From the IMG/VR virus record IMGVR_UViG_3300030385_001830, positions 1 to 52,330 of that record: a DNA stretch of 52,330 bases; one strand, written 5' to 3'. The DNA comes from a virus. Below the pieces are notes generated by a model. The model did no database searches, was not told the DNA's origin, and saw only the letters and a list, made by a program, of their open reading frames with translations. Position 1 is the first letter of the stretch; every line of letters starts with the position of its first letter. The translations under genes and the position numbers were made by a program. Of this stretch, positions 1-52,330 are shown one piece after another.

Positions 1-1
1 T

Positions 2-805
2 GAAAACGCCACTACCGGAAGCCAGATCATCACGATCAAGCAGGGTGCAGGTGCTACCGTTAATGTAGCAAGTGGTGCCCGTGCTTTGGTATATACGGAT
101 GGAGCGGGGGCCGGAGCCGCTGTATTTACAGCCGATCCGAGCCTTGTCGTTGACCTTACTTCAGAGGTCACCGGCACCCTCCCTGTTGGTAATGGTGGTA
201 CAGGGATTACCAGCTTGGCTACGGGTGTTGCAACCTTCCTTGGGACATCTTCATCAGCCAACCTTGCCAGTGCGGTAACTGACGAAACAGGATCAGGCTC
301 GTTAGTTTTTGCGACAAGCCCAACCCTTGTTACACCTGCTCTTGGAACACCGTCTGCTTTGGTGCTAACTAACGCTTCGGGCACAGTAACTAGCCTTACA
401 CTTGTTACCCCTGCTCTTGGCACACCCGCATCTGGTACGTTGTCTGGATGCACTGTTGACGGAACAGATGCGGTTGGTTTTAAGAACATTCCACAAAACA
501 GCAAAAGTGCAGATTACACTTTGGTTCTGGCTGACGCAGGAAAACATATATTTCACCCCTCTACTGATGGGACCATTCGGACTTACACCATCCCGGCTAA
601 TAGTTCAGTAGCTTATCCGATAGGTACTGCGGTAGTTTTTGTCAACATGACTTCTCAGGTCGTATCAATAGCGATTACATCCGACACTATGTATCTCGCC
701 AAAGATGGCACAACAGGTACTAGGTCACTGGCCCACTACGGGTCTGCGACAGCCCTTAAAATGACCGCAACAACGTGGCTTATATCGGGAAGCGCCTTAA
801 CATGA
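2..805 (+). CDS. Tail fibre protein, C-terminal part (5' end outside window)
   Basis: The reading frame is open from the first bases of the window, so this is the C-terminal 267 residues of a longer protein. It has the low-complexity Thr/Gly/Ala-rich composition of phage fibre shafts and the recurring LVTPALGTP motif (twice), which is widespread in tail fibre proteins. The last ~110 residues lose the repeats and look like a compact C-terminal domain. The stop overlaps the ATG of the adhesin gene, so the two are translationally coupled. Fibre identity is by composition and motif; receptor specificity cannot be read. Confidence 0.75.
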   Translation, partial: ENATTGSQIITIKQGAGATVNVASGARALVYTDGAGAGAAVFTADPSLVVDLTSEVTGTLPVGNGGTGITSLATGVATFLGTSSSANLASAVTDETGSGSLVFATSPTLVTPALGTPSALVLTNASGTVTSLTLVTPALGTPASGTLSGCTVDGTDAVGFKNIPQNSKSADYTLVLADAGKHIFHPSTDGTIRTYTIPANSSVAYPIGTAVVFVNMTSQVVSIAITSDTMYLAKDGTTGTRSLAHYGSATALKMTATTWLISGSALT

Positions 806-1848
806 GTGGCGCTCTTATAGGAGTTTTCAGAGCCTTTCGTACTTTTGCTGTTGTCGCTGATGCACCGGGGATTGGTACTGCCGCTGCAACCAGCACCACA
901 ACTGCAAATGTAGCATTTACGGCTCCCGCAAATGATGGTGGTGCGGCCATTACTTCCTATGTAGCTACCTCTACACCCGGAAGTATCACGGGCACACTAA
1001 GCCAATCTGGATCGGGGACGGTTGCGGTCACAGGGCTTACTGCATCTACAAGCTACACGTTTACTGTTCATGCTGTAAATAGTGTAGGTAATAGTGCAGA
1101 GAGTTCAGCAAGTAATTCAACCTCCACAACAGCAACAACTAGCCAAGTGGACTTTACGACTGCGGGGACATTCTCTTGGGTAGCGGTGGCCGGAGCATTT
1201 AATGTCTCTGTCATGGCTGTAGGGGGTGGTGGGTCCAGAGGTGGTGGTGGCCTTGGCTATAAAAACAATTACACTACAGTTCCCGCTAGTTCCTATACTG
1301 TTGAAGTTGGTTCGGGCAGTGCGGGCACTGGCGGTGATTCCTATTTTGTATCCAGTGGCACTGTAGAAGGAGAAGGCGGTGACGCTAGTGCTGGTGGCGG
1401 TAACACAGGCGACGGCGGCGGTGATGGTGGGCGTGGAGTGCCTTGGAATGGTGGTGGGGCTGCTGGTTACTCTGGCAATGGCGGCGCTGGCTCGGGAAAT
1501 CCAGGTAGTGGTGGCGGTGGCGGTAGTTCTGGCTACGATGGTTATTGTGGTAGTGGTGGCGGTGGCGGTGGTGTCGGCCTTTTAGGTGAAGGTTCTAATG
1601 GGGGGGCTGGTTCAAGCTGTAGCAATGCCCCCAGCGCCAGTTGTTGTGATCCGGGTGGCGGCGGAGGTGGTTCAGGTGGTGCTGCTGGTCAGACTCTTAG
1701 GGCTGGAGCGGGGGGTAATTACGGTGGTGGGGGCGGAACTAACGCTTGGGGGTCTGGCGGAACCGGGGCGGGAGCAAAGGGCGCGGTTCGCATTCTCTGG
1801 CCCGGAAGCTCACGTTCTTATCCCTCAACAAATACGGGGAACTTATAG
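802..1848 (+). CDS. Glycine-rich tail adhesin with FN3-like domain
   Basis: 348 aa from the ATG that overlaps the fibre stop; an earlier non-ATG start at 775 would add nine residues. Residues ~20-110 form a fibronectin type III-like beta domain. Residues ~115-345 are extremely glycine rich, with long GGGG runs split by variable loops, and end in a conserved-looking strand (GAKGAVRILWPG). That layout matches phage distal adhesins whose polyglycine II-like helices display receptor-binding loops, as in S16 gp38-type adhesins. It probably binds the host receptor at the fibre tip. Composition and order are seen; binding is inferred. Confidence 0.65.
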   Translation: MSGALIGVFRAFRTFAVVADAPGIGTAAATSTTTANVAFTAPANDGGAAITSYVATSTPGSITGTLSQSGSGTVAVTGLTASTSYTFTVHAVNSVGNSAESSASNSTSTTATTSQVDFTTAGTFSWVAVAGAFNVSVMAVGGGGSRGGGGLGYKNNYTTVPASSYTVEVGSGSAGTGGDSYFVSSGTVEGEGGDASAGGGNTGDGGGDGGRGVPWNGGGAAGYSGNGGAGSGNPGSGGGGGSSGYDGYCGSGGGGGGVGLLGEGSNGGAGSSCSNAPSASCCDPGGGGGGSGGAAGQTLRAGAGGNYGGGGGTNAWGSGGTGAGAKGAVRILWPGSSRSYPSTNTGNL

Positions 1849-2450
1849 TGAGGCTTTTTATACGCATTAAAAACGAAGTTCCTTTTGAGCATCCAATTTT
1901 GGAAGAGAACTTTATTCAGGCTTTTCCAGAAGTAGATATAAATAACTTACCTCCTGAATTTGTAGAGTTCATACGAATAGAAAAGCCAGAGCCGGGAACC
2001 TATGAGACTCATGTTTCCACAACCTACGAATTGGTTGATGGGATGTGTACGGATAAGCACGTAGCTCATGAAATGTCACCTGCGGAGAAGATAGAAAAAG
2101 ACGAGCTAATCCAAGCGGAAAGAGCCTTTTATATAAAAGAGTTACTAGCGGATTGGAAGAAAAAAGATCAAGTTTCAAACTGGGACGCCTTCATATTTGA
2201 CGAAACCGATCTCATCTTCGTTCCCCCAGTCCCTAGACCTGATGACGATGAAATCTATCGTTGGTCGGGTGGGGATAACAATTGGAGAGAAGAACCTGAA
2301 TATCCAAGTGACGGCGCGACATACACATTTGATTTTACTCAATGGATTTGGGTTGAGCTGCCGGAGGGCAAGACTTGGAAAGACGTTATGACTTACCCTG
2401 AGTGGCACTTCTTCAATAAAGTCACCAATTTTCCGCCACCCCATGATTAG
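1848..2450 (+). CDS. Hypothetical protein, possible tail-fibre assembly/chaperone protein
   Basis: 200 aa from a GTG that overlaps the adhesin stop (GTG 1848, stop TAG 1846-1848) and follows a GGGGA ribosome site. The protein is acidic and Trp/Pro rich. Its C-terminal half contains a proline-rich stretch (VPPVPRPDDDE) followed by segments like those of small tail assembly chaperones encoded next to fibres. The position directly after an adhesin supports an assembly role, but no diagnostic motif is visible. The assignment is weak. Confidence 0.6.
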   Translation: MRLFIRIKNEVPFEHPILEENFIQAFPEVDINNLPPEFVEFIRIEKPEPGTYETHVSTTYELVDGMCTDKHVAHEMSPAEKIEKDELIQAERAFYIKELLADWKKKDQVSNWDAFIFDETDLIFVPPVPRPDDDEIYRWSGGDNNWREEPEYPSDGATYTFDFTQWIWVELPEGKTWKDVMTYPEWHFFNKVTNFPPPHD

Positions 2451-3231
2451 TAAATTTATAGGGTTGAGCGGAATGATAAGAGGTGGTGCTACCTTATTAT
2501 CCGCAATCCTAGATCAGAACCCCGCTATTCATGCAGAAGGTAATAGCGCAGTTTGTCAGTTGATGTGGGATATGCAGCAGTCTTGTTATGGAGCAGCCAA
2601 TGAACAGCTTAATGGGGCTTATAGACTTCACACAACGGATGATCTGGTGGCCTCTATCCCCAATGTATATTACAAAGACATATCGGCCTCTATAGTTATG
2701 GATAAGTGTAGGACATGGACGCTCCCCGACAATATGGATATGTTGAAACGATATTTTAAAAACTCCCCGAAAGTTATAGTTTTAGAAAGACCAATCATTG
2801 ATGTAATTAAGTCCTTAGTGGCACAGAAAAGGCGAAGCGGTAACAGCACTTTCGAGATGCTGGAAAATTTTACAAAAGGGATTGATAAATGGCTAATACC
2901 GCCGTTAACCGGACTTAACTGGGCTAGACAGAATAACAACGGTGAGTTCTTGTTTATTAAATATGATGATTTAGTGGACAACCCTCAAGATGTTTTAGAT
3001 TCCATTTATAGCTTTTGTGGGATAAAACCATTTAAGCATGACCTAACAAGCATAAAGAATAACCATCCCGACAATGACGAATTCTTTTATAAAAATGCAG
3101 GGTTACACGATGTTCGACCAACAATTAGTCGTCGTAAGATTGATGTTGAACTTTCGGATGATGTTATTCAGAGATGCGCCGTGTTGCAACAATTAACACT
3201 GGAAAACAGTAATTCGCATTTGCGTCCATAG
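2443..3231 (+). CDS. Sulfotransferase-family protein
   Basis: 262 aa, ATG overlapping the previous stop. The N-terminus (FIGLSGMIRGGATLLSAIL) fits the 5'-phosphosulfate-binding loop of PAPS-dependent sulfotransferases, and KVIVLERPIIDVIKSL fits the 3'-phosphate-binding motif (Arg then Ser); the length is normal for the family. The reaction would be transfer of sulfate from PAPS to a hydroxyl or amine. It lies in a four-gene accessory cluster with two oxygenases next to the adhesin, so the acceptor may be a virion protein or a host surface glycan. The substrate is unknown. Confidence 0.8.
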   Translation: MISKFIGLSGMIRGGATLLSAILDQNPAIHAEGNSAVCQLMWDMQQSCYGAANEQLNGAYRLHTTDDLVASIPNVYYKDISASIVMDKCRTWTLPDNMDMLKRYFKNSPKVIVLERPIIDVIKSLVAQKRRSGNSTFEMLENFTKGIDKWLIPPLTGLNWARQNNNGEFLFIKYDDLVDNPQDVLDSIYSFCGIKPFKHDLTSIKNNHPDNDEFFYKNAGLHDVRPTISRRKIDVELSDDVIQRCAVLQQLTLENSNSHLRP

Positions 3232-3239
3232 GCCAAGAG

Positions 3240-3782
3240 ATGAATTTTGAAGGGAATTTTAAGGTTCTACAAGAAAACGCTGAGGTGGCGGCTTTGGCAG
3301 AATTCTGTAACGGAATAACTCCCGAACAATGGGATGTATGGGACCATCGACAGAACACATTTGGCGCACACAGGGACACAAAAACATTTCCTCTTGTGTG
3401 GAGTAGTTTAGACACTATCACCTTACCTACTGTCTTAATGAATGTTGATTCTTTAGCCGCGAAATTAGTGCAGCCATTTATTGCATTCCTTGAGAATCTT
3501 TATAGCGGGATTGTGTACAAGGCGATGCTCACACTATTACCTGATGGGGGCAAAATTATTCCTCATGCAGATAGGGGGGTAGGTCTTTTAACTATCCACA
3601 GGTGTCACCTCGTAGTAACCGCAGAAACTGGAACTGACTTTATGGTGGGTGATGTAAATAAGTATTTTGCTCCCGGCACTTTGTTTGAGTTTAACAACTC
3701 CCGTGTGCATTCTGTAACAAATAATTCGGAGGCAGATAGAGTTCATTTAATAATAGATATTCTACCAATGGCACTTAGCTGA
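3240..3782 (+). CDS. Aspartyl/asparaginyl beta-hydroxylase-like Fe(II) oxygenase
   Basis: 180 aa, preceded by an AAGAG ribosome site. A double-stranded beta-helix core carries H109-x-D111 in IPHADRG, a distal histidine H157 in SRVHSV, and a downstream Arg in DRVHLIID, which is the metal and 2-oxoglutarate binding pattern of AspH-type hydroxylases. It is expected to hydroxylate a protein side chain or small molecule. It ends in TGATG overlap with the next gene. The family is well supported; the substrate is unknown. Confidence 0.75.
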   Translation: MNFEGNFKVLQENAEVAALAEFCNGITPEQWDVWDHRQNTFGAHRDTKTFPLVWSSLDTITLPTVLMNVDSLAAKLVQPFIAFLENLYSGIVYKAMLTLLPDGGKIIPHADRGVGLLTIHRCHLVVTAETGTDFMVGDVNKYFAPGTLFEFNNSRVHSVTNNSEADRVHLIIDILPMALS

Positions 3783-4015
3783 TGACTATACCTTCTAGTG
3801 TCTATCCTTGGCGCGACCGCGTTGTTAGGTCTTCCCCCTTCTCCCGCGTGTTAAGATCATCTCGCAGGGAGAGGTTAGCTACGTGTAAGGAATGCCCCCG
3901 ATATATTAAGGCGGTTAAGGTGTGTGAAGAATGTGGATGTTTTATACCAGCTAAAACTTGGTTTAAAGGGCAAAGCTGCCCCCTTGGTAAATGGAAAGAA
4001 ATTGAATTTGACTAA
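3782..4015 (+). CDS. Small zinc-ribbon protein
   Basis: 77 aa, starting in the stop of the hydroxylase gene. A basic N-terminus is followed by CKEC, CEECGC and a C-terminal SCPLGKW, a four-or-more cysteine zinc-ribbon arrangement typical of small phage proteins of the DUF6171 type. It sits between two Fe(II) oxygenases, so it may be a partner of that cluster. Its function is unknown. Confidence 0.75.
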   Translation: MTIPSSVYPWRDRVVRSSPFSRVLRSSRRERLATCKECPRYIKAVKVCEECGCFIPAKTWFKGQSCPLGKWKEIEFD

Positions 4016-4640
4016 TGAATGGTATTTTTTTACTGAGGCGCTAAACAAAGAAACTTGCAACCGAATAATAAAATTAGGAGACAAGGGCTTTGAAAAAGCT
4101 ACAATAGAAAAAAGTAATGGGGGAGCTACCGCCCAAGAAAGAATAGAGGGTAAAAAACCCGAAGAAGAATTAAATAAAAATATTAGAACAAGTGATATTG
4201 CGTGGGTAGCGGATCAATGGGTATATGACTTAATATGGCCCTACATGGTCACAGCAAACGAACAAGCGGGTTGGAAATATGACATCAAAGCCGCTGAAAC
4301 AATCCAGATAACTCGTTACAAAAAAGGCGGCTTCTACGGATTTCACAAGGACGGAAGAAGTGACAATTTATCTGCTTATAATCGGCCCGACCATTCTTTC
4401 CTACACGGAAATGTTAGAAAATTGAGCATGAGTATCCTCTTAAATGATGATTACGAAGGAGGGGATTTTGAGTTCACCACGTTAAACCCAGAAGGGAAAA
4501 GCGTAATGAAAGCATCCGATTTGTATAAGGCAGGTTCTATTATAGTGTTTCCTTCTTTTATGATGCACGGAGTTAAACCAATAACTAGAGGAGTTAGAGA
4601 CTCACTTGTTGCATGGTTTATAGGGCCACCGTTTAAATGA
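4008..4640 (+). CDS. 2-oxoglutarate/Fe(II) dioxygenase, prolyl 4-hydroxylase-like
   Basis: 210 aa from TTG 4008. The frame stays open to an ATG at 3924, but that start would lie deep inside the zinc-ribbon gene, so the short-overlap TTG is preferred. H113-x-D115 in GFHKDG, distal H187 in MMHGVKP and a following Arg give the facial triad and 2-oxoglutarate site of P4H-like dioxygenases. The LSMSILLNDDYEGGDFEF segment is typical of the family. It probably hydroxylates a protein; a nucleic-acid substrate cannot be excluded. The start is uncertain. Confidence 0.82.
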   Translation: MTNEWYFFTEALNKETCNRIIKLGDKGFEKATIEKSNGGATAQERIEGKKPEEELNKNIRTSDIAWVADQWVYDLIWPYMVTANEQAGWKYDIKAAETIQITRYKKGGFYGFHKDGRSDNLSAYNRPDHSFLHGNVRKLSMSILLNDDYEGGDFEFTTLNPEGKSVMKASDLYKAGSIIVFPSFMMHGVKPITRGVRDSLVAWFIGPPFK

Positions 4641-4867
4641 CTAATAGACAACCCTCAATGCGCTCGGATTTACAGGATGTTCTTATCACTGTTGCGCGTA
4701 TTGATGAGCGTATTGTGACGATGTTTAACCGCCAGGAATCTACAGAAGAACGTGTAAATTCTATGGATGAGAAAATTCAAAAAATGAGTCCTTCGGTTAA
4801 ATTCGGGGAGCGGGTTTTTTGGATTGTTTTAGCGGTTATAGCCACAGTAGCAGGAAGGATGTACTAA
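4637..4867 (+). CDS. Small membrane protein with coiled coil, holin-like
   Basis: 76 aa, ATGA overlap with the oxygenase. Residues ~10-55 form an amphipathic, heptad-like helix (LQDVLITVARIDERI, then EERVNSMDEKI), and residues ~58-75 form one C-terminal hydrophobic segment (VFWIVLAVIATVAG). This resembles XhlA-like or hemolysin-like phage membrane proteins. It could assist lysis or sit in the virion or host membrane. Another holin candidate is at 47913, so this may be an accessory. Confidence 0.65.
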   Translation: MTNRQPSMRSDLQDVLITVARIDERIVTMFNRQESTEERVNSMDEKIQKMSPSVKFGERVFWIVLAVIATVAGRMY

Positions 4868-6793
4868 ATGCCTTTTGCAAAATTAGAATTCCGTCCTGGA
4901 ATAGTAAGAGATACTACTTCCTATACTAATGAAGGCGGCTGGTTCGATTCTGATAAAATCCGGTTCCGTTCAAATTTACCCCAAAAAATAGGGGGGTGGG
5001 CCAAGTACTCTATTTCCAGTTTTTTAGGCAAATGCAGGTCTATTTTTTCCTTCTTATCTTTAGTTGGCACCAAGTTTTTGGGAGTAGGGACGGGCCTTAA
5101 ATTCTATATTGAGGAAGGGGGTCTTTTTTATGATGTTACCCCTATCCGTGTTATTACAGCGGCGGGCGATGTAACTTTTGCCGCCAGCAATGGCTCTTCT
5201 ACCATTACCATTACGGATCTTGTTCATGGCGCAATAGAAAATGATTTTGTGACGTTCTCCGGTGCAGCCACCCTTGGCGGCGTCATTACTGCGGATGTAC
5301 TTAATCAGGAATACGAGGTTGTAAATGTGGCGACAGCTAATTCCTATACCATACAGGCAAGAGACGCCGGAACCTCTATTCAAAGCATTACAGTAGATGG
5401 ACAGCTTGTTCCTAGTCTTGTAACAGCAAATGTTTCCGATACGGGTAATGGTGGGGGTTCGATTGTTGGAACTTATCAGATTAATACAGGATTAGCAGTA
5501 GCAGTTACCGGCACAGGTTGGGGTGCAGGAACATGGAGTGCAGGAACATGGGGAACCCCAACACCTTTAACTGTTGCTAATACCTTGCGTATTTGGTCAC
5601 AAGATAATTTTGGTGAAGACCTTATTTTTAATGCCCGAGACGGGGGTATTTATTACTGGGATACCAGTGTTGATACGCTAGGCACAGATAGAGGAATTGC
5701 CCTTTCTGATTTAGCGGGAGCTGATGCAGGTACGCCTACGTTGGCTAAACAAGTGTTAGTAAGTAATAGAGATAGACACATTATAGTGTTGGGGTGTGAT
5801 GCGGCAGCTTCTTTAGGAACCTTAGACCCTTTACTCATTCGGTTTAGTAGTCAAGAATCGGCAACTATATGGGACACTCAGGTAGAAAACTCAGCAGGTG
5901 ATTTACGGGTAGGTGCAGGAACACAAATTATTTGTGCAGTAGAAACACGCCAATATGTGTTGATTTTTACTGATGTAAGTGTTCACACTATGCAATACCT
6001 AGGCCCTCCGTTTACCTTTGGCATTGACCAGATTTCAGAGAACACCACGATTGCAGGGCCATTAGCAGCCAAAGCCGTGGATGATATGGTGTTTTGGATG
6101 GGCCTGGAAGAGTTTTACATATACACCGGACAGGTACAAAAATTGCCATGCACGGTTTTAACGTATGTTTTTAATGACTTTAATTTAGAGCAAACAGAGC
6201 AGGTTACAGCAGCGTTAAATTCTTCTTTTTCTGAGGTTTGGTGGTTTTATTGTTCGGCTGCTTCTGCTGTGCAGGACAAGTATGTAGTTTATAACTACGA
6301 GTCTCAAGTGTGGTATTACGGCACTTTATCGCGCACTGCATGGATAGATAGAGGTAAGAATACTTACCCTATTGCTGCCAGTACAGATGGATATTTATAT
6401 AACCATGAGTTTGGTTTGGATGATGGATCTACTACCCCTCCCACTGCTATAGACAGTTATATAGAAAGCAGCCAGATGGATATAGGAGATGGTGAAAAGT
6501 TTGTGTTTTTAAGCCGTTTAATACCTGATTTAACCTTTACCGATTCTACAGACTCAAGTGCCAGTGTAGATATGACCCTTAAAACCCGTAACTATCCGGG
6601 AGGGACTTATTTGCAAAGTGACTCTACCACTATTACCAAAACTGCGTCCGCACCTGTGCAGGAGTTTACTAATCAGGTAAACATTCGGTTACGGGGCAGG
6701 TCGTTTGCATTAAAGGTACAGTCTAGTGGTACGGGTATTCAATGGAGATTAGGAACGCCCCGAGTAGAAATAAGGGAGGATGGTAGAAGATGA
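4868..6793 (+). CDS. Virion structural protein (tail/stabilisation-like)
   Basis: 641 aa, GGAAGG ribosome site, ATG adjacent to the previous stop. The N-terminus (KLEFRPGIVRDTTSY then GGWFDSDKIRFR) is characteristic of a conserved large structural protein in podovirus-like aquatic phages, often labelled a stabilisation or tail protein. The rest is beta-rich, with Gly/Thr-rich inserts and no enzymatic motif. It probably forms part of the head-tail connector or tail hub. Confidence 0.65.
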   Translation: MPFAKLEFRPGIVRDTTSYTNEGGWFDSDKIRFRSNLPQKIGGWAKYSISSFLGKCRSIFSFLSLVGTKFLGVGTGLKFYIEEGGLFYDVTPIRVITAAGDVTFAASNGSSTITITDLVHGAIENDFVTFSGAATLGGVITADVLNQEYEVVNVATANSYTIQARDAGTSIQSITVDGQLVPSLVTANVSDTGNGGGSIVGTYQINTGLAVAVTGTGWGAGTWSAGTWGTPTPLTVANTLRIWSQDNFGEDLIFNARDGGIYYWDTSVDTLGTDRGIALSDLAGADAGTPTLAKQVLVSNRDRHIIVLGCDAAASLGTLDPLLIRFSSQESATIWDTQVENSAGDLRVGAGTQIICAVETRQYVLIFTDVSVHTMQYLGPPFTFGIDQISENTTIAGPLAAKAVDDMVFWMGLEEFYIYTGQVQKLPCTVLTYVFNDFNLEQTEQVTAALNSSFSEVWWFYCSAASAVQDKYVVYNYESQVWYYGTLSRTAWIDRGKNTYPIAASTDGYLYNHEFGLDDGSTTPPTAIDSYIESSQMDIGDGEKFVFLSRLIPDLTFTDSTDSSASVDMTLKTRNYPGGTYLQSDSTTITKTASAPVQEFTNQVNIRLRGRSFALKVQSSGTGIQWRLGTPRVEIREDGRR

Positions 6794-7086
6794 CGCGCCA
6801 AGTTGTTCGCCCATTTTTCCCTGTTGCGCCGCCAAAATACAATTCAAGTTACATGGCAAATGTGGTACATGCGTTTAGTGTGTTTTTGGAGCAGGTGCAG
6901 AATCCTGGAGATTTAAGAGCTACCACTTTAACCCTAACAGAGCTACCAATTAGCGATGCAGGGTTGGAAACGGGAGCTCTTTTTCAGGTTTCTGGAGTAG
7001 TACATATAGCATTAGTTAATATAGCTTACCCCGCAGGGATAAGTGCTACGAGTGCGGTAGGTAGTGTTACAGTAGTTACAACTTAG
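6790..7086 (+). CDS. Small structural protein, unknown
   Basis: 98 aa, ATGA overlap with the upstream structural gene. A short N-terminal Pro/Tyr-rich section is followed by Thr/Ala/Val-rich beta sequence, as in small virion accessory proteins. No motif is recognised; the structural role is inferred from coupling to its neighbours. Confidence 0.6.
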   Translation: MTRQVVRPFFPVAPPKYNSSYMANVVHAFSVFLEQVQNPGDLRATTLTLTELPISDAGLETGALFQVSGVVHIALVNIAYPAGISATSAVGSVTVVTT

Positions 7087-7110
7087 TTGTCAGGCTTTTA
7101 GGGGGCAGGT

Positions 7111-7197
7111 ATGATGCAAACAGCGTTTTACAGGAAAATCGCTACTCCTGCATCTAAAAATATACACTTAAACGGTGCTAAAAAATGCAGGGTATAG
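7111..7197 (+). CDS. Possible 28-aa leader ORF or missing N-terminus of the next gene
   Basis: A 28-codon ORF starts behind a GGGGCAG ribosome site and stops within the start of the next gene. It contains a run of six A (7180-7185) exactly where the 509-aa reading frame begins, and that frame has no ribosome site of its own. A one-base change in the run would fuse this peptide to the N-terminus of the 509-aa protein. It may be a leader peptide, a frameshift site or an assembly error. Confidence 0.3.
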   Translation: MMQTAFYRKIATPASKNIHLNGAKKCRV

Positions 7198-8714
7198 CCA
7201 CACTTAACTACAATCTCCTCTCTGGTATTCAAGCTACGTCGGCCATGCACAATGCTGCCAAGATTTTGGCGGAGATGGGCCGCGAGGAAGATATGTACGT
7301 TGTCCATGCCGCAGAGGGAGAAACAGTTCTCCCAATGGAGGTGATGGAAGCTAACCCCAAGATGGCTGAAATGATTTATACCCAGTTAAGAGAGATGGGG
7401 CTAGATCCACAACGGTACATTGTAGGTAATGAATTAAACAGTATTAACCCCGAAACAGGAATGCCTGAGTTTTTCCTCAGTGGGTTGTGGAAGGGTATTA
7501 AGAAAATTGCAAAAGTGGTATTGCCTATTTTAGCTACTGTGTGGCTAACCAGTATGGGTATTCCCCTGCCGGTATCAAGTGCCATTGTTAGTGGTACGAG
7601 TACTGCTATACAGGGAGGTAGTACAGGGGATGTATTGAAGTCGGCGGCAACAGGCTATGCGTTAGCGGCTGTTACTCAGGCTGGTATTAAAGGAATGCAA
7701 GCTCCTGCGGGACAAAGAGTTAGTACGGGTTTGGAGTCGTTGGGACAGAGTGTTACGCAACCCTTTACACCACAGCCCATGTTTACAGGAACATCTGGGG
7801 CGCAAGCGGGAGCTCCAGCTGGTGGTACATTGGGTGGAACTTCTGGTACGCAATTTACTAACCAACAACTTATAGACTTTGCCAATAGCCCCCTCTCTTC
7901 CGCATCAAATTTACCTCCCCCTGTTTTAGGAAACACACTATCAGGAGCCACAGGTACAGGAGGTTACACCACAGCTGACCTTTCTAGCTTACAACAAGCT
8001 GCTGTAACGGGAGGAATGAAAATTACTCCTACAGGAGTACAAAGTCCAGCGGCAGCGGGTACCGCTGCGGGTGGTGCGGGTGGTGATGGTTTATGGCAGA
8101 AGACTAAAGATTTTTACGGAGAACATATCAGCCCAAGCCGTCCAGGACTACCTGCAGATGCTGGTATGCTACAAAAATACGGCCCTCTAGCCGCTACGGT
8201 TACAGGCGGGGCAGCAGCCCTAGGTGCTTTTGATGAACAACCATTCTTGGGAGAAGAGGATATAGAATCCTATGCCACAACAGGTGAGGATTTGCTCTAT
8301 TCCCAGCCTGACCGCTACATGTATAATTTTGCAGATTTTGTAGGCCGTAACCCGTTTTATCAAAGAGGCCCACCATCACAAACGGGTACTCCTACTCCTA
8401 CTTCTTCTACACCTAACCTGTTAGCCAGTGGCCCTGCACAAATGGGGCTTGGAGCTCCTCCTAATATATTGGCTGGTACGCCTTATGCTCAGTCTGCTTC
8501 GCGGAAAGCACTCAATGCTTATATTGCAGGAGCGCGTGAAGGCGGGGCTATTAATGGAGCGGGGTCAGGACAAAGTGATTCTATTCCCGCTATGTTAAGT
8601 GATGGTGAATTTGTAATGACAGCCAAGGCAGTAAGAAACGCAGGAAATGGAGATAGAAGACAGGGAGCTAAGAAAATGTACAGAATGATGCACCGCTTGG
8701 AGGGGAGAGGATAA
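7185..8714 (+). CDS. Virion structural protein, conserved in podovirus-like phages
   Basis: 509 aa. It contains the conserved segment INPETGMPEFF (~residues 84-94), common in large tail or injection proteins of aquatic phages. A hydrophobic stretch follows at ~105-125 (VVLPILATVWLTSM), then long Gly/Thr/Ala-rich sequence. The C-terminus (GQSDSIPAMLSDGEFVMTA) matches the tail-protein motif DGEFVM. No ribosome site precedes ATG 7185, so the start may be wrong (see 7111). Its stop overlaps the next ATG. Confidence 0.6.
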   Translation: MQGIATLNYNLLSGIQATSAMHNAAKILAEMGREEDMYVVHAAEGETVLPMEVMEANPKMAEMIYTQLREMGLDPQRYIVGNELNSINPETGMPEFFLSGLWKGIKKIAKVVLPILATVWLTSMGIPLPVSSAIVSGTSTAIQGGSTGDVLKSAATGYALAAVTQAGIKGMQAPAGQRVSTGLESLGQSVTQPFTPQPMFTGTSGAQAGAPAGGTLGGTSGTQFTNQQLIDFANSPLSSASNLPPPVLGNTLSGATGTGGYTTADLSSLQQAAVTGGMKITPTGVQSPAAAGTAAGGAGGDGLWQKTKDFYGEHISPSRPGLPADAGMLQKYGPLAATVTGGAAALGAFDEQPFLGEEDIESYATTGEDLLYSQPDRYMYNFADFVGRNPFYQRGPPSQTGTPTPTSSTPNLLASGPAQMGLGAPPNILAGTPYAQSASRKALNAYIAGAREGGAINGAGSGQSDSIPAMLSDGEFVMTAKAVRNAGNGDRRQGAKKMYRMMHRLEGRG

Positions 8715-11700
8715 TGGCACTTCCAGGACAATCCGCAGAGTATTATCAAGACCTCGAGTTTTACAGTGCATGGCAAAATGCTGTAAATCCCGGACAAGCC
8801 CCTACGATTGGGGGAGAGAATTTAAGTGATCCTGCCTTTTTAGCGTGGAAACAACAACAAGGTATTGGGGTAGCACCCCAAGAAGAGCCAATCTTACCGC
8901 AGCCACAACCCCAACTTGGCGGCGACTATCTTTATGATGTGGCTGGAACCAGACATGACGTACAACCCGGATGGACAAATAGCACTGTAGCTTCGTATTT
9001 AGCTGATGGGACGTTGACTCCGGAGGAATCGGCTGGTATTCGGGGGCTTTTGGAATCTAGTTCGGACGAAGGCAAAGCGGCAATTATGGGTACGTTTGGA
9101 GCCTTTGACCCAGAGTTTAGAGCACAATTTGACCAACAAGTTTCGCTCAACCCAGTGCCGATGCCACCACCAGACGAAGTTATAGACGATTTCCCTACTA
9201 TGCCGCCACCACCCGGACAAGATGTCCCTATTATGCCGCCACCACCCGGACAAGATGTCCCTACTATGCCGCAACCTCAATTTGATCCGGGAACTCCTCC
9301 TCCTCCCACAATTAATATGCCGCCACCGATAAGTTCATGCCCATCTCCAGAAACTCTTATTAGATTAAAGGATGGAGAGACTCCAGCGGGTGAGTTAAAG
9401 GTAGGTGATTTAGTACATACCCAACATGAGGAAACTCTGGAATGGGGCCAGTGGCCTGTTACTTATGTTGAGCTTATTGAGGACCAACCACGCTTAAAAC
9501 TGGGTTTTTGTGATAATAACAATAAAGAGCAGGAAATTCTTTGTTCTTGGTCGCATAAGTTTTATGTAGACGGCAAGAAGTGGGTTAAAGCCGAAGATAT
9601 GAAGATAGGTGATGTCGTAAACGGAAGGGCGTTGCATGGTGTTAGATGGTGGAGTGATGGTGATGTTGTAAAGATTACGGTAGACGAGGCTCATACTTAT
9701 GTAGCAGCAGGTTTGTTATCACATAACAAGACGCCTAAACGCCCGCGTGGACCTCCTCCTCCACAAAACCTACAGGAAGCAATAGCCCAAAATGGTAAGT
9801 TGGGAGGAGCGCGTTGGTTACATGGTCAAGGACAACCTATTCCTCCCGAGTTACAAAAGGCTGCGTTTGCGGAAGCCTCATATAAGGGTATGCAAGCAGA
9901 GCAACTGGAAGATATGTTTGATATGCCACGGGGGACGGCCTACGCTTTTGCTAATGAGATGGGCGTACCTCAATTATTTCATCAAAGAGGAACACCACCA
10001 CAAAGAGCTGAATACGAAGCTAGAATTGCGACAGAGAGAGCAGAAGACGCCAAGTGGCAGCAACAAGTAGCAGCCGCAGCAGCTAAAGGACAGGATATTA
10101 GTAATTTCCGCCCAGTTGCTATGAGTCCGCAACCAGAACCTCGGACGCCTCCTGTCCCCAAATACCCAGGAGGAGGGCCACAGAGTATAGGGCATGCTTA
10201 TAGGACGTATGGGGCGTTGGGTGCAGCTAGATGGGCTAATGAGCAGGGGTTAGATATTCCTTCTGGGTTGCAAGTTGAAGCGTTTAAGGAAGCAGGAGCC
10301 ACTGGTATAAGTGAGAGCCAAATTGAAAAAATGTTTGGTTTGCCAGCGGGGGCAGCGGCACAATTTGCCAAGAGTAACGCTATTCCGGCATTACCGGGGG
10401 TATACTCACCCCCGACAGGGGGCATAGGAAACCTTCCTGGAATTCCACCAATAGGAACGCAAGGAACAGCAACCACAACAACACAACGCCCGTCTATTAC
10501 CTATGTAGATCCTGTTACTGGATTACCAACCCATGAGCCTCCGGCAGTAGGGGCTGGTAATCCTATGACTGATGCTTTAAACATTATAAATAGCGGAGGA
10601 CAGCCAACCCCAGAACAACAAATTGCTGCGTTTGAACACGCACGTAAATCAGGAACATCTGCTGCCACTTTTGAGCAGTTGTTTGGTGTTCCTGCGGGAA
10701 CTGCTGCTAGAGTTGCAGCAGAATTGGGAATTGATAATTTATCTACAGCACCCGCAGGGGGACAAACGACTACTATTACAGCCGGTGGAGGACAGATTAT
10801 ACCACCAGCGGTAACGCCAGCAACGGGTATAGGAACCCTTACACAAACAGGAACGCCAGCAGCGGTAACGCCAGCAGCGGTAACGCCAGCAGCGGTAACG
10901 CCAGCAGCGGTAACGCCAGCAGCGGTAACGCCAGCAGCGGGTATAGGAACCCTTACACAAACAGCGGGAGTAGGACCTACCGCCGGGGTAGCGCAAACTA
11001 TTGCCGCTAACATAGCCAATACTGTAACGAACCAACAAGGCGGTTTGGGAAGTTTAAGCCCAACACAAGTTGCCGGTGGAGTAGGTACTACAGAAGGTGC
11101 TGTTGCTCTTGGTGCAGATGGACAACCAGTAGTTACTGATGGATCTATTGACACATACGGAATCCCGGGAGCAACCACGGGAGCAGGAACCACAACCACT
11201 ATTGGTGGAACAACCGCCGCAGGAACAACCGCCGCAGGAACAACCGCCGCAGGGGGTTTAGGCTCACTTGCTAGTCTTGTAAACAAATTTAAAACTACTG
11301 GAAATTTAAGCCAGAGTGAACTCCAAAACCTTATTGGCATGGCACGGTCACAGGGCGTTAGTGCCAATGAACTTGCAAACATGGCAGGAGTACCAGTAGA
11401 GACTGTAACAACCAGTTTACAGGCCCAAGGATATGCAGCAGATTACTTGGCAGGAGGACAAAAAACTCTGGTTCCAGGAAGCACCAGCGTAACTACTCCC
11501 AGTGATGCCACTACAACCATTACCAGAGAATCCCCAGAAATTGAGGCAAGAAAACTTGGTGTAATAGACCTTGCTAAACAGTTAGCTTCTCAAGAACCCA
11601 CTGGAGGGCTTCCTCCGGAACAGGTGGCGGCACTTTCCCCGTTAGAAAGATCTGCTTACCAAGCTACAGTAGACAGCTTTGGCGGGTTTTTACCGGCGGT

Positions 11701-13003
11701 ACAACAGGGCTATCAAACAGTAGGTACAGGGCTACGCGCTCTTACTGACCTTTATGGCAATAGGCTACCTACGGCAGATGCCAGTATTCGGGGGGCGGTG
11801 CAGGGTTATGATCCTTTTGTTGCACAGGGCATAGGGGCATTAGGACAAGGTAGACAATTAGTAACTGACGTAGTACAGGGAGCGCAGCCCTATTTAGCAG
11901 AGTCTGGTCAATATGGCAGAGATGCCGCAGGATTTGGAATAGGTAGTTATGCCGATGCTATGAAAAAAGCAAGGGGGGCTAAGGGCAGGGCATATAGAGC
12001 AGGTGATATAGGCTTGGCAAGTGCGGCAAGTGGAATGCGCCAGTTGGCGGGAACAGGGGATCAATATGACCCTTACTCTACAATGTCCTATATGAACCCG
12101 TATGAGCAACAGGTTATTGATGCTGCAATGGGTGATATAAGGCGTGAAGGTAATAAGCAATTAATGGCACAAAGAGCGCAAGCGGTAGGAGCAGGAGCCT
12201 TTGGGGGTTCACGTGCAGCTTTGGCAGAAAGTGAGCTCAACCGTAATATCATGGAGCAACAGGCTAAAACATCAGCGAATTTAAGGGCACAGGGCTATAC
12301 CCAAGCACAGGCTAACTCCATGGCTTCGTTTGAAGCTTCTCAGAGGCGTCGCCAGCAAGGTGCCCAGATGATGGGTAGCCTAGGAACACAGGGCGCACAA
12401 ACGTCTCTACAGGCCGCTCAACAAGCCCAAACAGGGGCTATACAGGGTGGACAGCTAGGGGGCCAAACCGCCGGAGGAATTAGAGACACAGGTACCTTGC
12501 TCGGTAATTTAGGCACAGGCTATGGACAGCTTGGTATGCAAGGCGCAGAAATCTATGGCCGACAAGCAGGGTTGCTCGGCCAGTTGGGTGAGTCCCGCGC
12601 TAACCTTGGTTTGCGTGGCGTACAACAGTATGGCGATGTTACTAAACAGGGCGTTGCAATGGCAGATTTGGCACGGCAGTACGGATTAAATCAAGCCGAA
12701 TTAGGGCAAGTAGGCCAAACCATGAATATAAGAGACCTAGCAACATTAGAAGCTGCTGGTGGTCGCTTGAGACAGCAGGAGCAAACCCAACTAGATGTAG
12801 CAAGACAGAACAAGTTACAAGATATTTATGAACCGTATCAGCGTATTGGATTCATGAGCGATGTGTTACGTGGAGCTCCCAGCACTCAAATGCAGCTTAC
12901 TAAAAACTACACACAGCAACCCAGTCGTGCTGCTCAGGCCATTGGGGGCATAGGTAGTTTAGTTTCCACTGCTGCTGGGGCTAAACAGGCTAATATTATT
13001 TAA
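8714..13003 (+). CDS. Giant virion protein (1429 aa) with embedded Hint domain
   Basis: TAATG overlap with the upstream gene and a GGAGAGGA ribosome site. The order is: N-terminal ~140 aa; proline-rich linker with MPPPPGQDVP repeats (~160-205); Hint domain C209-N338; several degenerate ~55-aa helical repeats (~355-420, 490-555, 640-700, 860-915) sharing a GxxxGxAxxxA-like signature; Thr/Ala repeats (AAVTP, TTAAG); and a Gln/Ala/Gly-rich C-terminal region like ejected internal virion proteins (GAFGGSRAALAESELNR). It is probably a tail or internal virion protein delivered during infection. Exact location in the particle is inferred. Confidence 0.72.
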   Translation: MALPGQSAEYYQDLEFYSAWQNAVNPGQAPTIGGENLSDPAFLAWKQQQGIGVAPQEEPILPQPQPQLGGDYLYDVAGTRHDVQPGWTNSTVASYLADGTLTPEESAGIRGLLESSSDEGKAAIMGTFGAFDPEFRAQFDQQVSLNPVPMPPPDEVIDDFPTMPPPPGQDVPIMPPPPGQDVPTMPQPQFDPGTPPPPTINMPPPISSCPSPETLIRLKDGETPAGELKVGDLVHTQHEETLEWGQWPVTYVELIEDQPRLKLGFCDNNNKEQEILCSWSHKFYVDGKKWVKAEDMKIGDVVNGRALHGVRWWSDGDVVKITVDEAHTYVAAGLLSHNKTPKRPRGPPPPQNLQEAIAQNGKLGGARWLHGQGQPIPPELQKAAFAEASYKGMQAEQLEDMFDMPRGTAYAFANEMGVPQLFHQRGTPPQRAEYEARIATERAEDAKWQQQVAAAAAKGQDISNFRPVAMSPQPEPRTPPVPKYPGGGPQSIGHAYRTYGALGAARWANEQGLDIPSGLQVEAFKEAGATGISESQIEKMFGLPAGAAAQFAKSNAIPALPGVYSPPTGGIGNLPGIPPIGTQGTATTTTQRPSITYVDPVTGLPTHEPPAVGAGNPMTDALNIINSGGQPTPEQQIAAFEHARKSGTSAATFEQLFGVPAGTAARVAAELGIDNLSTAPAGGQTTTITAGGGQIIPPAVTPATGIGTLTQTGTPAAVTPAAVTPAAVTPAAVTPAAVTPAAGIGTLTQTAGVGPTAGVAQTIAANIANTVTNQQGGLGSLSPTQVAGGVGTTEGAVALGADGQPVVTDGSIDTYGIPGATTGAGTTTTIGGTTAAGTTAAGTTAAGGLGSLASLVNKFKTTGNLSQSELQNLIGMARSQGVSANELANMAGVPVETVTTSLQAQGYAADYLAGGQKTLVPGSTSVTTPSDATTTITRESPEIEARKLGVIDLAKQLASQEPTGGLPPEQVAALSPLERSAYQATVDSFGGFLPAVQQGYQTVGTGLRALTDLYGNRLPTADASIRGAVQGYDPFVAQGIGALGQGRQLVTDVVQGAQPYLAESGQYGRDAAGFGIGSYADAMKKARGAKGRAYRAGDIGLASAASGMRQLAGTGDQYDPYSTMSYMNPYEQQVIDAAMGDIRREGNKQLMAQRAQAVGAGAFGGSRAALAESELNRNIMEQQAKTSANLRAQGYTQAQANSMASFEASQRRRQQGAQMMGSLGTQGAQTSLQAAQQAQTGAIQGGQLGGQTAGGIRDTGTLLGNLGTGYGQLGMQGAEIYGRQAGLLGQLGESRANLGLRGVQQYGDVTKQGVAMADLARQYGLNQAELGQVGQTMNIRDLATLEAAGGRLRQQEQTQLDVARQNKLQDIYEPYQRIGFMSDVLRGAPSTQMQLTKNYTQQPSRAAQAIGGIGSLVSTAAGAKQANII
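9338..9727 (+). other. Hint (intein-like) domain inside the 1429-aa virion protein
   Basis: Begins with Cys in CPSPETLIRL (block A), has AGELKVGD next, a block B-like SWSHKF and ends in HTYVAAGLLSHN (blocks F/G) with the catalytic His-Asn pair. About 130 residues, so there is no homing endonuclease. The residue after Asn is Lys, not Cys, Ser or Thr, so normal protein splicing is not predicted; this resembles bacterial intein-like or Hedgehog-type domains that cleave the host protein. Confidence 0.7.
10855..10940 (+). repeat. 15-bp tandem repeat coding AAVTP
   Basis: About 5.7 copies of GCCAGCAGCGGTAAC, coding Ala-Ala-Val-Thr-Pro linkers. It is flanked by two copies of a longer segment (GGTATAGGAACCC, near 10826 and 10935). 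It keeps the reading frame and is likely prone to copy-number change. Confidence 0.9.
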
Positions 13004-13013
13004 GGAGAGCGTC

Positions 13014-13217
13014 ATGGTAAAAAGAGTCATTTACGGTAAAAAGCCACCTAACCCCCCTAAACCGGTCACAGTAGAATATATTAAAGACCAAGGGGAAGTG
13101 TTCTTACCGTATGAGTATGATGTAAAAACTCCCAATGTTTCAAAACCCAAAGCCACTAAAGGCAAAAGCCGTGGAAAAGGGGCAATGTTACGTGGGACAA
13201 GTTTCACAATCACCTAG
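13014..13217 (+). CDS. Small basic protein, unknown
   Basis: 67 aa behind a strong AAGGAGAG ribosome site, in the gap between two giant virion genes. Pro- and Lys-rich ends (KKPPNPPKP and KATKGKSRGKG) suggest nucleic-acid or protein contact. No domain is recognised. It is probably a minor virion or assembly protein by position. Confidence 0.6.
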   Translation: MVKRVIYGKKPPNPPKPVTVEYIKDQGEVFLPYEYDVKTPNVSKPKATKGKSRGKGAMLRGTSFTIT

Positions 13218-13225
13218 GAATAAAC

Positions 13226-15835
13226 ATGGCTAGAAAAGACGTTTTGAAGCGTTCTATGTTCCAGATGGGTGGAGAGGCAATTGGGGCACCCCCGCCTATG
13301 GCCCCACCGCCGATGGGGGGAGGGATTGTGGAAGGCTTGGGATTAGATATCCCTGATGCAATGCCTACCGCTGCTCCCCCTACACCTTCTCCTGCTGAAC
13401 AACAAACAATTACCGGCGGGATTGAGTCATTGACAGGAATGCTTGACCAAATTGAAGGAGCCGGTGATACCCAGTCCTTAATCAACGCCATGCGCGGTGA
13501 TGAAAAAACAGTGGACGAAAGGTATACCGAACTAGCCAAGTATGTAGGGCGGAAAGATGCCACGGCTACACCGGAATCAGTGCTTACTTTGGTACAGCCC
13601 ACCTTTGAGTTATTAGACCAAGCCGAAGGGGGAGGGGGAGGATTAGGGTTAGGGGTGCCAAGTGACATTTTAGGGCCGTCTGCACCACCCCCAGTAGAAG
13701 AAACAATGTCCCTTACTGAAACCGAAACAATTACTGAGCCAGTGCAAGGTTTTCAGTGGGGAGGTTTTGCTGCAAAAAAGTCTAATACCCCTGTGTATCG
13801 CCAAGATGGAAGTCCGTACACAGGGGAAGTTGCTCCATTTGTTATGCAGGGGGTACCAAACCCTTACGTAGAAACACCAGATGCTTTATCTCGCGCACAA
13901 GAATTTCAACAGCAATACCCACTAACATCCAAGTATAACTTGCTAGGGGCAGAACAAGATGCGCTGCATGAATATAACCTTCCTTCTAATATAGCAGCTC
14001 GTCAAATAGCTGGAACTGATTCCTATCAAGACATAGTATTTGAAGGAAGCAGCTTGGCTAATGTTCCAGAACACCTCACCCAAGTAGGTTTAAAAGACAC
14101 TATAGCTGAAGGCCTCGTGGCTCCTCAAGATGCGAAGATGCTCATGGGCACATCCATGGAACTGGCTGAAGATGAAGGTCTTTTTGCTACAGACACCACT
14201 ACAGACATACAAAATAGATTAAATGCCCTGTTGGGGCCAAGTAAAGAAGTAGAAAAAACTCCTGAACAACTGCTCAAAGAAAGACAAGACTTTATAGGAT
14301 TACCAGAGGATAAAGGAGCAGCGGCTTTTGCCCTAGCAGAAGCATTTGGCACACTGGCAACAACTCCTGGACCAATATTACAGGGCATGGCTGCAATGGG
14401 TAAAGAGCTCGCCCCCAAGTTGGCAGAAATAGGGAGAGAGAAAAGCGTACTGGAATATCAAGCTAAAAACCTAGCCTTTGATGAATATAAAGCCTTAAAG
14501 GAAAGAATACGATTAGATGACAGGGGTATTGCCGAAAAAGCATTTGACATGAGTCAAAGTAATATTGAAGGCAATAGGAGCTTTAAACAAAATCTATTAG
14601 CAAATGCCCTGCAAGAAGCTGCCATGCAGTCTCGTACTCATCAGGAACTTATGACACACATAAGAGAACTCTCAATTACCCTTGGTATGGATTGGTCAAC
14701 AGAAACTATGAAGGTTCTAGCCAAAACGTATGAACCTATGTTGACGCCAGAGTATGATAAGGCAGGAAGAGAATTTAGATGGATTCCAGATGTAGAAATG
14801 GGTGGCCTTAAAAAGATATATTCAGGGTTTATGGGAGAAGATGGTGCGGTTATACGAGCTGGCCCTAACAGGATAACCGCAGCTGATCCTAGTTATGTTG
14901 CTCCTGCAGAAGGAGCTACCGCTGTGGCAGATGTTGGCACTTGGCCGGAAGCATCTCTAAACAACCTTAGAACAAGACTATTTGAACGGGATCAAGCCAT
15001 AGCCGAGGGAAACTCTATAATGAGGGATATGGCTAAACTACCAACTGGGCCAGGATCTACCTTAAAGAGCTTTTCTACCAATACCCTTGGTGCATTTGGA
15101 GTAGACGAGTATGCCACGTTTATAGGTAATTCCGCCAATAAAGCCCGTGTAAGAGAATGGATAAGAATGTATATTGCGGCTGAAGCATTAAGTGACCGCT
15201 ATGCAATGGGCGAGCAAAAACTAATCGGAGAGATTCCTGATATAGATCAAGAATTTTTCAATGACCCAGAAGCTGGTTTTGCTAGACTTAAGACCCTTGT
15301 AACAGGCATGATTAACACTAACGAGTTTGATCACGCTCTGTTAGAGGGTAGAGCTCCGGGACGTATAGAACATCAAGCCAGTGCAACCCGTAATGATCCA
15401 ATGGATTGGGACAAGCCATCAGTGAGAGCTACTATAGGTCTTATGGAAGAACAAGGTAGAACATGGTCTGGATGGATAGAAATGACACCAGATCAAGCCA
15501 CTGTACAAAACCCAAGAATTAACCCTAATGGGTTACAAAGAATGGAAGAAGTAGCAGCAGTATTTGACCCAGAAAGTGTTTTGGGTAAAGAAATCCGCAG
15601 TAGAGAAGGTTTTATAAAACCCACTTTGGATATTAGTTTATATGAGGGTTTTAGAGAAAAAGGCAATAATGTATATACACAGCTGAAACTACGCCCACCA
15701 GCAAAAGAAGGGGATTATAGTAGGATAGAATTTACCGATATGGCTTCATCCTTAGCCACCCCTCTAGATGTAGAGTTGGCATGGGACAATCAACGCCGAT
15801 ACATCTTAGGGGGCCTTTTTCCTATATCTTTTTAA
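13226..15835 (+). CDS. Large virion protein, 869 aa
   Basis: AGGA ribosome site, short spacing from the previous gene. Met/Pro/Gly-rich N-terminus (GAPPPMAPPPMGGG), an acidic low-complexity part to ~170, then a mainly helical body with long amphipathic stretches (residues ~350-500) and no visible catalytic motif. It lies between two other giant virion genes; length and order match the internal or ejected proteins of podoviruses. Function is inferred. Confidence 0.6.
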   Translation: MARKDVLKRSMFQMGGEAIGAPPPMAPPPMGGGIVEGLGLDIPDAMPTAAPPTPSPAEQQTITGGIESLTGMLDQIEGAGDTQSLINAMRGDEKTVDERYTELAKYVGRKDATATPESVLTLVQPTFELLDQAEGGGGGLGLGVPSDILGPSAPPPVEETMSLTETETITEPVQGFQWGGFAAKKSNTPVYRQDGSPYTGEVAPFVMQGVPNPYVETPDALSRAQEFQQQYPLTSKYNLLGAEQDALHEYNLPSNIAARQIAGTDSYQDIVFEGSSLANVPEHLTQVGLKDTIAEGLVAPQDAKMLMGTSMELAEDEGLFATDTTTDIQNRLNALLGPSKEVEKTPEQLLKERQDFIGLPEDKGAAAFALAEAFGTLATTPGPILQGMAAMGKELAPKLAEIGREKSVLEYQAKNLAFDEYKALKERIRLDDRGIAEKAFDMSQSNIEGNRSFKQNLLANALQEAAMQSRTHQELMTHIRELSITLGMDWSTETMKVLAKTYEPMLTPEYDKAGREFRWIPDVEMGGLKKIYSGFMGEDGAVIRAGPNRITAADPSYVAPAEGATAVADVGTWPEASLNNLRTRLFERDQAIAEGNSIMRDMAKLPTGPGSTLKSFSTNTLGAFGVDEYATFIGNSANKARVREWIRMYIAAEALSDRYAMGEQKLIGEIPDIDQEFFNDPEAGFARLKTLVTGMINTNEFDHALLEGRAPGRIEHQASATRNDPMDWDKPSVRATIGLMEEQGRTWSGWIEMTPDQATVQNPRINPNGLQRMEEVAAVFDPESVLGKEIRSREGFIKPTLDISLYEGFREKGNNVYTQLKLRPPAKEGDYSRIEFTDMASSLATPLDVELAWDNQRRYILGGLFPISF

Positions 15836-15850
15836 GAGAATTATAACTAG

Positions 15851-18800
15851 ATGCCTATTATTCCCCACACCCCTGAAGAGCTAGCGGCAAGAGAAAGACG
15901 CTTCCCTGAAGGTGGGACTGGATTTCCTTTACAAACAATTATAGGCGACCCCCGTTTAGTAGCTCCTCCCGAAGAAAGGACAACGGCTACTTTTGACCTT
16001 GGCTCAATGTCTCAAAAAGAGCAAAGAAGAGGTGGTGATTATAGTGCGTTAGGTTTAGGAGTACCTGGAGCATTAGCGCAAGATATAACAGGGGGTTTAT
16101 TAAAGGGATTGGCATTAATCCCCGATACCATTTTAAATTTAGCTCTGCGTGATGCAGAAAGAGACTTGGGACTAGAAAAAGGAACCTTTAGTCGTGATAA
16201 CCTAAAACGCCTCCTTGTTTCCGGTGATTATGAAGAAGCCGAACCTATGGTTGGTGGACTCCTGAAGTTCGGAAAAGGTGAAGAATTAGGAACAGGTAGT
16301 AAGGTAGGTGATATAGCAAGTGCTACAGCTGAGTTTGCCATATTAGCTCACCCCTTTGCCAAGGCGATAGGTGCAATGGCAAAAGCAAGTAAGGCAAGTC
16401 AAGCCGCCGCCGCTGGAACAACCACATTTAGATCCACTCAAGCTGCCGGTCCCGGAGGAGTAAGAATGGCTGTTCCCGCCTCTCCCGTTGACCCCCTTAC
16501 AGGAAGAGCAGTGGGAGTTGGGTTTGCACCAACTACCCTAACAGGTAAAGCAAAAGAAGCGATTCTTGCTCCCTACCGCAGAGACCCAAAATCAGCAACC
16601 CGTGTTGAAATGCTATTTGGTGGCCTTAGTGGGCTAGGGCTGGGAATAGACCAACAAGTATTTGGGGGGTCTGGAATAAAAGGTGCCTTGATAGGCCCAT
16701 TAGCTCCTATGGTCTTAGGGAGTATTTTTAAGATTGCCCCTACCCGCTGGATAGCTAATAAAGCAATGGCTCTAACTGGGGGGGTGGCAGATGATATGGC
16801 CTTTGCTAGAACAATGCACCAAGGCAAAGCCGTTGATGATCTTCTAAATTCAACCGACCCAAAACTTGTAGAAGCAAAACAGCTTTTAGCAAGAGAGCTC
16901 CAAAAAATAGCGGGAACCCCAACAGCAGAAGCTGAGTTGGCACGATCTCGATTAATACAAGAACAATTTGGGCATTTGTTTGATGAATTTGACGAAGTCG
17001 GTAAGATAGTAAAAGAAGGTACTGTTCCTTTATCCGTTGCAGCAATGCTAAACGACCCTATCTTAATTCAAAAGACCCAAATAGCTATTGCTCAAGGAGG
17101 AGCAGATGCTTACCGTGCAGAACTAGCTATAGTTGATGATATGTTAGAGAAAATTAAAACTCAAATCTATAAAGATTATGAGATAGGACTAACAAGTGCA
17201 GCAGGTGGAACGACTACCCGACCTAATTACATCATTAATGAATTAACTGATGAATATGATTCTTTAGCTTCTAGTAGTTTAACCCACGAAAACCAGTTGC
17301 AGACACAACTAGATGCAATAGCGGGAACCAGACTCAGCCAAAGTGAAAGAGTAGCAGCAGGAACAACGGTGCGTGAGCAACTAGACGCAGCGAAACGAAC
17401 AGCTATAAACCGAATGGAAGCAGAAGCTAATAGGATTGGTATTAATTCATCTGACCAAGTTGCTGCGGTAGATGATTTAAGACAATTTGGAATCTTTGTA
17501 ACAGACATAATGACTCCAGGACAAGGAAAGGAGAGTCTAACGTGGAAAACTATTATTAATCCACTTATTAAAGAATTTACACTTCATGCCCAAACCGGAA
17601 AACTATCATTACAAGATTGGAAAGCGTTTAGAGAAAAAATTGGAATAAATATTGGACATGCAGCCCGAGACGGAGCACACATAGAAGCTAATCAACTTAG
17701 ACTTTTTAACGATATGCTTGATGATTTTGTATCTGGCTCGGCAAAAGCTAAGAAAAATAGATTAGCACCTCCCGAATTACAACAGTTTGGAGTCCCGTCC
17801 TCACCTGCTTTAAGTGGAAAATACCAATATGGTGGAGCTAGTGGCGAGGATATTTTAAAGTACATAGATGACTACAAACGAGAAGTAATAGAACCTTTTA
17901 GCAATAATTATATTGCTCAATCAAACGCTAGGATTGGTGGCACAAAAGACGTTCCTGTTTATCAAACTCGTGCAGAAAATATAGCGGGTTCTTATTTAAC
18001 CCCCGAAGGCATAGATTCTTACATAAGGGTCTTTGGAAATAACACCGAGAGAATGAATGATGCGCGTAATGCCATGCGGGACAGAGCATTGGGTCAGGCG
18101 TATGATGGTAAAGGGAATTTAAAACTGCCAAAGTTAAAGACCTTCATTACAGATAATGATGATGTTCTAAGAAAGTTAAATTTATTCGATGAGCTTTCAG
18201 ATAATGTAACAGCCTACGATACTCTCAGCCAACGGTTAACAAAACAAACCGAGTTAAGTGAGGGCATTGCCAATAACAAATTAAAACTAATGCTGAATAG
18301 GTTTTCAGGAGACAATGCAGATCTCCTATTTCCTAAGCTATTTCAAAATACTGAGGCTATGAGAGAAGCATCAGGGATGATAGCTCAGGCAAATAATCCT
18401 GCTTTAACCAAAGCCTTTAATGCCAATGTAGTAGATGAAGCCTTAAAACGAGTTTATAAAGACGTATCTACAGATATTACAACAGACCCTTCTAAATTCT
18501 TAATGTGGATTAACAATGGAAGAAACAGGGCAAATCTAATAAGTGGGATTGGAGAAGAGGCTACTGACCGATTACAACTCCTCGCTGATTTTGCAGACAG
18601 GGCAAACTCTGTATTAAAAAAATCATCTGGGAAAGGAACAGGATTCATTAATGTAGGACAGTTAGCGGGAGCCGATGCCACCACTATTATCGACGCCATA
18701 AAAAACGCAACCGGAACCAGTATACCGGCGGCAACTGCTCGTTTTATTGCAGTACAAGAAGGCCGTATTGGTGGAAGAACAGCCTTAGTTTACTTTTTAG

Positions 18801-19360
18801 TAAGGGCACTTAACACTGGATCCACAGCCCGATACGATGCAGTAATGGCAGAAGCATTACGCAATCCCTCCTTTGCCAAACAATTACTCAAACAAGCCCC
18901 CACAGAAATGTTACCTAACAATCAAACAGGACTTCCTTTAGCCGGTCCCAGGAATGTTTTAGGAGATTTCCTGTTTAGAAGAGCGATGGGTGGTGGTTAT
19001 GCCGCAGGTATGAGCCAGTTAGAAACAAAAGCGGAAGAAACAGACCTTAATTTAGGGGCAGTTTCGCAACCAATTTTACCCCCTAGAACTCCTGACTCTG
19101 ACTTTCAATTTATAAATCCAACTGATCCACCAGTAAACCCTAGACCTCTTACCGTTCCTCCCACTAGCGGATTTGCGGGTGGGCCTCCTATGCCCTCTCC
19201 TCCCATTGGTATTGCCGGAGTTGCCTCCCAACAACCTGTAGAAGAAGAAGTTACTGAAACAACTTCCTTTTCCGAATTGTTTCCTTTTGACGCTACAGGC
19301 CAAGCTATCGCCAACCGCCGTAAACAAGAAGGCGGTGGTGGTTTAGGTTCCCTTGTCTAA
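15851..19360 (+). CDS. Large internal virion protein, 1169 aa
   Basis: Last rightward structural gene, convergent with the leftward helicase (stops overlap by 4 bp). It is largely helical: Ala/Gly-rich potential membrane-active segments at ~65-100 and ~155-200, long coiled-coil-like helices at ~330-620, and a proline-rich tail (PPTSGFAGGPPMPSPP) near the C-terminus. Size, position and composition resemble internal core proteins that enter the cell with the DNA. No lytic transglycosylase motif was seen. Confidence 0.6.
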   Translation: MPIIPHTPEELAARERRFPEGGTGFPLQTIIGDPRLVAPPEERTTATFDLGSMSQKEQRRGGDYSALGLGVPGALAQDITGGLLKGLALIPDTILNLALRDAERDLGLEKGTFSRDNLKRLLVSGDYEEAEPMVGGLLKFGKGEELGTGSKVGDIASATAEFAILAHPFAKAIGAMAKASKASQAAAAGTTTFRSTQAAGPGGVRMAVPASPVDPLTGRAVGVGFAPTTLTGKAKEAILAPYRRDPKSATRVEMLFGGLSGLGLGIDQQVFGGSGIKGALIGPLAPMVLGSIFKIAPTRWIANKAMALTGGVADDMAFARTMHQGKAVDDLLNSTDPKLVEAKQLLARELQKIAGTPTAEAELARSRLIQEQFGHLFDEFDEVGKIVKEGTVPLSVAAMLNDPILIQKTQIAIAQGGADAYRAELAIVDDMLEKIKTQIYKDYEIGLTSAAGGTTTRPNYIINELTDEYDSLASSSLTHENQLQTQLDAIAGTRLSQSERVAAGTTVREQLDAAKRTAINRMEAEANRIGINSSDQVAAVDDLRQFGIFVTDIMTPGQGKESLTWKTIINPLIKEFTLHAQTGKLSLQDWKAFREKIGINIGHAARDGAHIEANQLRLFNDMLDDFVSGSAKAKKNRLAPPELQQFGVPSSPALSGKYQYGGASGEDILKYIDDYKREVIEPFSNNYIAQSNARIGGTKDVPVYQTRAENIAGSYLTPEGIDSYIRVFGNNTERMNDARNAMRDRALGQAYDGKGNLKLPKLKTFITDNDDVLRKLNLFDELSDNVTAYDTLSQRLTKQTELSEGIANNKLKLMLNRFSGDNADLLFPKLFQNTEAMREASGMIAQANNPALTKAFNANVVDEALKRVYKDVSTDITTDPSKFLMWINNGRNRANLISGIGEEATDRLQLLADFADRANSVLKKSSGKGTGFINVGQLAGADATTIIDAIKNATGTSIPAATARFIAVQEGRIGGRTALVYFLVRALNTGSTARYDAVMAEALRNPSFAKQLLKQAPTEMLPNNQTGLPLAGPRNVLGDFLFRRAMGGGYAAGMSQLETKAEETDLNLGAVSQPILPPRTPDSDFQFINPTDPPVNPRPLTVPPTSGFAGGPPMPSPPIGIAGVASQQPVEEEVTETTSFSELFPFDATGQAIANRRKQEGGGGLGSLV

Positions 19361-20817
19361 ATAATCCATTCCTTATAGCCCTCTGCCATCACCAGAGAAC
19401 TGATATTTATTTTATTGCGTAGGGCTTGCAGAATTTTTTCGTCAATCGTTCCTTTGGTTATTATGTCTATATAGGTAACTTTATTAGTCTGGCCTATACG
19501 GTGCGCTCTATCTTCACTTTGAAGCCTAACTTCTAAATCATAGCCATTACTGTAATAAATCACTGTTTTTGCTTCAGTTAATGTAAGGCCGTAACCACCT
19601 GTTCTTGGCTGTCCTACAAAGAACCGTAAAGGGTGGGCTGGGTCTTGAAACTTCTCTACAATGTCTTGTCTTTCTTCACCTTTTGTTGCTCCATAAAACG
19701 TCTCCACAGTTTCTGGGCCATACTCTGCTGCTATGGCAGTGCGTATAGAAAGAATATCATGGGTAAAGTTTGCCCAGATAATAACCTTTCCATCTGTTTC
19801 CTCTAATACAGCTAAAAGCTCTTTGGGCTTTTGGGTATCTACAGTTACTATGCTCCCGTCCTCTAACTTGGCAAAGCCTGAACATACCTGTTGCAGCCGT
19901 AAAATTTGAGTAAGGATAGTAGATGCAGTAATCATGCCCTTTTGCTCTACAAAAGCTATGGCATGGCTCTTTAAGTCTGAATACAGCTTTTGTTGCTCTT
20001 TAGTTAGTTCTACCTCTCGCTTTATATACACCTTATCGGGTAAATCTAAACAATCCTCTTTTCTTACTCGATAACTAAAAGGAAGAAGTAAGCGATTGAG
20101 TTCTGTTAAATTTTGAAATCCCACCACCGCATGAAAGCTGTGTGTCCCTACTGTACGTCTTACCAACTTGGCATACCTGTTTTGAAATGACCAATAGGAA
20201 CTCTGATTTAAACATTCTTCTTGTAAAAACTCACATTGAGAATACAGGTCTATAGGGCTTTTAGTTACAGGGCTACCAGTTAAGATACGCCGATACCCTG
20301 AAAATTTACTTAGCTTAATTAAATTTTTAGTTCTAGCTGCCTTGGGGGATTTAATGGTGGTGCTTTCATCTATTGCTAGTAGAGCTTTACGGCATTGTAA
20401 AAATTGAGCCGCTTTTTGAAACCCCCGTTTGGTGCTTAATGCTTCAACATTCATTAAAAATATTTTAAGGGTGTAATCTACTTTATCCAGTTTACTTAGT
20501 TCTTTCTCCTTCTTCTTTGTTTTTTCTGGTGACCATGCCACTACTACTGCTTGAATATGATCTGGCAAATGGGTTGGGAGTTCTTTGCGTTCCCAGTTAT
20601 GGTAGACACTCTTTGGTGCAACAATAAGTGCAGAGTCTAAATGCCCTTTGTCATATAGCAGACATATGTTGTCAATGAGGACTTTTGATTTCCCAGTGCC
20701 CATATCCATGAACAGAGCAAAGTACTCTTTATACCAAGATTGTTCCAATGCTTCTATTTGATGAGCATAAGGTTTTAGCTTAAATTTGTATCTCATACCT
20801 GCAATATCTTGCAACAT
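19357..20817 (-). CDS. SNF2/SWI2-type DEAD-like helicase
   Basis: 486 aa. Q-motif-like N-terminus (LKPYAHQIEAL), Walker A MDMGTGKSK with K43, DEAH-box variant IDEST (~154), motif III-like LTGSPV, and C-terminal helicase motifs V (GGYGLTLTEA) and VI (DRAHRIGQT). This is a compact phage SNF2-family ATPase that translocates on dsDNA, probably in replication or recombination. It is preceded by an AAAGAGG ribosome site in the CATAGAAAGAGG leader that also precedes accessory genes. With the 53-aa gene it is the only leftward transcription in the left half. Confidence 0.88.
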   Translation of the reverse strand: MLQDIAGMRYKFKLKPYAHQIEALEQSWYKEYFALFMDMGTGKSKVLIDNICLLYDKGHLDSALIVAPKSVYHNWERKELPTHLPDHIQAVVVAWSPEKTKKKEKELSKLDKVDYTLKIFLMNVEALSTKRGFQKAAQFLQCRKALLAIDESTTIKSPKAARTKNLIKLSKFSGYRRILTGSPVTKSPIDLYSQCEFLQEECLNQSSYWSFQNRYAKLVRRTVGTHSFHAVVGFQNLTELNRLLLPFSYRVRKEDCLDLPDKVYIKREVELTKEQQKLYSDLKSHAIAFVEQKGMITASTILTQILRLQQVCSGFAKLEDGSIVTVDTQKPKELLAVLEETDGKVIIWANFTHDILSIRTAIAAEYGPETVETFYGATKGEERQDIVEKFQDPAHPLRFFVGQPRTGGYGLTLTEAKTVIYYSNGYDLEVRLQSEDRAHRIGQTNKVTYIDIITKGTIDEKILQALRNKINISSLVMAEGYKEWII

Positions 20818-20888
20818 GGGTATAGCCTCTTTCTATGGCTTACTTTGTAAATGATATGCACCCCATTACGGAGCGCATACCTGATTAC

Positions 20889-21050
20889 TTATTTCGCTCT
20901 TTCATTATTACCAAGCGTTGCTATAGCATTAGCTAAATTCAGAACGGCTTGCGAGTATTTCATCGCTTCGTCTTGATTCTGACTCTGCTCTGCTTTGCTG
21001 ACTAACGACTTTACTGCTGTTTCCCAATACGCCGTGATTTCGTAATTCAT
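20889..21050 (-). CDS. Small helical protein, 53 aa
   Basis: The ATG lies nine bases after a GGAG ribosome site. The sequence is helical, Ala/Gln/Asn rich (KYSQAVLNLANAIATL) and has the composition of small phage accessory proteins. It precedes the helicase on the same strand, so the two probably share a transcript from a promoter in 21060-21140. Function unknown. Confidence 0.6.
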   Translation of the reverse strand: MNYEITAYWETAVKSLVSKAEQSQNQDEAMKYSQAVLNLANAIATLGNNERAK

Positions 21051-21302
21051 GGGTTCTAACTCCTGAATATATAATGGCGATTTAGGCCCGCCGTTGCCTT
21101 ACTGCTACTTTACTATATAGTGGTAAAATAAAAAAGTAGTAATTTACTTTTAACGACTTTCTATAATATACAATATACAATATATCCTACAGACCCCAAC
21201 TTTCGGGGACGCGCGACTCATTTTCTATTAAAATATATTGGTAAACTTTTTTATTATATGCCTATAATACTAAACCTGCTATATAGCCATGTAGAGAAAG
21301 AC
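21051..21302. promoter_or_regulatory. Divergent control region between the leftward helicase and rightward replication operons
   Basis: AT-rich, no gene seen. Leftward: TATATAGTAAAGT at 21107-21119 (minus), also found before the terminase gene. Rightward: consensus TATAAT near 21172. An inverted repeat AAAGTA-N6-TACTTT lies near 21135, direct TATACAATA repeats at 21172-21187, a CCCC/GGGG hairpin at 21193-21208, and GGGACGCGCGA at 21206-21216, repeated at 40650. It could hold early promoters and possibly a replication origin; the origin role is speculative. Confidence 0.5.
21206..21216 (+). repeat. GGGACGCGCGA element, copy 1
   Basis: Exact 11-bp match to 40650-40660. Each copy follows an AT-rich TATACAATAT tract and is followed by a T-rich tract, so the two intergenic regions are related beyond the core. 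Possible protein-binding or origin element. Confidence 0.6.
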
Positions 21303-21668
21303 ATGACAGTTTACATAGTACAAGAACTTCGGGGAAGAAATTTTGCAGATGCCACCAGTTTCGGTGACTGTGAAATACTACTCCCAGCAGACGTGCAAAC
21401 CAGCTACTCCACTTTACCCACTATTAGGAAGCTAAACCAAAAACTTGCGGGTTTTTGTGATGATGACTATTTGTTATTGGCAGGGGATCCTGCGGCAATT
21501 GCCCTTGCTGCTTCCATAGCGGCTAGGTTCAACAACTCAAAATTTAAAATGCTCAAGTGGGATAGGCTAGAAGAAAAATACTATCCTCTAGAAGCCGACC
21601 TCACTGGTAAAGCAACAACACCAACATGGCAAACAGAAATATTGGAGGGGCCGAATGAAAAGGTTTGA
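21303..21668 (+). CDS. Conserved replication-module protein, unknown
   Basis: 121 aa from ATG 21303; an upstream in-frame ATG at 21258 would add 15 less typical residues. The core (VQELRGRNF, EILLPADVQ, then DDDYLLLAGDPAAI) is a conserved small protein at the start of podovirus replication modules, usually of unknown function. Its end overlaps the next gene. Confidence 0.75.
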   Translation: MTVYIVQELRGRNFADATSFGDCEILLPADVQTSYSTLPTIRKLNQKLAGFCDDDYLLLAGDPAAIALAASIAARFNNSKFKMLKWDRLEEKYYPLEADLTGKATTPTWQTEILEGPNEKV

Positions 21669-22200
21669 AAAAGTCAGCGAGGAATTGCACACTTTAGGTG
21701 ATGAATCATTAAGTGAAGTTAGCAGGTTAGCCAAACAACTCTCAGAGGCCCAACAAGAAGTAGAACAAATTGAAGAATTACTTAGAGTATGGAAAGGTGC
21801 AGCAAGGGAAATTGCAGAACAGTCATTACCAGACGCCATGAGTGAACTTAATCTTTCCGAGCTAACATTAAACGATGGTTCTAAAATTACCGTTAGTAAG
21901 TTTTATCGTACTTCTATTCCTAAAGACAGGGCAGACGAAGCCTTTACTTGGCTCATTGACAATAACCACGGCGACTTAATTAAAAACCAAGTTTCTGTAA
22001 ACTTTGTACGTGGGGAGGAAGAAAAGGCGCAAGAATTTGCGAATAAATTAATTAGTCAGGATATGGCAGTTAATACTCGCAAATGGGTAGAACCCATGAC
22101 CTTAAAAGCATTTTGTAAAGGTCAGACAGAAAAAGGGCACCATATTCCACCAGATTTATTTGGTTTGTATATAGGTGAAAAAGCAAAAATTAAACTATAA
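21655..22200 (+). CDS. Conserved phage protein with N-terminal coiled coil
   Basis: 181 aa. The first ~60 residues form a coiled coil (LAKQLSEAQQEVEQIEELL). The rest is a compact alpha/beta domain (LTLNDGSKITVSKFY, NNHGDLIKNQVSV) found next to replication genes in related phages. It may be a DNA-binding or replication accessory protein; no catalytic motif is visible. Confidence 0.7.
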   Translation: MKRFEKVSEELHTLGDESLSEVSRLAKQLSEAQQEVEQIEELLRVWKGAAREIAEQSLPDAMSELNLSELTLNDGSKITVSKFYRTSIPKDRADEAFTWLIDNNHGDLIKNQVSVNFVRGEEEKAQEFANKLISQDMAVNTRKWVEPMTLKAFCKGQTEKGHHIPPDLFGLYIGEKAKIKL

Positions 22201-22211
22201 GTGAGATACGT

Positions 22212-23006
22212 ATGCCAGAAATAACTGTAAGAAAAGCTACTAGCGTAGCGATAGCAAACAAGCAATTTGAGGAAATCAAAGATACAGGCTGGGATGAAGT
22301 TGAAGCCGAAGATCTTTCCATTCCTTTTGTTCGTATACTCCAATCCGGGAGTCCACAGGTTAAAAAGTCAGATGGTGCTTATCTCAAAGGTGCCCAAGAA
22401 GGCGACCTTTATAATACTGTGCAAAACTGTTGTTACAGTGGGGAAGATGGGATTTTAGTAATACCTTGTTATTACAGTAGGCGTTTTATTGAATGGATTC
22501 CCCGTAGCCAAGAAGGAGGCTACGTAGCTAGTTATACTAAAGATGACCCCATTAAAGGAACCGCTCATAAAAATGACAAAGGGCATGACATATTACCTAA
22601 TGGCAATGAATTAGTGAATACGGCACATTTTTACAGTTTGCTGCTTAATGCTGAAACAGGCCGTCCAGAACATGTGCTAATAACCATGTCTAGTACGGCA
22701 CTTAAAAAAGCACGGGCTTGGACTACAATGGCCCAATCTAAAACATATCTAAATTCTGGTGGGCGTACACAAATCCAACCCTTAATGGCGCATGTTTATA
22801 AATTGTCTACAGTTCCTGAAACTAATTCTTCAGGGACATGGGTAAATTGGAAAATAGAACATGAACGTCCATTAGATCTCGAGGATGAAAACGATCTCAG
22901 TATGTTTGAACTTGGTGTGCTGTTTGCTAAATCTGTTAAAGCGGATGAAGTAACCCCAGTTGAACAACCTGTTCATATAGAAGATGCTGATAATTCAGTC
23001 ATGTAA
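22212..23006 (+). CDS. Replication-module protein, possible ssDNA-binding protein
   Basis: 264 aa. Beta-rich, conserved core (SIPFVRILQSGSPQV, GILVIPCYYSRRFIEW) and an acidic C-terminal end (VHIEDADNSVM), a feature of phage single-stranded DNA-binding proteins. It sits immediately before the primase and two genes before a helicase. The SSB role is an inference from the acidic tail and position. Confidence 0.65.
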   Translation: MPEITVRKATSVAIANKQFEEIKDTGWDEVEAEDLSIPFVRILQSGSPQVKKSDGAYLKGAQEGDLYNTVQNCCYSGEDGILVIPCYYSRRFIEWIPRSQEGGYVASYTKDDPIKGTAHKNDKGHDILPNGNELVNTAHFYSLLLNAETGRPEHVLITMSSTALKKARAWTTMAQSKTYLNSGGRTQIQPLMAHVYKLSTVPETNSSGTWVNWKIEHERPLDLEDENDLSMFELGVLFAKSVKADEVTPVEQPVHIEDADNSVM

Positions 23007-23026
23007 TAGTTTCTTAAGGAAGTTAC

Positions 23027-24550
23027 ATGACATTAGAAGAAGAATTTAATAGCCTTTTTAAAGGCAGTGATATTGCTCATGGCACGTATGTTGTTAATGG
23101 CAGTAGGGACAGTGATGGAAAAAAGCAGGGAACTGCTAAGGTTATAAGAGAACCACCGTCTCCTGAGCTTTGGGGAAAGCACCTGAAAGGGGGAACAGGC
23201 TTAGGGATAATTCCTATCCGGAGTGATAACACTTGTCAGTGGGGAGCCATTGACATTGATGAATATGACATTGAACACAAAATACTGGTTCAAACTTTAA
23301 GATCCAATAAAATTCCTGCCGTAGTAGGTAGAACAAAAAGCGGTGGGGCGCATGTATGGATATTTTTAACAGAGCCAGTAGATGCTGCGGACATGCAAGG
23401 GAGACTGACCGAATTAGCGGCTGCGTTAGGATATTCTGGTAGTGAGATTTTTCCCAAGCAAACTACCATTCTTCTTGATAGAGGAGATACGGGCAACTTT
23501 TTAAACATGCCTTATCATGCAGCCAAGAACAGTACGCGCTATGCGTTTGATGATGAAGGAAATGGTTTAACAGCCACACAGTTTATTGAGTATGTTCGCC
23601 CTTTTATTTCCACTCCTTCCATTTTTAATAAGTTAGACTTTAGTTTTGGTATAAAAAAGCAAAAACACTTAAAGCAGGGGCCTCCTTGCTTGCAGCATTT
23701 ATGCGTTCAAGGCTTTGCAGAAGGGTCACGCAACAATGCCCTTTTTAATTTAGGGGTTTATGCTCGTCTTTCTGATATTGAAAATTGGGAAACCTTAGTA
23801 CAACGATACAATATTGACTACCTGCACCCGCCATTAAATCATGGTGAGGTAGGAACAATCATTAAACAACTCAACAAGAAAGAATATTTCTACAAATGTG
23901 AAGACCAACCCATTAAACCCTTCTGTAATAAAGAGGTATGTAAAAGTCGTAAATTTGGAGTAGGGCTTGGTACATTAGGAAGTGACCTAAGTAGCTTAAC
24001 CAAAATTGATGGAGATCCTCCCATTTGGATTTTAAATGTAGACGGTAACAGGGTAGAACTTTCTACCACCGGATTAACTTCTCAAACACAGTTTCAGAAA
24101 GAATGTGTAAGTCAGATAAATAAATTTCCATTAACAGTTGCTCAACGGGCATGGCAGGTTAGAATACAAACACTGTTGGATACTTTAACAGTGGTTGAGG
24201 TTCCACCAGACGCCACATTCAAAGGAGAATTTGAAGAATTAATGTATGCCTTTGCAGCAGAAAGAGCCAAAGGTGAAGAAAAAGAAGATATTTTACAGGG
24301 AATTGCAGTATGGATAGATGAACGGGTGTACTTTCAAGTTAAAGATTTGAAGAAGCACTTAACAGTTAATGATTTTAACCACTACACATCCAACAAAATT
24401 ACATTAAGATTACAAGACATAGGTGCAGAAAAAATGTTTTGGAGAACAAGAGGAAAAGGGGTACATGTGTGGTCTTTGCCACAGTCCTATTTTTCCGAAT
24501 CTGAAATTGAAATACCACTTCCACCAATCCCCCAAAAAGAAATTCTTTAA
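23027..24550 (+). CDS. TOTE-like archaeo-eukaryotic primase
   Basis: 507 aa, TAAGGAAG ribosome site. The AEP core carries the metal motif GAIDIDEYD (~residues 68-76), SGGAHVWIFL (~105-114) and a later HAAKNSTRYAF segment, the TOTE-type primase pattern. A Cys cluster (YKCEDQPIKPFCNKEVCK, ~285-305) follows, like the zinc knuckle of phage primases. It would make primers for PolA. It ends TAATG into the helicase gene, a fixed primase-helicase pair. Confidence 0.85.
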   Translation: MTLEEEFNSLFKGSDIAHGTYVVNGSRDSDGKKQGTAKVIREPPSPELWGKHLKGGTGLGIIPIRSDNTCQWGAIDIDEYDIEHKILVQTLRSNKIPAVVGRTKSGGAHVWIFLTEPVDAADMQGRLTELAAALGYSGSEIFPKQTTILLDRGDTGNFLNMPYHAAKNSTRYAFDDEGNGLTATQFIEYVRPFISTPSIFNKLDFSFGIKKQKHLKQGPPCLQHLCVQGFAEGSRNNALFNLGVYARLSDIENWETLVQRYNIDYLHPPLNHGEVGTIIKQLNKKEYFYKCEDQPIKPFCNKEVCKSRKFGVGLGTLGSDLSSLTKIDGDPPIWILNVDGNRVELSTTGLTSQTQFQKECVSQINKFPLTVAQRAWQVRIQTLLDTLTVVEVPPDATFKGEFEELMYAFAAERAKGEEKEDILQGIAVWIDERVYFQVKDLKKHLTVNDFNHYTSNKITLRLQDIGAEKMFWRTRGKGVHVWSLPQSYFSESEIEIPLPPIPQKEIL

Positions 24551-26070
24551 TGAACATTGTATTGGGGCCTCCAGGAACCGGAAAAACCACTAAGCTACTA
24601 TCCCTTGTAGAATTCTATTTGAATAAAGGGGTGGCCCCCGATAGAATTGGGTATTTTGCCTTTACCCGCCGCGCAGCTAATGAAGCGGTAGAAAGAGCAT
24701 GTTCTCAATTTTATTTATCAAAGAAAGACCTACCCTATTTTCGTACTCTTCACAGCTTGGCTTTTGTACAAGGAGGACTCAACCACAGCCAAATAATGAC
24801 GGATTCCAAATATCAGGAAGTAGCAGACTGGTTAAAAATAGGTAGTTTTTATATTAACCATAATGCTAATGATCAAGGGCCATATAAAGATTCTGGATAT
24901 GGGGATAAGTTTTTAGAAATCATAAATATTGCCAAAATTTTACAGCAGCCATTACGAAAAATTTATAAGGAAAGCATCGTTCCTCTTAAAACAGATTGGG
25001 CTAGAGTAGAATATGTAAGCAAAGGATTAGAACAGTGGAAAAAAACCCATCACCTTTTTGATTTTACAGACATGTTAGAATATTTCAATAAAAATAATTT
25101 AGCCCCCAAATTAGAAGTTTTATTTATAGATGAAGCCCAAGATTTAAGCCCCATCCAATGGGAAATGGTAAGGTTATTAGAAAATAATAGCCAAGAATGT
25201 TATATAGCAGGAGATGATGATCAAGCAATCTTCCGTTATGCAGGGGCAGATGTACAACAATTTATAAACTTAGAGGGGGAAGTGACCCTTTTAAACCAAA
25301 GTTATCGAATCCCAGCAATGCACCATGAATTATCTACCAGAGTTATTAGCCGAGTTAAAGGCCGCAGGAAAAAAGAATTTTCTCCAAGAAACGAAAAGGG
25401 AGGAATTTATTGGCATAGCCATTCCGAAGAGGTAGATATTTCAGAAGGAGACTGGCTCTTGTTGAGCAGAACAACCAGAGGAGCCAAACAAATAGAGGAA
25501 GAGGTACGTAGAAGGGGACATCTTTACAGTTACCGTAGTTCTAAAAGTATCGACTCCAAAGTTTTAGAGGCAGTGCGGTTATGGGAATTTTTGTTAGAGG
25601 GTGAAAGTATCACAGCAGAAAAAGTACGGTTGGTTTACCAACAGATGCTTTCTCGATCACAAATTGCGTATGGGCAAAAAGGAATGCCCCAAGGTCTAGA
25701 GGGCCAGTTTTATTCACTAGGAGACTTAAAACGGGATCACGGGTTATTACATACTTTGCCGTGGGACACAGGGTTAGGAAAAATTAGTGAACGAGACAGA
25801 ACCTATATCATAGCCTGTTTACGCAAGGGAGAATCTCTAAATACAGAACCCCGTATACGGATTTCAACTATACATTCTGCTAAAGGAGCTCAGGCAACAA
25901 ATGTTATGTTACTAACAGACACCATGAAAAGACCTTACTCCATGTGGCGTAAGCCAGATCATTATGAGGATGACGAAGCAAGAGTATTCTATGTTGGTTT
26001 AACGCGAGCATTTGAAAATTTACATTTAGTACATCCCATGTATAGTCAAGGTTATAGCTTACCTTACTAG
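24550..26070 (+). CDS. UvrD/Rep-family superfamily 1 helicase
   Basis: 506 aa. All SF1A motifs are visible: Walker A GPPGTGKTTK (residues 6-15), Ia FTRRAANEAVERA, II FIDEAQDLSP, III AGDDDQAIFRYAGAD, IV NQSYRIP, V STIHSAKGAQA and VI VFYVGLTRAFENL. It is shorter than bacterial UvrD but complete at the motif level. It couples to the primase by an overlap and is probably the replicative or repair 3'-5' helicase. Confidence 0.93.
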   Translation: MNIVLGPPGTGKTTKLLSLVEFYLNKGVAPDRIGYFAFTRRAANEAVERACSQFYLSKKDLPYFRTLHSLAFVQGGLNHSQIMTDSKYQEVADWLKIGSFYINHNANDQGPYKDSGYGDKFLEIINIAKILQQPLRKIYKESIVPLKTDWARVEYVSKGLEQWKKTHHLFDFTDMLEYFNKNNLAPKLEVLFIDEAQDLSPIQWEMVRLLENNSQECYIAGDDDQAIFRYAGADVQQFINLEGEVTLLNQSYRIPAMHHELSTRVISRVKGRRKKEFSPRNEKGGIYWHSHSEEVDISEGDWLLLSRTTRGAKQIEEEVRRRGHLYSYRSSKSIDSKVLEAVRLWEFLLEGESITAEKVRLVYQQMLSRSQIAYGQKGMPQGLEGQFYSLGDLKRDHGLLHTLPWDTGLGKISERDRTYIIACLRKGESLNTEPRIRISTIHSAKGAQATNVMLLTDTMKRPYSMWRKPDHYEDDEARVFYVGLTRAFENLHLVHPMYSQGYSLPY

Positions 26071-26131
26071 CTATGTGAAAAATAAAATGGCATACTTTTA
26101 TATGGTAATAAATTGTTCTCACAGAAAGGAG
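26068..26131 (+). promoter_or_regulatory. Promoter and leader before the DNA-modification cassette
   Basis: TAGCTA-N17-CATACT (26068-26096) with TAGCTATGTGA shared with the promoter at 34562, then leader CACAGAAAGGAG (26120-26131) shared with other accessory promoters. The palindrome found at those sites is not clearly present here. Confidence 0.5.
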
Positions 26132-26137
26132 AAATAG

Positions 26138-27208
26138 ATGGCTATTAGACCAAAAGGTTTTAACGGAAAACCTCCTGTAAAACCAGGAGATATTCAGAAG
26201 TTAGAAGTAACAAAAGAATTTTATAGGTGGATAGTAGAACGCCATGAAATCTATCGTCGCCGACTAGACGGTTATCCTTATCCATGGACAGAAGACCCTG
26301 TCTTAAATCGCTACAAATTCACTAACCCCTTTAGAGAAAATGATGCAGACACTATATGGATGCGTGATTATTTTAGGCCTGACATTTTAAACAAAAAAAT
26401 CGGTTTTGCTGATATCAACCATAATATAGTTAATGCCGCATTGTTTAGAATGATAGGCACCCCCGAATTTGCACAAGAGTTTTTAGAGCAGCATAGGTGG
26501 ATAACTAAAATTAATTACAACCCCGAGTTAATTAAAAAAATAATAAAAGACCGGCTGGCTGCAAAGAAAAAATGCTTCACGGGTGCATATATTGTTACTA
26601 ACCAAGGGATTAAAGCACCCAAGGCTGATGTGGTAATAGATGAATTTATCACACCACTGGCTAAGACACTTCAATACCCTTACACACTTCCCATAGAAGG
26701 CGCAATTTTCAATAGACCTGTTTTAGATTGCATGGAAGATTTACATTCCCTATTGAAAAAGTTTAAAGGGTTTGGGGGTGGAGGTTTTATGGCCTACGAG
26801 GTAGTTACTGATGTAGCTAACATGCCTTTTTATAATCCACTAACAATGAAAATGCGCCATCCTGCCAAGTATATTAGTGACAGGTACCGTTGGGCTAATG
26901 CAGGTCCCGGAGCCATACGAGGATTAAACCGTATATATGATTTTCCTTATAAAGCACGTATGCCGCAAAAAGACGCTAACCTTAGAATGCGAGAAATCAT
27001 AGGGCATAAGTACCTAGCGCATCAATTAGCCGAAGAAAAGGGTTATGACCCAATAGAATTTAAAGACATAGACATGCGCTGCATAGAACACAGCTTATGT
27101 GAATTTGATAAGTATTGCCGAGTTTGTTACAAACAAGGCAAACCCCGTTCTGTTTGTAAATATGACCAAGGGGAAATTTATCCTATTAAGGAAGGCCCAG
27201 TTAAATGA
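26138..27208 (+). CDS. Thymine-hypermodification family protein (hmdU kinase helical / aGPT-Pplase-like)
   Basis: 356 aa, strong AAAGGAG ribosome site. Visible family signatures: ERHEIYRRRLDGY, PWTEDPVLNRYKFTN, GFGGGGFMAYEVVTD, WANAGPGAIRGLNR and EHSLCEFDKYCRVC. They match the helical family described by Iyer and Aravind in phage thymine modification (5-hmdU DNA kinase helical domain and glutamyl/putrescinyl-thymine pyrophosphorylases). No Walker A is present, so it is more likely a transferase than the kinase. It leads a cassette with a glycosyltransferase and a TS-family enzyme. The exact reaction is unproven. Confidence 0.72.
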   Translation: MAIRPKGFNGKPPVKPGDIQKLEVTKEFYRWIVERHEIYRRRLDGYPYPWTEDPVLNRYKFTNPFRENDADTIWMRDYFRPDILNKKIGFADINHNIVNAALFRMIGTPEFAQEFLEQHRWITKINYNPELIKKIIKDRLAAKKKCFTGAYIVTNQGIKAPKADVVIDEFITPLAKTLQYPYTLPIEGAIFNRPVLDCMEDLHSLLKKFKGFGGGGFMAYEVVTDVANMPFYNPLTMKMRHPAKYISDRYRWANAGPGAIRGLNRIYDFPYKARMPQKDANLRMREIIGHKYLAHQLAEEKGYDPIEFKDIDMRCIEHSLCEFDKYCRVCYKQGKPRSVCKYDQGEIYPIKEGPVK

Positions 27209-28548
27209 AAATATTAATGACGCTTTACCAAATACAAGATTATGGTGGGATAATTAACCACCTTGAAAATCTTACACATGGGTTCAGGCGTAATGGTCAT
27301 CAAGTGGATGTGGTTATGTTATGCCCTAAGCATAAGATAACTAACGTAAAATCTAAACGGGACGATTGGCAAGTTAATCCCGAGGGCACAGGTTATAAAT
27401 TTAACCAAGCTAGAGGATGGACAGGGTTGCCTAAAGTACCCTACCTAAATGCAGCCGCTCGAGAAGCCTTCAGAGACCGCTGCGAGGAATATGATGGGGT
27501 GTTGTGGCATATACCTGTGCCTACCTTAAACAAGGAAAATAAGGGGGTCTCAGAGTGGGTAGAGTTATACAGCTCACGAGCTAAGAACTTTGCTATTCTT
27601 CATGATGGTAACTTCCCTAAGCTGTACCCTCACTTAAACCATGTCAAACATTATTTTAAAGGGTTGATATGTGTACATGAGGCAGCTTACAATGCAGCAG
27701 CCGCTATTGACCTAAAACGTATACTAATTGTTAATCCCTTTGACCTACACACATGGCGTAGAAACCCTGAAGGCTTTGCGCCGTTGAATTTTAATGAAAG
27801 AAATGGGTTTACTTCAGTACAAATATTCAAAGCATGGAAAAGGGTAGACGAATTAATACGCGCTATTCCTTTAATGAACAGCACTCAACACAAACGTATT
27901 GGGGGAGCGGGAATTGAGTACCGCTATATGACAAGCAAGGATAAGTGCAAACCTAAATATTATAACGAACAGGGAGAAAAAATTTGGGATGCAGCTTTAA
28001 AAAGAGGGATGCTGTATTTGGGAACTATCCCAAACTCTAGTGTGTATGCCCATTTAATGCAATCTAAATTACAGATAGACCCAAGCTGGTCTCACAAGTA
28101 TGCAGCCTACGGAGCTCACTTTAACCGCACAACCGTAGAAGCCATGATATGTGGTGCAGTCCCTATGGCAACTGACCTAGGAATGATAGACAGTAAAATA
28201 TTTAAACCAGATATTAACTATGTACAAATTCCCCACGATACCACTCCCAATTATTACGCTGCCCTACTTGACCATTGTTTAAGTGAAGATTATAAGGTGC
28301 AGTGGGAAACAATACGCCAGAACAACTTAGAGTTAATACCAAGGTTTGATTTACAAACAGTGGCGGGTGCTTATGGATATGTTATTCAATGGTCAAATTT
28401 TGCTGATCGAACCACAAACCAATATAGTGCTGAAAAAGGTGAGTTAAGTGACGAAGTAAGGGAAGCATCTAAGAAAAACCTAAAGTTCTTTGGGATAACC
28501 ACAACCGATAATTATAAGGAAAGTTTGGATTTATTTAGGACACACTAA
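27205..28548 (+). CDS. GT-B glycosyltransferase, GT4-like
   Basis: 447 aa, ATGA-type overlap with the gene before. The N-terminal Rossmann half begins MKILMTLYQIQDYGGIINHL, the Gly-rich loop of GT4 enzymes; the C-terminal half has FKAWKRVDELIRAIP and the E-x7-type donor motif TTVEAMICGAVPMATDLG. It transfers a sugar from a nucleotide donor. Sandwiched between two probable DNA-modification enzymes, it may glycosylate hydroxymethylated pyrimidines in the phage DNA; a cell-wall acceptor is the alternative. Confidence 0.82.
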   Translation: MKILMTLYQIQDYGGIINHLENLTHGFRRNGHQVDVVMLCPKHKITNVKSKRDDWQVNPEGTGYKFNQARGWTGLPKVPYLNAAAREAFRDRCEEYDGVLWHIPVPTLNKENKGVSEWVELYSSRAKNFAILHDGNFPKLYPHLNHVKHYFKGLICVHEAAYNAAAAIDLKRILIVNPFDLHTWRRNPEGFAPLNFNERNGFTSVQIFKAWKRVDELIRAIPLMNSTQHKRIGGAGIEYRYMTSKDKCKPKYYNEQGEKIWDAALKRGMLYLGTIPNSSVYAHLMQSKLQIDPSWSHKYAAYGAHFNRTTVEAMICGAVPMATDLGMIDSKIFKPDINYVQIPHDTTPNYYAALLDHCLSEDYKVQWETIRQNNLELIPRFDLQTVAGAYGYVIQWSNFADRTTNQYSAEKGELSDEVREASKKNLKFFGITTTDNYKESLDLFRTH

Positions 28549-29534
28549 TGTATACGTTTACCGCCAGAGGGCCAAGTGAGGGATTATTCCTTGTTAAACA
28601 AGCACTAGAAGAGGTAGGAAAACCCATTGTTACACGCAATGGCGCAGCTTTAGAATTTGTTTCCCCCGTTTTAATTCACTATACTCACCCTAAAGAAAGA
28701 GTACTTTTTTACAAAGAAAGAGACGCTAATCCTTTTTTCCATTTAATGGAAGCCTTATGGATGTTAGCAGGACGCAGGGATGTAAAGTTTGTAAACAACT
28801 TTAATGGACGCATTAAAGACTATTCTGATGACGGTGAAATTTTTCACGGGGCTTATGGATACAGATGGCGCAACTGGTTTAAAAAAGACCAACTAGACGT
28901 AGCAGTAGAGAGATTATCAAAGTGGCCTCATGACAGAAGGACAGTAGTGTCCATGTGGGATGCTAATACTGACTTAATAAAAACCAATGAACACAAAGAC
29001 TTACCCTGTAATACCGCCATTTTTTTCAAACAAAGAAACAACAAGCTAGACATAACAGTTACTAACCGTAGCAATGACCTTATATGGGGTACCTTTGGAG
29101 CCAACATGGTTCACATGTCTATTTTACAAGAATATATGGCAGCAAGATTAGGGTGTGAAGTAGGGAGCTATTACCATTTTACCAATAACCTTCATGCTTA
29201 TGAAGATGTGCTGGCAAAAATTAAGCACATAAAACCTGAATATGACCCTTACCTTACGCTAGGAAAAGATGGTCTTTCTTATAAGCCCCCTTCTTTTGTA
29301 GAGGCACCTGATTATTTTGATAAAGAGTTACAACAATGGTTTAAGGATAGAGACCGAACCCTTTTTGCCAATGAGTACTTATTTAGAACATGCAGCATGG
29401 TAAGGTCAGCGTGGAAATGTTTTAAAGAAGATAATTTAAAAGGGGCGTTTAGTTTTGCAGAGGAAATTAGTGACCGAGCATGGCAAAAAGCCTGTATTGA
29501 ATGGCTAACAAGGAGGGAGATAAAAAAGAGATGA
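28548..29534 (+). CDS. Thymidylate synthase / dUMP hydroxymethylase family
   Basis: 328 aa. Catalytic Cys154 lies in DLPCNTAIFF, where the usual His after Cys is Asn; it is followed by NRSNDLIWG and FGANMVHMS, the substrate-binding Asn region typical of dUMP-type enzymes, then YYHFTNNLHAYED. The family makes dTMP or hydroxymethyl-dUMP from dUMP and methylene-tetrahydrofolate. Given the cassette, a hydroxymethylase is favoured, but sequence alone does not decide. Stop overlaps the next ATG. Confidence 0.85.
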   Translation: MYTFTARGPSEGLFLVKQALEEVGKPIVTRNGAALEFVSPVLIHYTHPKERVLFYKERDANPFFHLMEALWMLAGRRDVKFVNNFNGRIKDYSDDGEIFHGAYGYRWRNWFKKDQLDVAVERLSKWPHDRRTVVSMWDANTDLIKTNEHKDLPCNTAIFFKQRNNKLDITVTNRSNDLIWGTFGANMVHMSILQEYMAARLGCEVGSYYHFTNNLHAYEDVLAKIKHIKPEYDPYLTLGKDGLSYKPPSFVEAPDYFDKELQQWFKDRDRTLFANEYLFRTCSMVRSAWKCFKEDNLKGAFSFAEEISDRAWQKACIEWLTRREIKKR

Positions 29535-29869
29535 GCGAAATAAAGGTAAAAAAACTAAATCTAAGTAACCAACTTCAGAAGGCAGAATCTATTGCTTTAG
29601 CTGATATCCTTGCTTTAAATGCAGCGGAAGCCAACTATGGGGATAGTTGGAAAAAGCGTGGAGGTGTGGGTGCCTTTATGATGTTAGCCCGCAAGTGGGA
29701 CAGAATAGAAAACCAAGTTTCACCACGTCGCCGCAATAAAAATTATCCCACCTATGATATATTTCAAGCTCTCACTACCGATGATAGAGATGAGGGTATC
29801 TTAGATGATGTTAGGGATTTAAGAAGATACTTACTGCTAGTAGAATCTGAGGTATATGTGGGTGAATAA
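29531..29869 (+). CDS. Small protein, possible nucleotide-modification-associated domain
   Basis: 112 aa from ATG 29531, in the ATGA overlap behind AGGAGGGA; an upstream in-frame ATG at 29501 is less likely. It carries YGDSWKKRGGVGAFMMLARKWDRIE and DDVRDLRRYLLLVE, close in form to the DUF1599/Nmad1 group that accompanies phage base modification. The family match is tentative, but the position in the cassette agrees. Confidence 0.65.
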   Translation: MSEIKVKKLNLSNQLQKAESIALADILALNAAEANYGDSWKKRGGVGAFMMLARKWDRIENQVSPRRRNKNYPTYDIFQALTTDDRDEGILDDVRDLRRYLLLVESEVYVGE

Positions 29870-30023
29870 AAAAGAAATGGATAAAGAAGTATTAGCTGTT
29901 TGTAAATGTGGAAAAGAATACAAAGCAATTTCTTTTCGCACTATAAAGAATAAATGGCCTCAGTGTGAGTGCAAACAACCCATGATAATTAAACCCAATT
30001 CCCCCTTACCACATAAAATTTAA
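29862..30023 (+). CDS. Small zinc-ribbon protein
   Basis: 53 aa from GTG 29862 (ATG 29877 is an alternative), overlapping the gene before and ending one base before polA. Two Cys pairs, CKCG and CECK, about 20 residues apart, indicate a zinc ribbon. It may assist the polymerase or the modification enzymes; no more can be said. Confidence 0.6.
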   Translation: MNKKEMDKEVLAVCKCGKEYKAISFRTIKNKWPQCECKQPMIIKPNSPLPHKI

Positions 30024-31877
30024 ATGCAAATTCCTCTGATCCAACCTCAAACTGAGTGGGTAATGCCGGACAGGTATCCGGAACTCGATAACTATGCAGA
30101 AATAGCAATTGACCTAGAAACCAAAGACCCAAACCTAACCACCTCTGGATCTGGTTGGGCACGAAAAGATGGACATGTAATTGGGATCGCCGTAGCCGTA
30201 GAAGGGGACAGTTGGTACTTTCCTATACGGCATGAAATTGGCCCTAACTTTGACGTTGCCATAACCTTTAAATGGTTAAAAGATATAGTGTCCAAAGATA
30301 GAGACTACATTTTCCATAATGCCCAATATGATGTGGGGTGGTTATTGACAGAAGGAATTTCTGTAAAGGGCCGAATTATAGATACTCTAGTGTGCGCCCC
30401 TCTTTTAGATGAAAACAGATTTTCTTATTCTCTTGATGCTTTAAGCAGGGACTACTTACAAGAGCGGAAATCTGAACGCTTACTACGCGAAGCAGCCGCA
30501 ACTTTTGGCGTAAATGCTAAAAGTGAAATGTATAAACTTCCTGCTCAACACGTAGGAACCTACGCAGAGCAAGATGCAGAATTGACATTGCGTCTGTGGC
30601 AACAGTTTAAAGCTCTAATTATTAAAGAAGATATAGGGGATATTTTTAAGTTAGAAACCAAGGTCTTACGCACCATTATCCCAATGAGAGAGAGGGGGGT
30701 TAGGGTAGATTTAGAAAAAGCAGAACGCATAAAGAAAGTTTTCCAAAAACGAGAGACGAGTTTACTCAAACAAATAAAAAAGGAATCAGGAATTGGAGTA
30801 GAAATCTGGGCTGCTGAAAGTGTCGCCAAGGTTTTTGAAGCATTAGGCTTACCTTACAGCAAGACCAAAAAAACAGAAGCTCCCAGTTTCACAAAGAATT
30901 TTTTAGCTAACCACCCTCACCCTGTAGCTCAGATGGTTGTCCAAGCTAGAGAATTTAATAAAGCCCGAACCACGTTTGTAGATTCTTTCTTAAAACATCA
31001 AGTAAATGGCAGAATCCATGCAGAACTTCACCCACTCCGTAGTGGATTAGGCGGTACGGTGACTGGACGATTCAGCTATAGTAATCCTAATTTACAACAA
31101 ATTCCAGCAAAGCATGTAGAAATTGGCCCTATGATAAGGAGCCTTTTTATACCAGAAGAAGGTTGTAAATGGGGTGTGTTTGATTATAGTAGTCAAGAGC
31201 CACGCATAGTTGTTCACTATGCCAAGCTAATGAATTTTAAGGGGGCAGAGGATTTTGCAGATCGGTATAAGCTAGATGCCCGCACTGATTTTCACCAACT
31301 AGCGGCAGATATTGTGGGAGTTTCACGTAAACATGCCAAAGATATTAACTTGGGATTATTTTATGGGATGGGAAGTAGAAAACTAGCAGAAACGCTAGGG
31401 CTAGAACTAGAAGAAGCGAAGGAACTATTTGCTATTTATCACTCTAAAGTCCCCTTTGTTAAACAACTGGCAGACTACACCACTAATCGTGCAGCAAGCA
31501 AGGGGACAATTCGTACTTTATTAGGAAGGCGATGCCGCTTTGATAAATGGGAACCAAGCCGATACGGAACCTGGAAACCATTATCTTACCAAGAAGCCTT
31601 TGCGGAACACGGCCCTGCTATTAAGCGAGCGTTCACTTACAAAGCTCTCAATAAATTGGTGCAGGGTTCAGCGGCTGACCAAACAAAAGCTGCGATGGTA
31701 GCGTTACATGAAGAAGGTATCTTACCGATGATTCAGGTGCATGATGAATTAGATATCTCAATTGAAAGCGAGAAACAGAAACAACACATAATAGAAGTTA
31801 TGGAGGAATGTGTAAAACTAGAAGTGCCAAGTGTAGTAGATGCAGAGATAGGACCAAATTGGGGAGAGGTGATATGA
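30024..31877 (+). CDS. polA: Family A DNA polymerase with 3'-5' exonuclease
   Basis: 617 aa. Proofreading domain: DLETKD (ExoI), FHNAQYDVGWL (ExoII), YAEQDAEL (ExoIII). Polymerase: motif A VFDYSSQEPRI, motif B RKHAKDINLGLFYGMG, motif C QVHDELD. No 5'-3' nuclease. The residue equivalent to E. coli Phe762 is Leu443, a state linked in marine phage surveys to slower or temperate replication. It is the replicative polymerase, coupled by ATGA overlap to the next gene. Confidence 0.97.
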   Translation: MQIPLIQPQTEWVMPDRYPELDNYAEIAIDLETKDPNLTTSGSGWARKDGHVIGIAVAVEGDSWYFPIRHEIGPNFDVAITFKWLKDIVSKDRDYIFHNAQYDVGWLLTEGISVKGRIIDTLVCAPLLDENRFSYSLDALSRDYLQERKSERLLREAAATFGVNAKSEMYKLPAQHVGTYAEQDAELTLRLWQQFKALIIKEDIGDIFKLETKVLRTIIPMRERGVRVDLEKAERIKKVFQKRETSLLKQIKKESGIGVEIWAAESVAKVFEALGLPYSKTKKTEAPSFTKNFLANHPHPVAQMVVQAREFNKARTTFVDSFLKHQVNGRIHAELHPLRSGLGGTVTGRFSYSNPNLQQIPAKHVEIGPMIRSLFIPEEGCKWGVFDYSSQEPRIVVHYAKLMNFKGAEDFADRYKLDARTDFHQLAADIVGVSRKHAKDINLGLFYGMGSRKLAETLGLELEEAKELFAIYHSKVPFVKQLADYTTNRAASKGTIRTLLGRRCRFDKWEPSRYGTWKPLSYQEAFAEHGPAIKRAFTYKALNKLVQGSAADQTKAAMVALHEEGILPMIQVHDELDISIESEKQKQHIIEVMEECVKLEVPSVVDAEIGPNWGEVI

Positions 31878-32269
31878 TCATTGGACTAACTGCTTCTGCT
31901 TTTGACATGCTTCATGTGGGACATGTGGCTATGTTAGAAGATGCTAAAAAACATTGTGACCATCTCATTTGTTGTTTACATGTTGACCCCTCTGTTGAGA
32001 GACCGGAGAAAAACCCTCCTCTCCAATCTTTAGTAGAAAGGTATATACAGTTACAAGCTGTCTGTTATGTGGACGAAATCATTCCCTACGAGAGAGAAAA
32101 AGATTTACAAGATATAATTGAACTTAAAACTCCTGATGTAAGAATAATCGGAGAGGAATATAAATTTAAAGAGTTTACCGGAAAAGGGTTGTGTCCTGTA
32201 ATTCATTACAATAAAAGGAGACACAGGTTTTCTAGCACAGAAATGAGAATAAGGATGAATAGAACATGA
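31874..32269 (+). CDS. Cytidylyltransferase-like nucleotidyltransferase
   Basis: 131 aa from ATG 31874 (ATGA overlap with polA). The HIGH-superfamily signature H14-x-G-H17 in DMLHVGHVAML and a C-terminal SSTEMRIR fit glycerol-3-phosphate cytidylyltransferase or ADP-heptose synthase-type enzymes, which activate a phosphorylated substrate with CTP or ATP. It could supply an activated donor for the nearby glycosyltransferase, or modify surface molecules. The substrate is unknown. Confidence 0.85.
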   Translation: MIIGLTASAFDMLHVGHVAMLEDAKKHCDHLICCLHVDPSVERPEKNPPLQSLVERYIQLQAVCYVDEIIPYEREKDLQDIIELKTPDVRIIGEEYKFKEFTGKGLCPVIHYNKRRHRFSSTEMRIRMNRT

Positions 32270-32853
32270 AAGAGAATTTTGAAAAAGCATTAAAGCTAAT
32301 CTTAATCCATGAAGGAGGATTTATTAATCACCCTTCCGATCCAGGAGGAGCAACCAATAAGGGAATTACATTGACTACATATATGGATTTTATCAGAGAC
32401 GCAGTAGACAGTGACGCATTAGTAACAGTAAATGATTTACAAGAAATTACAGATGATGATGTAGAAACAATATACAAGACCCGTTACTGGGACAAAGTAC
32501 AAGGGGATGAACTCCCACATGGGCTAGATATTTTTATGTTTGATTTTGCTGTCAATGCAGGACCGATTGCCGCTGTCAAAACCCTGCAAGGAGTGTTTGG
32601 TGCTTTACTGGTAGACGGATACCTAGGGCCAAAGACATTGGCTAAAGTTCATAAGGTTCTACATACAGATTTTAGAAGCTGTTCCAATAAAACCATTATC
32701 AAGCAAAGAACACTGGATTTATTGGAACAGCTACATGGACAACGTATTGATTATTATAAAGATTTAAAGAACTTTAAAATATTTGGACGTGGCTGGCTAA
32801 ACCGCTGTGACTCTACCCTAGAAAGTTCCCGTGCCGCTTGTTCAGTTACCTAA
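32266..32853 (+). CDS. Endolysin, GH108 muramidase
   Basis: 195 aa. LILIHEGGFINHPSDPGG with catalytic E16 is the GH108 N-terminal signature, and the C-terminal half has a peptidoglycan-binding-3-like FAVNAGPIAAVKTLQG segment. No signal peptide, so export would need the holin (47913). It hydrolyses peptidoglycan at lysis. It lies at the end of the replication block, not next to the holin. Confidence 0.92.
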   Translation: MKENFEKALKLILIHEGGFINHPSDPGGATNKGITLTTYMDFIRDAVDSDALVTVNDLQEITDDDVETIYKTRYWDKVQGDELPHGLDIFMFDFAVNAGPIAAVKTLQGVFGALLVDGYLGPKTLAKVHKVLHTDFRSCSNKTIIKQRTLDLLEQLHGQRIDYYKDLKNFKIFGRGWLNRCDSTLESSRAACSVT

Positions 32854-32914
32854 ATAACAAGGGGTTAGAAAATCATGTGTGGTAAAATATGCCTATTAGC
32901 AAGCAGGTATAAAC

Positions 32915-33115
32915 ATGGGGACAGTATTACAGTTCAAAAGAAAAGAACCTGTTAAACCAGCACCAACTGTTGAAACAGTAGAGTTACAAGCATGTGGCCT
33001 ATGCGGAGGGCAGTATTTTTGGTTAGTAGTGGATACTACCAAAACAAATGAGGCCAACTGTGTAGCATGTAGTGAATGTGGGCATCGCCTACAGGTTGTT
33101 TGGACAGCTACATAG
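32915..33115 (+). CDS. Zinc-ribbon protein
   Basis: 66 aa. Four cysteines in CGLCGG and CVACSECG define a rubredoxin-like zinc ribbon after a basic, Pro-rich start. First gene of the accessory block. Possible DNA or RNA-polymerase contact; unproven. Confidence 0.75.
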   Translation: MGTVLQFKRKEPVKPAPTVETVELQACGLCGGQYFWLVVDTTKTNEANCVACSECGHRLQVVWTAT

Positions 33116-33116
33116 C

Positions 33117-33180
33117 TTGTACTGGGATAGGTACTTTGCCATACTACAAAGGTAGTTAATAAAACACACTCACAGAAAGG
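33117..33180 (+). promoter_or_regulatory. Promoter with overlapping palindrome, rightward
   Basis: TTGTAC (33117-33122), 17-bp spacer, CATACT (33140-33145), then ACTAC-AAAG-GTAGT (33143-33156) and leader CACAGAAAGG (33171-33180). The palindrome covers the -10, so a bound protein could block transcription. It drives 33189. Confidence 0.72.
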
Positions 33181-33188
33181 AGTTTTTT

Positions 33189-33734
33189 ATGAAAACACCA
33201 CAAGTAGAACATGGGGTACTTGACCCCAAAACCGGAGAGGAACTCACTACTCCACTGGGATTAAGGCGTATTATCCCAATATTGAGAGAAGGCAACAATC
33301 CATTTGAAATGGATGACCTCTCAAAAGAAGAACAGGCAAAAAAGTTTAACGAAACTTTAGAGTCATGTATAGGAAGTGACCAGCCCCCCATCGCCCATCA
33401 AATTCCAGGCTGGCAATATAAATTGTTGTTATCACAAGGCACCTCTTATTTTAGAGAGTTTGCCTATGGGGGAGCTTACTGGTTAATGGATATTTTAGTA
33501 ACGGAAGTGGTTCCCTTCTTTGAGCAACAAAAAGAACTCTCCATGATAGTGATTAAAGTTAAGTCCAAAGATGGAGAGGCCGGAATTACAGCAACAGCGG
33601 AAGATGCAGATGGGCAAACATATACAATTTGGCATCGCCAAATTGATTTTACATCTCTGGATGGTGACTACACATTCTGGCTTTTCCCTGTTGCATCGAA
33701 CACAGCCCATTTAATTCTACCTAGAGAATACTAG
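33189..33734 (+). CDS. Hypothetical protein behind an operator-controlled promoter
   Basis: 181 aa. No known family. A mostly alpha/beta sequence, acidic in the middle (EMDDLSKEEQAKKF), with aromatic C-terminal strands. First gene behind the promoter at 33117, so probably early and operator controlled. Confidence 0.65.
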   Translation: MKTPQVEHGVLDPKTGEELTTPLGLRRIIPILREGNNPFEMDDLSKEEQAKKFNETLESCIGSDQPPIAHQIPGWQYKLLLSQGTSYFREFAYGGAYWLMDILVTEVVPFFEQQKELSMIVIKVKSKDGEAGITATAEDADGQTYTIWHRQIDFTSLDGDYTFWLFPVASNTAHLILPREY

Positions 33735-33810
33735 GTAGGTGATATGGGTAATCTTGTTTTACCTCTTGCTGGTGGTACTCGCTCTTAAAAGAAAGGGTTA
33801 ATTTTGTTTT

Positions 33811-33972
33811 ATGACCCGCACTTTAGTAGTATTGTTACTACATAGCCAATGGGCTAATCAAACAACCTGCATGGTTGTGTACCTAGGCTCTGTGCTGTGG
33901 TTGGGGTTTAAATTCCAACGCTGGATGCCAACCACGGCGCATCCTTCTTATAAACCACAGAAAGGGGGTTAA
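33811..33972 (+). CDS. Possible small hydrophobic protein
   Basis: 53 aa, ATG with a distant AAGGG. One probable membrane segment (MVVYLGSVLWLGF). Its sequence also contains the reversed palindrome at 33826 and the leader of the next gene, so some bases are constrained by regulation. A real but unproven ORF. Confidence 0.35.
   Translation: MTRTLVVLLLHSQWANQTTCMVVYLGSVLWLGFKFQRWMPTTAHPSYKPQKGG
33826..33841. promoter_or_regulatory. Reversed-arm palindrome GTAGTA-N4-TACTAC
   Basis: The same arms as the promoter palindromes, but in opposite order. Upstream of 33974, whose leader is CACAGAAAGG (33957-33966). May be a variant operator; no clear promoter next to it. Confidence 0.3.
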
Positions 33973-33973
33973 G

Positions 33974-34180
33974 ATGGAAGAATTTTATACAAAAAACGAA
34001 GCTATTGGCAATATTAGTAAGATAATTGATGCTTTAGAGCAGTCGCAAGAAATTATGAAAACATTAAATCAGCAGACCCAAGACTTAGCTGAAGAGATAT
34101 TCAGGATAGGCGCAAAGGTGAAAGTAATGTCTAAACAAATAGATTCCCTAATGGGAGAGGAAATCCATGACAGCCATTAA
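33974..34180 (+). CDS. Small coiled-coil protein
   Basis: 68 aa. Nearly all helical with heptads (ISKIIDALEQSQEIMKTL, then DLAEEIFRIGAKVKVM). Leader CACAGAAAGG precedes it, and its end overlaps the ribbon-helix-helix gene. Possible partner of that protein. Confidence 0.65.
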   Translation: MEEFYTKNEAIGNISKIIDALEQSQEIMKTLNQQTQDLAEEIFRIGAKVKVMSKQIDSLMGEEIHDSH

Positions 34181-34379
34181 AGGAAAAAACGTGCGGGTGG
34201 ATGATGAAACTTACGAGAAAATACACCAACTCGCCAAAGAAGAAGAAAGAACTCTATCCATGATTATCCAACGCGCAGTAAGGGAATACTGGAATAGCGA
34301 TCACTTAGGGGATCCAACGCTGGAGAGAGTAGAACCCAGTATTGAGAAAGATACGACAAGCTATATTGGATATGATTAA
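34167..34379 (+). CDS. Ribbon-helix-helix (CopG-like) DNA-binding protein
   Basis: 70 aa. The strand KNVRVDDETYEKI followed by helices HQLAKEEERTLSMII and RAVREYW is the Arc/CopG/MetJ-like fold, which binds short palindromes as dimers. It is a good candidate for the protein that binds the palindromes at the accessory promoters; inference only. Confidence 0.75.
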   Translation: MTAIKGKNVRVDDETYEKIHQLAKEEERTLSMIIQRAVREYWNSDHLGDPTLERVEPSIEKDTTSYIGYD

Positions 34380-34561
34380 GTGAGAACAATGAAAAAGATA
34401 ATTACTACAATCCCAGCTAAGACCAAATGTTTGTTCTTATATTTGATTGGTTGATTAAGTTTTTTCTGCATTCGAATAATGAACTGCTGGAGTTTCTCTA
34501 ACAATGCAACCATATCTGCTCACCTTAGAGTAAAATAGTTTGTCATAGTGTATTCTAATTA

Positions 34562-34630
34562 TAGCTATGTGATAATCGTTTTAGTAAACTACAATTGTAG
34601 TAAAAGCAACTTAATCAAACCACAGAAAGG
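34562..34630 (+). promoter_or_regulatory. Promoter with perfect palindrome before 34639
   Basis: TAGCTA-N17-TAAACT (34562-34590), then the perfect 14-bp palindrome ACTACAATTGTAGT (34588-34601) and leader CACAGAAAGG (34621-34630). The 34380-34638 gap holds nothing else clear, apart from a 21-codon ORF at 34389 that I do not count. Confidence 0.65.
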
Positions 34631-34638
34631 GTGATTAT

Positions 34639-34965
34639 ATGAAAGAAGATTTTAATACACTCCATAACACAGCGACACAAGCCGCAGTAGAGGCTTGCCA
34701 AGCTGTTGAGGAAAGAAGCGGTGGACACTGGTGGCCTTGCGGTTTCGCATGGGTTAATGTCCGGCCCGCCACTCAACCTTTTGCACGATGGCTTAAAAAA
34801 GCAGGAATCGTCGAAAGGGCTTCCTACCAAGGGGGTTACGATATTTGGAACCCCTCAAATAATCCAACCCAAAGCATGGATGCTAAAGAGGCGGGTGCCA
34901 GAGCCTACGCTAGAGTCTTACAAGACAAGGGCATTCACGCATACGCACAATCAAGGATGGACTAA
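34639..34965 (+). CDS. Conserved-looking phage protein, unknown
   Basis: 108 aa. HWWPCGFAWVNVRPA and ARWLKKAGI are unusual Trp/Cys-rich segments of a type seen in small phage proteins; a functional fold is likely but unidentified. Leads an ATG-overlapped series. Confidence 0.65.
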   Translation: MKEDFNTLHNTATQAAVEACQAVEERSGGHWWPCGFAWVNVRPATQPFARWLKKAGIVERASYQGGYDIWNPSNNPTQSMDAKEAGARAYARVLQDKGIHAYAQSRMD

Positions 34966-35192
34966 TGGCTAAATTCAAAAATAAAAGCTATAACGCATGG
35001 AAAATTTGTGTCCTGTGCAAAAACCCTATCTTGCCACAAGTTAATAAGGATGGGTTTCTATGGGATAGGGGTCACAACCCCTATCCCTTAGCTACAAAAG
35101 GATCATGTTGTAGTGATTGCAATGAGGATGTTATTTACGCTCGGTTAAAAGAAATGGGTCTCGTTTTAGGTACCCAAGAGCCAGGAAAATAA
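34965..35192 (+). CDS. Small zinc-binding protein
   Basis: 75 aa. VLCKNPI, GHNPYPLA and CCSDCN give a Cys/His metal site like a small HNH-like or treble-clef phage protein, but the catalytic HNH residues are not evident. Starts in the preceding stop. Confidence 0.72.
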   Translation: MAKFKNKSYNAWKICVLCKNPILPQVNKDGFLWDRGHNPYPLATKGSCCSDCNEDVIYARLKEMGLVLGTQEPGK

Positions 35193-35196
35193 CCCT

Positions 35197-35370
35197 ATGT
35201 CATATGCAACGTGTGAAATTTGTACTAAACAACGTCATGCTAACGATGTTGAATTAAAACATATAGATGGTACACCCACATGGGTGTGTACCATCTGTGA
35301 TAAGACAACGTCTACACCGCCAAGACAAGGAATCCCAAATGAAAAAATGCACCATAAAGAAAGAGACTAG
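35197..35370 (+). CDS. Small zinc-ribbon protein, 57 aa
   Basis: CEICTKQR and CTICDKT (CxxC, 20+ residues, CxxC) indicate a zinc ribbon. An AGGA lies 10-12 bases upstream. Overlaps the next gene by 32 bases in another frame. Confidence 0.65.
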   Translation: MSYATCEICTKQRHANDVELKHIDGTPTWVCTICDKTTSTPPRQGIPNEKMHHKERD

Positions 35371-35626
35371 AGATCTCATAGGTTTTGGACTACCGGGAAC
35401 AAGGGGCAGAACAGAAGAAATAGCCCTCTTCATAGGATTAACCTATGAAAAAGAATGTCTCACCTTTACCGATCAAAAAGAGTGGGACAACATATACAGA
35501 GTTATCCACAGTTACTGTATAAGGCAAAAAACCTCGTTTCGACCGTGTCAACGCACAAACCCAAGTGGAAAATGCTTCCACATATGGAAGATAAAGCTCA
35601 AAAAAGTAAACAAGAGGAAAATATGA
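35339..35626 (+). CDS. Hypothetical protein, 95 aa
   Basis: Start at ATG 35339 after AAGGA; an upstream frame continues to 35267 but would lie inside the zinc-ribbon gene. Basic C-terminus (KIKLKKVNKRKI). No family recognised. Confidence 0.6.
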   Translation: MKKCTIKKETRDLIGFGLPGTRGRTEEIALFIGLTYEKECLTFTDQKEWDNIYRVIHSYCIRQKTSFRPCQRTNPSGKCFHIWKIKLKKVNKRKI

Positions 35627-35853
35627 TCAAAGATGCAGATAACCAAGCCATGACACCCAATCAAGCGGCGAAGTCATTACTCCTAGACCACATATTTGCT
35701 TTTGACAACAGTAGGGCATGGGGAGAGGATCATGACCGGCTTTGTGCTATGGTCACTGACCGTGAATACGTAGCCATCTCAAAGATGATTAGAATACAAA
35801 CTAAAAGAGTCTTAAAATTCATGGGCGGCGAAAAAAATTACCGTCTCGTCTAA
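35623..35853 (+). CDS. Hypothetical protein, 76 aa
   Basis: Start ATG 35623 (ATGA overlap). Two helices and one turn, WGEDHDRLCAMVTDREY. No family. The gene is followed by a terminator at 35942. Confidence 0.6.
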   Translation: MIKDADNQAMTPNQAAKSLLLDHIFAFDNSRAWGEDHDRLCAMVTDREYVAISKMIRIQTKRVLKFMGGEKNYRLV

Positions 35854-35879
35854 TAGGGGCGACGGTGAAAAACAAAAAT

Positions 35880-35979
35880 TTGCACAAGTGATAAAAACTA
35901 GGTATCGTTTTAGAGCAGTACGTATAAACTCCTTGAACTATGCCCCGAGTAGGTTCCCTTTACCTCTTGGGGCTTTTTT
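35880..35979 (+). ncRNA. Possible short RNA ending in terminator
   Basis: No ORF spans this ~100-bp gap; it has ordered sequence ending in a strong hairpin. It may be only an untranslated end with a terminator. Confidence 0.2.
35942..35979 (+). terminator. Rho-independent terminator
   Basis: Stem GCCCCGAG with inner AGG, pairing to CCT and CTTGGGGC, followed by six T. Ends the 34639-35853 series. Confidence 0.85.
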
Positions 35980-35999
35980 CATTTAAAACCCTAATAAGT

Positions 36000-36066
36000 T
36001 TGTTCTGCATTACTCGTTGTGCAATACTACAATAGTAGTAAGTAACCAAATCACCATAGAAAGGGG
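36000..36066 (+). promoter_or_regulatory. Promoter with palindrome before 36079
   Basis: TTGTTC (36000-36005), 17-bp spacer, AATACT (36023-36028), palindrome TACTAC-AATA-GTAGTA (36025-36040) and leader variant CCATAGAAAGG. Confidence 0.72.
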
Positions 36067-36078
36067 AGACTAAACAGC

Positions 36079-36258
36079 ATGAAAAATAAATTTGAAGTAG
36101 GCAGTTTGCATACACTCAATAAAACCCATGATGCTATAGTCTGGGAAATCGTCGAAATCATCGACATTTTCGCGGTAATGATTAAAGAGCATGGGCGCGA
36201 CTTTAAGCCCCAGCAAATGGATACCAGTTATCTAATTCCTGCTGAAAGGGGTCTATAA
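36079..36258 (+). CDS. Small hypothetical protein, 59 aa
   Basis: First gene behind the palindrome promoter. Helical core (IVWEIVEIIDIFAVMI), hydrophobic but not a clear membrane helix. Unknown function. Confidence 0.6.
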   Translation: MKNKFEVGSLHTLNKTHDAIVWEIVEIIDIFAVMIKEHGRDFKPQQMDTSYLIPAERGL

Positions 36259-36260
36259 CG

Positions 36261-36506
36261 ATGCGTTTCAAGAAATTAAACAAAAAAGAAACAGAAGAGT
36301 ATAAACAATGGGCGCGTGATACCTACGTTGTTGGGGATAAAATATCCTCGGTTTGGCATCCGGTTGTAGTAGCAGAATGCGAACGCATAAATGCCGACCA
36401 CAACCGCAACCAGGACGGGCGCATACGACACGTTGTCGGTGATCAGATGAAAGCCTCGCTCTTGCGTATAGCGAAACGCCGGTTGGAGAATAGGGGAACA
36501 CAATGA
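36261..36506 (+). CDS. Small basic protein, unknown
   Basis: 81 aa. Basic, helical (LRIAKRRLENRG) C-terminus; in the same operon as 36079. No family. Confidence 0.6.
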   Translation: MRFKKLNKKETEEYKQWARDTYVVGDKISSVWHPVVVAECERINADHNRNQDGRIRHVVGDQMKASLLRIAKRRLENRGTQ

Positions 36507-36691
36507 CTACAAACCCACCTGAACTGGAAGTTACGGAAGATGATCTCGCTGAATTAAATCATCGTTGCCACAAAAGGTTGAACATATTGCTTAAAAGAAC
36601 AAGTTGGTCTGAATTAGACCAAGGAGACATTAGGTGGTGTCTTCATGTTGTACTAACCTCGGCAGGGTATTTAGAACAGGAGGACATGTGA
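36503..36691 (+). CDS. Small acidic protein, unknown
   Basis: 62 aa, ATGA overlap. Acidic N-terminus (ELEVTEDDLAELNHRC). No family. Ends in GTGA overlap with the next gene. Confidence 0.6.
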   Translation: MTTNPPELEVTEDDLAELNHRCHKRLNILLKRTSWSELDQGDIRWCLHVVLTSAGYLEQEDM

Positions 36692-37017
36692 CTACATACT
36701 ACGCAGCCCATATCGCCAACCCCACAGTGTTTCGTAAATTCACTTCTGTTAAAAAGATGAAGGAAACCCTACAGCGAAATCAGCACACCTTTTCTTTTTT
36801 AAAGCAACGGGAGAACCGCTACATGGTGTATTCCTGCCGCCCCGCTGACCATAAACCTTTCCGTATTCTAATCATCCCCAAAATAGGAGAGCCCATTTGG
36901 ATGGAATCCCTGTTAAACGGGACATGGGAACAAAAAGTTGACGCCATGAGAACTTTAGATATGGACATTTTGACAGGAATACTCCCTGTCTTTTGCGATA
37001 ATGAAACTGGAAATTAG
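36688..37017 (+). CDS. Hypothetical protein, 109 aa
   Basis: GTG 36688 with an AGGAGG-type site and overlap with the previous stop; a longer frame from 36634 is unlikely. Middle section RENRYMVYSCRPADHKPFRI looks like a small beta-rich domain. Unknown function. Confidence 0.6.
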   Translation: MTTYYAAHIANPTVFRKFTSVKKMKETLQRNQHTFSFLKQRENRYMVYSCRPADHKPFRILIIPKIGEPIWMESLLNGTWEQKVDAMRTLDMDILTGILPVFCDNETGN

Positions 37018-37168
37018 AATAGAAATAGAGAACCAAGAAGATCTTGATGAAGGATTAGAGGGGTTGCGTAACTTCATACGGCAAGAGGTAGAATACGCGC
37101 TCGTCTCTCTACTAGAAGATCTAGAAGGGAGATTGGCAAAAAACAATCAAAAAACAAAGCCCCACTAA
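37001..37168 (+). CDS. Small acidic helical protein with possible -1 frameshift extension to 37245
   Basis: 55 aa in the zero frame, mostly helical and acidic (EIENQEDLDEGLEGL). The -1 frame stays open from ~37072 to TAG 37243-37245, has no ATG, GTG or TTG start, and encodes a strong membrane segment, KLPLLLLFLALPLLLLFYL. A canonical slippery heptamer A_AAA_AAC lies in frame at 37138-37144, with AGGGAG six bases upstream. A -1 shift would give an ~81-aa tail-anchored version. The zero-frame protein is probable; the extension needs a test. Confidence 0.6.
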   Translation: MKLEIRIEIENQEDLDEGLEGLRNFIRQEVEYALVSLLEDLEGRLAKNNQKTKPH

Positions 37169-37290
37169 AACTTCCTCTACTACTCTTATTTTTAGCCCTA
37201 CCCCTACTATTGCTTTTTTATCTACGGCCCGTAGACGTGGTCTAGTAAAGCCCGATTTTTAAAAAGTACTCTAAAAACAAGCATTTAGGC

Positions 37291-37318
37291 AAAAAAAGCC
37301 GTCTTTTTACAGACGGCT
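37291..37318 (-). terminator. Terminator of the leftward small-gene block
   Basis: On the minus strand, stem AGCCGTCT/AGACGGCT followed by a T run. It ends the leftward genes after 37333 and also separates them from the rightward operon. Confidence 0.85.
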
Positions 37319-37332
37319 CTAGTTTAACCCAT

Positions 37333-37698
37333 TTACCCGTAATAGGGCCGTTGCTCTGGGAAATCCTTACCCTCATGCAGTTCCATGTGTACACTCAAAC
37401 TTTCATCTCCCCACTGGCCCCCGCTAATGAGATAAAGGTCATCACCCTCCCCATTTGGGTCTGCGCCATCATGTGGCCCCATCCCCATTTGGTTCTTGGC
37501 TACGCATACTTCAAACGTCTTACCTTCCCTAATTTTTTCCCTTATGGACTGGGCAAGTACATCTGCTTGGTCCTCTGCATCTGACCCTGCAAATTTCCCC
37601 AGTTGCTTTTCAAACTCACCATAGTCGTAAAACCAACCTCCCTCTTCTGGCCCACCATAGGCCCGACCAACCTTGTATAGATTAACGTAATAACTCAT
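37333..37698 (-). CDS. Hypothetical protein, 121 aa
   Basis: Last gene of the leftward unit starting at 37955; overlaps it by four bases. Gly/Tyr-rich N-terminus, acidic C-terminus. No family recognised. Confidence 0.65.
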   Translation of the reverse strand: MSYYVNLYKVGRAYGGPEEGGWFYDYGEFEKQLGKFAGSDAEDQADVLAQSIREKIREGKTFEVCVAKNQMGMGPHDGADPNGEGDDLYLISGGQWGDESLSVHMELHEGKDFPEQRPYYG

Positions 37699-37955
37699 GA
37701 GTCCTTACCTCCGGTTTTAACAAAATTTTCCCAACCCTCTGGGATTTTCATAATTATTTTTTCTTGCTCTGCAATATAATTCTCAAGCTGCTCTAAAACC
37801 TTGGCCCGACTGCCTTTAAAACCGAACCGTTGTTTAGTGCGAGAATACGCTGTTTGACCCCGGAACTTCAACCCCTTGATCTCTAGTTGTAGCTGCGAGC
37901 GCAGCACTTTGAGACCATACAGCTGGATTAATGAGGTGTCTGTGATGGTTGCCAT
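37695..37955 (-). CDS. Hypothetical protein, 86 aa
   Basis: Basic, helical (KVLRSQLQLEIKGLKFRG). First gene after the leftward promoter at 37987-38025. No family. Confidence 0.65.
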   Translation of the reverse strand: MATITDTSLIQLYGLKVLRSQLQLEIKGLKFRGQTAYSRTKQRFGFKGSRAKVLEQLENYIAEQEKIIMKIPEGWENFVKTGGKDS

Positions 37956-37986
37956 AATGAGTCCTCTCTTTGACTAACTGGCTTTT

Positions 37987-38025
37987 TACTACTTTTGTAG
38001 TATGCCACAGGGAGTATCCCATGCC
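37987..38025 (-). promoter_or_regulatory. Leftward promoter with palindrome
   Basis: On the minus strand TTGGCA-N17-CATACT, then TACTAC-TTTT-GTAGTA (37987-38002 on the plus strand). Close to sigma70 consensus. Drives 37955 leftward. Confidence 0.72.
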
Positions 38026-38039
38026 AACCACCGATTTAC

Positions 38040-38213
38040 TTACTTGGGAGGCTTCTTATTTTCCTCGTCCCATTGCCATTCTCTCCAACGCTCATAGGCT
38101 TCATCCTCGTCCACCTCCTTGGGAGGAAGAAAAGGCTTATAATCCGCATCGCCCACGCGGTTAGGATCATCTGGCAATTCTCTCCAATCCGTGTATCGTT
38201 TCACGTGAAACAT
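38040..38213 (-). CDS. Small acidic protein whose 5' end carries a parS site
   Basis: 57 aa. The first codons (MFHVKR) are part of a parS-like palindrome at 38197-38212. AGGAG lies directly before ATG; GTG at the fourth codon has better spacing and may be the true start. The rest is acidic and Trp-rich (ERWREWQWDEENKK). Unknown function. Confidence 0.6.
   Translation of the reverse strand: MFHVKRYTDWRELPDDPNRVGDADYKPFLPPKEVDEDEAYERWREWQWDEENKKPPK
38197..38212. promoter_or_regulatory. parS-like site (ParB centromere)
   Basis: CGTTTCACGTGAAACA matches the conserved bacterial chromosomal parS TGTTTCACGTGAAACA at 15 of 16 positions and includes the perfect 14-bp palindrome GTTTCACGTGAAAC. No ParA or ParB gene is visible in the window. 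Confidence 0.75.
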
Positions 38214-38217
38214 TCTC

Positions 38218-38610
38218 CTAGGGTATATCTACTAATTCGTCATACTTAGAAACAAATTCTTGTAAGGGGCCATTATAAATTTGCTCCCACTCATGGAAAG
38301 GGGCAGACGACGTTTGTTCGTAGTGTTTTTCATTTGCCTTTATCCACGTTTGCGGTACTACACCTCCGTTAGCCGTGGATCCCTTTAAATGCACAGTGTA
38401 GCGATACTGCGTATCGCCGTGGGCTTCATGCCCATCTATAACCTCTCCCTGTCTGTTTGCCTTTAAAAATGCCAACACCGTAGGATCCTCCTTTTTAAGC
38501 CAGAGACTAAAATATCTCGCTGCCCCCTCAGGATAACCATCCCAGTGTATATAGACCCAAACAGGCTCTTTGTCAGGCTCATGAAACTCATAAGTTGCTC
38601 TAGTTGCCAT
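38218..38610 (-). CDS. Hypothetical phage protein, 130 aa
   Basis: RATYEFHEPDK, HWDGYPEGAARYF are conserved-looking segments of a type found in small phage accessory proteins. Beta-rich N-terminus, acidic middle. Unknown function. Confidence 0.7.
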   Translation of the reverse strand: MATRATYEFHEPDKEPVWVYIHWDGYPEGAARYFSLWLKKEDPTVLAFLKANRQGEVIDGHEAHGDTQYRYTVHLKGSTANGGVVPQTWIKANEKHYEQTSSAPFHEWEQIYNGPLQEFVSKYDELVDIP

Positions 38611-38643
38611 ACTATTTTCTCCTAGTATTGCTGCTTCATAAAG

Positions 38644-38862
38644 TTAATAGAGATCATATTGATCGTTGTCGTAGAGTCTTTGTGCTTGCTTTTGGAAGTA
38701 CGATTTATCCTTGTATTCTTCAACCCAGAACCCTCGCGCCTCTACATAGCGTTCCGTTACCGCATCCAAGTCCCGCTCGGCACCCTTCCTTGACCCATAC
38801 TCCTTTTCATTTGGGCGGAACTCTTGGTTACATTCATCGATTCCCATAATAATGTAAGTCAT
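38644..38862 (-). CDS. Small acidic protein, 72 aa
   Basis: Helical, charged (GAERDLDAVTERYVEARG). ATGA overlap with the gene upstream on the same strand. No family. Confidence 0.6.
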   Translation of the reverse strand: MTYIIMGIDECNQEFRPNEKEYGSRKGAERDLDAVTERYVEARGFWVEEYKDKSYFQKQAQRLYDNDQYDLY

Positions 38863-39038
38863 ACCCTAGGCTCCCAGTAAACTTTCACAGTAAAAAGAAA
38901 AGGCACCGCAAGCAACGCCCAACGAGTGTCCCACGGGCTGAATTTCAAACCCCTGTGGGGGGTGAGCAATAAAAATACCTTGGTACGATTACGGTAAAAG
39001 TAAATCCCCGTACGACCTTTACTAATTGGATAGTTCAT
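38859..39038 (-). CDS. Small protein with possible membrane segment, 59 aa
   Basis: Basic N-terminus and a hydrophobic C-terminal stretch (WALLAVPFLFTV). Overlaps the next gene, so coupled translation is likely. Unknown function. Confidence 0.6.
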   Translation of the reverse strand: MNYPISKGRTGIYFYRNRTKVFLLLTPHRGLKFSPWDTRWALLAVPFLFTVKVYWEPRV

Positions 39039-39047
39039 AGCTTTGTC

Positions 39048-39272
39048 CTATTGGTTAGGTTGTTGTAGACGTTGCAGTTCTGCTGCCAGCGCATCAATGG
39101 CGCGAGCGGCATGATCATCTATTACATGAGGCTTGGGGGGGTCGCGGTGCAAAGCAACCAACCCGACCCTAAGTAGTTTGAGTTGTTCCTCAATACAGCG
39201 AATTGCCGAACCACGCATATTTTCATAGTTGGCTATGAGATGCTGCTGCTTGTGCCATTCGTCGTTGTTCAT
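39048..39272 (-). CDS. Small helical protein, 74 aa
   Basis: Helical with His and Leu (MRGSAIRCIEEQLKLLRVGL, then AAELQRLQQ). First gene after the leftward promoter near 39308. No family. Confidence 0.62.
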   Translation of the reverse strand: MNNDEWHKQQHLIANYENMRGSAIRCIEEQLKLLRVGLVALHRDPPKPHVIDDHAARAIDALAAELQRLQQPNQ

Positions 39273-39307
39273 AGCTGTCCTTTCTTTGACATTGACTTAA
39301 AGTTATG

Positions 39308-39348
39308 TACTACAATGGTAGTATGGGCCAACGACTGTCCAATTACCA
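39308..39348 (-). promoter_or_regulatory. Leftward promoter with palindrome before 39272
   Basis: Palindrome TACTAC-AATG-GTAGTA (39308-39323) with CATACT on the minus strand and a shared upstream GACAGTCGTTGG block that also occurs near 42790. The -35 is weak (TGGTAA). Confidence 0.62.
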
Positions 39349-39383
39349 CCACAAAACAGCTTTTACACGAACATTGAAAGACA

Positions 39384-39412
39384 GGCAAAAAGAGGGGGCA
39401 TTGCTGCCCCCT
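39384..39412 (-). terminator. Terminator of the leftward unit ending at 39430
   Basis: Stem AGGGGGCA/TGCCCCCT with a four-base loop and T run on the minus strand. Confidence 0.85.
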
Positions 39413-39429
39413 AAGACACAGGCTACTAC

Positions 39430-39780
39430 TTACTCTTGTATAAAATAGATGGTTAAGGCTGAGCTAAATGGGCAACCATTGTACGAAACAGCAATGATTT
39501 TGGTTTTACCCTGTGTGTATTCATACACAATGTGGTAGACGTCATGGTGCTTAAACTTAGCAATCTGCTTGCCTTGCTTGAGGTCACCTACAAACGCTTC
39601 TGCCTTTTTATTTTCATAATTAAGCTCTTGGTCATAAACGTGGTAAGTGCCATCAGGTAGGTAGGTGTCTAGTAAAAACTCTAAACCTTTGTAAATAGGA
39701 TCCTCTAAATCTGGCTGGTAATCTGGCATTAAAAAATCCTGCATTACCTGCTCTTTACTACCTTGTTTTAAATCAAACAT
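39430..39780 (-). CDS. Accessory protein, paralogue of the next
   Basis: 116 aa. Shares YDQELNYEN and a C-terminal YNGCPFSSALTIYFIQE with the gene at 39783, so the two are tandem duplicates. Unknown function. Confidence 0.7.
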   Translation of the reverse strand: MFDLKQGSKEQVMQDFLMPDYQPDLEDPIYKGLEFLLDTYLPDGTYHVYDQELNYENKKAEAFVGDLKQGKQIAKFKHHDVYHIVYEYTQGKTKIIAVSYNGCPFSSALTIYFIQE

Positions 39781-39782
39781 AG

Positions 39783-40142
39783 CTAAATCTCCTTAATAAA
39801 GTAACAATCTAAAGCACCGTGGGCCGAGCAACCATTGTATGCAAGACGCACTACCCGCTCATGCTTTGTGTTACAGACCCACACCCCATGATACGTGCCT
39901 TTTATTTTCACACTGGCTTGCTCCACAAAGTTAAACTGGTCACTTAGCAGTGCTTCATACAGGCCGTCGTCTTTTTCATGGTGTAATTCTGGGTCATAAA
40001 ATACCCAAAATTCATTGCCCAAAAACTCTTTAAGCAATAACTCTAGCGCAGGTTTTTCCTGCTGCGTATATGCCAACCACTCACGCGCTATATCGTTGTA
40101 ATGGTAATACGGTAAGTTCTGCGTGTTTAATTTATCTTGCAT
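39783..40142 (-). CDS. Accessory protein, paralogue of the previous
   Basis: 119 aa. YDPELHHEKDDGLYEALL and YNGCSAHGALDCYFIKE match its neighbour. Possibly diverged after duplication. Unknown function. Confidence 0.7.
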   Translation of the reverse strand: MQDKLNTQNLPYYHYNDIAREWLAYTQQEKPALELLLKEFLGNEFWVFYDPELHHEKDDGLYEALLSDQFNFVEQASVKIKGTYHGVWVCNTKHERVVRLAYNGCSAHGALDCYFIKEI

Positions 40143-40377
40143 GGTTATAACTCCTTTGCAGCGGAGTCATTGCAGCGTAGTCATTAATGGCGTTAGCTAA
40201 TGCGGCACTAGATTCAGCCAACAGTTTAGATACAGTTGCGGCATACGCTAAATCTGTTGTGCCTGTACCGAACTCTTTTTGTAGCTGGTCTATTAAAAGT
40301 TGGCTGATTTCACCAACGTAATTTTCTAGGGTGATGTTGTTACCACCATAATCTTTGTGGCTTGGGAATGTAGACAT
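40132..40377 (-). CDS. Small helical protein, 81 aa
   Basis: Ala/Leu-rich helical (VSKLLAESSAALANAINDY). First gene of the leftward unit, with the promoter at 40411-40451. Its end overlaps the next gene. No family. Confidence 0.65.
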   Translation of the reverse strand: MSTFPSHKDYGGNNITLENYVGEISQLLIDQLQKEFGTGTTDLAYAATVSKLLAESSAALANAINDYAAMTPLQRSYNHAR

Positions 40378-40410
40378 GGCTAAAACTCCTGTGTGTGAAC
40401 TTTTGTTGTG

Positions 40411-40451
40411 TACTACACTTGTAGTATGGGGCCGCGACTATCACACCACAA
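40411..40451 (-). promoter_or_regulatory. Leftward promoter with palindrome
   Basis: On the minus strand TTGTGG-N17-CATACT, then TACTAC-ACTT-GTAGTA (40411-40426). Drives 40377 leftward. Confidence 0.72.
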
Positions 40452-40726
40452 CAACAACTAACTGTATATTGGAGCTTCTACAAAAAGTTTGCTATATAGG
40501 GGGATTTACAAATATCAACAATAAACTTTTTCACATATACAAAATATACAATATCACACTATATTAATATCTTTCCCAATTATCAACTACTTATCAACCA
40601 TGGAACCATCAAATGTATATTGTGTTGATCAATAATTGACCAAGTCTCTGGGACGCGCGATCCTTTTTCGTGAAAAAATAAAAAGTGTAACTTTTCACTT
40701 GGGGTCCTATATAGTAAAGTTACTTC
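40440..40726. promoter_or_regulatory. Intergenic region before the terminase genes
   Basis: No gene. AT-rich with three ATCAAC motifs (40512, 40579 and 40591 region), TATACAATAT, and GGGACGCGCGA at 40650-40660, the second copy of the element at 21206. A candidate rightward promoter has TATATAGTAAAGT near 40711, as at 21107 on the minus strand. Possible origin or shared control region. Confidence 0.45.
40650..40660 (+). repeat. GGGACGCGCGA element, copy 2
   Basis: Exact match to 21206-21216, with similar AT-rich context. Confidence 0.6.
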
Positions 40727-41263
40727 ATGCCCTTACCCAAACAAACTCATAAACCCCATCTAGAAGTTGTGGCAAATCCCCGCACTGAAAAAAAGATAAC
40801 TCCCAAGCAAGAGGAATTTGTAAGGATTTATTGTTGCGAGGATGTAAGCCAGACAGAAGCTGCGGTACGGGCTGGATACTCTAAGAAGTCTGCACACGCC
40901 ATAGCATCCCAATTATTAAACGGCACTAGATATCCCCACGTAGTAGCTAGAGTTTATGAGGTAAAAAATGAGCTGGCACACAAGTATGAAGTCACATTTG
41001 AAAACCATGTAAAAAAACTAGCAGACATAAGGGATCTAGCATTACGTGAAGGATCATACGCTGCTGCTGTAGCGGCTGAAAAGAACAGAGGACAGGTAGC
41101 AGGTTTATACATTGATCGTAAAGAAATCTTGCACGGAAAGATAGATACTATGACAAGGCCAGAAGTATTGAGGGAAATACAAAAGCTGCATGAGGAATAC
41201 CCTGTGTTGAGTGCAGTGACGGAAAGCAACCTAGTGATAGAAGGGGAAGTTGATAAAACCTGA
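40727..41263 (+). CDS. terS: Terminase small subunit
   Basis: 178 aa. An N-terminal HTH, ITPKQEEFVRIYCCEDVSQ then AAVRAGYSKKSAHAIASQLL, is the Terminase_2-type DNA-recognition domain; the C-terminal half is helical. It selects the packaging site and hands DNA to TerL. Unusually, TerL begins about 2.8 kb away; between them are an endonuclease, two related unknown genes and GATC arrays. Confidence 0.9.
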   Translation: MPLPKQTHKPHLEVVANPRTEKKITPKQEEFVRIYCCEDVSQTEAAVRAGYSKKSAHAIASQLLNGTRYPHVVARVYEVKNELAHKYEVTFENHVKKLADIRDLALREGSYAAAVAAEKNRGQVAGLYIDRKEILHGKIDTMTRPEVLREIQKLHEEYPVLSAVTESNLVIEGEVDKT

Positions 41264-41675
41264 AAGCAAATTATGGCGAAAACTGAGGGAAGGCACGCGT
41301 GGGCAAGATGTGTTTTGGACAAGGTTGGAGTCATGGGCTGTACCTGGAGTCCCAGATCTGCATGGTATTGTAAATGGTTACTCTTTTTGGCTAGAACTCA
41401 AGCTGCATAAGTTAAAGTCCTTAAATTATATAAATCTAAGTCCGCATCAAATAGCGTGGCAAATAAGATATAGTGGGAATAGTGGATGTGTGTGGAACTT
41501 GGTTGAGCATCCTTCCTCAACCACTATAAATATATTTAGAGGGGAGAGGGCCATTGAGATAGGCCCAAAGAGGGAGAGGAAAGACCCATTGGTAGTGGAC
41601 TGGAGCTCATGTGCCCCGTACGATTGGAGGGGAATGATGGCATATATCGTCTCCCATCCACTCCCCAAAAAATAG
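41250..41675 (+). CDS. VRR-NUC-like PD-(D/E)XK endonuclease
   Basis: 141 aa from TTG 41250 after AGGGG; coupled to terS by overlap. D36 in GVPDLHG and E49-x-K51 in FWLELKLHK form the PD-(D/E)XK core, the compact phage VRR-NUC form that often cuts branched DNA. It may process packaging concatemers together with the terminase. Start codon is unusual but no ATG fits. Confidence 0.8.
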   Translation: MIKPESKLWRKLREGTRGQDVFWTRLESWAVPGVPDLHGIVNGYSFWLELKLHKLKSLNYINLSPHQIAWQIRYSGNSGCVWNLVEHPSSTTINIFRGERAIEIGPKRERKDPLVVDWSSCAPYDWRGMMAYIVSHPLPKK

Positions 41676-41695
41676 AGACCAAAAAATGAGAGAAG

Positions 41696-41838
41696 TCGTG
41701 TCTACTCGCCTCTAGTCGTGTCCCTTCGTATCTTGTCAACTCCCCGTGGATCATGGACGATGGTCATTGATCGATTACGATCGCCATGGATCGCCATGGA
41801 TCGCCATGGATCTTGGCCGATCGCCCACGATCGGTTAA
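41696..41838. repeat. GATC array 1, 10-bp periodic
   Basis: GATC occurs at 41769, 41779, 41789, 41799, 41809, 41819 and 41829, exactly every 10 bp; 41749 is in phase and 41759 is one base off (GATG). The core unit is GATCGCCATG, three exact copies. A TCG-based 10-bp rhythm continues leftward to 41696. Confidence 0.92.
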
Positions 41839-41848
41839 CCGTGGGCAT

Positions 41849-41883
41849 AAAAAAGTCCCGCTTGCTAAACTAACAAGCGAGAC
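41849..41883 (-). terminator. Terminator of the leftward unknown gene
   Basis: On the minus strand a nearly perfect 10-bp stem (GTCTCGCTTG with CAAGCGGGAC) followed by six T. Confidence 0.85.
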
Positions 41884-41905
41884 CGTGTAGTGGCAAAATA
41901 GTCAG

Positions 41906-42496
41906 TTAGGCTTTAGAAGCCATAACGGTTATAGGTTTAACGACCAATTGCACCAAGGACTTGCCGTAGAAAAACTTGCTACGATCCTTTGTGGTATTGG
42001 TCCCGTTTAGCAACATGAGAAGCGTATTGCCATCCCCAATTGTTGCTGTGGACTCTGCTACTTTACCACCAGTAGCTTTGATGGCTACATTTATGTGGTT
42101 GAGTCTACGGCTGGCGGTTTTGCCACCTGCGACTGGTTCCCACTTGAGCTTATCAAATGCTTTGCTCTTGTTGCTGGGTATACCGTCTTTAGGTAGCTGG
42201 ACTCCAAATAGCCAGCAGCGTAACTGATTAGCACGAGTTGTAGTGCTAGCTGCGAACATACCCGCAATCTTAGCGGTATTGGCCCAATTTTCAGCAGTAA
42301 TACCTAGTGAGTCAAACAGTGGTGTAGTTTCTACCACCACATTGGCTTGAAGGTCTGCTGCATTGTCTTTAACAAATTTTGCTACACAAGAACCGCTGAC
42401 CAATTTGTTGCCATTGGTTGCGAAATTCAGGGTAGCCCCGTCGGTAAGGTTTAGAGCCTTTACCAGAGGCTTGGCGGTTACTTTCTGTTTAACCAT
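41906..42496 (-). CDS. Unknown protein, paralogue A of a pair between terS and terL
   Basis: 196 aa. Its C-terminal part (TGGKVAESTATIGDGNTLLM, then SLVQLVVKP) matches the gene at 43127 (HTGGKV, NGNTLAMLLSGTNT, IVQLVVKP), so they are paralogues in opposite orientation. Basic Lys-rich N-terminus. No family recognised. It has its own TTGTGG-N17-TAGTAT promoter and terminator, and GATC arrays on both sides. A DNA-binding or virion role is possible but not shown. Confidence 0.75.
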   Translation of the reverse strand: MVKQKVTAKPLVKALNLTDGATLNFATNGNKLVSGSCVAKFVKDNAADLQANVVVETTPLFDSLGITAENWANTAKIAGMFAASTTTRANQLRCWLFGVQLPKDGIPSNKSKAFDKLKWEPVAGGKTASRRLNHINVAIKATGGKVAESTATIGDGNTLLMLLNGTNTTKDRSKFFYGKSLVQLVVKPITVMASKA

Positions 42497-42539
42497 AGTC
42501 GTGTACCTTATGTTTGACTATTTTTGCCACTACAAATTC

Positions 42540-42568
42540 ATACTAACATGTACCACATCGTACCACAA
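42540..42568 (-). promoter_or_regulatory. Promoter of paralogue A
   Basis: On the minus strand TTGTGG, a 17-bp spacer and TAGTAT, the same -35 as at 40411 but without its palindrome. Confidence 0.6.
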
Positions 42569-42604
42569 CAACTGATTACCTAATTACCGAGCGGTTCCCC
42601 CAAG

Positions 42605-42850
42605 ATTGAGACCCAAAATTGAGACGCCGAACTAAGATGGAGGGAGTAGGAGTGACTATACATGTATCTATATATGTTACTTATGGTTGATCGTGGCCGA
42701 TCTTGGCCGATCGCCATGGATCATGGGCGATCTAGGGTGTTGCCTCTTTCCCCCTATCCCCTCTATTGTATCTAGTGCTGTAGGTTGGATAGTCGTTGTG
42801 CCATACTACAATTGTAGCAACTAACCCCAAAAAGGGAGACCCAAAATATG
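42605..42850 (+). promoter_or_regulatory. Gene-free control region with repeated leader motifs and array 2
   Basis: The 350-bp gap between 42496 and 42848 holds the motif GAGACC-CAAAA-TGAGAC at ~42608 (also at 41675 and 42838), GATC array 2 at 42689-42732, and a promoter with the perfect palindrome CTACAATTGTAG (42806-42817) over CATACT (42802-42807). Its -35 region is weak. Confidence 0.6.
42689..42732. repeat. GATC array 2, 10-bp periodic
   Basis: GATC at 42689, 42699, 42709, 42719 and 42729, exactly every 10 bp, sharing GATCGCCATG with array 1. Confidence 0.92.
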
Positions 42851-42946
42851 AGACAGCTCCTCTATTATACTCTGTTATCACTCGCGTTTATTACGCTCGC
42901 TATTAGCTCCGCCATCATCTGGTGGTTGGTAGCACCATGGGTATAG
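42848..42946 (+). CDS. 32-aa membrane peptide behind operator promoter
   Basis: ATG 42848 behind AAGGGAG, with the palindrome promoter upstream. One membrane helix (LLSLAFITLAISSAIIWWLV). Too short for most gene callers, but promoter, ribosome site and hydrophobic core are all present. Possible pore or regulator peptide. Confidence 0.55.
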   Translation: MRQLLYYTLLSLAFITLAISSAIIWWLVAPWV

Positions 42947-42987
42947 CAATAGCTTTTTATATAGTGCTAATACTACTGTATATATAG
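42937..42987 (+). CDS. Possible 16-aa membrane peptide overlapping the previous
   Basis: MGIAIAFYIVLILLYI starts inside the end of the 32-aa peptide in another frame. Translation by coupling is possible; it is too short to be sure. Confidence 0.3.
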   Translation: MGIAIAFYIVLILLYI

Positions 42988-43126
42988 CCAGTACAATATA
43001 CTGTATAAAATAACAGTATAAATATACCATTGTTTAACACAAAAGTGTTGTGTTTAGCATTTACCTGTGCCTATAATGCTTTATTGGCTTGCAATAAAGC
43101 GGGTCAATAAACACAGGTATAAAACC
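42988..43126 (+). promoter_or_regulatory. Promoter and hairpins before paralogue B
   Basis: Inverted repeats ATACTGT/ACAGTAT (~43000-43018), AACAC/GTGTT (~43037) and a perfect 9-bp hairpin GCTTTATTG/CAATAAAGC (43078-43100) after a TTGTGT-N18-TATAAT promoter (TATAAT near 43072). The hairpin lies just after the likely start site. Confidence 0.5.
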
Positions 43127-43738
43127 ATGCAAAAAGTAAATACACAAAAAGCAATTACAGCCGGTATAGCTAACCTTAACAGCAATGCCATTTATACATT
43201 ACCTGCTAGTGGTTTAGCTAATGGTGCAAACATTGCAACCTATGCAACTAATAACTGCAATAATAAACTTAGCCAAATAGCCGTGGTAATAACACCATTT
43301 GGTAAGGGTTTAATAAAAGGGTTACCCGTACCCGCTAATGGTTTAAGTGGTAACGCTGCTATTAATGCTTACATGCTGGCGTTTAAAAACTTAAACAATG
43401 GCATGTTTGCGGTTGGCAGCACGGTACGTTGTTACCAGTTTTTGTGTTACATGTTAGGTGTTGTGCCTAACAGTAGCAAAAACAATAAAAGTAAAAAGTG
43501 GGCTAATTTACAGGCTGCTAATGCTTTGGGTACATTAGGTGGTAACAATGCTAGTAGTAGCTTAGGGCATATTGGCACAGTGGTTGGGCACACTGGCGGT
43601 AAAGTTACCAGTGGCAACATTGCCAATGGCAACACACTTGCTATGTTGCTAAGTGGCACCAACACTATTAAAAGCCCGCAACATGCTTTTTTTAAAAAGC
43701 CCATTGTGCAACTGGTAGTTAAGCCTAACCTTAAGTAA
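43127..43738 (+). CDS. Unknown protein, paralogue B of a pair between terS and terL
   Basis: 203 aa from ATG 43127 with an AGG site; an upstream GTG at 43067 is in frame but would place promoter DNA in the gene. Asn/Gly/Ala-rich, mostly beta or disordered (ASGLANGANIATYATNN), C-terminal HTGGKV and IVQLVVKP matching paralogue A. Unknown function; the terminator at 43761 makes it a single-gene unit. Confidence 0.72.
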   Translation: MQKVNTQKAITAGIANLNSNAIYTLPASGLANGANIATYATNNCNNKLSQIAVVITPFGKGLIKGLPVPANGLSGNAAINAYMLAFKNLNNGMFAVGSTVRCYQFLCYMLGVVPNSSKNNKSKKWANLQAANALGTLGGNNASSSLGHIGTVVGHTGGKVTSGNIANGNTLAMLLSGTNTIKSPQHAFFKKPIVQLVVKPNLK

Positions 43739-43760
43739 TACACTTGGCCCCATTGGGCAT

Positions 43761-43800
43761 AAGCCGGGTAGCTAATAACTACCCGGCTTGTTTGTGCTTG
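43761..43800 (+). terminator. Terminator of paralogue B
   Basis: Perfect 11-bp stem AAGCCGGGTAG/CTACCCGGCTT followed by a T-rich tract. Confidence 0.8.
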
Positions 43801-43810
43801 TTACTTTTTG

Positions 43811-43880
43811 CCTAACGCCTACCATATGGTTAGGTACCTAGCACCCGTTATATGGTGGTACCCTAACACCTACCCTATGG
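43811..43880 (+). repeat. Three ~25-bp imperfect tandem repeats before terL
   Basis: Starts at 43811, 43837 and 43862, each CCTANC then CCTACC or similar, then TATGG. No gene covers the 43739-44041 gap apart from a possible GTG-started terL extension. Candidate packaging or regulator site. Confidence 0.7.
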
Positions 43881-44041
43881 CCCCCCCCCTGAGACATATA
43901 AGGGTACCCGTCAGGGTGGCCTTATACTGTTTACCATGATTCGTGGGAGAGCAAAAAATTATTAACAGGGGTACCCCCCTAGACACTGAAAGTGGCCCTA
44001 GGTTCATTGCTGTGTGGAAAATTTCGATATATGATTTTTAT

Positions 44042-45511
44042 ATGGATGATAAAGAAATTGAGAAAGTCCCAGAGGAGCGATTGAGGAGTTATGCCCAGTT
44101 GCTTGAGCGAGCGCAGCAGTTGGATCTGGCGGCGGCGGCGCGATTGGGATTTATGGAGTTTGTGTTGTTGGCGTGGCCTGAGTTTATAAATGGACGCCAC
44201 CATAAGATAATGGCTGATAAGTTTAATAAGTTGGCGGCTGGAAAGATTAAGCGCTTGATAGTTAATATGCCGCCGCGCCATACGAAGAGTGAGTTTGCCA
44301 GTTATTTGTTACCGGCATGGATGATGGGTAATAGACCCCATTTGAAGATAATGCAGACGACGCACACGGCAGAGTTGGCTTTTAGATTTGGCCGAAAGGT
44401 GCGTAATTTGATGAATACGGACCATTATAAGCAGATATTTCCTGGAGTGAGTTTACGCGCAGACAGCCAAGCGGCGGGACGTTGGGAGACAAATGCGGGT
44501 GGTGAGTACTTTGCGGCAGGAGTAGGTGGTGCGGTTACGGGCCGTGGTGCGGATTTGTTAATAATAGACGACCCCCACAGTGAGCAGGATGCCCTAAGCC
44601 CAAGTGCCTTGGAAAATGCTTACGAATGGTATACAAGTGGCCCGCGCCAACGGCTCCAGCCAGGAGGCAGTATAGTAATAGTAATGACCCGCTGGGCAGA
44701 TAATGACCTCACCGGTAAGCTGGTAAAGCAACAGGCAAGAGACATCCTAGCCGACAAATGGGACATTGTAGAGTTCCCAGCTTTAATGCCCGACGATAAA
44801 CCGCTCTGGCCCGAATTCTGGAAGAAGGAAGATTTAATAGGCGTAAAGGGTAGTTTAAGTGTAATCAAGTGGGAGGCCCAGTGGCAACAGAACCCCACCA
44901 GTGAGCTGAGCGCGATACTAAAACGCGATTGGTGGAAAAAGTGGAAACACAAGGAAATCCCATCCTGTGTTTACTTAATGCAAAGCTACGACACCGCATT
45001 TAGCAAGAAGGAATCCAGCGACTACAGCGCAATAACCACATGGGGCGTTTTTTATCCAGAGGAAGATGGCCCCCCAAATATCATGCTATGCGATGCACGA
45101 CGAGGACGTTGGGATTTTCCAGAGTTACGCCGCATCGCCTTTGAAGAGTACAAATACTGGGACCCAGAGATAGTGCTAATCGAAGCAAAAGCCAGCGGTA
45201 CCCCCCTAATACAAGAGCTACGCACCATGGGCATACCTGTAACCGAATACAGCCCAAGCCGAGGAAACGACAAGATGTCACGGGTTAATTCAATTGCCCC
45301 GTTATTTGAAACTGGGTTAGTATGGGCACCGGATACCCGCTGGGCTGAAGAAGTAATAGAAGAATGTGGTGCTTTTCCATCGGGAGAGTTCGATGATTAT
45401 GTGGACACTGTTACCCAAGCACTGCGCCGCTTTAGAGAGGGTGGTTTTATAACCCACCCCGAAGATTACAAAGACGACTTCTCGGTTCCTAAGCAGAGAG
45501 TATATTACTAA
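44042..45511 (+). CDS. terL: Terminase large subunit
   Basis: 489 aa from ATG 44042 (the frame extends to GTG 43943, adding 33 poorly conserved residues). ATPase: VNMPPRHTKSE (Walker A variant), DLLIIDDPHSE (Walker B), VIVMTRWADNDL (coupling). Nuclease: MQSYDTAFSKK, IEAKASGTPLIQEL and DDYVDTVTQALRRF. The packaging motor and end-cutting nuclease. Stop overlaps the portal ATG. Confidence 0.97.
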   Translation: MDDKEIEKVPEERLRSYAQLLERAQQLDLAAAARLGFMEFVLLAWPEFINGRHHKIMADKFNKLAAGKIKRLIVNMPPRHTKSEFASYLLPAWMMGNRPHLKIMQTTHTAELAFRFGRKVRNLMNTDHYKQIFPGVSLRADSQAAGRWETNAGGEYFAAGVGGAVTGRGADLLIIDDPHSEQDALSPSALENAYEWYTSGPRQRLQPGGSIVIVMTRWADNDLTGKLVKQQARDILADKWDIVEFPALMPDDKPLWPEFWKKEDLIGVKGSLSVIKWEAQWQQNPTSELSAILKRDWWKKWKHKEIPSCVYLMQSYDTAFSKKESSDYSAITTWGVFYPEEDGPPNIMLCDARRGRWDFPELRRIAFEEYKYWDPEIVLIEAKASGTPLIQELRTMGIPVTEYSPSRGNDKMSRVNSIAPLFETGLVWAPDTRWAEEVIEECGAFPSGEFDDYVDTVTQALRRFREGGFITHPEDYKDDFSVPKQRVYY

Positions 45512-47910
45512 TGGCAGAGACCCCCCGCCCAAGTAACGTAGACAAAGCGTTAATAGAGGCCCCCCTTGGTGGATTAACAGAAGAGGAACAAGGCTTTGCC
45601 AACGCCGAAGATGAAATGCGTACGACGAGTGTGGATGTTGTTATTCAGCGTAATGACGATGGCACAGAAATTGTACTCGAAGGCGAAGAGGAAACAGAAC
45701 AGGAGATTGAAGAATTAGGCAGAGAGCCGGATGAATTTTTCGACAATTTGATTGATTCATTAAGCGATAAGACGATAAGCAGTGTAAAGTCTTATGTAAT
45801 GTCTTCTGTGCAAGATGATAAAAGCAGCCGTGATGAATGGTCACAAGCCTATACCAAAGGACTTAAATTACTGGGGTTAAGGTACCAAGATCGTACGCAG
45901 CCATTTGCCGGAGCATCAGGGGTTACGCACCCTTTGTTAAATGAAGCTGTAACCCAATTCCAAGCCCAAGCCTACAAAGAACTGCTACCCAGCACTGGGC
46001 CAGTAACCGCGCGAATTATAGGGGTTTCCAACCCAGAAATAGAAAAACAGGCACAGCGGGTGCAGGAATACATGAACTATCAAATCATGTATGGCATGGA
46101 AGAGTACGAATCAGAATTTGACCAGATGCTCTATTTTATAGGGTTGGCGGGTTCCGCTTTTAAAAAGGTCTATTTTGATGATGTAACTAAAAAACCAGTA
46201 AGTAAATTTGTGCCCGCTGAGGATGTGCTTGTACCTTACACAGCTACTGACTTAAGAACAGCAGAGCGCATAACCCATGTTGTAAAGATGTCCAAAAATG
46301 AGTTGCGTAAAATGCAACTTAGCGGTTTTTATGCGGATGTAAAAATAACCGAGGGGGGTTTTACTGAGTATAGTGCCATACAGGAAGAATATGACAGATT
46401 AGAGGGTATAGAGCGTACCTCTCCAGATGAGGAGGTCACATTATACGAGTGCCATTGCTCCTTGGATTTGGAGGAATTTCCAGATATTGCAGGTATTACG
46501 GGTGAGAACACCGAGGTTAAATTACCCTATGTAGTAACCGTCTGTGACGATATGAATGCGGTATTGCGTATAAGCCGTAATTATCGCCAAGATGACCCAG
46601 TTAAAGCGAGTATTGGGTCTTTTGTACAGTACAAGTTTACTCCCGGCTTGGGCTTTTATGGTTTTGGATTAGTGCATTTACTGGGTAATTTGAGCCGCAC
46701 CGCTACCAGTACATTGCGCCAATTGATAGATGCTGGAACATTAGCTAATTTGCCCTCAGGATTTAAAGCAAAAGGGGTGCGGATAGCTGATCAAGGTAAT
46801 CCGCTGCATCCGGGAGAATGGCGTGATATTGATGTTCCCGGCGGGGATATACGATCAGGACTTATACCGTTGCCTTATAAGGAACCAAGCGCGACTTTAT
46901 TTCAGTTAATGGGGTTTGTAGTGGATGCGGCCCAACGCTTTATAGGTACAACCGATATAAGTGTTGGTGACAGTAATGAGGCAATGCCAGTAGGCACGAC
47001 TATTGCTTTGCTGGAGAGAGGATCGAGGATTGTTTCGGCAGTACATAAGCGTATGTATGCCAGTATGAAAATAGAACTTAAAATGTTGTCTAGATTATTT
47101 GCTGAGGACCCCGCCCCCTACCCCTATGACGTAGGAGAAGACGCCCAAATTAAATCAAGTGATTTTGACAGCCGCATTGATATTTTACCAGTGAGTGATC
47201 CCAATATTTTCAGTATGTCTCAACGGGTGGTATTGGCACAAGAGCAGTTAAAGCTCGCAACAGCAGACCCAGACATGCACAATATGTATGAAGCCTATAC
47301 CCGTGTGTATCAGGCATTAGGGGTACAGAACATAGATGAAATTTTAAAACCGCAGCCGACTCCTGAACCAACCGACCCAGCCACCGAAAACCAAGAAGCC
47401 AGCAATGCTGCCAACGGTCAAGGAGAACTCAAGGCTTTTCCTGAGCAAGACCATCAAGCCCATATTAAAGTACACATGGGGTATATGGAGAGTGGGATAG
47501 CCCAGCAACAAACTCCGGTATTATTGACATTAGAAAAGCACATTTATGACCATTTGGGCCTACAGGCTCAGATGATGGCAGAACAACAAGCACAACAGAT
47601 GGGAATCCAAGACCCCGCGCAAATGGCAGCTTTAGTAGCTCAAATACAGGCACAGATTATAGAACAGCATCAGGAGACATTACCACCGGCTAATAAAGGG
47701 GATGATGACCCATTAATTGCTCTGAAAGAACGAGAATTGGATCTTAAAGAACAAGACCAACGTGCAGACCAAATGTACGATGCAGAAAGGCTAGAGTTCG
47801 AAGAAGAGAAAAATGCCCGCAACATGGAAATTCAAAACCGCCGTATAGACAGCACAGAAGACATAGCACAATTACGTGCGAGAATTGCATTACAAAGGTC
47901 TAATAAATAG
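45511..47910 (+). CDS. Portal protein
   Basis: 799 aa. Directly after terL, with the typical portal features: an acidic N-terminus, RTQPFAGASGVTHPLLNEAV, NLSRTATSTLRQLIDAGT (clip/stem region) and a C-terminal coiled coil (KERELDLKEQDQRADQ). Size fits P22-like portals. It forms the ring through which DNA is packed. Confidence 0.88.
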   Translation: MAETPRPSNVDKALIEAPLGGLTEEEQGFANAEDEMRTTSVDVVIQRNDDGTEIVLEGEEETEQEIEELGREPDEFFDNLIDSLSDKTISSVKSYVMSSVQDDKSSRDEWSQAYTKGLKLLGLRYQDRTQPFAGASGVTHPLLNEAVTQFQAQAYKELLPSTGPVTARIIGVSNPEIEKQAQRVQEYMNYQIMYGMEEYESEFDQMLYFIGLAGSAFKKVYFDDVTKKPVSKFVPAEDVLVPYTATDLRTAERITHVVKMSKNELRKMQLSGFYADVKITEGGFTEYSAIQEEYDRLEGIERTSPDEEVTLYECHCSLDLEEFPDIAGITGENTEVKLPYVVTVCDDMNAVLRISRNYRQDDPVKASIGSFVQYKFTPGLGFYGFGLVHLLGNLSRTATSTLRQLIDAGTLANLPSGFKAKGVRIADQGNPLHPGEWRDIDVPGGDIRSGLIPLPYKEPSATLFQLMGFVVDAAQRFIGTTDISVGDSNEAMPVGTTIALLERGSRIVSAVHKRMYASMKIELKMLSRLFAEDPAPYPYDVGEDAQIKSSDFDSRIDILPVSDPNIFSMSQRVVLAQEQLKLATADPDMHNMYEAYTRVYQALGVQNIDEILKPQPTPEPTDPATENQEASNAANGQGELKAFPEQDHQAHIKVHMGYMESGIAQQQTPVLLTLEKHIYDHLGLQAQMMAEQQAQQMGIQDPAQMAALVAQIQAQIIEQHQETLPPANKGDDDPLIALKERELDLKEQDQRADQMYDAERLEFEEEKNARNMEIQNRRIDSTEDIAQLRARIALQRSNK

Positions 47911-47912
47911 GG

Positions 47913-48323
47913 ATGATAGAAATCTTTAATAGAATTATTGGCCCTGTTACTAAAATTTTAGACAAGGTAATCCCTGATAAAGATTTAAGAACATCGCTTG
48001 CCCATGAGATAGCTACAATGGCAGCTAAACAATCTCATGAAAATGCCTTAGCCCAAATTGAAGTTAATAAGCAAGAAGCAGCCCATAAGAGCCTATTTGT
48101 AGCAGGATGGAGACCCTTTATTGGTTGGACATGCGGAATTGCACTGGCATGGCACTTTATTTTTTCCCCCGTTACTATGTTTTTCTGTTCCTATTTAGGG
48201 ATAGCACTCCCCCCCTTACCAGAATTTGATATGACCAGTTTGCTGACTGTATTAGGGGGTATTTTAGGGCTTGGTGGATTCAGAACATATGAGAAAGTGA
48301 AAGGAGTTCAAAGACCAGAATGA
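47913..48323 (+). CDS. Holin, GTA-type three-TM family
   Basis: 136 aa. GWRPFIGWTCGIALAWHFIF (first segment) is the signature of 3TM holins, then a second segment at ~85-105 and a third in LLTVLGGILGLGGF. It would permeabilise the membrane so that the GH108 enzyme can exit. It sits in the head gene cluster rather than beside the endolysin. Confidence 0.85.
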   Translation: MIEIFNRIIGPVTKILDKVIPDKDLRTSLAHEIATMAAKQSHENALAQIEVNKQEAAHKSLFVAGWRPFIGWTCGIALAWHFIFSPVTMFFCSYLGIALPPLPEFDMTSLLTVLGGILGLGGFRTYEKVKGVQRPE

Positions 48324-48517
48324 GTTTAGACCTTTACATTTACGAAAAAATGCTTAAGATACTAAGAGAGCGGCGTGAAGCAACACAAGAGGCCCTTTGT
48401 TTTGGGGCTGTTGCTGATTTTGCCGTACACAAGGAGCTCCGTGCTGTAATTGGAGAACTTGCCGTTTTAGAACAGGAGTTAAAAGCCCTGCTAGATACAC
48501 AGGATATAGATGACTAA
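48320..48517 (+). CDS. Small helical protein, 65 aa
   Basis: ATGA overlap. Helical, KILRERREATQEAL and AVIGELAVLEQELKALL. Possibly a small head-gateway accessory protein; no family confirmed. Confidence 0.65.
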   Translation: MSLDLYIYEKMLKILRERREATQEALCFGAVADFAVHKELRAVIGELAVLEQELKALLDTQDIDD

Positions 48518-49007
48518 CATAATTGTCCCTGATCATTTAAAAGATATTACCCCCGTTAAACCCAAGAAAAAACTGAAAAGTGTGCCTGTTGCTGAAGACA
48601 AAGTTGAGTCGGTGGCAGATGCTTATGTGAATGAACACCATCTTTTTTTAGACCCTACTAAAATTCCCGAATCTGCCAAAGAAAAAATGCCTAAACCTAC
48701 GGGGTGGCGTATTTTATTATTGCCTTATATGGGTAAAAGAGTAACAGATGGCGGAATTGTCTTGACAGACAGTCAGGTAGAAAGAGAGCAGGTAGCCACA
48801 GTATGTGGCTATGTTCTTGCAGTAGGACCAGATGCCTATAAAGATGTAAACAGGTACGAAAGACCGTGGTGTAAAGAAGGAGATTGGATAATTTTTGGGC
48901 GTTATGCCGGAAGCAGATTCCGTATTGAAGGTGGTGAGGTCAGATTATTAAATGACGATGAAGTTTTAGCCACTATCACTCACCCTGATGATATATTGCA
49001 CTATTAA
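48510..49007 (+). CDS. GroES-like co-chaperonin
   Basis: 165 aa. Basic N-terminal extension, then the GroES fold: PTGWRILLLPYMGKRVTDGG, mobile loop-like GIVLTDSQVERE, then GYVLAVGPDAYKD and WIIFGRYAGSRFRIEGGEV. Like T4 gp31 it would pair with host GroEL to fold the capsid protein. It is next to scaffold and capsid genes. Confidence 0.88.
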   Translation: MTNIIVPDHLKDITPVKPKKKLKSVPVAEDKVESVADAYVNEHHLFLDPTKIPESAKEKMPKPTGWRILLLPYMGKRVTDGGIVLTDSQVEREQVATVCGYVLAVGPDAYKDVNRYERPWCKEGDWIIFGRYAGSRFRIEGGEVRLLNDDEVLATITHPDDILHY

Positions 49008-49021
49008 CATGGAGATAAACC

Positions 49022-49918
49022 ATGCCAGAAGATGATAAAGAAGAAAGTTCCCCAGAGCAGCTTACTATAGAGCTTGATAACGATGTGGCTGATGAGGTTA
49101 AAATTGTTGCAAATGAAGCAGCTATCACGGATGAAGATGAAGAATTAAAAACCCATAGTGAGAAAGTACAAAGGCGTATTAACAAACTTACGGCTAAATT
49201 AAGAGAAGCAGAAAGACGAGAAAACGCTGCAACGGAGTATGCTCGGTCTGTTAATGTGGAAATGGACGAAATGAGGCATAAAACTGCCTCTTTGGACAAT
49301 TCTTATGTTAATGAGTATGACCATAGGGTGCAAACTCAAGAAAAACTCCTCAAACAAGAGCTTAAAAAGGCAATAGACAGTGGAGATTCGGACAAACAGG
49401 CTGATATTCAGGTTTTATTGGCTAATGTAAGCGCAGATAAGGATAAAGTGGGGCGTGTACGCCGTAGACAGCAGCAACAACTTCAAGCTCCCGTTCAACA
49501 ACCTCGCCTTCAAGCTCCTATATATCAAGCCTCGCCTCAACAACAAACAGACCCCCGTGCAGAAAACTGGGCAGAGCGTAATGAGTGGTTTGGGGAAAAT
49601 AGACCCATGACTTTGGTGGCTATGTCGGAGCATGAGACCTTATTAGAAGAGGGATATGACCCATTAGGGGAGCCAGATTCTTATTATAATGAGCTTGATA
49701 AGCGTATTGGGGAGGCATTTCCTCATAAATTTCAAAAGAATAAGAGAAGAGCTACCCCCCGTGTTGCAGGAGCAAGTAGAAGTACAATTAATAAAAAAGG
49801 TAAAAAAGAGGTTGTACTTACAGAATCTGAGGTTAAAATGGCCGATAAGTTGAATGTACCGCACAAAAAATACGCCGAACAAGTAGAGAAGATTAGGATT
49901 AGGGAGCAATATTCATGA
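49022..49918 (+). CDS. Head scaffold protein
   Basis: 298 aa, GGAG site. Acidic, mostly helical with a coiled coil (~40-105) and Gln-rich linker (~150-180), and a basic C-terminus (KKYAEQVEKIRIREQYS), the usual scaffold layout. It lies upstream of the capsid gene. Confidence 0.75.
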   Translation: MPEDDKEESSPEQLTIELDNDVADEVKIVANEAAITDEDEELKTHSEKVQRRINKLTAKLREAERRENAATEYARSVNVEMDEMRHKTASLDNSYVNEYDHRVQTQEKLLKQELKKAIDSGDSDKQADIQVLLANVSADKDKVGRVRRRQQQQLQAPVQQPRLQAPIYQASPQQQTDPRAENWAERNEWFGENRPMTLVAMSEHETLLEEGYDPLGEPDSYYNELDKRIGEAFPHKFQKNKRRATPRVAGASRSTINKKGKKEVVLTESEVKMADKLNVPHKKYAEQVEKIRIREQYS

Positions 49919-50403
49919 CAGATAACGTGAAAACCGATCAAAAAGAAAATGATCGTAGTCCACGCAATAGCCGTACAAGGGCTAAAAATAGTCGTCCACG
50001 AACGTGGGCACCTCCGTCCTCACTAGACGCACCGCCACCTCCCGAGGGGTTTATTCATCGTTGGATCCGTGAATCAGTTATGGGATTCGACGATAAGAAA
50101 AACATTTCGGCGAGGCTCCGCGAAGGCTTTGAGTTAGTTCGCGCTGATGAGTATCCAGACTGGGAAGGCCAAGTAGTAAATGAAGGTAAACACCTAGGAA
50201 TTTTTGGTCAAGGCGGTCTGTTACTCGCTCGATTTCCTGAAGACTTACGTCAACAAAGAGAAGAGTATTTTCGTCGTAAAACATCCGATATGATGGATGC
50301 CGTTGATAATGATTTATTAAGGGAATCGCAACCTAGTATGCCTATCAGTAAACCTGAAAGGCAATCCCGTATAACTTTTGGGGGCGGTAAAGCTCCCGAA
50401 TAA
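49915..50403 (+). CDS. Head-associated protein, unknown
   Basis: 162 aa, ATGA overlap with the scaffold gene. Basic N-terminus with a Pro-rich section (APPSSLDAPPPPEG), then RWIRESVMGFDDKKN and a C-terminal VVNEGKHLGIFGQGGLL. Conserved position before capsid genes suggests a head role. Confidence 0.65.
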   Translation: MTDNVKTDQKENDRSPRNSRTRAKNSRPRTWAPPSSLDAPPPPEGFIHRWIRESVMGFDDKKNISARLREGFELVRADEYPDWEGQVVNEGKHLGIFGQGGLLLARFPEDLRQQREEYFRRKTSDMMDAVDNDLLRESQPSMPISKPERQSRITFGGGKAPE

Positions 50404-50418
50404 TGAGGATCTGAGCTT

Positions 50419-51036
50419 ATGGCAAATATAGATGCTGCTTTTGGATTGCGTCCATATAAAATGCTCGGTGCAGGTGCGAACACAAGTGGATTGGTCTCTT
50501 ATCCAATTCAAACCGTAGCTACGGCTGGGAGTTCCAGTGTAATTTATCAAGGCACTCCTGTTATTCCTTTAGCTAATGGTATGATTGATATTGTAGGAGG
50601 AGCCACTGGTGGAACCGTGCCTTTATTGGGTGCTTTTATGGGGTGTGAATACACCGACTTAAACGGTACGCCTACGTTTAATAACAAGTATCCGGGAACT
50701 GCGGCTGTTAAAGCTAGTACCATAGTAACCGGATTAATTGCTGCTAACCCTGACCAGTTGTTTTTAATCAACTGTGATGCAGCAGCGGCAGATTTGATCG
50801 TTCATGCAAACGCTGATTTTGCAACAGCTACAAGTGGAAATGCGACTACATTTATTTCCACCGCAGAGTTGGCTGTGTCTACAGTTAATACTACTAATAC
50901 TCTTAATATGAGAATTATTGGTTTTGAAGACACACCTGATAATGATGATGCTACTGTTGCTGGTCGTTTAGCGATTGTTCTTTTAAATAACCACTTCTAT
51001 CGTTACAACGCTAACGGTACTGGTGCTGGAATCTAA
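50419..51036 (+). CDS. Structural protein, possible head decoration protein
   Basis: 205 aa, GAGGA site. Ala/Gly/Thr-rich beta sequence (DAAFGLRPYKML at the N-terminus) typical of decoration or minor capsid proteins encoded immediately before the capsid. No motif proves this. Confidence 0.68.
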   Translation: MANIDAAFGLRPYKMLGAGANTSGLVSYPIQTVATAGSSSVIYQGTPVIPLANGMIDIVGGATGGTVPLLGAFMGCEYTDLNGTPTFNNKYPGTAAVKASTIVTGLIAANPDQLFLINCDAAAADLIVHANADFATATSGNATTFISTAELAVSTVNTTNTLNMRIIGFEDTPDNDDATVAGRLAIVLLNNHFYRYNANGTGAGI

Positions 51037-51050
51037 TAGGAGATTAGGAT

Positions 51051-51959
51051 ATGGCTATTTCACGTTCCCAACTCCTAAAAGAACTAGAGCCGGGATTGAA
51101 TGCTTTGTTCGGTTTGGAGTATGACCGGTATGACGATGAGCAAGCAGAAATTTTCGATGAAGAAAGTTCTGATAGAGCTTTTGAAGAGGAAGTTATGCTT
51201 TCGGGCTTTGGTCAAGCCCCCGTAAAAGGTGAGGGTGCTGCGGTAACGTATGACACAGCAAACGAGGCTTATACGGCACGTTATACAATGGAAACTATTG
51301 CACTTGCTTTTGCTATTACTGAGGAAGCAGTGGAAGATAATCTTTATGATCGTCTTTCTACTCGGTACACTAGAGCATTGGCTCGTTCAATGGCTAATAC
51401 CAAGCAGGTTAAGGCTGCGAATGTGTTAAACAACGCATTTGATAGTAGTTTTCTGATGGGAGATGGTGTAGAGCTTTGTTCTACAGCTCACCCGACTGTT
51501 GGTGGGGGTAACTTTGCCAACACGTTGACTACTGCGGCAGACCTTAATGAAACGTCATTAGAGCAATCTCTTATTGATATTGCCGCATTTATTGACGAAA
51601 GAGGCTTAAAAATTGCATTAAGAGGGATGAAACTAATTATTCCTGCTTCTTTGCAGTTTATAGCTGAACGCCTATTGGCTTCTAATTTGCGTCCTGGGAC
51701 AGCAGATAATGATATCAATGCTACTAAGAGCATGGGTATGTTGCCAAATGGCTATGTGGTTAATCACTTCTTGACTGATACGGATGCGTATTTTCTCAAG
51801 ACTGATTGCCCTAATGGGTTTAAACATTTTGTACGTACACCTATTAAAACCACTATGGAAGGTGATTTTGAGACAGGTAATGTGCGATATAAAGCCCGTG
51901 AACGATATACCTTTGGTGTATCGGATCCAAGGTGCGTATTTGGCTCTCCTGGAGCTTAA
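51051..51959 (+). CDS. Major capsid protein, Mu gpT-like
   Basis: 302 aa, AGGAG site. RYTMETIALAFAITEEAVEDN and RSMANTKQVKAANVLNNAFDSS fit the Mu-like gpT major head subunit family with the HK97-type fold. Followed by a strong terminator, so it is the end of a highly expressed unit. Confidence 0.9.
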   Translation: MAISRSQLLKELEPGLNALFGLEYDRYDDEQAEIFDEESSDRAFEEEVMLSGFGQAPVKGEGAAVTYDTANEAYTARYTMETIALAFAITEEAVEDNLYDRLSTRYTRALARSMANTKQVKAANVLNNAFDSSFLMGDGVELCSTAHPTVGGGNFANTLTTAADLNETSLEQSLIDIAAFIDERGLKIALRGMKLIIPASLQFIAERLLASNLRPGTADNDINATKSMGMLPNGYVVNHFLTDTDAYFLKTDCPNGFKHFVRTPIKTTMEGDFETGNVRYKARERYTFGVSDPRCVFGSPGA

Positions 51960-51973
51960 TTAAACTGAGGATT

Positions 51974-52008
51974 AAAAAGGGCGGCATTATTGCCGCCCTT
52001 TTTATTTT
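51974..52008 (+). terminator. Strong terminator after the capsid gene
   Basis: Stem GGGCGGCA/TGCCGCCC with loop TTAT and a T5 tract. Confidence 0.95.
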
Positions 52009-52078
52009 GGGGTATAGTTCCCCCGTCACTGACTATTACATCCCGTGATAGACACTAGCCACGACAGGAGACACTTAC

Positions 52079-52330
52079 ATGGCTACTCATTTTAAAGGTC
52101 CTATTCTTTATTCCGCTTCCCGTAAGGGGCTTGAAAACCTGCAAGTTGGGGTTTGGCCTGATCAGGCGGTTTTTCTTGATGATTTCACCGGTATATTTTT
52201 TGACGCTACCAATGACTGGACGGTGGTAAAAGACACCAGTGCCGCAGTAGCTATTGCCGCAGATACGGCTACAGGTGTCGTGACACTTACTTCAGCCGCT
52301 ACTACTGATAATGATGGCTCCTCCATACAG
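52079..52330 (+). CDS. Structural protein, N-terminal part (3' end outside window)
   Basis: 84 codons, ATG after an AGGAG site, open to the window end. The Thr/Ala-rich beta sequence with a DDFTGIFFDATNDW motif is typical of a phage capsid-associated or tail structural protein. No further identity can be read. Confidence 0.72.
   Translation, partial: MATHFKGPILYSASRKGLENLQVGVWPDQAVFLDDFTGIFFDATNDWTVVKDTSAAVAIAADTATGVVTLTSAATTDNDGSSIQ

What the first reader, a model, noticed from the sequence alone, without database searches (positions are those of the whole stretch)
41696..42732. GATC arrays with exact 10-bp spacing on both sides of an unknown gene
Array 1 has seven GATC at 10-bp steps (41769-41829) with two further in-phase positions upstream, one degenerate; array 2 has five (42689-42729). 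Both share GATCGCCATG. Exact helical phasing puts every site on one face of DNA, which points to cooperative protein binding, Dam/SeqA-like control or a packaging or recombination site. They flank an unknown gene and lie between terS and terL.
Basis: partly seen in the sequence, partly recalled or inferred. Interest (0 to 1): 0.75.

Follow-up and report, generated by a model that had tools for sequence, protein, structure and literature searches.

The report
Ten-base binding-site array beside packaging genes
A marine phage carries, between the genes that start DNA packaging, two rows of short DNA sites placed exactly one helix turn apart; relatives keep the 10-base spacing and the place while the site changes from GATC to GANTC to GANNTC, which points to a protein array reading one site per turn, most likely to mark the phage DNA for packaging.

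Summary
GATC stands at nine 10-bp steps (eight exact, one degenerate) at 41749-41832 and at five at 42689-42732; 1000 shuffles never gave a run above two. The arrays are conserved. In 52 non-redundant relatives, GATC pairs between a nuclease-like gene and terL lie 10 bp apart 170 times and 9 or 11 bp apart never. The site is YGATCR; the rest of the spacer is free.

An unbiased k-mer scan of relatives without GATC arrays found GANTC, then GANNTC, at the same place and the same 10-bp step. The feature is therefore a 10-bp array of paired YGA/TCR half-sites whose inner gap (0, 1 or 2) switches between lineages. That is hard to reconcile with a Dam/SeqA mark, and no Dam-type methylase was found.

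The arrays lie only at this locus. They stay when gene A (41906) moves, so they are not A's operator.

Best reading: a packaging-initiation (pac-like) site read by the SPP1/SF6-type small terminase (about 0.45). Against it: one clade with nearly the same TerS helix-turn-helix has no array, and TerS does not track the site class cleanly. Main rival: the very basic A/B proteins. No binding protein is shown.

The parts
41749..41832 (.). Array 1: nine positions at exact 10-bp steps, eight GATC and one degenerate (41759 GATG)
42689..42732 (.). Array 2: five GATC at exact 10-bp steps
40727..41263 (+). Small terminase (TerS), Terminase_2 family; helix-turn-helix region related to phage SF6 G1P
41250..41675 (+). 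Small nuclease-like gene (PHROG 2165 and 93; weak RecU, E 0.096; VRR-NUC-like motifs by eye). Array 1 starts 77 bp after its last codon
41906..42496 (-). Gene A: 196 aa, basic (pI 10.0), member of a family with no Pfam match and no significant PHROG match; removable cargo between the arrays
43127..43738 (+). Gene B: paralogue of A (33% identity), basic (pI 10.2), next to terL
43943..45511 (+). Large terminase (TerL)
41675..41692 (+). GAGAC..GAGAG direct-repeat box, 74 bp before array 1; kept in close relatives
42608..42625 (+). The same box, 81 bp before array 2
42836..42854 (+). Third copy of the box, upstream of gene B, no array after it

Best explanation
The arrays are a sequence-specific nucleoprotein assembly site in the packaging module. 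Each 10-bp unit carries a pair of inverted YGA/TCR half-sites, so all units face one side of the helix and a multi-subunit protein reads one unit per helix turn. The protein most likely to do so is the small terminase, an SPP1/SF6-type protein whose relatives form rings of helix-turn-helix domains. The array would then act as a pac-like signal that selects phage DNA and positions TerL, perhaps with the neighbouring nuclease, for the first cut. Shown: array, pitch, conservation, class switching, uniqueness per genome, place between the nuclease-like gene and terL, independence from gene A. Inferred: that a protein binds; that it is TerS; that the outcome is packaging.
For: Spacing is strictly 10 bp: 170 pairs at 10 bp, 101 at 20 and 58 at 30, with none at 9 or 11. 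In loci chosen by TerL alone, outside the pattern scan, it is 49 against 0. The 6-bp spacers are nearly free (81 kinds in 134), with only a Y before and an R after GATC, so repeat slippage alone is not the cause. Relatives keep pitch and place with GANTC or GANNTC. In 25 related records every triple-GATC hit lies at this locus; GANTC and GANNTC pairs cluster there too, with few strays elsewhere. The array stays when A has moved and the moved A has none. TerS matches SF6 G1P at E 1.9e-8 over the DNA-binding domain, the type for which a ring of HTH motifs recognising pac has been studied (PMC4737164). P1 pac is a precedent: seven TGATCA/G hexamers recognised by its pacase (PMC10028697; spacing). 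Three related contigs have matching ends (77-126 bp) yet are cut at different points relative to terL, as expected for permuted, headful-packaged DNA. TerS residue 55 is S in the GATC class and N in nearly all GANTC/GANNTC members, including the predicted S in L124, whose nuclease gene groups with the other classes.
Against: L052, L054, L055 and L059 have nearly the same TerS helix-turn-helix as the GATC class but no array. L079 (GANTC) has the recognition helix of the GANNTC class, and L057 (GANTC) keeps S55, so TerS sequence does not predict the class cleanly. [quoted passage not shown] Array length varies from 3 to 9 steps. The circular contig ends are also compatible with circular intermediates or other packaging types. 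No cut site, footprint or virion end is known.
Confidence: 0.45

Rival explanations
1. The basic A/B proteins bind the arrays in trans and build an architectural or segregation complex there; the arrays are their cognate sites, not promoters' operators.
For: A/B is found in all 22 of the related IMG/VR records searched, usually two copies, and not in the three cultured relatives without arrays. It is strongly basic: median pI 10.2, net charge +12. It evolves fast, as the site class does. In most loci a member sits next to an array.
Against: Array-less L052, L055 and L059 also carry two copies. Relocated A genes have no array. No DNA-binding fold could be recognised.
Confidence: 0.2
2. The arrays are operators or activator sites: a host or phage regulator binds upstream of the strong promoters in this interval (gene B, sometimes gene A).
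For: Promoter-like sequences follow the array in several relatives, some with 10-bp-phased A-rich repeats before the -35 box (read by eye).
Against: A functions from other places without an array (L046, G001, G002, G004). In the window array 1 lies beyond A's terminator-like hairpin, at A's 3' end. Distance from array to promoter varies. Operators of a general regulator would be expected elsewhere in the genome; none are seen.
Confidence: 0.17
3. The arrays are part of a replication origin (iterons plus AT-rich DNA).
For: Phased sites, AT-rich stretches between array 2 and gene B, one locus per genome.
Against: The replication genes lie 10-20 kb away; base skew follows gene direction and marks no origin here; no conserved initiator was recognised.
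Confidence: 0.1
4. The arrays are an epigenetic element: adenine methylation of GATC (Dam-like) or GANTC (CcrM-like) is read by a SeqA- or GcrA-like protein.
For: GATC and GANTC are the two classic methylation sites, and P1 pac uses Dam sites (PMC10028697).
Against: The third class, GANNTC, is not a known site of this kind. No D12 methylase in 19 records and N6/N4 methylases in only two. Host methylation cannot be excluded.
Confidence: 0.07

Closest known systems
Phage P1 pac site (PacA/PacB)
   Same: Several GATC-centred hexamers (TGATCA/G) in two groups; here YGATCR in one or two groups; near terminase genes
   Different: P1 sites are irregularly spaced (7, 12, 15 and 12, 11, 28 bp), lie inside pacA and depend on Dam; here the step is exactly 10 bp, intergenic, and the core changes to GANTC/GANNTC
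SPP1/SF6 pac and small terminase G1P
   Same: TerS is homologous in the DNA-binding domain; repeats at the packaging region; ring of HTH domains
   Different: SPP1 pac spans the terS start with a few longer boxes and no 10-bp array is described in the paper read here; specific reading of the repeats has not been shown in vitro (PMC4737164)
Iteron arrays of ribbon-helix-helix partition or repressor proteins (ParR, Omega, MetJ; from general knowledge)
   Same: Tandem palindromic sites at about helical pitch bound cooperatively
   Different: The only RHH (CopG-type) gene found, 34167-34379, is above cut-off in the window only, with a weak match in one near relative and one cultured phage
oriC/SeqA-type GATC clusters (from general knowledge)
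   Same: Several GATC on one helix face
   Different: Pitch kept while GATC is replaced in relatives; no Dam gene

Membership tests
P1-type pac site | Multiple TGATCR hexamers | tested here: met
   Site consensus YGATCR over 172 sites; literature PMC10028697
P1-type pac site | Lies within the small terminase gene | tested here: not met
   Arrays are intergenic, after the nuclease-like gene and before terL
P1-type pac site | Dam-methylated GATC required | tested here: inconclusive
   No Dam-type gene in the phages; relatives use GANTC/GANNTC; host methylation unknown
SPP1/SF6-type pac site | Cognate TerS of the G1P type | tested here: met
   phmmer to 3zqp/4zc3/2cmp, E 2e-8 to 4e-8; PF03592
SPP1/SF6-type pac site | Overlaps promoters and start of terS | tested here: not met
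   Array 1 starts about 490 bp after the terS stop; no array upstream of terS
SPP1/SF6-type pac site | TerL cuts here; headful packaging | not testable with these tools
   Needs virion-end mapping; circular overlaps in three relatives only fit it
SeqA/Dam regulatory cluster | GATC itself is the conserved element | tested here: not met
   GANTC and GANNTC replace GATC at the same pitch and place
RHH iteron site | Conserved RHH protein encoded with the site | tested here: not met
   RHH_1 above cut-off in 1 of 25 records
Operator of gene A | Array stays with the gene | tested here: not met
   Relocated A genes lack arrays; arrays remain without A

The most novel reading that the evidence does not exclude
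The arrays are the natural footprint of a small-terminase ring that wraps DNA like a nucleosome, one helix-turn-helix contact per helix turn, and so gains sequence specificity from many weak half-sites. The inner gap between half-sites (0, 1, 2) has switched repeatedly between lineages while the 10-bp pitch, set by the ring, stayed fixed.
Probability: 0.25. Interest if true: 0.85.

Novelty: new variant of a known kind. Interest (0 to 1): 0.62.

Why it matters
How small terminases recognise their own DNA is an open question; a 2022 review says that neither wrapping nor threading models explain sequence specificity (PMC9611059). A set of marine phages with a strictly phased site array that changes its core but not its pitch would give a ready comparative system to test this. 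If the binder is instead the A/B family, it gives a first role to an unnamed basic protein family found throughout this phage group.

Tried and rejected
Chance or composition: rejected by shuffles. Simple tandem-repeat slippage: rejected as the whole cause, since spacers vary; some units are plain copies. Operator of gene A: rejected. My own argument that L057 and L124 have arrays with no A/B-type gene in the interval was withdrawn: a divergent B-like gene is there. RHH protein 34167-34379 as general binder: rejected, not conserved. Phage Dam: not found. TerS residue 68 as a perfect class marker: rejected, L061 breaks it. Defined genome ends at the array: near-complete contigs are cut at varied places. 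Fold of A: confident model (pLDDT 84) but no structural match. Literature searches returned no report that I could recognise as describing such arrays. Genome-contig scan for the host: only three distant TerL relatives, without arrays.

Full report
WHAT IS THERE. The window is an IMG/VR virus record of 52,330 bases. Its terL is nearest, among cultured phages, to those of Pelagibacter phages HTVC027P and HTVC023P, phage 023Pt_psg01 and phage DSL-LC04 at about 60% protein identity. Gene order at the locus is terS (40727-41263), a nuclease-like gene (41250-41675), array 1 (41749-41832), gene A on the minus strand (41906-42496), array 2 (42689-42732), gene B (43127-43738) and terL (43943-45511). 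GATC is not enriched in the window as a whole; the spacing is the signal, and 1000 dinucleotide shuffles never exceeded a run of two against the observed seven.

CONSERVATION. A scan of IMG/VR for five GATC at 10-bp steps gave 47 stretches. Twenty-six of them carry relatives of genes A/B near the array, and L005 carries the same terS and nuclease-like gene; most of the others are near-identical tandem repeats. In 52 non-redundant loci I took the interval from the nuclease-like gene to terL and counted distances between GATC sites: 170 at 10 bp, 101 at 20, 58 at 30, 37 at 40, and 0 at 9 and 11. Some loci had been chosen by the pattern, so I repeated this with loci found by TerL only and not by the pattern scan: 49 at 10 bp, 0 at 9 and 11. 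Over 172 sites the only other preference is a pyrimidine before and a purine after GATC.

CLASS SWITCH. I then asked, without assuming a motif, which k-mers are phased at 10 bp in relatives lacking GATC arrays. The top answer was GANTC (26 pairs at 10 bp, none at 9 or 11, background 0.1), then GANNTC. Runs of these sit at the same places, about 20-200 bp after the nuclease-like gene and again further on, up to about 1000 bp after it. Each genome uses mainly one class, and whole records show the arrays at this locus, with only a few stray single pairs elsewhere. On the TerS tree GANTC needs at least two separate changes on well-supported branches. The common feature is thus YGA-(0, 1 or 2)-TCR repeated every 10 bp. 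A possible fourth class (GANNNTC in L066, L068, L071) rests on a few pairs only and is not claimed.

NOT TIED TO GENE A. In L046 gene A (96% identical protein) lies upstream of terS with no array, and its single array carries the left flank of window array 1 (89.6% identity) and the right flank of window array 2 (72.6%): the arrays have recombined and the slot is empty. In G001, G002 and G004 gene A also lies outside the interval without an array, and in L061 another 108-aa gene fills the slot. A B-type gene is probably always in the interval: L057 and L124, which I first thought lacked it, hold a divergent one.

WHICH PROTEIN. Genes shared by six array-bearing genomes include TerS, the nuclease-like gene, TerL and replication and structural genes, besides A/B. 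TerS is the one recognised sequence-reading protein: its region 18-81 matches phage SF6 G1P (E 1.9e-8). Its recognition-helix region differs between the GATC class and the rest, and one prediction (S55 in L124) held, but L057, L061 and L079 do not fit cleanly and an array-less clade has nearly the same helix. A/B proteins are basic (median pI 10.2) and remain a real rival. A CopG-type RHH gene at 34167-34379 is not conserved. Dam-type methylases are absent in 19 records.

HOW IT MOST LIKELY WORKS. Site units one helix turn apart put every unit on one DNA face; a multi-subunit reader can bind one unit per turn and gain specificity by avidity. The small terminase of this type forms rings of helix-turn-helix domains that recognise pac (PMC4737164), and how such rings gain specificity is described as unresolved (PMC9611059). 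P1 pac, with seven TGATCA/G hexamers, is a functional precedent (PMC10028697), but in the P1 record I measured irregular spacing. Three near-complete relatives have overlapping ends and different cut points, which fits permuted, headful DNA but does not prove it. The step from array to protein to packaging is inference, and I put it at about 0.45.

NOVELTY. Literature searches returned no report that I could recognise as describing such arrays; the library holds only open papers. I file it as a new variant of a known kind (phased protein-binding array, probably pac-like). The part that has no parallel known to me is a fixed 10-bp pitch with an evolving half-site gap.

Noticed in passing
window 41906-42496 (-) and 43127-43738 (+): Two paralogous basic proteins (A, B) of a family with no Pfam match, no significant PHROG match and no structural match; found in all 22 related IMG/VR records searched, two copies in most of them; A has a confident model (pLDDT 84).
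   Followed up: partly
window 41675-41692, 42608-42625, 42836-42854: An 18-19 bp box (GAGAC, 13 bp, GAGAC/G) precedes arrays 1 and 2 by 74 and 81 bp, with nearly the same distances in L016, L008 and (array 1) L046; a third copy has no array.
   Followed up: partly
window 34167-34379 (+): CopG-type ribbon-helix-helix gene, over the Pfam cut-off; of 25 related records only two others show a weak match.
   Followed up: yes
L012:1175-1210, L029, L072: Upstream of gene A's promoter-like sequence, GATTATAAAA-type repeats run at 10-bp steps up to the -35 box, half a turn out of phase with the GATC array.
   Followed up: no
L018:1687-1730 and L010:408-451: In a more distant TerL relative (59% identity, L018) an array of five identical GATCCGCCCC units lies about 0.6 kb before terL; L010 holds the same array in reverse.
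   Followed up: no
L066, L068, L071 (interval between nuclease-like gene and terL): GANNNTC pairs at 10-bp steps, a possible fourth class, together with GATC pairs.
   Followed up: no
G001:19582-20145, G002:11227-11796: N6/N4-type DNA methylase gene in two of 19 relatives, both with GATC arrays.
   Followed up: no
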